A stretch of 38,849 bases of DNA from an uncultured Alphaproteobacteria bacterium (GTDB lineage Bacteria > Pseudomonadota > Alphaproteobacteria > RF32 > CAG-239): NCBI GenBank assembly GCA_944391335.1, contig CALXTF010000010.1, positions 1 through 38,849 on the forward strand, written 5' to 3'. The notes under the pieces are model-generated. The model was given only the letters and a program-made list of their open reading frames with translations. It was not told the DNA's origin and did not search any database. Of this stretch, positions 1 to 38,849 are shown one piece after another; position 1 is the stretch's first letter, and every line of letters starts with the position of its first letter. The position numbers and the translations under genes are program-made.

Positions 1-2
1 TC

Positions 3-78
3 GGGGCTGTAGCTCAGTTGGGAGAGCGAATGGTTCGCAATCATTAGGTCGGGAGTTCGATCCTCCTCAGCTCCACCA
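3..78 (+). tRNA. tRNA-Ala (anticodon CGC), CCA encoded
   Basis: The full cloverleaf can be folded by eye: acceptor 3-9 with 68-74, D arm 12-27, anticodon stem 29-33 with 41-45, T arm 51-67, discriminator A75 and encoded CCA 76-78. The anticodon loop TTCGCAA (34-40) places CGC at 36-38, which reads GCG. The third acceptor pair is G-T, the G3:U70 pair that is the main alanine identity element, and this supports the assignment independently of the anticodon. Confidence 0.95.
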
Positions 79-82
79 CTAT

Positions 83-112
83 AAAAAATCGGCTTTATAG
101 AGTCGTTTTTTT
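83..112 (+). terminator. Rho-independent terminator of tRNA-Ala
   Basis: Stem CGGCT (90-94) pairs with AGTCG (101-105) with one G-T pair and a six-base loop, followed by seven T (106-112) and preceded by an A run. It begins five bases after the tRNA CCA end. Confidence 0.8.
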
Positions 113-210
113 ATTATCAAAAAAATGTTAAATATTTTATATTTGTCTTATTAAATAAAAATAAATAGTTAATAATCAAAGAGATATAAAAAAATAAAAT
201 AAAAATATTC

Positions 211-245
211 CTTAAGCGTTGCTTAAGTTTATCATGTTTTATTAT
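211..245 (+). promoter_or_regulatory. PmrA/QseB-box-like direct repeat and -10 of the ygiW-qseBC-like operon
   Basis: CTTAAG (211-216), five bases, CTTAAG (222-227) forms a direct repeat of the form used by PmrA/BasR and related OmpR-family regulators (HTTAAK-N5-HTTAAK). Twelve bases further on is a good -10, TATTAT (240-245), the spacing typical of OmpR-family activator sites that replace a -35. The operon's own second gene is such a regulator, so autoregulation is the simple reading. Because the repeat is symmetric, it can also be read as the inverted repeat CTTAAGC-GTT-GCTTAAG. Confidence 0.6.
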
Positions 246-290
246 CCTTGTAAGACACTTAATAAAAAAACATTTTTAAGGAGAAAAAAT

Positions 291-665
291 ATGAATAAAT
301 TAATTGCAGTTACATCCTTATCATTAATTTTTGGCTTTTCTAGCGCAGCTTATGCCCAATATAACGGGGCAGCAGCACCCCGCGGAGGATTTACCGGTCC
401 CGGTCTTTCGGTATCTACCGTTGCAGAAGCCGTTAAAATGAGTGATGATCAACCTGTCGTTTTAGTAGGTCAAATAGAACAAAGTCTTGGAGATGAAAAA
501 TATCTATTTAAAGATGCGACAGGATCGGTTACAATAGAAATAGATAATGATGATTGGCGCGGTGTCAATGTCGGTCCATCAGATACAATAGAAATTACAG
601 GGGAAGTTGATAAAGATTTCTTTGATGTCAAAATTGATGTTGATACAGTCCAACTGAAAAAATAA
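291..665 (+). CDS. YgiW/YdeI-family BOF-domain periplasmic protein
   Basis: 124-residue secreted protein of the YgiW/YdeI (bacterial OB-fold, BOF; formerly DUF388) stress-tolerance family. Residues 1-22 are a signal peptide ending AYA before Gln23, and residues 45-124 form the OB-fold, with the family pattern of VVLVGQIEQ, then YLFKDATGSVTIEID and ITGEVDKD. The start at 291 is chosen over an in-frame codon at 219 because AAGGAG lies seven bases before 291, the signal peptide begins there, and 219 falls inside the regulatory repeat. In enterobacteria ygiW sits directly before qseBC, as here. Family members are linked to stress and to cationic or metal signals; the precise role is unknown. Confidence 0.85.
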   Translation: MNKLIAVTSLSLIFGFSSAAYAQYNGAAAPRGGFTGPGLSVSTVAEAVKMSDDQPVVLVGQIEQSLGDEKYLFKDATGSVTIEIDNDDWRGVNVGPSDTIEITGEVDKDFFDVKIDVDTVQLKK

Positions 666-677
666 CAGGAATGTTCT

Positions 678-1337
678 ATGCGAGTCTTATTGGTGGAAGA
701 TGATAGATTAATAGGTGACGGATTGAAAGCCGGGCTTGAAAAGCTCGGCTTTGCCGTTGATTGGTTTACCGATGGTTTAGAAGGAGAAGAAGCTCTTTAT
801 CAGGCCCCCTATGAAGTTGTCATTTTAGATTTAGGTTTGCCCGGACAAGACGGTTTGGATATATTAAAAAAATGGCGGACCAAAGGGCGTAAAGAACCTG
901 TATTAATACTAACCGCAAGAGGAGACGTGGATCAACGAATAATAGGTTTAAATAGCGGAGCAGATGATTATCTGGGAAAGCCTTTTTCATTAAAAGAAGT
1001 ACAGGCTCGATTAAACGCTTTGGTGAGACGATCCAACGGAAGCAGTTTGCCTTTGTTGACCTATAAAAATATTTCTTTTAATCCACAGACTCGTCAAGTT
1101 ACACTCAATGGAAAAGAAGTAATTCTTTCGCCTAAAGAGAATAATTTACTTGAGTTATTACTCTTAAACAAAAATAAAATTCTCTCTAAAGAAGCAATTG
1201 AAAATAAAATCTATTCGTGGGATGACGAAGTACAAAGTAATGCGGTTGAAGTACATATACATCATTTACGCAAGAAACTCGGACGTGATTTTGTACGAAC
1301 GATTAATAAAATAGGTTATATATTGGAAGACAAATAA
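678..1337 (+). CDS. OmpR-family response regulator (QseB/PmrA-like)
   Basis: 219-residue two-component response regulator. The receiver domain (1-115) has the acidic pocket E7-D8-D9, phospho-acceptor D51 in [11 protein letters not shown]79 and K101 (GKPF). A winged-helix DNA-binding domain fills residues 125-219 and ends in the usual HHLRKKLG and NKIGYILE elements. It starts 12 bases after the BOF gene and its TAA directly abuts the ATG of the kinase, so it is co-translated with it. The gene order matches ygiW-qseB-qseC of enterobacteria. A PmrA-box-like repeat upstream of the operon is a plausible autoregulatory site. QseB, PmrA and close relatives cannot be told apart by eye, so no symbol is assigned. 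Confidence 0.92.
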
Positions 1338-2681
1338 ATGAAAAAACTAAGTCTTAGACTCCGATTGTTATTATTTTTCACAGGAGCGTCCTGTTTAATT
1401 TGGCTTTGTTCGGGTTTATTATCATGGTTTGAATGCCGCGAGAAAATAGATGAATTTTTTGATCAGTATCAAATTTTAATGGCCAGACAACTTGCTTCTG
1501 CGGATTGGTCTTCTTTAGCTCCAGAAACTCAAAATATCACTAATAAAATTATCAAGCATATTCATAATGCGGATGAAGAAGATGAAGCAATAGGTTTTGC
1601 TGTATTTTCACATTCAGGGGAAATGATATTTCATGACAATGAAAATGGAAAATATTTTCCCTTTTCACCTTATGTAGGTGAATTTAGAAATGAAAAAGTT
1701 GATGAAGAAGAATGGAGAATCGTAAGAGTATATTCTGTGGATAAAAAATATGTTATTGCCGTTGGACAAGAAATAGAATATCGAACAGAAGTCACTCTTG
1801 ATATGGTTGAAGAATTCTTAACGCCGTGGCTTGGAGGATTGTTTTTTTTACTTATTATTGTTATTTATTTTGTAGGAAAAGAATTTTCCTCTTTACGCGA
1901 ATTAACCAAAGAATTGAAGAAACGACGTCCTGATGATTTATCCGCTCTATCTACCGTTAAACTTCCAAAAGAAATAAAACCATTAACCGACGCTATGAAT
2001 GGGTTACTAAAAAAAATTGACGCCATGTTAAAACGTGAAAAAAGTTTTATATCCGATTCCGCACATGAATTACGCTCCCCTCTTACAGCACTAAAAGTTC
2101 AACTTGAAGTGTTGCAACTAACAGAAAATAAATCTCAATCATTAACCGAATCACTTAATAAAATGGATTTATGCGTTCAAAGATGTACCCGCCTTGTTGA
2201 ACAATTGTTGTTTCTTTCAAAATTAGAAAGCGGTTTGACAACTTTTGATGAAAAAGAAAAAATTTCATGGTCGGAAATTGTTGCTATAACCCTTGATGAA
2301 TATAAAGAAAACATAGATAATAAAAAACAACATATAATTACAGAAATAGGTACTCTCTCTCCCATAGAAAAAGGCAATCACATTTTACTTACAACTTTAA
2401 TGAGAAATTTGTTGGATAACGCGGTTAAATACAGTCCGGAAGGGGCAAAAATAACGATTTACATATCAAAAGACAGGATTGAAGTTCATAATTCGGATGT
2501 TAAAATTTCCGCAAATCATCTTCGTCATTTAAGCGAGCGTTTTTATCGTCCCGCCGGACAAAAAGAGAATGGTAGCGGACTTGGTTTATCCATAGTTTCT
2601 AAAATAGCAGCTCTACATAAGTGTAAGATAGAATTTGATAACCAAGGAGATGGTTTTTCAGTAATTATTTCTAATATGTAA
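1338..2681 (+). CDS. Sensor histidine kinase (QseC/PmrB-like)
   Basis: 447-residue membrane histidine kinase, cognate to the preceding regulator. TM1 is about residues 9-28, a periplasmic sensor of about 130 residues rich in Asp and Glu follows, and TM2 is about 162-180. A HAMP-like linker precedes the H-box FISDSAHELRSPLTA with phospho-acceptor H243. The ATPase domain has an N-box around NLLDNAVKYS (358-367) and the G-box GSGLGLS (412-418). The ATG touches the regulator's TAA (TAAATG) and has no Shine-Dalgarno sequence of its own, so translation probably relies on coupling. The acidic sensor domain would suit cations or cationic peptides, as in PmrB, but the ligand cannot be read from sequence. 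Confidence 0.92.
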   Translation: MKKLSLRLRLLLFFTGASCLIWLCSGLLSWFECREKIDEFFDQYQILMARQLASADWSSLAPETQNITNKIIKHIHNADEEDEAIGFAVFSHSGEMIFHDNENGKYFPFSPYVGEFRNEKVDEEEWRIVRVYSVDKKYVIAVGQEIEYRTEVTLDMVEEFLTPWLGGLFFLLIIVIYFVGKEFSSLRELTKELKKRRPDDLSALSTVKLPKEIKPLTDAMNGLLKKIDAMLKREKSFISDSAHELRSPLTALKVQLEVLQLTENKSQSLTESLNKMDLCVQRCTRLVEQLLFLSKLESGLTTFDEKEKISWSEIVAITLDEYKENIDNKKQHIITEIGTLSPIEKGNHILLTTLMRNLLDNAVKYSPEGAKITIYISKDRIEVHNSDVKISANHLRHLSERFYRPAGQKENGSGLGLSIVSKIAALHKCKIEFDNQGDGFSVIISNM

Positions 2682-2699
2682 CATTTATAGACAAAATAC

Positions 2700-2728
2700 T
2701 TGACAGCTAAAAATAAGTTTTGTATTAT
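2700..2728 (+). promoter_or_regulatory. Near-consensus sigma-70 promoter for the holin-like gene
   Basis: TTGACA (2700-2705), a 17-base spacer, then TATTAT (2723-2728). It lies 19 bases after the kinase stop codon and gives the next gene independent expression with a leader of about 28 bases. It is among the best matches to consensus in the window. Confidence 0.7.
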
Positions 2729-2762
2729 ACTTTATAAGAAAAATTTTTAATTTAATATAATT

Positions 2763-3212
2763 ATGGAAAAGAAAAAAAGCTTAAAGAGACTATGGATTCC
2801 AACTATTGGTTGGATTTTAGTCGGAGGGTTTGTAAACAACTTATTTGTAGCCCCTTTTACAGAAATTTCATTGGTGGATTGGAGTGGATTAATTACCTCT
2901 CTAGGTGTTTTGCTTAGTATTAGTGGAACAAGAGATTATTTTTTAAAAGAATCCCTTGATAAAAATCCGGAAAATGTTTCAGGAAAAGGTTGGCAAAGAT
3001 TGTGGATACCCTGTGTTGGATGGGCTCTTGCCGGTGGTTTTTTTATAAACTGCATTTTAGCTCCTTACATCAATTTGCAGATCAATGATTGGACGCAATT
3101 GATAGCAGCTTTAACAGTTATGCTTGGTATTAGCGGAGCTCGTGATATTACTCTTCGCAAAGTGCCGACTAAAAAAAACTCTACGGAAACAAAAGAACAA
3201 GAAAATGAGTAA
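2763..3212 (+). CDS. Tandem-duplicated holin-like small membrane protein
   Basis: 149 residues built from two similar units of about 59 residues, roughly 6-64 and 75-133. Each unit runs RLWIP-xxGW-x5-GGF-xxN, an AP-containing turn, then xDW-xxLI and a hydrophobic segment ending SGxRD. This resembles the conserved core of the 3-TM holin family of phages and gene transfer agents (W-RP-xxGW ... LxxLLxGMLGLGxxRTxEK). Each unit would give about two membrane segments, and the C-tail is charged (KKNSTETKEQENE). There are no phage genes nearby. It has its own strong promoter and terminator but no recognisable Shine-Dalgarno sequence before the ATG. The family link is by pattern only; lysis, stress release or an unrelated housekeeping role are all possible. 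Confidence 0.6.
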   Translation: MEKKKSLKRLWIPTIGWILVGGFVNNLFVAPFTEISLVDWSGLITSLGVLLSISGTRDYFLKESLDKNPENVSGKGWQRLWIPCVGWALAGGFFINCILAPYINLQINDWTQLIAALTVMLGISGARDITLRKVPTKKNSTETKEQENE

Positions 3213-3227
3213 AATTTTCTTTGCTTG

Positions 3228-3264
3228 AATAATAAAGGACGGAAAACCCGTCCTTTATTATTTT
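3228..3264 (+). terminator. Strong rho-independent terminator
   Basis: A perfect 15-bp stem (3228-3242 with 3248-3262) with a five-base loop and a T-rich 3' side, just after the holin-like gene. It isolates that gene as a single-gene transcription unit. Confidence 0.9.
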
Positions 3265-3327
3265 GTACTATGCCTTGACAGGGAAAAAATATCATGGTTA
3301 AGTGAAAAAAATAAACGGAAAGAATTT

Positions 3328-6129
3328 ATGACTAAACATTTACTTAAAACACAACGTTTTTTACCTTTATTTATTACACAATTTTTTGGAGCTTTTAATG
3401 ATAATTTATTTAAAAATGCTCTGTTGACTTTTGTTGCCATAAAAATGATCCATCAAGCGGAAATTCTTTCAAATCTTATTGCCGGACTATTTGTTATACC
3501 TTTTTTTCTTTTTTCTGCTGTTGCCGGAGAAATAGCCGATAAATATCCTCGACATATAATCGCTCGTATTCTTAAATTTATTGAATTAATCTTAATGATT
3601 GGTGTGGGATTGGCTTTTTATACACACAATCTATTTTCCTTAATTATAATTATTACTTTGATGGGAATTCAATCCGCTTTTTTTGGACCTGTAAAATATG
3701 CACTGTTACCTCAACAACTCAAAACAGATGAATTAATTACCGCTAATGCTTATATAGAAAGTTCTACTTATACGGCCATTTTATTAGGGCTAATTCTTGG
3801 GACTTTATTACCAATAAAAACAACGATTGCTTTATTGATTTTATTTGCCGTGATCGGTTTAATCGCCTCGTGTCAAATTCCTACAACTTTACCCTCTCGT
3901 CCAAAAGCAAAGATATCTCTTAATTTTTTTAAAGCAATCATAAAAAATTATCGTTTTTTATCTAAATATCGATTAATTTTTATGAGTATATTAGGAATTT
4001 CTTGGTTTTGGTTGATAGGAGCCTTAGTCGCCGTTCAAATCTATCCTTTGTGTTCTCAAATTCTGCATACAGATAAAAGTGTTATTACTTTCTTTTTGAT
4101 ATTATTTTCTTTGGGGATTATTGCCGGTTCTTTTTCCTGTAATCAATTACTCAAAGGTTTTATTAATGCTGTTTATGTTCCAATTTCTGCTTTTGGAATG
4201 GGAGTTTGTTTGTTTTTAATTTATTTATTTATTCGCAACTATCCAACTCCTTTAAATACCATATCTTTTTTTGATTTTTTTACCCTGCCTTATTCATGGG
4301 GATTGTGTATGACATTATTTTCTTTGGCTTTTTTTGGCGGATTATTTGTCATACCTCTTAATGCTTTTATTCAAAATCGAGCTCCCAAAAAATATACCGC
4401 AACAGTTATTGCCGGAAATAATATCTTTAATGCTTTGGCTATGACCATTGCCGCTATTTTTGCTATTGTTTTCTTTTCTTTGGGGTTTTCTTTGTCTCAA
4501 CTCTTTTTAATTATTGCTGTTATTAGTTTTATTATTGCTTTATATATTTGCGCCTTATTACCTGATAATATGACGCGTTCTTTATTACAAAGTTTACTTC
4601 GTTTTTTATTTAAATGCCGTGTTGTCGGAATGGAAAACTTTAAACTTGCCGGTCGAAAAGTCCTTATTATTTCCAATCATGTTTCTTTACTTGATGGAAT
4701 TTTATTAGCGGCTTTTATGCCTCAACGAATCACTTTTGCTATCAATACCGAATGGACGCAAAAGTGGTTTATGCCTTTTATTCGGTTACTTGTTGATTTT
4801 TATCCGATTGATAGTCATAATCCTTTATCAATAAGGAATTTAGCGGCTCAGATTAAAAAAGGGCGCAAAGTGATGATTTTTCCTGAAGGTCGAGTAACAA
4901 CAACCGGTGCCATGATGAAAATTTATGAAGGTGCTGGTGTTGTCGCCGCACTTAGTGGAGCTAAAATTTTACCAATAAGAATTGATGGCCCCCAATATTC
5001 TAAATTTTCTTATTTAAAAGATAAATTTCCAACAAAAATTTTCCCTAAAATTACTTTAACGCTTCTTTCACCATGTAAAATTAATTTTTCTGATCGTCAT
5101 AAAATAGCGCAGCAACTTTATAAAATAATGGTAGAAATGCTCTATAAAACAACGGAAAATGAAACCAATTTATTTAACACTTTACTTTTTTCAACAAAGA
5201 AATATGGGCGTCGGCACATGGTTTTGCATCAATATGAGCATCATTCTTTAACTTTAGGAGATTTATTATATCAAAGCTATCTGCTAGGTGTTGCTATCAA
5301 AAGACTTTATCCTAAGACAGAAAAAATTTGTTTATCATCTGTTGAAGGAATAGATGGATTAATATTGTTTTTTGCCATAATAGCAGCGGAAAAAACAGTA
5401 TTTATAGGTCAAAAGAAAGATTATCCAATTTTAAATAAAATAACCGATGTTAATGTTAAAATTAAAGATAAATTTGTAGCCTTTTGTCATTGCTTATTTC
5501 GACATCAAATACCAACACCCAGTGAAAAAATTGCTATTGTTTTGTCTTATAATAATAAACCTATATCTCTATCACATAAAAATTTACTTTCGATTTGCAA
5601 TCAAATAAATACAGTTTTATCTTTCAACATTAAAGATAAAGTGATTAATGCTTTTCCTCTTTTTAGTTTTGTAGGATTAACTTTAACAACATTGCTTCCT
5701 CTTTTTGCCGGTAGTCAAATTCTCTTTTGCCGACAAATTTCTTATATTCCGGAAATTTGTTATGACGCACAAGCAACCATAATTGCAGGAGATGATTATT
5801 TTTATAAAAGAATAGGTAAAATAGCACATCCTTATGATTTTTTTAATTTTCGTTATATTTTATGTGATCAATCATTAACTGCAGATACTTTTGATTTGTG
5901 GGTAAAAAAATTTGGTATTCGAATTTTATGTGGTTGTTTTTTATCTTCGGTTGGTGCTGCAATTTCTTTTAATACGACTATGAATAATCGTTTTGGATCA
6001 TGTGGAATTTTATTACCTGGAATTAAAAAAGAAAGGAATTGCCTTATTTCCGATTCTTTTGCCGGAAATCAAATACAAATACCAAATAATTTTTCTTTTG
6101 ATGATGATGGGTATTTATTCATTAAATAA
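3328..6129 (+). CDS. MFS-PlsC fusion (LplT-Aas type) with degenerate, truncated adenylation domain
   Basis: 933-residue inner-membrane fusion related to the three-part lysophospholipid transporter/acyltransferase/acyl-ACP ligase that recycles 2-acyl-glycerophosphoethanolamine. Residues 1-415 are an MFS/LplT-like transporter (QFFGAFNDNLFKNAL; GPVKYALLP). Residues 430-600 are a PlsC acyltransferase with the catalytic NHVSLLD (H451, D456) and FPEGR (518-522). Residues 620-933 align with an AMP-binding ligase, but the ATP-binding loop, normally rich in Thr/Ser/Gly, reads LSYNNKPISLSHKN (from 739), no TGD motif is seen, and the protein stops at DDDGYLFIK. In intact relatives a GR-xxRFAKIAGEM hinge and C-terminal lobe would follow there. 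Intact alphaproteobacterial versions are about 1,130-1,150 residues. The acyltransferase should work; acyl-ACP ligation probably does not. No frameshifted continuation follows. Confidence 0.85.
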   Translation: MTKHLLKTQRFLPLFITQFFGAFNDNLFKNALLTFVAIKMIHQAEILSNLIAGLFVIPFFLFSAVAGEIADKYPRHIIARILKFIELILMIGVGLAFYTHNLFSLIIIITLMGIQSAFFGPVKYALLPQQLKTDELITANAYIESSTYTAILLGLILGTLLPIKTTIALLILFAVIGLIASCQIPTTLPSRPKAKISLNFFKAIIKNYRFLSKYRLIFMSILGISWFWLIGALVAVQIYPLCSQILHTDKSVITFFLILFSLGIIAGSFSCNQLLKGFINAVYVPISAFGMGVCLFLIYLFIRNYPTPLNTISFFDFFTLPYSWGLCMTLFSLAFFGGLFVIPLNAFIQNRAPKKYTATVIAGNNIFNALAMTIAAIFAIVFFSLGFSLSQLFLIIAVISFIIALYICALLPDNMTRSLLQSLLRFLFKCRVVGMENFKLAGRKVLIISNHVSLLDGILLAAFMPQRITFAINTEWTQKWFMPFIRLLVDFYPIDSHNPLSIRNLAAQIKKGRKVMIFPEGRVTTTGAMMKIYEGAGVVAALSGAKILPIRIDGPQYSKFSYLKDKFPTKIFPKITLTLLSPCKINFSDRHKIAQQLYKIMVEMLYKTTENETNLFNTLLFSTKKYGRRHMVLHQYEHHSLTLGDLLYQSYLLGVAIKRLYPKTEKICLSSVEGIDGLILFFAIIAAEKTVFIGQKKDYPILNKITDVNVKIKDKFVAFCHCLFRHQIPTPSEKIAIVLSYNNKPISLSHKNLLSICNQINTVLSFNIKDKVINAFPLFSFVGLTLTTLLPLFAGSQILFCRQISYIPEICYDAQATIIAGDDYFYKRIGKIAHPYDFFNFRYILCDQSLTADTFDLWVKKFGIRILCGCFLSSVGAAISFNTTMNNRFGSCGILLPGIKKERNCLISDSFAGNQIQIPNNFSFDDDGYLFIK

Positions 6130-6153
6130 TTTTATAATTTTTATTCTGAATAA

Positions 6154-6182
6154 GAAAAAAAGGGAAGTAAAATTACTTCCCT
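6154..6182 (-). terminator. Rho-independent terminator for the small minus-strand membrane gene
   Basis: A 10-bp perfect stem AGGGAAGTAA (6161-6170) with TTACTTCCCT (6173-6182). Read on the minus strand it is followed by a T run (complement of the A run 6154-6160) and starts 14 bases after that gene's stop. The plus-strand 3' flank is not T-rich, so it mainly serves the minus strand. Confidence 0.75.
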
Positions 6183-6195
6183 AATGTGTTACAAA

Positions 6196-6486
6196 TTACT
6201 TACTCATGACTTCGTGTACAAGTTTAAATCTTGCTTCATTTACCGTGTTCCACATTCCCAATTGCCAGTTAGCATTTTTATGTTCTTTAGATAGAAGGAC
6301 TTGGGGTGACAAAAGCAATGGATCCAATGTTGAAAGGTCATTTGTTGTTTGATTGATAGCAATTTCTTGCTCGAGTTGTGCCACTTCTTGTTCCAATGCT
6401 TTACACTTTTTCTGCTGCAAGACAATAATTGATGTTGCAATGAGTAATAACACTGCCCAGATGGCTTTTCCAAGATTTTCTTTCAT
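6196..6486 (-). CDS. Small membrane-anchored coiled-coil protein, function unknown
   Basis: 96 residues. One membrane segment (about 7-24) is followed by a short coiled coil (KCKALEQEVAQLEQEIA, about 27-43) and a soluble tail containing WQLGMWNTVNEARFKLVHE. The topology (N-in, single TM, periplasmic heptads) resembles FtsL/FtsB-like or LysM-less accessory proteins, but no family is recognised. The Shine-Dalgarno sequence is poor. It converges on the MFS-PlsC gene and has a clear terminator, which supports it as a real gene. Confidence 0.55.
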   Translation of the reverse strand: MKENLGKAIWAVLLLIATSIIVLQQKKCKALEQEVAQLEQEIAINQTTNDLSTLDPLLLSPQVLLSKEHKNANWQLGMWNTVNEARFKLVHEVMSK

Positions 6487-6660
6487 AATTCATAATATTA
6501 AAATAATTCGACATAATTACATTTTATTAATGGAAGAATTATAGATTACTTCATCTTGAAAATCAAATATTTAAAAAAAATAAGTCAATCAAACTTAAAA
6601 GAAAGAGAAATTTAATATACAAGAAAGATTAAAAGTGAAAAAATATTTATCTTAATTAAG

Positions 6661-6695
6661 AAAAAAGACATCAATTTGTTATTGATGTCTTTTTT
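6661..6695. terminator. Bidirectional terminator downstream of tRNA-Ala(GGC)
   Basis: Stem AGACATCAAT (6666-6675) with ATTGATGTCT (6681-6690), five-base loop, flanked by A5 on the left and T5 on the right. It most likely ends the minus-strand tRNA transcript, about 60 bases past its CCA. The stretch between here and 6486 is very AT-rich and shows no gene. Confidence 0.75.
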
Positions 6696-6756
6696 ATGTA
6701 GCGTTGTTTTTATCTTTACTAATTGGAGAACAAATCAAACAGAAAAGAACGTATAA

Positions 6757-6832
<76 letters not shown>

Positions 6833-6849
6833 ATACATTCTTTACTAGC

Positions 6850-6878
6850 CTTTTAACATTATTTTTTTTTAATGTCAA
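6850..6878 (-). promoter_or_regulatory. Promoter of tRNA-Ala(GGC)
   Basis: On the minus strand TTGACA (6878-6873), 17 bases, TAAAAG (6855-6850), about 18 bases from the tRNA 5' end. The perfect -35 and short leader fit a tRNA promoter. It abuts the parE terminator. Confidence 0.5.
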
Positions 6879-6901
6879 ATAAAAAAGATAGATTTTATCT
6901 T
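6878..6901 (-). terminator. parE terminator
   Basis: Minus-strand stem AAGATA/TATCTT with a five-base loop followed by a T-rich run, 18 bases beyond the parE stop codon. The stem is short and AT-only, so efficiency is uncertain. Confidence 0.5.
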
Positions 6902-6918
6902 AAGAATTTAGATATTTG

Positions 6919-8907
6919 CTAAATATCTAAATCATCGACAAATTTCGCGCGTTCGATGATAAATTTAAAACGTAGTTCTGGATTTTTTCCCATTAAGCGT
7001 TCAACCATGCGACGAGTTTCAAAAGCATCTTCTTTGCCTTCTTCGGTATTTGTAGCAGGTATAATAACTTTTAATAAAGTCCGTTTATATTTATCCATAG
7101 TTGTTTCTTTAAGTTGAAGTGCGCTCATCTCTCCCAAGCCTTTAAATCGACTGATTTCTGCTTTTTGATTACCTTTAATTTCTTTTTTTACGATTCGATC
7201 TTTATCCTCATCATCTAAAGCGTAAAAATTTTTTCCGCCAATGGATATTTTGTAAAGGGGTGGAGTTGCAATAAATAAATGGCCATTTTCTATTAATTTT
7301 GGCATTTGTTGATAAAAGAAGGTCATGAGTAATGAAGTAATATGGGCGCCATCGACATCGGCATCGGTCATAATGATTACCTTTTCGTAGCGTAAATTTT
7401 CTTCTTTGTAATTATCTTTAATTCCGCAACCCAAAGCTTCTATCATATCTTTAATTTCTTGGTTTTGAGTAATTTTATCCAGAGAAGCGGATGCGACATT
7501 TAAAATTTTTCCACGCAAAGGTAAAATTGCTTGTGTCATACGATCTCTGCCTTGTTTAGCGGAACCACCGGCCGAATCGCCTTCGACGATAAAAATTTCT
7601 GTATCTTCTGCTGCAGATTTACTGCAATCGGCTAATTTTCCGGGTAGACGCAGTCGTTTGGTCGGAGTTTTGCGATTTTGGATTTTTTCTTCTTTCTTTT
7701 TCTTTCGGAATTCGGAACGAGAAATGGCATATTCGAGTAATGCGGAAGCATTTTCCGGATCGGAAGACAACCAGTGATCAAAAGAATCTTTTACGGCTTG
7801 TTCAACTAATCGAACAGCTTTACTGGAAGTTAATTTATCTTTTGTTTGTCCTTGGAATTCTGGATTACGAATAAACACGGATAACATAATACAGGCATCA
7901 CTTAGAAAATCTTCATTTGTAATTGTTGTTGCTTTTTTGACATTAGCCATTTCGGCATATTCTTTTAATCCACGGAGTAGAGCTGATTTAAAACCAATTT
8001 CATGAGTTCCGCCTTGAGGTGTAATTACCGTATTGCAATAAGAAAAACAGAAACCGTTTTCATCTTCGGGCCAAGTTACCGCCCATTCGACTTTTCCTTC
8101 ATCATTTGCCAACAATGATTCACCGGTAAAAGACATTTTATTAATTGTTGTACGACTACCGATTTGATAATTTAAGAAATCTCTTAATCCATTAGGAAAA
8201 TGGAGTTCAGCATAAGCAGGTGTGACATCACTTTCGTTTAATAGTTCTTGTGCGCATTTCCATAAGATATGGATACCTTTAAATAAAAAGGCTTTTGAAC
8301 GCGCCATGCGGTATAATTTATTAGGTGAAAAGCAACAATTAGCACCAAAAATTTCAGGATCCGGACGAAAAGTAATACTTGTTCCTCGGCGATTAGGCGC
8401 GTTTCCGACTATTTCTAATTTATCTAGAGGTTTTCCTTTAGCGTAATGTTGTCGGTATAATTTTTTTTCACGAGCGACTTCAATAGTTAAGCTTTCGGAT
8501 AAAGCATTAACAACGGAAGAACCGACACCGTGCAATCCTCCGGAAACCTTATAAACATTACCGCCGAATTTTCCGCCGGAATGTAACATGGTCATAATAA
8601 CTTCCAGAGCGGATTTATCAGGATATTTTGGGTGAGGATCAACAGGAATACCGCGACCATTATCACTAATTGTTACCGAATAATCGGCATTAAGAGACAA
8701 TTCTATTCGGTTAGCGAAACCGGCAACGGCTTCATCCATTGAATTATCTAGAATTTCGGCCACCATATGATGTAAAGATTGTTCATCTGTTCCGCCAATA
8801 TACATACCGGGGCGAGCGCGAACAGCTTCTAGACCTTCTAGAACTTGGATATCTTGTGCAGAATAGTTATCTTCAACCACAGCAGTATTATCAAATAAAT
8901 CCGTCAT
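6919..8907 (-). CDS. parE: DNA topoisomerase IV subunit B (ParE)
   Basis: 662-residue type II topoisomerase ATPase subunit, which decatenates daughter chromosomes with ParC. The GHKL ATPase has E51 and N55 (EILDNSMDE), SDNGRGIP (81-88) and GGLHGVGS (123-130). A transducer domain contains the QTK loop (354-356). The TOPRIM domain carries VEGDSAGGSAKQGRDR (E442) and the metal-binding DADVD (D515, D517, D519). The segment RGKILNVASASLDKI and the absence of the long GyrB insertion favour ParE over GyrB. It is a single gene with its own candidate promoter and terminator; parC is not in the window. Confidence 0.93.
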   Translation of the reverse strand: MTDLFDNTAVVEDNYSAQDIQVLEGLEAVRARPGMYIGGTDEQSLHHMVAEILDNSMDEAVAGFANRIELSLNADYSVTISDNGRGIPVDPHPKYPDKSALEVIMTMLHSGGKFGGNVYKVSGGLHGVGSSVVNALSESLTIEVAREKKLYRQHYAKGKPLDKLEIVGNAPNRRGTSITFRPDPEIFGANCCFSPNKLYRMARSKAFLFKGIHILWKCAQELLNESDVTPAYAELHFPNGLRDFLNYQIGSRTTINKMSFTGESLLANDEGKVEWAVTWPEDENGFCFSYCNTVITPQGGTHEIGFKSALLRGLKEYAEMANVKKATTITNEDFLSDACIMLSVFIRNPEFQGQTKDKLTSSKAVRLVEQAVKDSFDHWLSSDPENASALLEYAISRSEFRKKKKEEKIQNRKTPTKRLRLPGKLADCSKSAAEDTEIFIVEGDSAGGSAKQGRDRMTQAILPLRGKILNVASASLDKITQNQEIKDMIEALGCGIKDNYKEENLRYEKVIIMTDADVDGAHITSLLMTFFYQQMPKLIENGHLFIATPPLYKISIGGKNFYALDDEDKDRIVKKEIKGNQKAEISRFKGLGEMSALQLKETTMDKYKRTLLKVIIPATNTEEGKEDAFETRRMVERLMGKNPELRFKFIIERAKFVDDLDI

Positions 8908-8935
8908 ATTTTATCCTGTTTAAAAAGTTTAAGTT

Positions 8936-8964
8936 AAAATAACGCAAAGACAAAAATATAGCAA
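8936..8964 (-). promoter_or_regulatory. Candidate parE promoter
   Basis: Minus strand TTGCTA (8964-8959), 17 bases, TATTTT (8941-8936), about 30 bases before the parE start codon. Four of six matches in each hexamer. Confidence 0.4.
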
Positions 8965-8993
8965 GTTTTTAAGTATAATTTTCCGCTGTTTTT

Positions 8994-9042
8994 ATTAGAA
9001 AAAAACCGGTTTGATAAGGAAACAAACCGGTTTTTTCTAATA
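8994..9042. terminator. dnaK terminator (bidirectional form)
   Basis: A long near-perfect hairpin: TTAGAAAAAAACCGGTTT on the left pairs with AAACCGGTTTTTTCTAA on the right around an 11-12-base loop. A and T tracts on either side make it work in both directions. It sits 14 bases past the dnaK stop and insulates parE from dnaK. Confidence 0.9.
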
Positions 9043-9055
9043 AAGGGGAGTATTT

Positions 9056-10954
9056 TTATTTAACCTCTTCAAAGTCGGCATCAACGACTTTTTCATCTTT
9101 AGGTGCGTCAGATTGTGTTGTTGATGAATTATCTGCAGCATTTGACGCTCCTGCGTTTTTATACATAGCTTCGCCCAACTTTAAGGAAGCCTGCATTAAG
9201 CTTTCGCTTTTTTCTTTGATAACGGCCAAATCATCGGCTTCTAATGCCGTTTTCAAAGCTTTAATTTCTGTTTCGATAGCCTGTTTGTCAGCTTCTGAAA
9301 TTTTATCGGCATTTTCTTTTAAAGTTTTTTCGGTTGCGTGAACCAAACTTTCCGCCTGATTTTTAGCTTCAACGGCTTCTTTTTTCTTTTTATCGGCTTC
9401 GGCGTTAGCTTCCGCATCTTTGACCATTTTATCGATATCCGCGTCAGACAAGCCGCCGCTAGCTTGAATACGAATAGCTTGTTCTTTGTTGGTTGCTTTA
9501 TCTTTAGCGGAAACATTTACAATACCGTTAGCGTCGATATCGAATGTGACTTCGATTTGCGGCATACCGCGAGGAGCAGGAGGAATTCCGACTAAGTCAA
9601 ATTGACCGAGTAGTTTATTATCGGCGGCCATTTCACGTTCGCCTTGGAACACTCTGATGGTAACTGCGGTTTGACCGTCTTCGGCGGTTGAAAACACTTG
9701 AGATTTACGGGTTGGAATAGTTGTATTACGATCAATTAAACGTGTAAAAACACCGCCTAATGTTTCAATACCCAAAGACAAAGGTGTAACATCCAAAAGC
9801 AACACATCTTTAACATCACCCATTAAGACGCCGCCTTGGATTGCAGCACCGACGGCAACAACTTCATCCGGATTAACGCCTTTATGGGGATCTTTACCAA
9901 ATATTTCTTTTACTTTTTCTTGAACTTTAGGCATACGGGTCATACCGCCGACTAAGATGACTTCGCTGACTTCATTAGCTTTCAAGCCTGCATCAGCCAG
10001 AGCTTTTCGGCAAGGTTCAACGGTGCGTTCAATTAAATCATCGACAAGTGATTCTAATTTAGCGCGAGTTAATTTAATATTTAAGTGTTTCGGACCGGTT
10101 GCGTCTGCGGTAATGAACGGCAGATTTACATCTGTTTGAGTTGCGGAGGACAATTCAATTTTAGCCTTTTCTGCGGCTTCTTTCAGACGTTGCAATGCTA
10201 AACGGTCATTTTTTAAATCAATACCGCTTTCTTTTTTAAATTCATCAGCCAAATAATTGACAACGCGTTGGTCAAAATCTTCACCACCTAAGAAAGTATC
10301 GCCGTTAGTGGATTTTACTTCAAATACGCCGTCGCCGATTTCCAAAATTGAAATATCAAATGTTCCGCCGCCCAAATCATATACGGCAATTGTTCCGTTT
10401 TTGTTTTTATCTAACCCATAAGCCAAAGCTGCTGCGGTAGGTTCATTAATGATGCGCAAAACATCCAAACCGGCTATTTTACCGGCGTCTTTTGTTGCTT
10501 GACGTTGTGAATCATTAAAATAAGCCGGAACGGTAATAACTGCTTTATCAATTTTTTCACCTAAATAACTTTCGGCATATTCTTTAATTTTTTGTAAGAC
10601 TATTGCGGAAATTTGCGATGGAGCGTATTTTTGTCCTTTAACTTCCACCCAAGCATCGCCATTATCGCCAGAAACAATTTTAAATGGAACGAGTTTTTTA
10701 TCTTTTTCCACTTCAGGTGAATCATATCGACGGCCAATAAGACGTTTAATGGCAAATAATGTATTTTCCGGATTTGTAACAGCTTGACGTTTAGCCGCCG
10801 CACCGACAAGACGTTCATTATCGGTAAAAGCAACAATTGAAGGTGTTGTCCGCGCGCCTTCGCTATTTTCCAAAACTTTAGCTTCGCCGCCTTCCATAAC
10901 GGCAAAACAAGAATTTGTTGTACCTAAATCAATACCTATAACTTTATTGCTCAT
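9056..10954 (-). CDS. dnaK: Chaperone DnaK (Hsp70)
   Basis: 632-residue Hsp70 of usual length. The N-terminal ATPase (1-385) has [11 protein letters not shown] (phosphate 1), [12 protein letters not shown] (phosphate 2) and VGGMTRMP. The substrate-binding domain contains [14 protein letters not shown] and [16 protein letters not shown], and the C-terminus is the acidic VDADFEEV tail used for J-protein/TPR-like contacts. A Shine-Dalgarno sequence AAGGA precedes the ATG. A candidate heat-shock (sigma-32) promoter lies about 40-70 bases upstream. dnaJ and grpE are not adjacent; the only J-protein here is the CbpA-type gene at 34,826. Confidence 0.98.
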
Positions 10955-10994
10955 AATTTTTTTCCTTGAATTAAATTTATTATACTAAACTTTT

Positions 10995-11023
10995 ATATAG
11001 GGAGTATAAAATTCATAAGCAAT
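10995..11023 (-). promoter_or_regulatory. Candidate sigma-32 (RpoH) promoter of dnaK
   Basis: Minus strand ATTG (11023-11020), 18 bases, CCTATAT (11001-10995). The alphaproteobacterial heat-shock consensus is CTTG-N17/18-CYTATNT, so only the first base differs. The gene downstream is the classic RpoH target. Confidence 0.5.
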
Positions 11024-11077
11024 AGGTTAATGAATTTTTTTTATTTAAAATTTATAAAGGAATATATTTAAGAGGTT

Positions 11078-12568
11078 TTATTTAGTAATTTCAAAACCAT
11101 TTTTGCCGTTTTCAAGTATTGTGGAAGCAAAGGAAAAATCGTTTTGATTACAAGAATAGATACGATATATTATATCACCTGCCGTGACTTGATCTCCGGT
11201 CTTTTTTAAAAGATCAATACCTGCGCCGGAATACTGACCGCTTCCACAAAGTATGGCAAGACGAGAGATAAAATTATTATCGATTCTTTTTATTGTGCCA
11301 TCTGTTTGTGCAACAATATCTCTGGTTAAATGTCCAAGTTGCAAGGGTTGTTTTATTTTTCCTTGAGATTTTATAATTTGTTCCATACTGTCTAGGGCTT
11401 TTCCTGATTTTAAGAGTTCACGGGCAACGACATAACCTTGACCGCCTCTTAATTTAGGATCAAATTCCAAAATTCTTCCGGCTAAGAATAAAGATTTTTC
11501 TTTTAAATCGTTGGGAGCGTCTTCTTCATTTTTTAAAACTTTCATAACATCACGAGCTTCAAGTACGGAACCGATACCGTTTCCTATGGGCTCAGAACCA
11601 TCGGTAATGACAACCTCAACGTGAATTTCTAACATATCTCCGACATATTCGATTAATTTTCGTAAACGCATGGCTTCTTGAGTGTTACGAACTTGGGTAT
11701 GTGAACCGACGGGAATGTCGACTAATAAATGGGTAACGCCTGCGGCGGTTTTAACGGCTAGAAAAGAAGAAATACATCTTTCAAGAGTAGCCAGACCATT
11801 TTGTTGTTCTATCGATGAGATAATTTTATCTGCCTCGGCTATTCCTAAATTTTCTAAACTGACGATAGCTCCTCTTTTTTCAAATACTTGTTTTTTTAAG
11901 CTGCGTATATCAAGATTGATATTTGCAAGAACGGACATTGTATCCGCAGAGTTGTTAGCATTTGAAAATGATGGAAAAATAGTTTTAGGAATAGGTAATC
12001 CGTAAGCACTGACAATAGCAGTTAGAATTAGATCGGTTTTATTTCCGGGAATATTTCCTAAACAATAATGATCGGTAACAATATCTTCATTTCCCCAATC
12101 AACAATTCGATCTCCGCGCAAAGCTTCGGTTAAGCTCAAAAGTTCATTTGGTGTAATAAAAGAACCAACAGCGACTAAAAAGGAAGTAATATCCATATTG
12201 GAATACCGTCCGGCATTAATATCGTCAATGATATTTTCATAATCTTTATCACTTAAGATATTTCCGTTAATTTTACGATGAACAGCAGCCAAGCTAGGAG
12301 CTGGAGGAGTTAAAGTAAGAGTTACTTTAGAACCTTCGGATAAGCCGATTTTTTTAAAAGCTTCGGTATTTAACCCTAATTCATCAGGACGTATAATTTT
12401 ATTATTATCGACAATTTGCAAAAAAGCGTAAACGGGATTTTCTCCGCCATGGACTTCGATTCGTGTCATTGATTTTATATTATCAATTTTGTAAATAGAA
12501 CAATCACGATGAATATAAGCGATATTTTCGTTAAAAGAGGTAATCGGTAAATGCTTTAATTGCAACAT
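11078..12568 (-). CDS. Divergent thymidine/AMP phosphorylase-family protein
   Basis: 496 residues, the length and N-terminal barrel extension (about 1-88) of the archaeal AMP-phosphorylase/bacterial 'thymidine phosphorylase family' group (nucleoside phosphorolysis to ribose phosphates). Recognisable blocks are IPGNKTD (173-179), SADTM (207-211), THLLVDIPVGS (279-289), VVITDGSEPIGNGIGSVLEARDV and a pyrimidine-phosphorylase C-terminal domain. The catalytic blocks are altered: DKHS-x-GG reads DHYCLGN, the SR-x-ITSPAGTADTM loop reads IFPSFSNANNSADTM, and the SILSKK segment reads SSFLAVK. H167 and one lysine (K273) remain. It follows accD by 42 bases in the same run of genes. A changed substrate or a lost activity is possible. 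Confidence 0.75.
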   Translation of the reverse strand: MLQLKHLPITSFNENIAYIHRDCSIYKIDNIKSMTRIEVHGGENPVYAFLQIVDNNKIIRPDELGLNTEAFKKIGLSEGSKVTLTLTPPAPSLAAVHRKINGNILSDKDYENIIDDINAGRYSNMDITSFLVAVGSFITPNELLSLTEALRGDRIVDWGNEDIVTDHYCLGNIPGNKTDLILTAIVSAYGLPIPKTIFPSFSNANNSADTMSVLANINLDIRSLKKQVFEKRGAIVSLENLGIAEADKIISSIEQQNGLATLERCISSFLAVKTAAGVTHLLVDIPVGSHTQVRNTQEAMRLRKLIEYVGDMLEIHVEVVITDGSEPIGNGIGSVLEARDVMKVLKNEEDAPNDLKEKSLFLAGRILEFDPKLRGGQGYVVARELLKSGKALDSMEQIIKSQGKIKQPLQLGHLTRDIVAQTDGTIKRIDNNFISRLAILCGSGQYSGAGIDLLKKTGDQVTAGDIIYRIYSCNQNDFSFASTILENGKNGFEITK

Positions 12569-12610
12569 AGCTTTACTCCGGTCATAAGTTTTGCCGATTA
12601 TCGGCGTTAT

Positions 12611-13576
12611 TTAATCACCTTTAGTTTTAGATATTTCTTTTTTGGTTTCTTTTTTAGTTAAATTGTTTTTTATTTTTTCGTTTTTATCTATTGCAGATTT
12701 TTCAGCATCTTTATCTTGATGAGATATTTGTTGGTTATGACAAGTTAAGAGATTTAAGATTTTAGCTAAGACAGGTTTCATTTCATTTCGAGTAACGACC
12801 AAATCGACCATACCGTGTTCACGGAGATATTCTGCGCGTTGAAATCCATCCGGTAATTTTTCTCTAATTGTTTGTTCTATGACGCGGGGACCTGCAAATC
12901 CGATAAGACATCCTTTTTCGGCAATATGAATATCACCAAGCATGGCAAAAGAAGCAGATACGCCGCCGGTTGTTGGATCTGTCATAATTGAAATAAAGGG
13001 CAGACCATTTTCTTTGACCATATTTACAGCAGATGTTGTTCGAGCCATTTGCATAAGGGATAAAATACCTTCCTGCATACGAGCACCGCCGGAATTAGCG
13101 ACGGTAATCAGAGGTATTTTATGTTTAACAGCTTCTTCTGCGGCTTTAACGATACCTTCACCGACAGCCATTCCCATTGAACCGCCCATAAAGGCAAAAT
13201 CAAGAGCGGCAACGACACATTTGACGCCGCCGATAGTTCCGGTAGCGACTTTAATAGCATCTTTATTTCCGGTTGCTTTTCTATAATTACGCAATCGGTC
13301 GACATATTTTTTTGAATCTTTAAATTTTAGCGGATCTTCTTTTGTTTCGGGTAATTTTATTTCTGTAAAACTATTATCGAACAGAAGTTTTAATCTTTTA
13401 TCTAGATAAAGGCGTAAATGATGTCCGCATTTAGGACAAACATACCATGTTTTTTTTAATTCTTTAGAGAAAAGGAGTTCTCCGCAGCCTGGGCATTTAA
13501 GCCATAAATCATCGGCGATTTCTTTAGGCGTTGTTTTTTTTATTTTTGGACGAACGAAGTCTGAAAGCCAATTCAT
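12611..13576 (-). CDS. accD: Acetyl-CoA carboxylase carboxyltransferase subunit beta
   Basis: 321-residue beta subunit of the carboxyltransferase that makes malonyl-CoA with AccA. A zinc ribbon is formed by C28, C31, C47 and C50 (LKCPGCGE, YVCPKCGH). The crotonase-fold core contains ANSGGARMQEGILSLMQM and a PTTGGVSASFA segment. The last 45 or so residues are a Lys/Asp/Glu-rich low-complexity tail, probably disordered. accA lies four genes upstream on the same strand, so both subunits could come from one transcript. Twenty bases separate it from lapA. Confidence 0.96.
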   Translation of the reverse strand: MNWLSDFVRPKIKKTTPKEIADDLWLKCPGCGELLFSKELKKTWYVCPKCGHHLRLYLDKRLKLLFDNSFTEIKLPETKEDPLKFKDSKKYVDRLRNYRKATGNKDAIKVATGTIGGVKCVVAALDFAFMGGSMGMAVGEGIVKAAEEAVKHKIPLITVANSGGARMQEGILSLMQMARTTSAVNMVKENGLPFISIMTDPTTGGVSASFAMLGDIHIAEKGCLIGFAGPRVIEQTIREKLPDGFQRAEYLREHGMVDLVVTRNEMKPVLAKILNLLTCHNQQISHQDKDAEKSAIDKNEKIKNNLTKKETKKEISKTKGD

Positions 13577-13596
13577 GTCTTAATCCTTGATATAAG

Positions 13597-14031
13597 TTAT
13601 AAACACCAAAAATCATCATTTTTTTTCTGTTTATGTTTAAACAGATTTGATAATTTTTCTTTAAGTCCTATTTTAGTTTGATTTTGAGATGGTTCGGCAG
13701 TTGGAGTTGTTTGAGCTTTTTTGGCATTTTGTAAATCATCTTTTAAGCTTTCTATTTGACCGGTTAGTTCTAGTTGTTCACGATTAAGTTTTTTGTTTTG
13801 TTTTTGTTGGTTTCGCAAGGCGCTTCTAACGGGGGCGTACAAAAGCCAAGAATCTATTTTACCGATAATATATCCGAGAACCAATAGGAAGACAATGGCA
13901 ACACTTAAAGAAGCTGTAATTGTAATATCCAAAGGCCATAAGCTAAAAGAGGCCAGATCATTATTTGAGAAAGCGAAAATTGCAATGACAAGGATCACTG
14001 GCAATCCAATTAACATTCTTACAAAACCCAT
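13597..14031 (-). CDS. LapA-domain membrane protein
   Basis: 144-residue inner-membrane protein of the LapA family (formerly DUF1049; lipopolysaccharide assembly protein A domain). Two membrane segments (about 5-22 and 38-60) bracket the family motif FAFSNND. A basic cytoplasmic coiled coil (about 75-115) and a polar tail follow. In E. coli LapA helps control LpxC turnover, and in alphaproteobacteria it is usually found next to ihfB, as here (29-base gap). The partner LapB is not in the window. Confidence 0.85.
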   Translation of the reverse strand: MGFVRMLIGLPVILVIAIFAFSNNDLASFSLWPLDITITASLSVAIVFLLVLGYIIGKIDSWLLYAPVRSALRNQQKQNKKLNREQLELTGQIESLKDDLQNAKKAQTTPTAEPSQNQTKIGLKEKLSNLFKHKQKKNDDFWCL

Positions 14032-14060
14032 TGTGTTGCCTTTCTAAAAAGAGTTAGATT

Positions 14061-14348
14061 TTATTTATTCAACATTTCATAAAGCTGTTTGCCGGTTTTA
14101 AAATGTGGAATAAGCCGTTTTTCTACTTTTATTTTTTCACCTGTACGGGGATTTTTAGCGATTCTCGGGGATCGAGTCCTTACCGAGAAAGCTCCAAATC
14201 CTCTAAATTCGACACGTTCACCTGCGGCTAGAGCGTTAATGATGCTATCCAAGATGACGGAAACGATACGATCTATATCTCTTAAGGTTAAGCTTGGATT
14301 TTTAGCTGCGATTTTTTCAATTAATTCAGATTTAGTCACTTTATACAC
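14061..14348 (-). CDS. ihfB: Integration host factor subunit beta
   Basis: 95-residue HU/IHF-family DNA-bending protein. MTKSEL-like start (YKVTKSELIEKIA), ERVEFRGFGAFSVR and the DNA-intercalating beta arm SPRIAKNPRTGEKI with its proline are all present, as is the C-terminal PHFKTGKQLYEM typical of the beta subunit (HFKPGKEL in E. coli). The length matches IhfB rather than HU (90). It lies between rmuC (61-base gap) and lapA. Confidence 0.93.
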   Translation of the reverse strand: MYKVTKSELIEKIAAKNPSLTLRDIDRIVSVILDSIINALAAGERVEFRGFGAFSVRTRSPRIAKNPRTGEKIKVEKRLIPHFKTGKQLYEMLNK

Positions 14349-14409
14349 CTCATAAAATTATTTTTTACAATAAAATACCTTTTTTTGATTTATAAATCAA
14401 TACATCTTT

Positions 14410-15528
14410 TTATACATTTATATTTTTATCTAAAATTGATTTTGCACAATCAGTTTGGATAACGTCTGTTTCGCCGAGACGGTCGATACGTCGTTGTATT
14501 TTGGAAGAAGAAGTTTTAATATCGTTAATATCTTTTGCGGCTTGTTCAAAATGTTTATTTAAGTTATCGACACGTTCACTAAGTCGGCAAATATCTTCGA
14601 TTAATAGGGAGACTTCACGGCGAATAAAACCGGCTTGTTCTTGCATATGAACATCTTTCATAACGGCTCTTATTGTATTTAAGGTAGCCATTAATGTTGT
14701 AGGTGAAACGATCCATACTCTTTGTCGATAAGAAAAAGCGACGATATCGGTAAAATGAGCGTAAAGTTCGGCATAAACGGATTCGGCGGGTAAAAACATT
14801 AATGCCGAATCAGCTGTTTCACCGGGAATGATATATTTTTCAGCAATATCTTTAATATGTTTTATAACAGAGGTTCTAAAAAATTTTCCGGCTTCTTGTT
14901 TTTGTGTTTCATTTTCCGCAGATCTAAGGGCTTGATAACTTTCTAAAGGAAATTTTGAATCAATAACAATGACACCAGGCGGGTTAGGTAATTTAAGAAG
15001 ACAATCGGCTCTTTTTTGATTGCTTAACACTGTTTGAAAACTATATGCCGAAGGAGGAAGAATTGAAGTGACAAGATCATTGAGTTGAATTTCGCCAAAA
15101 GCACCTCGAGCTTGTTTGTTAGAGAGTATTTCTTGTAAAGAAACAACTTGTTGAGAAAGAGAACTGATTTTTTCTTGAGCGGCGTCTATTTTAGCTAATC
15201 TTTCACGTAAAGCGGCTAATGTTTCTTCGGTTTTTCCTCCGGAAATCCGTAAACCTTCACCTACGTTTTGAGTTACTTGTAATAATTTCTCATCAACTAA
15301 TTTTAATAATGAAAGTTTTTGATCCGTTATTGTTTGAGTGATTTTATTTTGTTCTATTGTGTATTGTTCGGCTAATTGCGTGAGCCGACCCGAAAGTTCA
15401 AATTGTAAACGCATTAAATCATCATTTACTTTTTCTGTTTTGTTTCGCCGCAATAAGAAAAAAATAAAGATAAAAGACAATAAAATTATAAAGCCTATTA
15501 GACTGATTTCAAATTCGGATAAATTCAT
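14410..15528 (-). CDS. rmuC: DNA recombination protein RmuC homologue
   Basis: 372 residues. An N-terminal membrane segment (about 9-27) is followed by a long coiled coil (about 35-135) and the RmuC nuclease-like domain (about 140-320) with the marker VIVIDSKFPLESYQALR and later MFLPAESVYAE. RmuC limits DNA inversions and rearrangements and has a PD-(D/E)XK-like fold. It starts 9 bases after accA and precedes ihfB, so two DNA-architecture genes sit inside a fatty-acid operon. Confidence 0.93.
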   Translation of the reverse strand: MNLSEFEISLIGFIILLSFIFIFFLLRRNKTEKVNDDLMRLQFELSGRLTQLAEQYTIEQNKITQTITDQKLSLLKLVDEKLLQVTQNVGEGLRISGGKTEETLAALRERLAKIDAAQEKISSLSQQVVSLQEILSNKQARGAFGEIQLNDLVTSILPPSAYSFQTVLSNQKRADCLLKLPNPPGVIVIDSKFPLESYQALRSAENETQKQEAGKFFRTSVIKHIKDIAEKYIIPGETADSALMFLPAESVYAELYAHFTDIVAFSYRQRVWIVSPTTLMATLNTIRAVMKDVHMQEQAGFIRREVSLLIEDICRLSERVDNLNKHFEQAAKDINDIKTSSSKIQRRIDRLGETDVIQTDCAKSILDKNINV

Positions 15529-15537
15529 TTTAAGGTT

Positions 15538-16512
15538 TTAACCTTCAATATTCAAGTTACGTCCCATTTCAAGAAATTTTTCATTACGCTGTTTTTTTAA
15601 TTCATCACGAGAGAGCAAAAGCAATTCTTTTAAATGACGGTAAATACAATCTCCGACTTTTTCTATCGTAGCCATAGTGTCTCTATGGGCTCCGCCTTCT
15701 GGTTCCGAAATAATTTCATCGATAACATTTAGATTTTTTAAGTCGTAAGCGGTTAATTTTAAAGCTTCTGCCGCTTCTTTTGCTTTATCGGCCGAACGCC
15801 ATAAAATTGAAGCGCATCCCTCAGGGGAAATAACCGAATATATAGAATTTTCAAGCATCAAAATACGGTTTGCGGTTGCAATGGCAATAGCGCCGCCGGA
15901 TCCTCCCATACCGATAATAATAGAGATTAAAGGTACTTTTATTTGGAGACATTTTTGAATTGAAGAAGCTATTGCTTCGGCTTGTCCGCGGGCTTCGGAT
16001 TCAATGCCCGGATAAGCGCCATCCGTGTCTACAAAACAAATAACGGGTAAATTAAATTTATCGGCAATATTCATTAATCTTTGTGCTTTGCGGTATCCTT
16101 CAGGTTTTGCCATGCCGAAATTATATTTAACACGAGTTTCAAGATCTTGTCCTTTTTCTTGACCAAGGACAATAACCGACATTCCTTTAAAACGCCCCAT
16201 ACCGCCAATCATAGTCGGATCATCGGCAAATAATCTATCGCCGCATAAGGGGACAAAATCTTCTATTAAACCGTTTATATAATCCAAACATTGAGGTCTA
16301 TGCGGATGTCTTGCAATTTGCACACGCTGCCAAGGAGTAAGATTAGCGTAAGACAGTTTAATTTGTTTTTCTAATTTTTGTTGCAGGCGGTTTATTTCTT
16401 TGCCAATATCAACGTCGCTGTCTTTTGCCAGAGTATTTAAGGTTTTAATTTTTTCTTCCAATTCATTAATTTTTTTTTCAAAGTCCAAAACGGCAGGTTG
16501 GTTATTACTCAT
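15538..16512 (-). CDS. accA: Acetyl-CoA carboxylase carboxyltransferase subunit alpha
   Basis: 324-residue alpha subunit of acetyl-CoA carboxylase carboxyltransferase. It has the N-terminal coiled helix, PHRPQCLDYI, the oxyanion-forming GMGGSGGAIAIATANR and SVISPEGCASILWR, the usual AccA signature. It is the first gene of a tightly spaced minus-strand run: accA, rmuC, ihfB, lapA, accD and the phosphorylase-like gene, with gaps of 9, 61, 29, 20 and 42 bases. Confidence 0.97.
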   Translation of the reverse strand: MSNNQPAVLDFEKKINELEEKIKTLNTLAKDSDVDIGKEINRLQQKLEKQIKLSYANLTPWQRVQIARHPHRPQCLDYINGLIEDFVPLCGDRLFADDPTMIGGMGRFKGMSVIVLGQEKGQDLETRVKYNFGMAKPEGYRKAQRLMNIADKFNLPVICFVDTDGAYPGIESEARGQAEAIASSIQKCLQIKVPLISIIIGMGGSGGAIAIATANRILMLENSIYSVISPEGCASILWRSADKAKEAAEALKLTAYDLKNLNVIDEIISEPEGGAHRDTMATIEKVGDCIYRHLKELLLLSRDELKKQRNEKFLEMGRNLNIEG

Positions 16513-16687
16513 TATAAAATTCTCTCATAAAATTTCCACAATTTGAGTTTTTATAACACATTTTATCATAAATTTCGACTATTATTTTTTATAACTGTGT
16601 ACATCACAGCAAAATATTTGATTGAAATATGAGCAAAAGACCGTTAGTATACATTAAATATCTGGATAATTGCTAGGGAGAATGGTC

Positions 16688-18085
16688 GTGCTTACTTTCA
16701 GCTTTTTTATTGCTGTTTTTTTTACTATTTCATGGATTGTTTATATCGGCGCATACGTCTTTTCTCATGTGGAAGGAATGGAATTGTCCGCTTTGGGACT
16801 TATGGATATCGCCGTGTATGTTATGTTGATGGTAGCTCCTTTATTTATCATATGGATGATATGGAATGCCTTTTATCGGTTACACTTTGAAAAAAACATC
16901 GTTCGTCAATTTAAAAATGTTGAGGCGCAAATAAGACAACAACAAGAATTTATGCAAACATCTGTCCGTTTGTTTTATCAATTTCAAAAAAATAATGAAA
17001 AAAATTTTATTCTTAATCAAACAGAGCTGTTTATTGGGGAATTAAACGGTTTAATTGCCGATATACTTCAACGTTATAATTTTATTACCGATTCGGAAGC
17101 GGCTAAATTGTGGATGACGGCGGAAAAAGGAAATAAATGGGGATTTGCCAAGGCTTTGATTAATATGCAAAATACAAGTGTTGATTTTGATGGACGTTTG
17201 TATCGTATGGCATTAAAAGAAAATATGTTAAGCGGTACGATTCATGAATTTTGTGTACGTTACGCGCGGCTGATTGAATTACTTAAAGATTGCGATCAAG
17301 AAAAAATTTTTCTCAATATTATTGAAACAGGAGCATTAGGAAAAGTTTTTGCAATTTTGGCTCCCCTTTTTGATAACCTGCAACAAGAAAAAATGCAAGA
17401 ATATGACGACAATACGGAAAAAACAGAAATTACGGCAGATGTTAATATGAAAATTGAAATTCATAATCCTGAAGAACAAAATTTATCACCTTCTCAAGCG
17501 CAAGAAGTGGAGAACATAAAAGAACAAGAGCCAATCGAAAATGAAAAATTATCGGAAACACAAATAAATGTTGCAGAAACAACCAAGGAAAACAACGAAC
17601 AACAATTGATAAATGAAAATGAAAAGCAAAAGGAAGAAAAAACGGAAGAAAAAAAGTTAGAAGAAGAAATTAATCAAATGTTTTTAGGTGCGGGTGTTCG
17701 CGGAGATGATGATAATTATAATGAAAAATCCTTTTTCTTTCCTAAATTTAGCCACTTATTTAAACGTGGAATAAAACATAAACAAGCCTTGCCGTCAAAT
17801 GAAGATGAAATAGATCCCTTAACGCTTGCTTTAGAAAGAAGTTTCGGAAAATTAGCTGAAGACGCACCAGCACCAAAATCTCGTTTGGATAAAATATTAA
17901 ACGCTAAAGATGAACAAACAGAAAATGACGAAAAATATACATTTGCTTCAACAAATGAAACAATTTTAAAATTACAACAAGAATTAGAAGACTTGAAAAT
18001 TGAAAATCATACAGAAATAAATGAAGAAGAAAATTTAAATTATCAAGGCGGGAACAATGAAAATAATTCTAAATCGGAAATTTAG
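16688..18085 (+). CDS. Membrane-anchored coiled-coil protein with acidic disordered tail, function unknown
   Basis: About 465 residues. Two membrane segments (about 3-27 and 40-62) precede a coiled-coil/helical cytoplasmic part (about 75-230) with WMTAEKGNKWGFAKALINMQ. Then follows a long Glu/Lys/Asn/Gln-rich, low-complexity region (about 245-465) that looks disordered. AGGGAG (16675-16680) is only one base from the ATG at 16682 but seven from the in-frame GTG at 16688, so the GTG is preferred. Its end overlaps yejA by 29 bases, so the two are co-translated. No family is recognised; a scaffold or polar-localisation role is possible but unsupported. Confidence 0.6.
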   Translation: MLTFSFFIAVFFTISWIVYIGAYVFSHVEGMELSALGLMDIAVYVMLMVAPLFIIWMIWNAFYRLHFEKNIVRQFKNVEAQIRQQQEFMQTSVRLFYQFQKNNEKNFILNQTELFIGELNGLIADILQRYNFITDSEAAKLWMTAEKGNKWGFAKALINMQNTSVDFDGRLYRMALKENMLSGTIHEFCVRYARLIELLKDCDQEKIFLNIIETGALGKVFAILAPLFDNLQQEKMQEYDDNTEKTEITADVNMKIEIHNPEEQNLSPSQAQEVENIKEQEPIENEKLSETQINVAETTKENNEQQLINENEKQKEEKTEEKKLEEEINQMFLGAGVRGDDDNYNEKSFFFPKFSHLFKRGIKHKQALPSNEDEIDPLTLALERSFGKLAEDAPAPKSRLDKILNAKDEQTENDEKYTFASTNETILKLQQELEDLKIENHTEINEEENLNYQGGNNENNSKSEI

Positions 18086-19871
18086 AACTTTCTTCATTTT
18101 ATTTGGAATGCTTCTATTGTCTAAATCCGTAATTGCAATGGAAAGTTCCTCAATATCATTATATAATAATCCTAAATATACGGGAAAATGGGAACATTTT
18201 GAGTATGTTAATCCCAATGCACCCAAAGGAGGAAAAATCGCTTTACCGGCTTATGGTACTTTTGATAATTTTAATCCCTTTATTTTTAAAGGAATTGCGG
18301 CTACGCAAGTTGTTGCTTTAACCATGGATTCTCTGGCTGTTGTTCCTGATGACGATATTACGACGGCATATCCGTTGATTGCTAAGAAATTTGATTTAAC
18401 GGAAGAATATATAGAATTTTTTATTGACGAACGGGCAAGATTTTCTGACGGAACAGAAATTACGGCCGATGATGTTATTTTTAGTTTTCAAAGCCTAGTA
18501 GAAAAAGGATCGCCTTTTTATAAAATTTATTATGCGGATGTGGATAAAGTTGAAAAAACAGGAAATTTAAGTGTGCGGTTTTATTTTAAAGAAAAAAGTA
18601 AAAATAAAGAACTTCCTTTAATTTTATCACAAATGTTGATTTATTCCAAACGAGATTGGCAAGGCAAAGACTTTGCAAAACCTTATCTTAAAGCTCCTCT
18701 TGGTAGTGGTCCCTATGTATTAACAGATTTTGAAACCAATAAGTATTTAATTTTTAAAAGAAATCCGAATTATTGGGCAAAAGATTTACCTTCGCGCAAA
18801 GGCTTTTTTAATTTTGATGAAATTCGCTATGACTATTATCAAGATACGACAGTTACTCTACAAGCCTTATTTTCCGGTAATATTGATGTGCGAGAAGAAT
18901 ATATAGCTAAAATATGGTCTACAGGCTATGATAACGATAAAGTAAAAAAAGGAGAAATTATTAAAGAAGAAATTCCGCATAGCGAAACAGCACGTTTGCA
19001 AAATTTTGCGTTTAATCTTCGAAAACCGCAATTTTCAGATCGCCGAGTTCGACAGGCAATAGGTTTGGCGTTTAATTTTGAATGGGCTAAAAAAAATTTA
19101 TTTTACAATCAATATGAAAGGTTGACAAGTTATTTTACAAACAGCGGAATGGAAGCCAAAGACTTGCCTAAAGGAAAAGAATTGGAAATTCTCGAAAAAT
19201 ATAAACAACAATTACCGGACACAGTTTTTACAGAAGTTCCCACTCATCCAATATATAGTGATTATATTTCAGCACGGGAAAATTTACGCCAAGCCGTAAA
19301 CTTGCTTAAAGAGGCAGGATATGATTTTGTTAATGGTAAAATGACAAATATGAAAACAGGACAACCATTGAAATTTGAAATTTTAAGTAATTCGGCCAAC
19401 GGTAGTTCTTTTACACGAGTTATGCTGCCATTTTTACAGAATTTAAAAAAAATAGGAATAGATGCTTCTTTTCGTAATTTAGAAGTTAATGTTTTCAAGA
19501 ACAGATTAGATAACTTTGATTTTGATATGGCAATTATCACATTTCCCATTAGTCGATTACCCGGTAATGAACAAAAGGAATTTTGGGGAAGTTCAAGCGC
19601 CGATGTTAAAGGAAGTTTTAATATTATAGGCATAAAGAATCCGGTTGTTGATAAATTGTTGGATGGTTTGGTTTCGGCACAAACAAGAGAGGATTATAAA
19701 GCATATATAAGCGCACTTGATAGAGTGTTGCTTAATGAATATTATATGATTATGCAGTGGTACGCACCGAAGAAACAAGTTGCGTATCATAATAAATTTT
19801 CTCATCCACAGACGGATTTAAAAGTTGGATTTCAACCTTATACATGGTGGATAAAAGAGGATAAAAATTAA
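18057..19871 (+). CDS. yejA: Extracellular solute-binding protein family 5 (YejA-like)
   Basis: 604-residue periplasmic peptide-binding protein of an ABC importer, most like YejA (microcin C and peptide uptake). The signal peptide (residues 1-27) ends VIA before Met. The SBP_bac_5 body contains [50 protein letters not shown] and [16 protein letters not shown], wording shared with YejA. Shine-Dalgarno AAGGCGGG lies before the ATG inside the end of the previous gene. Its TAA shares one base with the yejB start. No ATPase gene is nearby. Confidence 0.9.
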
Positions 19872-20944
19872 TGCGCAATTATATTATTAAAAGATTGTTT
19901 TTAATACCAGTAACTCTTTTAGGAATTTTATTGATTAATTTTATAATTATTCAATTGGCTCCAGGGGGACCTATTGAACATACATTGGCAAAGTACAGGG
20001 GAATGAATGTTGACAGTGCGTCTCAAATATCTTCTTCGGTTGAAATGCAAATGAACGCTCAAGATAATGTTTATCGTGGAGCGCAAGGCGTTCCGGAGGA
20101 ATTAATTAAGGAATTAGAAAAACAATTTGGTTTTGATAAACCTTTGGGTGAACGTTTATGGAAAATGATAAAAGATTACGCGTGTTTTGATTTTGGTCAT
20201 AGTTATTATCAGGATAAAAGTGTTTTAAAACTTATTGGTGAAAGGATGCCCGTTTCAATATCTTTAGGTTTATGGTCGACATTAATTATTTATTTAATAG
20301 CGATTCCGTTAGGAATAAAAAAAGCAACAGAAGATGGTTCTCAATTTGATGTGTGGACCTCATTTATAATTATTCTCGGATCAGCAATACCTGTTTTTCT
20401 TTTTGCTGTTTTTTTAATCGTTTTTTTTGCCGGAGGAACATATTTTCAATGGTTTCCCTTACGCGGATTGAGTTCGGATAATTGGGAGGAATTAAGCTTT
20501 TTTGAAAAAATATTTGATTATTTCCACCACATAGCTTTACCCGTAACGGCGATGGTTATAGGTGGTTTTGCCAGTTTAACAATGCTTACAAAAAATTCAT
20601 TTCTTGAAGAATTAAATAAACCATATGTTTTAACGGCAAGAGCCAAAGGTTTGAATAAAAATCAAATATTATACGGTCATGTTTTTCGCAACGCGATGTT
20701 AATTGTTATTGCAGGTTTCCCCTCGCTATTAATCAAAATGCTGTTTACGGGATCTCTGTTGGTTGAAGTTATTTTTTCTCTTAACGGATTGGGCTTGTTA
20801 GGTTATGAATCGATTATGACGCGGGATTATCCGGTTATTTTTGGAACTTTATATATATTTGCATTATTAGGATTGATTTTAAAGTTAGTAAGTGATGTTA
20901 CATACTCACTTGTTGATCCACGAATTAATTTTGAAAAAATTTAA
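19871..20944 (+). CDS. yejB: Peptide ABC transporter permease (YejB-like)
   Basis: 357-residue inner-membrane permease of the DppB/YejB type. The N-terminal segment [19 protein letters not shown] is followed by an extended periplasmic loop (about 35-90) as in YejB. A cytoplasmic EAA-type loop [21 protein letters not shown] couples to the ATPase, and the protein ends [12 protein letters not shown]. It overlaps yejA by one base (TAATG). In the standard locus yejE (second permease) and yejF (double ATPase) follow directly; here an unrelated oxidoreductase does, so YejB would have to find its partners elsewhere. Confidence 0.9.
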
Positions 20945-21007
20945 CAATAAAATGTAACAAATTGTAACAAGATGTTAGAAGATTTAAAGTTAAAAATATG
21001 ATATACA

Positions 21008-21013
21008 TATAAT
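21008..21013 (+). promoter_or_regulatory. Probable -10 of the Gfo/Idh gene
   Basis: A consensus TATAAT about 40 bases before the start codon. The -35 is poor (TTAAAG at 18-base spacing). Upstream lies a direct repeat TGTAACAA (20953-20960 and 20963-20970), one helical turn apart, that could be an activator site. Confidence 0.35.
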
Positions 21014-21054
21014 CAAAATAATATTCTAACCCTTAAACTAAGGACATTTAAAGT

Positions 21055-22080
21055 ATGGCTAAAATCAAAATCGGCGTTATTGGCGCAGGTATGATGGGTA
21101 AAAATCACCTTAAAACATATAAAACTTTACCCAATGTTGATCTTGTAGGTGTTTATGATATATATCCCGAAGCGGCAAAAGCTGCTGCCGAAATGTTTGG
21201 CATTAAAGCTTTTAAGTCAATGGAAGATGTTGCAAAACATGTAGATGCGGTTAGTGTGGTTACGACATCTGTTACCCATGCGGATGTTGGAGAGTTTTTC
21301 TTAAATCATGGAATACATTGCATGATGGAAAAACCTTTGGCAACCTCTGAAGAAGGATGTTTGCGCCTTATTAATGCGGCTAAGAAAAATAATGTCACAT
21401 TACTTGTCGGACATATTGAAAGATTTAATCCTGCAGTAGAACAAATGGGTAAAATATTAACCGATACATCTAAAATCCGTTCTTTGACGGCTCAAAGAAT
21501 GTCCGCGGCTTCCGGACGTATTACAGATGTTGATGTGGCTATGGATTTGATGATACATGATGTCGAAGTTATTCAATCATTAGTCAAATCTCCGGTTATT
21601 AATGTTCAGGCAGCCGCAGTTAAAACATCGGATCATATGGATGGAAAAGATTATATTACCGCCGTACTTGAATTTGCAAACGGGGTAACGGCAAATATTA
21701 CAGCCAGTCGTATAACACAAGCTCGTGTTCGAACATTAACAGTAACGACCGATACAAATTATATTGATATGGATTTTATTAATCAAAGTATTAATGTCCA
21801 TTCACAAGGGCGTATGCCATATGTTAATCAAGAAAATATTCCGGAATGGATGAATTATGGTCTAAAGGGAAGTGTTGAACAATTATTTATTCCAAGTAAT
21901 CAACCTCTCAGTGCAGAACTCAGCCATTTTATAAGCTGCATTAAAGGAGAAGCAACACCAAGAATTAGCGGTGAAAATGCACTCGAAGCATTAAGAGTTA
22001 TTTGGCAAGTGGAGGATAAACTTGGTTTGCTTAACAATCAGAAAACAGCACCTTTAAAACAATCTTATTCAGCGGCATAA
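21055..22080 (+). CDS. Gfo/Idh/MocA-family NAD(P)-dependent oxidoreductase (GnnA-like)
   Basis: 341 residues. A Rossmann fold opens with IGVIGAGMMGKNH (6-18), the family EKP motif is at 92-94, and LVGHIERFNPAVEQM follows. The phrase GHIERFNP is shared with GnnA, the UDP-GlcNAc 3-dehydrogenase used to make 2,3-diamino sugar lipid A. The C-terminal alpha/beta domain includes DLMIHDVEVI, a typical substrate-binding stretch. Shine-Dalgarno AAGGAC lies nine bases before the ATG. The aminotransferase partner GnnB is not in the window, so the exact sugar is uncertain. Confidence 0.85.
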   Translation: MAKIKIGVIGAGMMGKNHLKTYKTLPNVDLVGVYDIYPEAAKAAAEMFGIKAFKSMEDVAKHVDAVSVVTTSVTHADVGEFFLNHGIHCMMEKPLATSEEGCLRLINAAKKNNVTLLVGHIERFNPAVEQMGKILTDTSKIRSLTAQRMSAASGRITDVDVAMDLMIHDVEVIQSLVKSPVINVQAAAVKTSDHMDGKDYITAVLEFANGVTANITASRITQARVRTLTVTTDTNYIDMDFINQSINVHSQGRMPYVNQENIPEWMNYGLKGSVEQLFIPSNQPLSAELSHFISCIKGEATPRISGENALEALRVIWQVEDKLGLLNNQKTAPLKQSYSAA

Positions 22081-22095
22081 AGATATCTAAATCTA

Positions 22096-22842
22096 ATGAT
22101 ACAACGATATAAAATTATTATAGAATATGATGGAACAACATTACTTGGTTGGCAAAAACAACAAGACGGTAAAAGTGTTCAAGAATTTTTAGAAAAAGCG
22201 ATATATTCATTTTGTCAGGAAGATATTGAAGTTTATGGAGCGGGACGAACGGATGCCGGAGTCCATGCTTTAGCTCAAGTCGCGCATTTTGATTTACAAA
22301 AAGAAGTTGATGTTTTTCGCCTACAAGAAGCCTTAAACGCACATTTACGAGCAATGGAAGCACCAGTAGCTGTTTTGTCAGCGCAAAAAGTCGGATCAGA
22401 TTTTCATGCGCGCTATTCGGCAAAAGGAAGGTCGTACCTCTATAGAATTACGACCCGTCGCGCTCCATTAATAATAGATAAAAATCGAAGTTGGTTGGTT
22501 GTTGTTCCCTTAGATGTAAAAAAAATGAGAGAAGGAGCAAAATATCTTATTGGATATCATGATTTTAGCTCATTTCGTGCGGTTAAATGCCAAGCCAAAA
22601 CCCCGCTTAAAACCCTTGATAAATTAGAAATCATAGAAGAAAAAGAAAATATAATTTTTTATGTAGAGGCACGTTCTTTTTTGCATCATCAAGTGCGTAA
22701 CATGGTTGGAACCTTAAAAATGGTGGGAGATGGACATTTATCACCAGAAGACATTAAAACAATTCTTGAAGCGAAAGATAGGCGTCGAGCCGGTCCAACC
22801 GCACCGGCTTGTGGACTATATCTTAAAGAAATTATGTATTGA
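22096..22842 (+). CDS. truA: tRNA pseudouridine(38-40) synthase
   Basis: 248 residues, normal TruA length. The catalytic block GAGRTDAGVHA contains D53, preceded by YDGTTLLGWQKQ. YSAKGRSYLYRI and FLHHQVRNMVGTL are further family blocks. TruA modifies uridines 38-40 in the anticodon stem-loop of many tRNAs. It starts 15 bases after the oxidoreductase and has a terminator after it. Confidence 0.97.
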   Translation: MIQRYKIIIEYDGTTLLGWQKQQDGKSVQEFLEKAIYSFCQEDIEVYGAGRTDAGVHALAQVAHFDLQKEVDVFRLQEALNAHLRAMEAPVAVLSAQKVGSDFHARYSAKGRSYLYRITTRRAPLIIDKNRSWLVVVPLDVKKMREGAKYLIGYHDFSSFRAVKCQAKTPLKTLDKLEIIEEKENIIFYVEARSFLHHQVRNMVGTLKMVGDGHLSPEDIKTILEAKDRRRAGPTAPACGLYLKEIMY

Positions 22843-22850
22843 TAATTCAT

Positions 22851-22871
22851 AAAAATACAGTTGTATTTTTT
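22851..22871 (+). terminator. Terminator after truA
   Basis: AAAAATAC (22851-22858) pairs with GTATTTTT (22863-22870) around AGTT, with an extra T following. It is short and AT-rich, so only moderately strong. Confidence 0.55.
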
Positions 22872-22888
22872 AATAGCTCCGTTATACT
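22861..22888 (+). promoter_or_regulatory. Candidate promoter of the hydrogenase operon
   Basis: TTGTAT (22861-22866), 16 bases, TATACT (22883-22888), followed by a leader of about 28 bases and the Shine-Dalgarno AAAGGAG. The -35 overlaps the truA terminator stem. Confidence 0.45.
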
Positions 22889-22922
22889 TTTCTTTATCAA
22901 TCGGCCATAAAGGAGAAAAGAA

Positions 22923-23183
22923 ATGGCACATTTGATTAAAATCTGTATGGGAAGCTCTTGCTTTGCCCGCGGAAATGCAAAAAATCTCCAATTAATCCAA
23001 AGCTTTTTGGATCAAAATAACATTAAAGCCGAAATAGAATTAGTTGGAATGCGGTGTTGTAATCGTTGTGCCGTTGGTCCCAATATTACTATTGATGACA
23101 AAGAATATCATCATGTCGATAATGAAATGCTTCTTGATATATTAGAAAAAATTTTATTAACTTCTGAGAGAAAAAATGTCTGA
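22923..23183 (+). CDS. Thioredoxin-like [2Fe-2S] ferredoxin (first copy)
   Basis: 86-residue thioredoxin-fold [2Fe-2S] protein of the NuoE/HndA-C-terminal type. Cluster ligands are the C-x4-C pair C8 and C13 (ICMGSSC) and the C-x3-C pair C45 and C49 (RCCNRC), followed by the family phrase AVGPNITIDDKEYHHV. It would shuttle electrons to or from the adjacent hydrogenase. A strong AAAGGAG ribosome-binding site precedes it, it is the first gene of the operon, and its stop overlaps the next start by 8 bases (ATGTCTGA). Confidence 0.9.
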   Translation: MAHLIKICMGSSCFARGNAKNLQLIQSFLDQNNIKAEIELVGMRCCNRCAVGPNITIDDKEYHHVDNEMLLDILEKILLTSERKNV

Positions 23184-24942
23184 TCGTAAATATCCGTTAT
23201 ATACCATTAAAAATAATTGTATGGACTGTTATAAATGTGTCCGCCGCTGTCCGGTTAAGGCTATAAAAATTGAAGACAACAGCGCGCAAATTATACCGGA
23301 ATTATGTATTGCTTGCGGAACATGTTATCGTGTTTGTCCGGCAAAAGCCAAACAACCGCGAAATGATTTAGCCAGAGCAAAATATTTAATAGAATCAGGA
23401 AAAGATGTTTATGTTTCGTTGGCTCCATCATGGATTACAGAATTTAAAGGGTTATCAGAAGAAAAAATGATAGCTTCACTTCGCCGTTTAGGTTTTAAAG
23501 GAGTTGGTGAAACAGCGGCAGGAGCCGAAGAAGTTTCCGCACATATAGCGCAAATGTTGAGCGAAAAAGAAACAGGTTTGTTTATTTCTACGGCTTGTCC
23601 TTCTGTTGTTGAATATATCCGTAAATATTTACCGGAAATGATAAAATATTTAACGCCGCTTTCCTCTCCGCTTCTAGCCCATTGCCAAATGCTAAAGAAT
23701 AAAATGGGACAAGATATAGAAATCGTTTTTGTTGGTCCGTGCATCGCAAAAAAACTTGAAGCAGATTCTCATCCCGAACTTTTAAGTTTGAGTTTAAGTT
23801 TTAATGACATTCGCCAGTGGTTTTTAGAAGCGGGAATAATCCCTGAGGAAATACGCAGCAGCGTTTATGATAAATTTGTGATGACTAAAGCACAAGAAGG
23901 AACGGCTTATCCCATTGAAGGAGGAATGATTGAAACCGTAAAAGCTTATGACAAAACGAAAACAGCTTATATGATGCAACTTTCCGGTATTCAAAATATA
24001 AAAAGAGAGTTATCAAATATGCATCCGGAACAATTTAATCGTCCGGTGTTTATAGAATGTCTGGCTTGTGTTGGTGGTTGTGTAGGGGGACCATGTATAA
24101 GCAATCGTATTTCTGGTTTTGATAAACGTATAGAAATATTGGAACAAAGCGATTTTTCTCAAGAGGCGGGAAAAAGATCTCCCACAACAGATATTACATT
24201 GCAATATGCACAAAAGCAAATTATTGAAAAAGAATATAGTGAAGCACAAATACGCAAAGCACTTTCCATGATTGGTAAATATGGTGTTGAAGATGAGTTA
24301 AATTGTGGTGGTTGCGGCTATGATAGTTGTCGTAATTTTGCAAAAGCGATGCTGTCCGGTAAAGCAGAAGCGGAAATGTGTGTTTCTAATATGAAACAAC
24401 AAGCCCAAAGAAAAGCAAATGCTCTTATACGTTGTATTCCCTCCCCCATAGTTATTGTCGACAATAATTTAAATATTATAGAGTATAATGAAAAGTTTGC
24501 GGAAACATTTTGGCAAGAAGAAAAACACGCGGAAATATATGAACAAAAAGATTTAAGAGGAGCGGATTTACGCGATTTTATAGATTTTACGAATTTATTT
24601 TCGGCTTCGCTTGATCTTGGACAAGATATTCGTCGGGAGCATGTTCGTTTTAACAATCACCTTTTTGATGTTGTCGTCTTTAACATTGATAAAAAACAAA
24701 TAGTTGGAGGAATTATTCAAGACGTCACAAAAATGGAAATGAAAAAAGAACAAATAGCAGAAAAAGCTCGAGATGTTATTCAAAAAAATTTATCTACGGT
24801 TCAACAAATTGCTTGCACACTTGGAGAACATATGGCGGAAACGGAAATATTATTACGATCAATAGCCGAAGATTACGCCGGCAGCGAACCAAAGAGTAAT
24901 ATTGAAAAATCAATAAAGTCATATGAGGAAGAAAATGAATAA
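23176..24942 (+). CDS. Sensory-type [FeFe] hydrogenase with PAS domain (group C, HydS-like)
   Basis: 588 residues. Two N-terminal [4Fe-4S] sites (C15, C18, C21, C25; C44, C47, C50, C54) precede an H-cluster domain with motifs TACPSVV (C141), VGPCIAKKLE (C189) and ECLACVGGCVGGPC (C298, C302). A further [4Fe-4S] motif (C377, C380, C385, C402) and a PAS domain (about 413-520; PIVIVDNNLNIIEYN) follow, with a helical tail. The proton-transfer cysteine of catalytic enzymes is Ala140, as in the characterised sensory enzyme TamHydS. The architecture matches group C [FeFe] hydrogenases proposed to sense H2; those next to phosphatases are termed C3. It overlaps both neighbours by 8 bases. Confidence 0.9.
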   Translation: MSDRKYPLYTIKNNCMDCYKCVRRCPVKAIKIEDNSAQIIPELCIACGTCYRVCPAKAKQPRNDLARAKYLIESGKDVYVSLAPSWITEFKGLSEEKMIASLRRLGFKGVGETAAGAEEVSAHIAQMLSEKETGLFISTACPSVVEYIRKYLPEMIKYLTPLSSPLLAHCQMLKNKMGQDIEIVFVGPCIAKKLEADSHPELLSLSLSFNDIRQWFLEAGIIPEEIRSSVYDKFVMTKAQEGTAYPIEGGMIETVKAYDKTKTAYMMQLSGIQNIKRELSNMHPEQFNRPVFIECLACVGGCVGGPCISNRISGFDKRIEILEQSDFSQEAGKRSPTTDITLQYAQKQIIEKEYSEAQIRKALSMIGKYGVEDELNCGGCGYDSCRNFAKAMLSGKAEAEMCVSNMKQQAQRKANALIRCIPSPIVIVDNNLNIIEYNEKFAETFWQEEKHAEIYEQKDLRGADLRDFIDFTNLFSASLDLGQDIRREHVRFNNHLFDVVVFNIDKKQIVGGIIQDVTKMEMKKEQIAEKARDVIQKNLSTVQQIACTLGEHMAETEILLRSIAEDYAGSEPKSNIEKSIKSYEEENE

Positions 24943-26110
24943 TTCCCTATTTATTGATGTTGGCTCATACCAAAAACAAAAGAATGGAGAAGATTGCTAC
25001 GGTGATACGATTTATTCAAAAAAAATTCCGGAAGAACGTCGAGTGATTAGTATTCTTTCTGATGGTTTGGGAAGCGGCGTTAAAGCAAATATTCTTTCTT
25101 CAATGACGACGCGTATGGCAATGAAGTTTATGGAAGATAATGCAGATCTTTTACGTTCATCAGAAATTATGATGGATGCCTTGCCTATTTGTCAGACAAG
25201 GAAAATCAGTTACGCAACATTTTCTATAGTTGATAGTGAATTAGAAGGGAAAACTCGTATTTTTGAAATGGATAATCCACATTTTATATTCATTCGCAAT
25301 AATAAATCATTATCAATTAAAGGACGAAAATTTTCTTCTCCCAAATGGAAAGAACGAGCGATTAATGCTTCACAAATTATGACACAGCCGGAAGATAGAA
25401 TTATTTTAATATCAGATGGAGTTACACAAGCAGGTATAGGAAATCAAAAATATCCACTTGGATGGGGACGTCAAGGATGTATAGACTATATATTAAAAGA
25501 AATACAAAAAGATCCTCGAATTTCTTCACAAACCTTGGCGCAAAAGATTGTTGAGGAAGCCTTAAATAAAGAAATAGGTAAAAAAGCAGGAGATGATATC
25601 AGTTGTATCTGCATATATTTTCGGATACCTCGTAAATTACTAGTTTTAACCGGTCCGCCATTTGATGAAGATAAGGATCATGAATTTGCCGAACTTGTTT
25701 CAGATTATGACGGTAAAGTTGCTATATGTGGAGGAACCACGGCAAATATCGTAGAAAGAGAATTATGTTTAAAATGTCAAATAGATAAAACAAGTTTTGA
25801 CACACAAATACCGATGTCATCAATCATGGAAGGAGTTGATTTGGTTACAGAAGGAATTTTAACCTTGACCGATGCATATCGTATGTTAAAAGAAGGAATA
25901 GATAGAAAATCAAATGTTGCATCAGTACGTTTGGTTAATTTACTTCTTAGTAGTGATAAAATAGATTTTGTGGTTGGAACCAAAATCAATATTGCTCATC
26001 AAGATCCCAATTTGCCTATGGAACTTGAAATCAGGCGCAATATTGTAAAAAAAATATTTAGATTACTGCAAAGCCGTTATTTAAAAGAAATATCAGTTAG
26101 ATACTTGTAA
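24935..26110 (+). CDS. SpoIIE/PP2C-family protein phosphatase with extra C-terminal domain
   Basis: 391 residues. A SpoIIE-type serine/threonine phosphatase domain (about 1-232) carries metal-binding acidic motifs: GEDCYGD (D20), LSDGLGSG (D43), ISDGVTQAG (D161) and AGDDISC (D220-D221). The remaining 160 residues (LLVLTGPPFDEDKDHEF ... VAICGGTTANI) form a separate domain I do not recognise. The start at 24935 is chosen over 24923 because GAGGAAG lies just before it and it gives an 8-base overlap (ATGAATAA) with the hydrogenase. It is the likely output of the PAS-hydrogenase sensor. No partner kinase or STAS protein is encoded in the window. Confidence 0.88.
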   Translation: MNNSLFIDVGSYQKQKNGEDCYGDTIYSKKIPEERRVISILSDGLGSGVKANILSSMTTRMAMKFMEDNADLLRSSEIMMDALPICQTRKISYATFSIVDSELEGKTRIFEMDNPHFIFIRNNKSLSIKGRKFSSPKWKERAINASQIMTQPEDRIILISDGVTQAGIGNQKYPLGWGRQGCIDYILKEIQKDPRISSQTLAQKIVEEALNKEIGKKAGDDISCICIYFRIPRKLLVLTGPPFDEDKDHEFAELVSDYDGKVAICGGTTANIVERELCLKCQIDKTSFDTQIPMSSIMEGVDLVTEGILTLTDAYRMLKEGIDRKSNVASVRLVNLLLSSDKIDFVVGTKINIAHQDPNLPMELEIRRNIVKKIFRLLQSRYLKEISVRYL

Positions 26111-26125
26111 GGAAAGGAACAAAAT

Positions 26126-26392
26126 ATGGAAAAAATTAAAATAAAAATTTGTTGCGGAACTTCTTGTTTTGTGATGGGTTCAGCGCAGATTCAAGTATTA
26201 GAATTTGCTCCACCGGCAGATATCGCCGATAAAATAGAAATAGAAGAATCTCGCTGTATGAATTATTGTAAAAATACAACAGCAAAATATAATCGAGGAC
26301 CATTTGTTTTAGTTAATGGAGAATTGATTGAAGAAGCTAATTTTGAAAAAGTCGTTAATAAAGTAAGAGAAATATTAAATCAGGAAAAATAA
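26126..26392 (+). CDS. Thioredoxin-like [2Fe-2S] ferredoxin (second copy)
   Basis: 88 residues, the same family as the operon's first gene: C9-x4-C14 (CCGTSC) and C44-x3-C48 (CMNYC), then FVLVNGELIEEA. Pairwise similarity to the first copy is low outside the cysteines, so the two have diverged and probably serve different hydrogenases. It follows the phosphatase by 15 bases with AAGGAAAGGA before it, and overlaps the second hydrogenase by one base (TAATG). Confidence 0.88.
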   Translation: MEKIKIKICCGTSCFVMGSAQIQVLEFAPPADIADKIEIEESRCMNYCKNTTAKYNRGPFVLVNGELIEEANFEKVVNKVREILNQEK

Positions 26393-27846
26393 TGCTAATA
26401 CCTAAAAATAATGCTAATCAAATGCGGACACGTATTTTGGTAAAAATTGTTGAAAAATTTTTGCAAGGAAATTTTGCCGATGCAGATAGGATCCCCTTAG
26501 AATTAAGACCTAAAGGAGGAGAAGTCAGTCGTTGCTGTATATATAAAGATCGAGCGATTCTCAAATATCGATGTATGGCAAGTATGGGCTTTTCTCCAGA
26601 AGATGAAACAGATGAATTAACTAGTTTAAAAGAATATGGAGAAAGAGCTTTAGAACGTCAGCAACACGCAGATAATAAATTATCAGTTATTACAGATGCG
26701 TGTTCTGCATGCGTACGTTCACGTTATATGGTAACGGATGCGTGTCGCGGATGTTTTGCAAAACCTTGTCAAGTAAATTGCCCCAAACAAGCCATAACAA
26801 TAATTAACGGTCGTTCAACAATAGATCCTGATAAATGTATATCTTGCGGTAGATGTCAGGAAGTTTGTCCGTATCATGCCGTTATTCGTGTGCCGATACC
26901 TTGTGAAGAAGCTTGTCCGGTAGGAGCAATTAGTAAAGATGAAACAGGTAAAGAACATATAGATCCGCAAAAATGTATTCTCTGCGGAAAATGCTTACAA
27001 TCATGTCCTTTTGGTGCCATCGTTGAAATGTCGCAAATTGTTGATGTTTTAAAATCTTTATCAATAAAGACCAAAAAAGTTGTAGCCATGTTAGCTCCGG
27101 CTGTTTTAGGACAATTTCCGGGAACAATCAATAATCTTATAGGTGCATTAAAAAAACTTGGTTTTGCAGATGTTGTTGAAGTTGCGGTTGGAGCAGATAT
27201 TACAACGCGTAAAGAAGCTGCCGAATTTATTGAAAAAATGGAAAAAGGCGAGAAATTAATGACGACATCTTGTTGTCCCGCATATTATAAAGCGGCAGAT
27301 GTACATATTCCGGAAATAAAACCATTTGTTTCTCATACACATACCCCCATGTATTATACAGCGGAATTATTAAAAAAGGAACAACCTGATTGTATATCTG
27401 TATTTATAGGTCCATGTTTGGCAAAAAGATTTGAAGCGGAAAGTGATCCTAATGTTGATTATGTACTGACATTTGAAGAAATAGGAGCAATGTTAGTTGC
27501 GTCAGGAATTAATGTTTCGGATTGCCCACCGGAAGATTTTACTAAAATTTCATGTGCTCAGGGGCGTCGTTTTCCTATTAGCGGAGGCGTTGCTGGTGCT
27601 GTAGCGAGTTTAGTGGAAGGTAAAGCGGAATTTAAGCCGACAGCCATCAATGGATTAAATAAGGCCAGTATTAAACTTTTAAAACAATATGCGACCAAAG
27701 GTTCGGAGTTTAATATGGTTGAAGTTATGTGTTGTGAAAGCGGTTGTGTCGCGGGTCCGGGTTGTGTCGCTCTTGCTAAAAAATCAGCGATTATGGTTGA
27801 AAATTATGTTAAGACGGCACCTGATTTAAGAGATAAGAAGGACTAA
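26392..27846 (+). CDS. [FeFe] hydrogenase, group-B-like monomer
   Basis: 484 residues. A cysteine-rich N-terminus (C104, C107, C118, C121, C126, C130) and two [4Fe-4S] sites (C149, C152, C155, C159 and C195, C198, C201, C205, with C171 and C175) lead to an H-cluster domain. Its motifs are TSCCPAY (C294, C295), IGPCLAKRFEAE (C342) and EVMCCESGC (C448, C452), so all four cluster ligands and the proton-transfer cysteine remain. The phrase YMVTDACRGCFAKPC is typical of group B. It may evolve or oxidise H2 using ferredoxin or the adjacent [2Fe-2S] proteins. The HydE, HydF and HydG maturases it would need are not in the window. Confidence 0.9.
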   Translation: MLIPKNNANQMRTRILVKIVEKFLQGNFADADRIPLELRPKGGEVSRCCIYKDRAILKYRCMASMGFSPEDETDELTSLKEYGERALERQQHADNKLSVITDACSACVRSRYMVTDACRGCFAKPCQVNCPKQAITIINGRSTIDPDKCISCGRCQEVCPYHAVIRVPIPCEEACPVGAISKDETGKEHIDPQKCILCGKCLQSCPFGAIVEMSQIVDVLKSLSIKTKKVVAMLAPAVLGQFPGTINNLIGALKKLGFADVVEVAVGADITTRKEAAEFIEKMEKGEKLMTTSCCPAYYKAADVHIPEIKPFVSHTHTPMYYTAELLKKEQPDCISVFIGPCLAKRFEAESDPNVDYVLTFEEIGAMLVASGINVSDCPPEDFTKISCAQGRRFPISGGVAGAVASLVEGKAEFKPTAINGLNKASIKLLKQYATKGSEFNMVEVMCCESGCVAGPGCVALAKKSAIMVENYVKTAPDLRDKKD

Positions 27847-27879
27847 AAGAAAGACCACTTATAGTGGTCTTTCTTTTTT
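27845..27879. terminator. Bidirectional terminator between the hydrogenase operon and the XRE gene
   Basis: A 15-bp stem (27845-27859 with 27863-27877) with a three-base loop, an A tract on the left and a T tract on the right. It ends both converging units; the XRE stop codon lies within it. Confidence 0.9.
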
Positions 27880-28386
27880 ATATTTTTTTGTATTTCTATT
27901 ATTTATAAAAGCAGGATTTTCCTCATGAACAGGAGAATGAGAAATTTCATCCAATAAATTCACAAAACTTTCAGCAAGGCCATGTTTTTTACTTCGTAAT
28001 AGACGCATATAAGCACACACAAGTTTCTGCACATCAGTTCTTTCCTCAATCGGACATTTTCCGGTTTGCAAATTGATAGATTTATTTTCTGGTAAATAGC
28101 TAAAGACTTGTTCAATTGTATCAGGCGACATATCTTCAAAAAAGAAACTGACAGGAACATCGAGCAGACGTGAAAATATCCATAAACGTTGAGCGGAGAG
28201 GCGATTTCCACCAATTTCATACTGTTGAATTTGCTGATAACTAATACCGGCAAGAATTGCTAGATCTTTTTGGGCAATACCAAGATACATTCGCCTAAGG
28301 CGTAATCGACGACCAATATGAATATCAATAGGGTTTGGTTTGCCGTCTGCCATACGACCGCGAGAAAGTTGTTGTTTTGTAACCAT
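27859..28386 (-). CDS. XRE-family helix-turn-helix regulator
   Basis: 175 residues. An XRE/Cro helix-turn-helix domain covers about 21-80 (IGRRLRLRRMYLGIAQKDLA ... GISYQQIQQYEIG.NRLSAQRLW). The remainder is a helical region with FFFEDMSP and LVCAYMRLLRSKKHG, common in small alphaproteobacterial regulators. An AAGGAG ribosome-binding site lies about nine bases upstream. It converges on the hydrogenase operon without sharing a promoter, so regulation of that operon is only suggested by position. Repeated TGTAT/ATACA sites upstream could be its own operator. Confidence 0.85.
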   Translation of the reverse strand: MVTKQQLSRGRMADGKPNPIDIHIGRRLRLRRMYLGIAQKDLAILAGISYQQIQQYEIGGNRLSAQRLWIFSRLLDVPVSFFFEDMSPDTIEQVFSYLPENKSINLQTGKCPIEERTDVQKLVCAYMRLLRSKKHGLAESFVNLLDEISHSPVHEENPAFINNRNTKKYKKERPL

Positions 28387-28407
28387 AACTTAAGCTCCTT
28401 ATAGTTT

Positions 28408-28435
28408 ATTTTATTAAATGCAAGTCCGCCAACAA
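28408..28435 (-). promoter_or_regulatory. Candidate promoter of the XRE gene
   Basis: Minus strand TTGTTG (28435-28430), 16 bases, TAAAAT (28413-28408), about 20 bases from the start codon. A second possibility, TTGTAT-17-TATGTA (28521-28499), would sit inside the repeat array. Confidence 0.35.
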
Positions 28436-28495
28436 TAAATTCCAGACTTATTTTTATATGAGACTGAAACAGGAAATAAAACAAGGACTCGCTAC

Positions 28496-28539
28496 ATACC
28501 TGTATTTCGTTATAGATACAACATTTTATTTGTATCTAT
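28496..28539. repeat. Array of TGTAT/ATACA half-sites (putative operator)
   Basis: TGTAT at 28501-28505, ATACA at 28516-28520 and TGTAT at 28531-28535 begin exactly 15 bases apart in alternating orientation. The last two are the core of a perfect 10-bp inverted repeat (28512-28521 and 28530-28539, 8-base spacer). On the left, ATAC-CT-GTAT (28496-28505) is another dyad. No T run follows on either strand, so this is not a terminator. Confidence 0.55.
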
Positions 28540-28706
28540 GTGACAGATTAACCAAAATAGTGTTTGATTGCAAGCAATATATTTATTAAATTTAAGGTTG
28601 TGTATATTAATGATAGATAAAATTTAATAATTATAAAAAGAATTTTAAATATCACATATTAAATAGAAAAGAGATTTAATTTATAGAAGCTAAGTATTTT
28701 CGAAAT

Positions 28707-28743
28707 AAAAAAACCGTCAGTAATAGTCACAGACGGTTTTTTA
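28707..28743. terminator. rpsA terminator
   Basis: AAAAAAACCGTC on the left pairs with GACGGTTTTTT on the right around a 13-base loop, symmetric A and T tracts, 21 bases past the rpsA stop on the minus strand. Confidence 0.85.
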
Positions 28744-28763
28744 TTAAAATCATTTAGAAGATT

Positions 28764-30446
28764 TTATTTCTTTTTTAAGGCTTCGCCGAGGGCTTCACCA
28801 AGAGAGGAACTAGCCGAAGAGGTATTAGAATATTCTTCTAAAGCCTTCTTTTCTTCTTCAATTTCCAAAGCTTTAACGGAAAGACCTAATTTTCCTTTTT
28901 TCTTATCCATACTTGTAATTTTGGCTTCGATTTCATCACCGATATTATATTGGCTGAGATCTTGACCGGCCTTATCACGGGATAAGTCAGATTTTTTGAT
29001 GTTTGTTGTTATGCCATTAACTTCAACATCGACTCCTTTATCGTCAATATTTGTAATAACAGCTTTAACAGTATCGCCTTTTTTGAAACCATCAAAAGCA
29101 GAAACATTTTCATCTTCGACTAATTGTTTAATACCAAGGCTGATACGTTCTTTTTCAACATCGACATCAATAATTTTAGCTTGGATATCCTGTCCTTTGG
29201 CATAATCTTTTACGGCATCTTCACCTGATTTATCCCAAGAAATATCTGATAAATGAATCATACCGTCTATTTCATCTGTTAAACCAATGAATAAGCCAAA
29301 TTCGGTAATATTTTTAATTTTACCGTCAATAACAGACCCGAGAGGGTGTTCTTCAATATATGCGGCCCAAGGATTAGGGGTACATTGTTTAATACCGAGG
29401 CTGATTCTTCTTTTTTCGGGATCGACTTCCAAGACTTTAACTTCGACTTCTTGAGAAGTAGAAACGATTTTTCCTGGATGAACATTTTTGCGTGTCCAAC
29501 TCATTTCGGAAACATGGACCAAACCTTCGATTCCATCTTCGAGTTCAACGAATGCGCCATAATCGGTAATATTTGTTACTTTACCTTTATAGATTTCGCC
29601 GACTTTAAATCTATCTTCGACATTTTGCCATGGATCATTTTCAAGTTGTTTCATACCCAAGCTGATACGTTGATTATCTTCATTGAATTTGATGACTTGA
29701 ACTTTGACGGTTTGACCGACGGACAGAATTTCTGCCGGATGATTAATACGTTTCCAAGAAATATCGGTAACGTGTAATAAACCATCGACACCACCCAAAT
29801 CGATAAATGCACCATAATCGGTAATATTTTTAACAACACCGTCTAAAATAGTACCTTCTTTGATAGTGTCGATTAATTCGGCGCGAGATTCCGCACGAGT
29901 TTCTTCTAAGACGACGCGTCTGGAAACGACGATATTTCCGCGAACTTTATCCATTTTAAGGATTTGGAAAGGTTGGGAAATTCCCATTAAAGGCGTAATA
30001 TCGCGAATAGGACGAATATCAATTTGTGATCCGGGCAAGAAAGCGATGGCACCATTTAAATCGACGGTAAAACCACCTTTGACGCGGCCAAAAATGATAC
30101 CATTAATACGTTCATTAGCATTCATGGCTTTTTCAAGATCCTGCCATACTTCTTCACGGCGAGCTTTTTCACGAGAAAGTACAATATTTCCATCACGATC
30201 TTCATAACGATCGACGTAAACTTCGACCATATCGCCGATTTTTAATTCTGGATTTTGTCCGAATTCACGAACAGGAATACGGCCTTCAGATTTCAGACCA
30301 ACATCGACAGTTACAAAATCGGGTGTGAGTTTAACGATATTACCTTTAACCACGGAGCCGATGATACCATTATCGCCCATTTGTTCTTTTAATAAATCGG
30401 CAAATACCTCATCAGTTTCGGGGATATTAATTTCTGCAGTATTCAT
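28764..30446 (-). CDS. rpsA: 30S ribosomal protein S1
   Basis: 560 residues from the start at 30446 (E. coli S1 has 557). Six S1/OB domains begin near residues 28, 113, 198, 284, 371 and 456, for example NITDYGAFIDLGGVDGLLHV. The middle four are the most conserved and the sixth is divergent, as usual. A longer in-frame start at 30521 was rejected because MNTAEINIPETDEVF is the normal S1 N-terminus. No Shine-Dalgarno sequence precedes the ATG, a known trait of rpsA, whose own product controls its translation. cmk lies upstream, the standard cmk-rpsA order. Confidence 0.96.
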   Translation of the reverse strand: MNTAEINIPETDEVFADLLKEQMGDNGIIGSVVKGNIVKLTPDFVTVDVGLKSEGRIPVREFGQNPELKIGDMVEVYVDRYEDRDGNIVLSREKARREEVWQDLEKAMNANERINGIIFGRVKGGFTVDLNGAIAFLPGSQIDIRPIRDITPLMGISQPFQILKMDKVRGNIVVSRRVVLEETRAESRAELIDTIKEGTILDGVVKNITDYGAFIDLGGVDGLLHVTDISWKRINHPAEILSVGQTVKVQVIKFNEDNQRISLGMKQLENDPWQNVEDRFKVGEIYKGKVTNITDYGAFVELEDGIEGLVHVSEMSWTRKNVHPGKIVSTSQEVEVKVLEVDPEKRRISLGIKQCTPNPWAAYIEEHPLGSVIDGKIKNITEFGLFIGLTDEIDGMIHLSDISWDKSGEDAVKDYAKGQDIQAKIIDVDVEKERISLGIKQLVEDENVSAFDGFKKGDTVKAVITNIDDKGVDVEVNGITTNIKKSDLSRDKAGQDLSQYNIGDEIEAKITSMDKKKGKLGLSVKALEIEEEKKALEEYSNTSSASSSLGEALGEALKKK

Positions 30447-30473
30447 AAAATAAAAACAATTCAAAATGCCTTT

Positions 30474-30487
30474 TCCGCGAAAGCGGA
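30474..30487 (-). promoter_or_regulatory. Leader hairpin before rpsA
   Basis: In the rpsA transcript UCCGC-UUUC-GCGGA folds into a five-bp GC-rich stem 28 bases before the ATG, within an otherwise AT-rich leader lacking a ribosome-binding site. It may be part of S1 translational autocontrol; the support is structural only. Confidence 0.35.
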
Positions 30488-30546
30488 TGGACTTGTACGA
30501 ATTAGAAACATCCATAAACATCGTACCCTATTATACGGATAGATCT

Positions 30547-30574
30547 TTTATACATATAAATTATTATTTTTCAA
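30547..30574 (-). promoter_or_regulatory. rpsA promoter
   Basis: Minus strand TTGAAA (30574-30569), 16 bases, TATAAA (30552-30547), just after the cmk stop. A second -10-like TATAAT is at 30535-30530. rpsA can therefore be transcribed independently of cmk. Confidence 0.5.
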
Positions 30575-30578
30575 GCAA

Positions 30579-31238
30579 TTATTTTAATTTTTTTTCAACA
30601 ATCCGAGAGGCGATATCTGCCACTTCTTGAATATTTAGCTTAGATGTATCTATAATAACGGCATCATCGGCTGGTTTCATGGGGGCCGTTGACCGTTGAG
30701 AATCGCGTTGATCTCTTATTATCATATCATTTAAGACTTCTTCATAAGATGTGGATATTCCTTTTTGCTTATATTCATCGAATCTGCGTTGAGCGCGTAC
30801 TTGAGTTGAAGCGGTAATAAACAATTTAACATCGGCATTTGGACAGATAACAGTACCGGTGTCTCGTCCGTCATAAACAACACCTTGCGCTGGGTTGCCG
30901 TCAGCAAAAGTTGGTTTTAAGGCAAAATTCTGTTGCATTTTAAGCAGAGCCAAACGGACTTTGGGATGGGCGGAAACAATAGAGGCGGCACTACTGCCAA
31001 TATTACTGCGGAAATCAGGATGTTTTGAAATTTCCATCATTTTAATAAAAGTAAGTTGTTGCGCTGTTTTTTCTGCTAATTCTTGATTATGAATATCATC
31101 ATGTGCCAAAAGCATTGTTAATCCAACGGCACGATATACCATACCTGTATCGAAATAAGCCAAATGATATTTATTAGCTAATATTGCAGCTAAAGTTCCT
31201 TTTCCTGCAGCAGCAGGTCCGTCAATAGTTATAATCAT
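30579..31238 (-). CDS. cmk: Cytidylate kinase
   Basis: 219 residues. The P-loop GPAAAGKGT (7-15) is followed by FDTGMVYRAVGL, and YDGRDTGTVICPNADVK and RDQRDSQRSTAPMKPADDAV are the other CMK blocks. It phosphorylates CMP and dCMP. It precedes rpsA, a linkage conserved across proteobacteria. Confidence 0.96.
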   Translation of the reverse strand: MIITIDGPAAAGKGTLAAILANKYHLAYFDTGMVYRAVGLTMLLAHDDIHNQELAEKTAQQLTFIKMMEISKHPDFRSNIGSSAASIVSAHPKVRLALLKMQQNFALKPTFADGNPAQGVVYDGRDTGTVICPNADVKLFITASTQVRAQRRFDEYKQKGISTSYEEVLNDMIIRDQRDSQRSTAPMKPADDAVIIDTSKLNIQEVADIASRIVEKKLK

Positions 31239-31273
31239 ATTTTTTATCCGTAACGAAAACTTAACTAAAATAA

Positions 31274-31302
31274 TATATAAACTTCTTGTTTAAGAAGAGC
31301 AA
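31274..31302 (-). promoter_or_regulatory. Candidate cmk promoter with inverted repeat in the spacer
   Basis: Minus strand TTGCTC (31302-31297), 17 bases, TATATA (31279-31274). The spacer region contains the inverted repeat CTTCTT-AAAC-AAGAAG, a possible repressor site. Confidence 0.4.
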
Positions 31303-31349
31303 GATTCGTTTTTTGTTATACAGAATTTATTTTGCCGAAAGGAAAAAAT

Positions 31350-32105
31350 TTGCCTAAAAATATTAAAATACGTTTATATGTGCCTATTCCTTTAGAAATT
31401 GGTAAACAAATTTCACTAGATGAAAGTCAGAGCCGATATTTAGGTGCGGTGATGCGTTTGTCAGAAGGTTGTGAAATATTGTTATTTGATGGTCAAAATG
31501 GTGAATTTATCGGAGAAATAATAAAATTAAGGAAAAAAGAAACAATTGTTAAACTAAAAAAACAAAATAAAATATATAAACCCATGCCGGATATATGGTT
31601 GTTATTTGCGCCGGTCAAAAAAGACAGAACGGATTTTATTATAGAAAAAGCAACAGAGCTTGGGGCAAGTCGAATTATTCCGGTTATTACGCAGCGTACA
31701 ATTGTTGAAAAAGTCAGAATAGAAAGGTTTCACGCACAAGCCATAGAAGCGGCGGAACAATCGGAACGTTTAGATGTTCCGGAAATAGGAGAAGCTGTTT
31801 GTTTAGAAAAATTGCTTACAAATTGGCCGTCAAATCGTCTTTTATTTTTTATGGATGAAAGCGGTAAAGGGCGATCGGCATTAAAAATTTTATTAAGCTC
31901 AAATCAACCGGCAGGAATACTTGTCGGGCCGGAAGGCGGTTTTTCTGAAGAAGAATTTTTATTATTAAAAAAATATTCATTTACACGAAGTGTTAGTCTT
32001 GGTCCGTTAATTTTGCGAGCAGAAACAGCTGTTGCTGCGGCATTAAGTTTATGGCAAGCGGTTAATGGTAATTGGGGAGATAGAAATGATAAAAAAATCC
32101 AGTAA
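31350..32105 (+). CDS. rsmE: 16S rRNA m3U1498 methyltransferase
   Basis: 251 residues from a TTG at 31350, chosen because AAAGGA lies six bases before it and the protein then opens PKNIKIRLYVP, as RsmE proteins do; an upstream TTG at 31332 lacks such a site. SPOUT-fold blocks are LFAPVKKDRTDFIIEKATEL, LVGPEGGFSEEE and LGPLILRAETAVAAALS, the trefoil-knot SAM site. It overlaps the rquA gene by 20 bases. Confidence 0.95.
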   Translation: MPKNIKIRLYVPIPLEIGKQISLDESQSRYLGAVMRLSEGCEILLFDGQNGEFIGEIIKLRKKETIVKLKKQNKIYKPMPDIWLLFAPVKKDRTDFIIEKATELGASRIIPVITQRTIVEKVRIERFHAQAIEAAEQSERLDVPEIGEAVCLEKLLTNWPSNRLLFFMDESGKGRSALKILLSSNQPAGILVGPEGGFSEEEFLLLKKYSFTRSVSLGPLILRAETAVAAALSLWQAVNGNWGDRNDKKIQ

Positions 32106-32808
32106 AATTCCACCGGCGCAAAGAGCGGCGGCAAAAGAGCAAATACCGCTTTATCAAAGAGAGTTTTATAGTTGGTTATATGAAAGTCCGCGTTTAACAC
32201 GTTGGTTTGATCATCAATATTTATTAAATATTTTAACTTTTGGAACCAGTTCTAAAATGGTTAAATCATGTGTTGATGAAATTCCAATTTCATCAGATGT
32301 TTTACAGATGGGATCGACATTTGGAGATCAAATAGGAAAATCTGCGGCCAAAGTAGGTCTTTACGGTCACTATGATTTATTAGATGTAAGCATGGTTCAG
32401 CTTCGTCATCAACGAAATAAATATTGTTATTTATATCCATTTATGCGTTTTATAAATGGAGATGCTTCGCGTCCAATAAAAAAACGTTATGATATAGTTA
32501 TTTGTTATATGTTATTACATGAAGTTCCTTCAGCAACGAGGGAACAAATAATCAATAACGCGCTTGATTGTTTAAAACCAAAAGGTAAAGCGATTTTTAT
32601 TGATTATAATAATTCAGTCATATGGCATCCTTTACGATGGTTAGTTAAAATTTTTAATCGTCTGTATCAACCTTTTGCGGAGAAGTTATGGCATAATGAA
32701 ATCAGAAATTATGCGCGTAATCCCTCGGGATATTACTGGCGAAAGACGACTTTTTTAGGGCGTATGTATCAAAAAGTAATCGTTACCAAAAAAGAAGGTT
32801 TATATTAA
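32086..32808 (+). CDS. rquA: Probable rhodoquinone biosynthesis methyltransferase-like protein RquA
   Basis: 240 residues. It resembles RquA, the class-I methyltransferase-fold enzyme that converts ubiquinone to rhodoquinone using SAM as amino donor. Matching stretches are IPLYQREFYSWLYESPR, LLNILTFG, a non-canonical SAM loop VLQMGSTFGDQ (72-82), YMLLHEVPSATREQ (141-154), FIDYNNSVIWHPLRWL (171-186), YQPFAEKLWHNEI and GRMYQKVIV. The start at 32086 is preferred to 32065 because GGGGAGA lies six bases upstream. It is translationally coupled to rsmE. Rhodoquinone carries electrons to fumarate reductase without oxygen. A related ubiquinone methyltransferase is the main alternative. Confidence 0.82.
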   Translation: MIKKSSKIPPAQRAAAKEQIPLYQREFYSWLYESPRLTRWFDHQYLLNILTFGTSSKMVKSCVDEIPISSDVLQMGSTFGDQIGKSAAKVGLYGHYDLLDVSMVQLRHQRNKYCYLYPFMRFINGDASRPIKKRYDIVICYMLLHEVPSATREQIINNALDCLKPKGKAIFIDYNNSVIWHPLRWLVKIFNRLYQPFAEKLWHNEIRNYARNPSGYYWRKTTFLGRMYQKVIVTKKEGLY

Positions 32809-32827
32809 AGGCGTAAAAATAGGAAAT

Positions 32828-33814
32828 TTACTTAAGCAAATTTTCTATTTTATGAGCGATTTCATAAGCGGGATTAAGTTTTTTTTCTGGTATAAAATCA
32901 ATTGCGCCTAATTTTTCAATATCAACGGCATATTTACCATCAAAAAGTGATTGAACAAATTTTTGATGTTTTTTTGTCATCCAGTTTTTACCTTGAAAGA
33001 TCATTACGGGTTTACCTGTTCCGCAAGCTTCACAGACCATAGAGACAGAATCTCCGGTTGCAATGATACGATCTGCGCAGGCATAGAATCCCATAATAGG
33101 ATTTTCCTTTTCCTCGCCCCAAAGATATGTATAGGCGGGGATTTGTGCTTTATTAATTTTTTCCATTAAAATATTTTCAGCCTCTTTTCCTGTTCGCCGC
33201 GAAGAGGTAATTAAAATAGAACCACTAACGACGTCATGTAATTGAACGATTCGTTGAGCAAGTAATTCAAAATTTTTAGGATCGACAGGTTTATTTTTGA
33301 CGGAGCCGCCGACAACGACCATTGTCCATGGCTTAGGTAAATTAGCAAAGACGGGTTCCCATTTGATTTTATTTTCAGCTAACGTTTCGGGAAAGATACG
33401 GTGAGGACTTCCGGTAATATAGAAAACATTATCCATATTTATTTTTCCGCGGTCATGTTCGGATAAGACCAATAAATCGATTTGATCGCAGCCGTATTTT
33501 CCGGGATACATTAATTGAATAATTTTAGTTTTGCCTGAGGAGTGTTTTTTTATCCATAAAGCGATGGGTAAAGTTCTGCGGCTAACAGAAATAACAGCAT
33601 CAGGGAAATTTTCACCTTTTAAGGGAGAGCTTTCTTTTGTATTGACGCCGATTAAAGAGCTGCGACGCACCCAATTAGGTAAAGCGGCAAATTTTGTATA
33701 AACGATATTTTTTTCAACAACATCAAAATGATCACTAAGCTTAAGAATAATCCCTTTAGCTTGTCCGACGCTACCGCGGCGATCATCAAATAAGGCCCAA
33801 ATAACTTTTTTCAT
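32828..33814 (-). CDS. ELM1-family (DUF1022) protein
   Basis: 328 residues of the 'mitochondrial fission ELM1' family, found in alphaproteobacteria and plant mitochondria, with a GT-B glycosyltransferase-like fold. Family elements seen are WALFDDRRGSVGQAKGI at the N-terminus, VISVSRRTLPIALWIK, QLMYPGK, VVVGGSVKN, ITSSRRT and TGDSVSMVCEACGTGKPVMI (a nucleotide-sugar-like binding loop). The bacterial role is not established; envelope sugar metabolism is a reasonable guess. It converges with rquA with only 19 bases between. Confidence 0.85.
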   Translation of the reverse strand: MKKVIWALFDDRRGSVGQAKGIILKLSDHFDVVEKNIVYTKFAALPNWVRRSSLIGVNTKESSPLKGENFPDAVISVSRRTLPIALWIKKHSSGKTKIIQLMYPGKYGCDQIDLLVLSEHDRGKINMDNVFYITGSPHRIFPETLAENKIKWEPVFANLPKPWTMVVVGGSVKNKPVDPKNFELLAQRIVQLHDVVSGSILITSSRRTGKEAENILMEKINKAQIPAYTYLWGEEKENPIMGFYACADRIIATGDSVSMVCEACGTGKPVMIFQGKNWMTKKHQKFVQSLFDGKYAVDIEKLGAIDFIPEKKLNPAYEIAHKIENLLK

Positions 33815-33911
33815 GTTTAATAACTCTAATATTTTTATAGTAAAATGATTTAAATACTATTATATTTAATATAAAAACAAATACAATATATTTTTATGAG
33901 GAGTTTTGGTT

Positions 33912-34217
33912 ATGATAAAAAAGGCGCTATTGTCATTGTTTTTATTGTTTTTTTTGACATCTTCGGCATGGGCACAACTTTCAGCCACTCGGGAAGAACA
34001 ATATATTGCCGTATTAAAAGCGGTAGTTAATTATAAAATTAATGATGTTGAATATATTCGCAATATAGAACGCCTTCGTGAAGATCAACGTTTTAACGCA
34101 AAACTTCAAAAAATGTTGGATAAATTAAGTAATAACCGCAGCAAAAACACTACCAACCGTAAAGTTATGGATATATTAGAACAAGCAGGTAAAGATTTAT
34201 ATAGATTGTTGGATTAA
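33912..34217 (+). CDS. Small secreted helical protein, function unknown
   Basis: 101 residues. Signal peptide 1-21 (AWA before Gln22), then a mature domain of about 80 residues, almost all helical and rich in Lys, Arg and Asn. GAGGAG lies eight bases before the ATG at 33912, which is preferred to the in-frame TTG at 33906. No family is recognised. It is followed at 60 bases by a lipoprotein gene. Confidence 0.7.
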   Translation: MIKKALLSLFLLFFLTSSAWAQLSATREEQYIAVLKAVVNYKINDVEYIRNIERLREDQRFNAKLQKMLDKLSNNRSKNTTNRKVMDILEQAGKDLYRLLD

Positions 34218-34277
34218 GTATTGTTTAACCAAAAAGCGGTATAAGTGAAAACAAAGCATATAAATAAAGGAAAGAAT

Positions 34278-34766
34278 ATGAAAAAACTAAGATATATCAT
34301 GTTGTTTGCAACAGTAATGCTTGGAGGATGCCAACATCAAGAATATTATTATACTTCTAATGAAGATATATTAACTTCACAAGAAACAACATCTGTTGTT
34401 CATGAAGAATCAAAAGTTACTGTTTCTAGCAGTAATGGTTATAAAGAAAATGCATCGATTAATCAAAATGAAGAAATTCAATCCCCGAAAGCAGAAACAG
34501 AAGTGGAAATTATGCATCCTGATGAACCGGTGGAAAAACTTGTTTATGATTCAGCCTATGACCGTTTTTTAGATAATGTTGTTATTAAGGCTCGTTCAGA
34601 GAATTATGTAACTTATGAATATAAAGATGTTCGAGTAGATGAATTAGCTCCTTTGGCTTCTCGTTATTGTCAAGAACACGGTAATCGTACGGCTGTTTTA
34701 AGAGACGTTATTTTATATAAAAACTATGCACGTCGAGCCACCTTTGATTGCTTGCGCTTGCAATAA
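34278..34766 (+). CDS. Lipoprotein, function unknown
   Basis: 162 residues. A signal peptide ends in the lipobox LGGC with C18 as the lipidated residue. A Ser/Glu-rich linker (about 30-95) precedes a conserved-looking C-terminal segment (VYDSAYDRFLDNVV ... ASRYCQEHGNRTAVLRD ... TFDCLRL) containing two cysteines that may pair. AAAGGAAAG before the ATG selects this start over the GTG at 34245. Confidence 0.75.
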   Translation: MKKLRYIMLFATVMLGGCQHQEYYYTSNEDILTSQETTSVVHEESKVTVSSSNGYKENASINQNEEIQSPKAETEVEIMHPDEPVEKLVYDSAYDRFLDNVVIKARSENYVTYEYKDVRVDELAPLASRYCQEHGNRTAVLRDVILYKNYARRATFDCLRLQ

Positions 34767-34825
34767 GCAGCAAAAATTCCTATATAGATACAAAGAATAA
34801 CAAAAAAAGATTATCGAGAGTATCC

Positions 34826-35749
34826 ATGGGAAAAGATTTATATAGTATTTTAGGGGTTAGCAATAGTGCGAGTAAAGCGGAAATAAAATCCGCCTACCAT
34901 AAATTGGCGCGCAAATATCATCCGGATGTTAATAAGGATAATCCGCAAGCGGCAGAAAAATTTAAAGAAATTTCTGCGGCATATGATATTTTGGGTGATG
35001 ATGAAAAACGTAAAAAATATGATAATAAAGAAATAGATTCTGATGGTAAAACAACGGGATTTGGAGCAGGTTTTGGAAACGGCAATCCCTTTGGTCAGGG
35101 AGGATATTATTCCTCATCTTCCGGTGGGCAAAGTGCTAATTTTGATTTTTCTTCAATATTTGGAGATGACATTTTTTCAGCTTTTAGCGGGAATCAAAGA
35201 GGTTATCAAGGCTTTAGCAGTGCCTCGCGTCGTCCGCGGAAAGGCGAAGATTTAACATATACGATGCGCATAGATTTTTTAACGGCGGTTCGAGGCGGAG
35301 AAAGACAAGTCAATCTCAACGGTAAGAATATTAATGTAAAAATTCCATCAGGAACAATTGATGGCCAGACTTTAAGATTAAAAGGACTTGGGAATCCGGG
35401 ACATTACGGCGGTGAAACAGGAGATGTTTTAATTACCCTAAATGTTGATAAACATCCTTATTTTGGTTTAGAAGGCCAAAATATTACCATGGAATTGCCG
35501 ATTACAATTAAAGAAGCCGTTTTAGGAGCAAAGATTACAGTACCAACCATTGATGGTCAAGTAGCGGTGAAAGTTCCTTCTTATGCGGGCAGCGGTGACA
35601 AATTACGGCTTAAAGGAAAAGGAATTAAAAATCGCAACGGGCAAGGAGATCAAATTATTACATTAAAAATAGTTGCTCCGAGGGCCAAAAATTCAGATTT
35701 AGAGAAAGTTTTAGAAACTATGCCGGATGAAAATGTAAGGACTTTTTAA
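34826..35749 (+). CDS. CbpA-type J-domain co-chaperone
   Basis: 307 residues. The J domain (4-70) has YHPDVNKDNP with HPD at 32-34. A Gly/Phe/Ser-rich linker (about 75-140) leads to the two beta-sandwich DnaJ C-terminal domains (RKGEDLTYTMRIDFLTAVRGG ... LPITIKEAVLGAKITVPTIDG). There is no cysteine zinc-binding domain, so it is a class II (CbpA-like) partner of DnaK. The start at 34826 is chosen over an in-frame codon 78 bases earlier because the J domain begins there. Its TAA shares a base with the next ATG. Confidence 0.93.
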   Translation: MGKDLYSILGVSNSASKAEIKSAYHKLARKYHPDVNKDNPQAAEKFKEISAAYDILGDDEKRKKYDNKEIDSDGKTTGFGAGFGNGNPFGQGGYYSSSSGGQSANFDFSSIFGDDIFSAFSGNQRGYQGFSSASRRPRKGEDLTYTMRIDFLTAVRGGERQVNLNGKNINVKIPSGTIDGQTLRLKGLGNPGHYGGETGDVLITLNVDKHPYFGLEGQNITMELPITIKEAVLGAKITVPTIDGQVAVKVPSYAGSGDKLRLKGKGIKNRNGQGDQIITLKIVAPRAKNSDLEKVLETMPDENVRTF

Positions 35750-36324
35750 TGAGACTGGAAACATTACGGGATTTTGAATGGTATAATGAAGCCAAAGAAG
35801 TTTCCTTTGGGGAGCATGGCGTTAAAATAACAGCATCACCAGGAACTGATTTTTGGATAGATGGCGGTGTTGGTTACAGTAAAGATAATGGTCATTTCTT
35901 TTTTTGCCGGCGGCAGGGATCTTTTGGATTAACGGTGTGTTGGCGTTTTGGAATACCGATAAATTTTGCTCAATGCGGGTTAATGGTTAGAGTCGATGAA
36001 AGTCAGTGGTGCAAAATATCAATTGTATCCAAGAACGGCAATAATCAAAACATAGCTAGCGTCGTCACGCATCATAATGGTTCAGATATGGCCATGACGC
36101 CGATTCCATCTGGTTTATCGGAAATCTGGTTTCGTATAAAAAGGAATAATGACGGGGCTTTTGAGCTATTTTATTCAACGAATGGTGTGATATATACGGC
36201 TATTCGTCGTTTTAGATTAACGACAAAAGAAGAAGTCTGTGTGGGTGTTTTTATGGCTAGTCCATCGGAAAAGACTTATACAGCAATATTGTCGTCCATA
36301 GAATTTAGTGATTATATTCCGTAG
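35749..36324 (+). CDS. DUF1349 concanavalin-like domain protein
   Basis: 191 residues of the DUF1349 family (concanavalin A-like beta sandwich; yeast 'regulation of enolase protein 1' relative). Family features are TDFWIDGGVGYSKDNGHFFF, FAQCGLMVRVDESQWCKI and VGVFMASPSEKTYTAIL. No signal peptide, so cytoplasmic. It overlaps the J-protein gene by one base and meets the prepilin gene tail to tail with a 13-base overlap. The function is unknown; coupling to a chaperone is notable. Confidence 0.82.
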   Translation: MRLETLRDFEWYNEAKEVSFGEHGVKITASPGTDFWIDGGVGYSKDNGHFFFCRRQGSFGLTVCWRFGIPINFAQCGLMVRVDESQWCKISIVSKNGNNQNIASVVTHHNGSDMAMTPIPSGLSEIWFRIKRNNDGAFELFYSTNGVIYTAIRRFRLTTKEEVCVGVFMASPSEKTYTAILSSIEFSDYIP

Positions 36325-36899
36325 AACCAAGCGATTCCACATTTATAATAATTATGACAATGACAGAATAAAGAAGCTTCAGCTGGGGAAAGAGGTAAAT
36401 CCTCAGCAGCATATTCACCGGCATCAAGGTTTGAAGGGAAACCGCGTGGAGGAACCACTCCGGTAGGACTAACGACTAAAAATTGAAGTCCGACAGCTTT
36501 TCCTCCCCAATTATTTGACGCCAAAGTGATACACGCTTTTTCGGTTAATCCATTGTAAATCATGACAAATCCTGTGTTTGAAGCGATAGGTTTGATAATA
36601 ACTTCTCCATTTAGGCGATGATAGAGTTTTTGATCTTTTTCTGATACATAACTTCCACTAATTAAATTTAAGCTAAAGATTTCTTTATCTAAGTTATCAA
36701 AAGATTTTTGTGTGTTATAAAGATTTCGTATTTTCTGCGATGTTAAGGTAATATCTTTAATAGTGTTATTAATCTTAATTTTCTCCATAGCGAGAGAATA
36801 AGCAAAGATAAAGGAAATAGACAACACGGCAGTAAGGGCTAAAACACCAAGAATTTCAATCATTGTACGCCCATCTTGAGAAGATCGATAAATAAACAT
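36312..36899 (-). CDS. Type IV prepilin-like protein
   Basis: 195 residues. The class III signal MFIYRSSQDG-RTMIE gives cleavage after G10 with E15 as the conserved +5 glutamate, followed by the hydrophobic helix ILGVLALTAVLSISFIFAYS. Similar GRSMVEMLGVLA-type prepilins with PilS-like C-terminal domains are common in gut alphaproteobacterial assemblies. A C-terminal Cys cluster (CHCHNYYKC) may form disulphides. AGGGGAG precedes the ATG. No pilus assembly genes are nearby. Confidence 0.8.
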   Translation of the reverse strand: MFIYRSSQDGRTMIEILGVLALTAVLSISFIFAYSLAMEKIKINNTIKDITLTSQKIRNLYNTQKSFDNLDKEIFSLNLISGSYVSEKDQKLYHRLNGEVIIKPIASNTGFVMIYNGLTEKACITLASNNWGGKAVGLQFLVVSPTGVVPPRGFPSNLDAGEYAAEDLPLSPAEASLFCHCHNYYKCGIAWFYGI

Positions 36900-36933
36900 T
36901 TTTCTCCCCTATAGAATAATTATTTATTATATC

Positions 36934-36962
36934 ATTTTATAATGTAAAAAAATAAAAAACAA
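36934..36962 (-). promoter_or_regulatory. Candidate prepilin promoter
   Basis: Minus strand TTGTTT (36962-36957), 17 bases, TAAAAT (36939-36934), about 35 bases before the start codon. Confidence 0.4.
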
Positions 36963-36972
36963 TTAAATAAAT

Positions 36973-38721
36973 TCATTTAATGATGAATTGTATTTTGCTA
37001 AAACCAATACCTTGTCTCATAAGACTCCAATGATGAGAGTCGTTATTAACAAATTCCAAGGAAAGCAAATTATTTTGAAAATCTTCTTGATTAAGATTAA
37101 GGTCAAAGGACTGATTTCCGATAATTTTATGATTAAAAGTAATTTCTCCTATTTTTTTACCATTTGCGAGGACAAGGAAAGTTCTATCCATAAGAGAGTA
37201 AAGAGTGGCGGCTTCAAACACCAGATTTATATTTTGAGGATGATCCATTTTCAGGTTAAGTTGCCGCAGCCATAATCTTCCCAAGCTAAAATCGGCGAGA
37301 TCAGAATATGGTATTAAAGATTTAAGTTCGTCAGGTTTTTGAAAAAGGATATTATCATTGATTGGCAAATAAAGCTTATTTTTTAATTTTTGCAGAGTAA
37401 CATTTTGTCTTAAATTATCTAAGAACCGAGAATTTTGTTCAATCATAGTGTCTAATTTTGAACCATATTTTTCAAATAGCGTTTGTTTTGTATTAAATAA
37501 AGAACGACCTAATCCAAGAGAAGGCATATTATATCCGAGAGCTTCCATAATTGTTGGAGCAAGATCAAAAGTTGTCCATTGATGTTTTTTCTTATCTTGA
37601 CGTTGAGAATTAAGGAAAATATTTTCAATACTCCGTTGTTTGGGTGCGTTTATATAAATATGATTTTTTTGCCCATGAGCTAAATGGTCGCCAATAATGA
37701 CAAGAGTCATGTTGTTATAGAAAGGTTGATTTTTGCACCATTCGATAAAATCTTGCAATAAAAAATCGGCGCATTTTATGGAGTTTTGTAAAGAGAATTT
37801 ATTAATCGGGCAGTTGGGATCAATATAATTTTCTTCACCATGAGTATTAACGGTTACCGCGAAAATCGAAAAGGGTTGGTTTATTTGTTGCATTTTGACA
37901 ATGGTCTTTTTTATTTGTTCATATAAGAAGCTGTCTCTAATGCCCCATGAATTTCCAAATATCAGCGAATTATTCGGATTTTCTTTTTTCCAAGCGTCTA
38001 ACCCTTTGGTAACGTGAAAATTATGTTGTTGGGTAAAGAAAATAGTATTGGCGAATTTTAAATCTGATGATTTATAAAAAAAATTTTTATAACCGTTTGC
38101 GGCAAGAATGTCGGATATGCAGCTTAATTGCGGAAAGAAAAAGTAAAAAGAATCCATATTGTCAAGGTTATAATTTTCCTTAAATCCACATTGAGATGCG
38201 AGTAATCCTGCCAAAGTATATTTTATTGACGGGAGTTGATAGAAACCATCAAAAGATAAAGCTTTTTGTTTTTGCAGGTAAGGTGTCAGAATTTCATTTA
38301 CATATTTATCGTTTCGGTATTGTTTTTCTAAAGATTCAACATAGATAACGATTAAATTTTGTTTTTTTAGAGGGAATTTTATTTTTTGCGTGTCAATACG
38401 AACAAAGTCATCTTCAAACAGGGAGGAATAAACATTTTGATTGGTTATAAAAGAAATAAGGTTAAAGACGTAAACGACAGCGGCAACGGATAAAACAGAG
38501 AGAATATTTTTAATTTTAGAAGGCAAAAGAGATAAGATAAAAGAAGGGAGTATAACCCATAAAGCAAAATTGATGACAATATGAGGCATAACATCATTTA
38601 TTTGCGCGAGATTAATAATCATCTGTTGAACAGATATATCTCCAAAACAAGTGTAAACCCATATAGAAGCGCATCCAAGACAAATAAGAATAAAGTAAAA
38701 TGTAAATGATAAGTATTTCAT
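36973..38721 (-). CDS. LTA synthase/OpgB-family phosphoglycerol transferase
   Basis: 582 residues. Three hydrophobic segments (about 5-25, 45-65 and 72-93) anchor an extracytoplasmic alkaline-phosphatase-superfamily domain. Metal and catalytic residues visible are E129 (VIYVESLE), the nucleophile T169 (KYTLAGLLAS), H294 (NTHGE) and D345-H346 (IIGDHLAHG). GNSWGIRDSFLYEQI is typical of LtaS/OpgB proteins. It probably transfers phosphoglycerol (or phosphoethanolamine) to envelope glycans. The last 150 residues form an added beta-rich domain not recognised here. No clear terminator follows the stop. Confidence 0.85.
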   Translation of the reverse strand: MKYLSFTFYFILICLGCASIWVYTCFGDISVQQMIINLAQINDVMPHIVINFALWVILPSFILSLLPSKIKNILSVLSVAAVVYVFNLISFITNQNVYSSLFEDDFVRIDTQKIKFPLKKQNLIVIYVESLEKQYRNDKYVNEILTPYLQKQKALSFDGFYQLPSIKYTLAGLLASQCGFKENYNLDNMDSFYFFFPQLSCISDILAANGYKNFFYKSSDLKFANTIFFTQQHNFHVTKGLDAWKKENPNNSLIFGNSWGIRDSFLYEQIKKTIVKMQQINQPFSIFAVTVNTHGEENYIDPNCPINKFSLQNSIKCADFLLQDFIEWCKNQPFYNNMTLVIIGDHLAHGQKNHIYINAPKQRSIENIFLNSQRQDKKKHQWTTFDLAPTIMEALGYNMPSLGLGRSLFNTKQTLFEKYGSKLDTMIEQNSRFLDNLRQNVTLQKLKNKLYLPINDNILFQKPDELKSLIPYSDLADFSLGRLWLRQLNLKMDHPQNINLVFEAATLYSLMDRTFLVLANGKKIGEITFNHKIIGNQSFDLNLNQEDFQNNLLSLEFVNNDSHHWSLMRQGIGFSKIQFIIK

Positions 38722-38776
38722 CTTTTAAATACAGATAATGTCACCCATCCAAGATAAGCAAGTTTTATATAGCTAT

Positions 38777-38818
38777 AAAAAAATCATTCCTTTTATTAAT
38801 GGTAAAAGGAATGATTTT
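38777..38818. terminator. Terminator-like hairpin at the right edge
   Basis: A 16-bp perfect stem (38780-38795 with 38803-38818) with a seven-base loop. The T run is best on the minus strand (complement of the A run 38777-38783). Which gene it ends lies outside the window. Confidence 0.6.
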
Positions 38819-38830
38819 AAGGAATATTTT

Positions 38831-38849
38831 ATGATTAATTATAATTCCA
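38831..38849 (+). CDS. Possible start of a gene running off the right edge
   Basis: ATG at 38831 preceded by AAGGAA with six-base spacing; only six codons (MINYNS) are present. Too short to identify. Confidence 0.3.

Follow-up and report, generated by a model that had tools for sequence, protein, structure and literature searches.

A sensory-type [FeFe] hydrogenase, a SpoIIE-type phosphatase and a group B [FeFe] hydrogenase in one coupled gene cluster of an uncultured alphaproteobacterium

The five-gene cluster and its products

The window, that is, the whole stretch of 38,849 nt analysed here, carries five intact open reading frames, A-B-C-D-E, on the forward strand at 22923-27846. The cluster comprises the following features:

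22861..22888, + strand: promoter-like site TTGTAT-16-TATACT 5' of gene A (motif pattern test)
22923..23183, + strand: gene A, thioredoxin-like [2Fe-2S] protein, 86 aa (PF01257, 36.7 bits)
23176..24942, + strand: gene B (HydS), sensory-type [FeFe] hydrogenase, 588 aa (domain matches, AlphaFold2 model)
24442..24726, + strand: PAS domain of HydS, residues 423-517 (weak PAS_8/PAS_9 matches and AlphaFold2 model mb329897691ba)
24727..24876, + strand: C-terminal helix of HydS, residues 518-567 (alignments of 8 and 32 rows; model)
24923..26110, + strand: gene C, SpoIIE-type PP2C phosphatase, 395 aa (PF07228; likely start at 24935 from the alignment of relatives)
25634..26107, + strand: C-terminal alpha/beta domain of the phosphatase, residues 238-395, assigned to no family
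26126..26392, + strand: gene D, second thioredoxin-like [2Fe-2S] protein, 88 aa (weak PF01257 match)
26392..27846, + strand: gene E (HydB), group B [FeFe] hydrogenase, 484 aa (TIGR04105)
27845..27877, listed on both strands: terminator-like hairpin with a 15-pair stem (terminator scan)

As the first-pass annotation had stated, the genes overlap or nearly touch: A and B share 8 nt, B and C overlap by 20 nt with the called start of C (8 nt if C begins at the second ATG, 24935), C and D are 15 nt apart, and D and E have 1 nt in common. Domain matches and gene order agree with the proposed coupling of a sensory-type hydrogenase, a SpoIIE-type phosphatase and a group B hydrogenase in one unit, and the alphaproteobacterial host was also borne out. 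A chimera with clostridial sequence, which the annotation had named as a ground for refuting its reading, is ruled out, as is contamination, by the GC of the cluster, level with that of its flanks, by the same TruA and MocA flanks in two congeneric genomes (MocA-TruA-A-B-C-D-E is contiguous in L065 and L066) and by the figures for the source genome (99.89% complete, 0.11% contaminated). Likewise, a Nar1-like identity, the annotation's other ground, or a dead enzyme is excluded by the complete set of H-cluster cysteines in both hydrogenases.

HydS contains two Fer4 domains, Fe_hyd_lg_C (153.5 bits), an FeS domain (PF04060) and a weak PAS domain. The H-cluster cysteines 141, 189, 298 and 302 are present in all 99 aligned HydS sequences, and so are those of a C-terminal [4Fe-4S] site (Cys 377, 380, 385 and 402), after which the PAS domain follows. 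The proton-relay position, set by motif alignment and with its role taken from PMC10055695, is occupied by alanine (Ala140) in 99/99 sequences. By sequence the PAS matches lie below cut-off (PAS_9, E 9.4e-4; PAS_8, E 5e-4), and a PAS-like sheet is visible in the AlphaFold2 model. The C-terminal helix bears the conserved motif VIxKNLxTVQQIACxLGEHMxETE and is modelled at low confidence (pLDDT mostly 55-67). By the features tested, outside HydDB's own classifier, HydS matches group C3, of which an adjoining Ser/Thr phosphatase gene, as found here, is a trait; H2 sensing is a prediction from sequence.

HydB scores 531.8 bits against the group B model TIGR04105 (cut-off 450; residues 6-459), and its relay Cys294 and H-cluster cysteines are conserved in 88/88 sequences, stand-alone HydB included; it presumably makes H2. 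Protein A has four cysteines in all 90 aligned relatives, and among solved structures it best matches the C-terminus of Thermotoga maritima HydA (7p5h_A 571-641, E 4.4e-11). The PF01257 score of protein D is 21.9 bits, below the cut-off of 24.8, and its four cysteines are found in 72/72 aligned relatives; D would likely pass electrons to or from HydB.

The phosphatase scores 39 bits against PF07228 (cut-off 25) and retains motif aspartates 28, 47, 165, 224 and 225, as do all 98 aligned sequences; we take these residues to have a metal role. Its N-terminal domain is SpoIIE/RsbU-like in a fold search. The C-terminal domain gave no Pfam match at E 10, and its best PDB profile match had an E of 0.28. 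With the phosphatase modelled as a whole, Foldseek pointed weakly to methylglyoxal synthase (1vmd_A, E 5.3e-3; TM 0.44 relative to the length of the target), for which the Pfam and PDB profile searches offered no sequence support; a second fold search was filled by phosphatase-domain matches and barely probed the C-terminal part.

Upstream of A, the pattern TTGN3-(15-18)-TATA(A/C)T begins 57-74 nt before the gene in 20/20 chosen loci with distinct upstream sequence, all carrying the cassette version of the window (version I, see below); the pattern was picked after viewing 14 of them, and in 500 first-order Markov shuffles it occurred in a mean of 0.2 and a maximum of 2 of 20. A generic promoter scan did not list this site and found 32 sites in total, against 29.9 in shuffles. 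The terminator scan of 7.6 kb gave 9 sites where 4.3 were expected, with the hairpin at the end of E having the longest stem listed.

Distribution, versions and transfer

HydS and the phosphatase occur in identical sets of genomes, each in 60 of the 153 genomes of the order, as established by comparing the genome lists. It is improbable that HydS is a slow catalytic electron exchanger working with A, D and HydB and that the phosphatase is a mere genomic companion. The intact ligands of the H-cluster and accessory clusters would suit such an exchanger, as would the view of the authors of PMC13277313, who consider HfsABC a possible functional hydrogenase, but the PAS domain, the conserved C-terminal helix, the replacement of the relay Cys in 99/99 HydS and the occurrence of the phosphatase in exactly the order's HydS genomes all argue against it.

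Among 103 HydS loci, in which several genomes are counted twice, 69 have all five genes in the same order and on the same strand, Gastranaerophilales included, and no locus violates this order. The survey of relatives suggested by the first-pass annotation thus recovered the five-gene order; the pairing with a group B enzyme that it had pointed out is present and is not peculiar to this genome. The remaining loci include 31 with A-B-C, or part thereof, and without D and E, some of them ended by contig edges. D is never found without E, nor E without D, in the 103 loci, and D was not found next to any of the 20 stand-alone HydB genes examined. This strict D-E linkage within the module, the linkage of all five genes and the lack of D beside stand-alone HydB fit a local autoregulation, whereby the phosphatase would act on HydB, D or HydS and the cluster would throttle its own H2 production without AdhE. 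However, HydB cannot always be the target, since D and E are missing from 31/103 loci (again, some at contig ends), and the AdhE and Rex neighbours described below also speak against such a loop, which we regard as unlikely.

Two separate versions of the cassette are found within one alphaproteobacterial family. Version II clusters with Gastranaerophilales in three gene trees, and cross-phylum transfer is therefore likely for it. In the trees of version I, HydS and the phosphatase have alphaproteobacteria from their own genus, family and order as neighbours, and the phosphatase is joined by members of a further family within the class; transfer of the window's version from a named donor is thus unsupported. 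The earlier suggestion of acquisition by transfer is supported for version II of the same family; for the version in the window, no donor was found, the comparison beyond the class covering the 80 best loci of one scan that confirmed 565 candidates. These 80 loci came from other Alphaproteobacteria, followed by Lentisphaerae, Hydrogenedentes, Synergistota and Desulfovibrionaceae, and further from Planctomycetia, Gastranaerophilales and unnamed bacteria. The statement that phosphatase-linked HydS is known mainly from anaerobes such as Firmicutes is too narrow in view of the range among these 80 loci. Within the order, species have the full module (in two versions), HydB alone or neither, so that this order of small genomes amounts to a natural experiment. 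Some named relatives of the source bacterium come from animal guts.

A possible switch between H2 and ethanol

The genome of the source bacterium encodes AdhE, HydF and a hydrogenase of the NuoE-NuoF-HydA type. AdhE lies on a separate contig (C37), away from the module; a promoter motif common to both was considered and rejected, its strict form not being found on the AdhE contig, where 334 bases are available 5' of AdhE. In 13 of the 103 HydS loci, an AdhE gene with the orientation of the cluster lies no more than 750 bp away: it follows E in seven version-II alphaproteobacteria and precedes A in four version-I loci, and A or Rex-A in one Lentisphaeria and one Planctomycetia. A co-oriented Rex gene immediately precedes the cluster in 12 loci, and Rex is divergent in 5. 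The other 90 loci have no AdhE nearby, though many flanks are short (67 loci have 3 kb of sequence upstream and 52 have as much downstream). That AdhE adjoins the cluster in several lineages speaks for a control over ethanol as against H2, and this recurrent neighbourhood makes AdhE the first candidate for the target.

SpoIIE/RsbU-like phosphatases usually act on STAS proteins. The SpoIIE/RsbU-like N-terminal domain of the phosphatase would therefore agree with partner switching, in which a STAS anti-anti-sigma protein is dephosphorylated and a sigma factor is freed for the hydrogenase genes. However, the STAS family searched for, PF01740, has no match in the 47 contigs of the source genome, although 10 of 14 control genomes match; the sole HATPase_c_2 match (21.2 bits, below cut-off), read by eye as an ordinary membrane histidine kinase, leaves no RsbW/SpoIIAB-type kinase found; and the cluster bears a sigma-70-like site. 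Partner switching is thus improbable here. Rex was not found in this genome either, and a host in which searches for a STAS protein, an RsbW-type kinase and Rex came up empty has a shorter list of possible phosphatase targets. The only Pkinase-family protein of the genome adjoins its own PP2C_2 gene and is therefore no clear counterpart of the phosphatase.

On balance, we favour, with slightly better than even confidence, a reading in which the genes form one conserved cluster, HydS senses H2 and switches the phosphatase, and fermentation is thereby steered between H2 (HydB) and ethanol (AdhE). H2 at the HydS H-cluster would alter the PAS domain, the C-terminal helix, itself conserved, would carry the change to the phosphatase, and the latter would remove phosphate from Ser/Thr of a protein outside the cluster, with the effect falling on the activity or level of AdhE; H2 presumably stems from the group B hydrogenase and ethanol from AdhE. 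In support of this switch, both hydrogenases have intact H-cluster ligands, the Ala-for-Cys relay is confined to HydS, and the phosphatase has its intact motif set. A self-contained unit, as first envisaged, is doubtful, as the substrate of the phosphatase need not be encoded in the cluster; that the genes form one coupled unit stands. In a more specific and rather unlikely form, the switch would be purely post-translational: the helix-driven phosphatase would act directly on AdhE or HydB without sigma factor, STAS or Rex, its C-terminal domain would be of a kind not yet described and serve for input or docking, and the five-gene unit would have been traded between gut Alphaproteobacteria and Gastranaerophilales.

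Genetic data from related systems, cited here from excerpts of the papers, bear on the proposed switch between H2 and ethanol. In Thermoanaerobacterium saccharolyticum, hydrogenase activity, adhE transcript and NADH-ADH activity all rose when hfsB (HydS) was deleted, and the high ethanol yield required wild-type hfsC (phosphatase) and hfsD; when only hfsC was deleted, adhE expression and ethanol yield stayed about the same and flux moved to lactate (PMC5707799). In Ruminococcus albus grown with an H2 user, a cluster that joins an A1 hydrogenase to an AdhE-type enzyme and a sensory hydrogenase was down 111-fold (PMC6776011). The signs conflict, in that the R. albus cluster is up at high H2, yet deletion of HydS in T. 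saccharolyticum raises ethanol; the response may thus run either way, to more or to less ethanol at high H2. Counting against the switch, the signal of a related group D sensor is not relayed via the redox of its C-terminal cluster (PMC13104023). If the reading is true, the cluster helps the cell to shed spare electrons as H2 or ethanol, and uncultured Alphaproteobacteria and Gastranaerophilales convert H2 pressure into a choice between the two.

Comparison with known systems

The comparisons below also draw on excerpts of the cited papers. HydDB group C3 comprises phosphatase-linked [FeFe] hydrogenases, listed there with an undetermined role and as possible H2 sensors (PMC5037454); the cluster shares with it the sensory-type hydrogenase adjoining a Ser/Thr phosphatase, but here, in Alphaproteobacteria, a group B enzyme and a pair of [2Fe-2S] proteins are added to these. 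The hfsABCD operon of Thermoanaerobacterium has, in the same order, a HydS homologue (hfsB), the serine-phosphatase-like hfsC and the ferredoxin-linked [FeFe] hydrogenase hfsD, and is genetically tied to ethanol yield (PMC5707799, PMC11837493); here, the additional gene D separates the phosphatase from the hydrogenase, which is of group B. The putative homology to hfsABCD is judged from the papers' descriptions. In R. albus 7, the genes for an A1 hydrogenase and an alcohol/aldehyde dehydrogenase are clustered with those for a group C sensory hydrogenase and a phosphatase (PMC6776011), an arrangement similar to ours in combining sensor, phosphatase and hydrogenase and, in version II and some version-I loci, AdhE as well, and different in having A1 instead of group B; AdhE lies elsewhere in the window's genome. 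T. maritima HydS, the activity of which is low, likewise has a PAS domain and Ala in place of the relay Cys, but Ser267 where HydS has Leu296, by motif rather than direct sequence comparison (PMC10055695).

HydB, above the TIGR04105 cut-off, resembles the gut group B [FeFe] hydrogenases, for which fermentative H2 production is likely (PMC12578642). The main text of that 2025 gut survey, which calls for work on sensory hydrogenases, has no match for 'alphaproteobacteria' or 'operon', and the passages available describe no sensor-linked group B unit. Among the titles and abstract openings listed for open-licence papers, none described the five-gene set or sensory [FeFe] hydrogenases in gut Alphaproteobacteria. 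Overall, as far as the excerpts go, the system is of a known kind, that of HydDB group C3, the hfsABCD operon and the R. albus HydS cluster; what is new is the group B partner encoded together with protein D, and a host genome for which the searches returned neither a STAS protein nor an RsbW-type kinase nor Rex.

Architecture and distribution of the module

The first-pass annotation had described five coupled genes, the last encoding a group-B-like hydrogenase, and both points hold: the five ORFs are intact, neighbouring genes overlap or almost touch, and E exceeds the cut-off of the group B model.

22923-27846, + strand: five intact ORFs, A-E (ORF reading)
A, + strand: thioredoxin-like [2Fe-2S] protein, 86 aa (domain search)
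B (HydS), + strand: 588 aa, two Fer4 domains, the H-cluster domain of [FeFe] hydrogenases, an additional [4Fe-4S] site and a PAS domain
C, + strand: SpoIIE-type phosphatase, 395 aa (domain search)
D, + strand: thioredoxin-like [2Fe-2S] protein, weak match, 88 aa (domain search)
E (HydB), + strand: group B [FeFe] hydrogenase, 484 aa (TIGR04105, 531.8 bits; cut-off 450)

The PAS domain of HydS falls below Pfam cut-offs, yet is visible in the AlphaFold2 model (mean pLDDT 85.9); it is followed by a 50-residue helix modeled with low confidence (55-67). Residue 547 in this C-terminal helix is Cys in 95 of 99 sequences and Ser in four. The two-domain length of the phosphatase is kept, since all 120 matches listed in a protein search with a Dethiosulfovibrio homologue are 389-408 aa long.

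A survey of relatives for the five-gene order, as the annotation had proposed, recovered ABCDE in a single order and strand in 69 of 103 HydS loci (some genomes being counted twice, under two locus ids). BCDE occurs in three, all short stretches, and partial sets (ABC, BC, AB or B) in 31, some cut by contig ends and none named as an alphaproteobacterium. In none of the 103 is either D or E found without the other. A HydABC-type HydA lies nearby in 12/103. In a Victivallaceae MAG (L150, 7001-8776) HydS is present and no phosphatase match was found in the locus.

Across the 153 genomes of the order, the HydS query at E 0.001 matched every genome because ferredoxin and hydrogenase domains have paralogues; HydS was counted where a listed match had at least 42% identity over most of the protein or in two large pieces. 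So defined, HydS is present in 60 genomes among the matches listed. The phosphatase query also matches 60, and the two genome sets, compared from hand-compiled lists, are the same. HydB (at least 45% identity, among the matches listed) is found in 123 genomes, of which 65 lack HydS and 58 have it; the remaining two of the 60 HydS genomes are G038, where a contig end interrupts the locus, and G091, whose HydS locus starts 60 bases from one contig end. Both hydrogenases are missing in 28 genomes. Within the host's genus HydS occurs in 9 of 13 genomes; the other four (G078, G082, G083 and G089, the last listed as 100% complete) have no HydS, phosphatase or HydB match. In the class as a whole, the phosphatase is found in 6/385 genomes, four of them outside the order, including one fragment.

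At 20 loci examined from the 65 HydS-less genomes, no A, C or D was found next to the stand-alone HydB, and all 19 HydS loci fetched alongside carry A-E in order (one E is cut by a contig end). Thus, in the loci read, D accompanies the module and not HydB as such, and it is therefore likely to link HydB to the sensor. One stand-alone HydB (L053, 3514-6168) is followed by a 387-aa ORF resembling, by eye, an iron-type alcohol dehydrogenase.

Two versions of the module

The phosphatase tree covers 98 of the 103 loci, five having been left out because of a stop, short length or lack of a match. A branch (100/100) sets apart the 33 version-I alphaproteobacterial sequences, the window's among them, while version II, the second form in the same family, groups with Gastranaerophilales. 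Of nine version-II alphaproteobacterial sequences, eight belong to a group of 28 rows (100/99) and one, from another family, joins a different Gastranaerophilales subgroup (93/86). Version II also adjoins Gastranaerophilales in two further trees, that of HydS (97/93), built from 48 of 99 usable rows, and that of HydB (100/98), built from 58 of 88. A single clade of all alphaproteobacterial sequences, a group named after the trees had been seen, is rejected (p-AU 0.00016). Transfer between phyla, in either direction, is therefore likely for version II, whereas version I, judged from the same trees, looks mostly inherited within these Alphaproteobacteria; the suggested acquisition by transfer is thus likely for the second version and not supported for the window's own. 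G112 and G126 carry a version-II module and a second HydB-like gene on a different contig.

In the HydB tree, the 20 stand-alone genes are united in a single clade (100/98), next to the same family's version-I module genes (88/86, not strong), and the sister family's module HydB lies outside both groups (100/99). Given this placement, the simplest reading is that stand-alone HydB would be the product of one loss of A-D.

Flanking signals and host genome

A promoter-like pattern, TTGN3-(15-18)-TATA(A/C)T, starts 57-74 nt upstream of A in 20/20 version-I loci, whereas first-order Markov shuffles averaged 0.2 and never exceeded 2 of 20; the pattern was defined post hoc, after inspection of 14 of the sequences. 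The loci were picked for distinct upstream sequence (two are near-identical), excluding duplicates of a genome and any locus immediately preceded by AdhE or Rex. A generic promoter scan did not list the site before A, and its yield did not exceed chance (32 sites versus 29.9). For the stricter form, TTGNNTTTT...TATA(A/C)T, the site before A is the sole occurrence in the 38.8 kb window (0.15 expected). By eye, 18 of the 20 version-I loci have TTGNNTTTT as the -35 part. The T tract extending beyond a usual -35 is possibly an operator. E is followed by a hairpin at 27845-27877, with a 15-pair stem and a T run; it overlaps the end of a convergent XRE-type regulator (27859-28386, - strand); no sign was found that this regulator belongs to the module.

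The host genome (1.33 Mb, 47 contigs, 99.89% complete; the window is contig C10) has three [FeFe] hydrogenase domain matches, HydS, HydB and HydA, the last with NuoE- and NuoF-like genes alongside and HydF, above cut-off, nearby. Its only SpoIIE-family protein is C. The 47-contig assembly has no match to STAS (PF01740) or Rex (PF06971), and no RsbW-type anti-sigma kinase above cut-off. Its single Pkinase-family protein adjoins a PP2C_2 gene of its own. At that locus (L174, 332-2598; C1 near 139-140 kb) the phosphatase is directly upstream, and the kinase has hydrophobic stretches at its C-terminal side; in a relative, L042 holds von Willebrand-type-like and PP2C-like ORFs (by eye). AdhE (872 aa) is encoded on contig C37, where rubrerythrin-, Fur-family-regulator- and flavodiiron-like genes lie close by (L172, 306-7598; translations, by eye). 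Some named alphaproteobacterial relatives in a contig scan are labelled as coming from deer caecum and rumen.

Proposed signal route and known systems

H2 may act at the HydS H-cluster, from which the signal would pass through the PAS domain and then the C-terminal helix to phosphatase C, with which HydS co-occurs. The phosphatase would target a phosphoprotein outside the cluster, AdhE being the first candidate. AdhE lies within 750 bp of the module, on the same strand, in 13/103 loci. For version II, eight loci of the family were retrieved out of 13 genomes; seven have AdhE 3' of E, and the remaining one stops within E where its contig ends. AdhE is upstream of A in version-I loci L073, L092, L093 and L094 (the L073 and L094 phosphatases are identical), and upstream of A, or of Rex-A, in one Lentisphaeria and one Planctomycetia. 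Rex immediately precedes the module, in the same orientation, in 12/103 loci and is divergent in five.

In T. saccharolyticum (PMC5707799), hydrogenase activity, adhE transcript and NADH-ADH activity, but not NADH-ALDH activity, went up on deletion of hfsB, the HydS homologue, which the authors take as a hint of post-transcriptional control; they consider the likely final target to be AdhE and/or AdhA, by elimination AdhE. Deletion of hfsC (phosphatase) or hfsD (hydrogenase) did not significantly change adhE expression and diverted flux to lactate. In R. albus, the cluster of sensor and alcohol/aldehyde dehydrogenase drops 111-fold in co-culture with an H2 user (PMC6776011). The AdhE neighbourhoods and both precedents fit an H2/ethanol switch; on the sign of the response the precedents disagree.

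Among the open-licence papers listed in the searches, none described the five-gene set. The general kind of system is already known; what is new is the pairing of a group B enzyme with D, two versions in one family and a reduced host. E belongs to group B, whereas the R. albus hydrogenase is A1 (PMC6776011).
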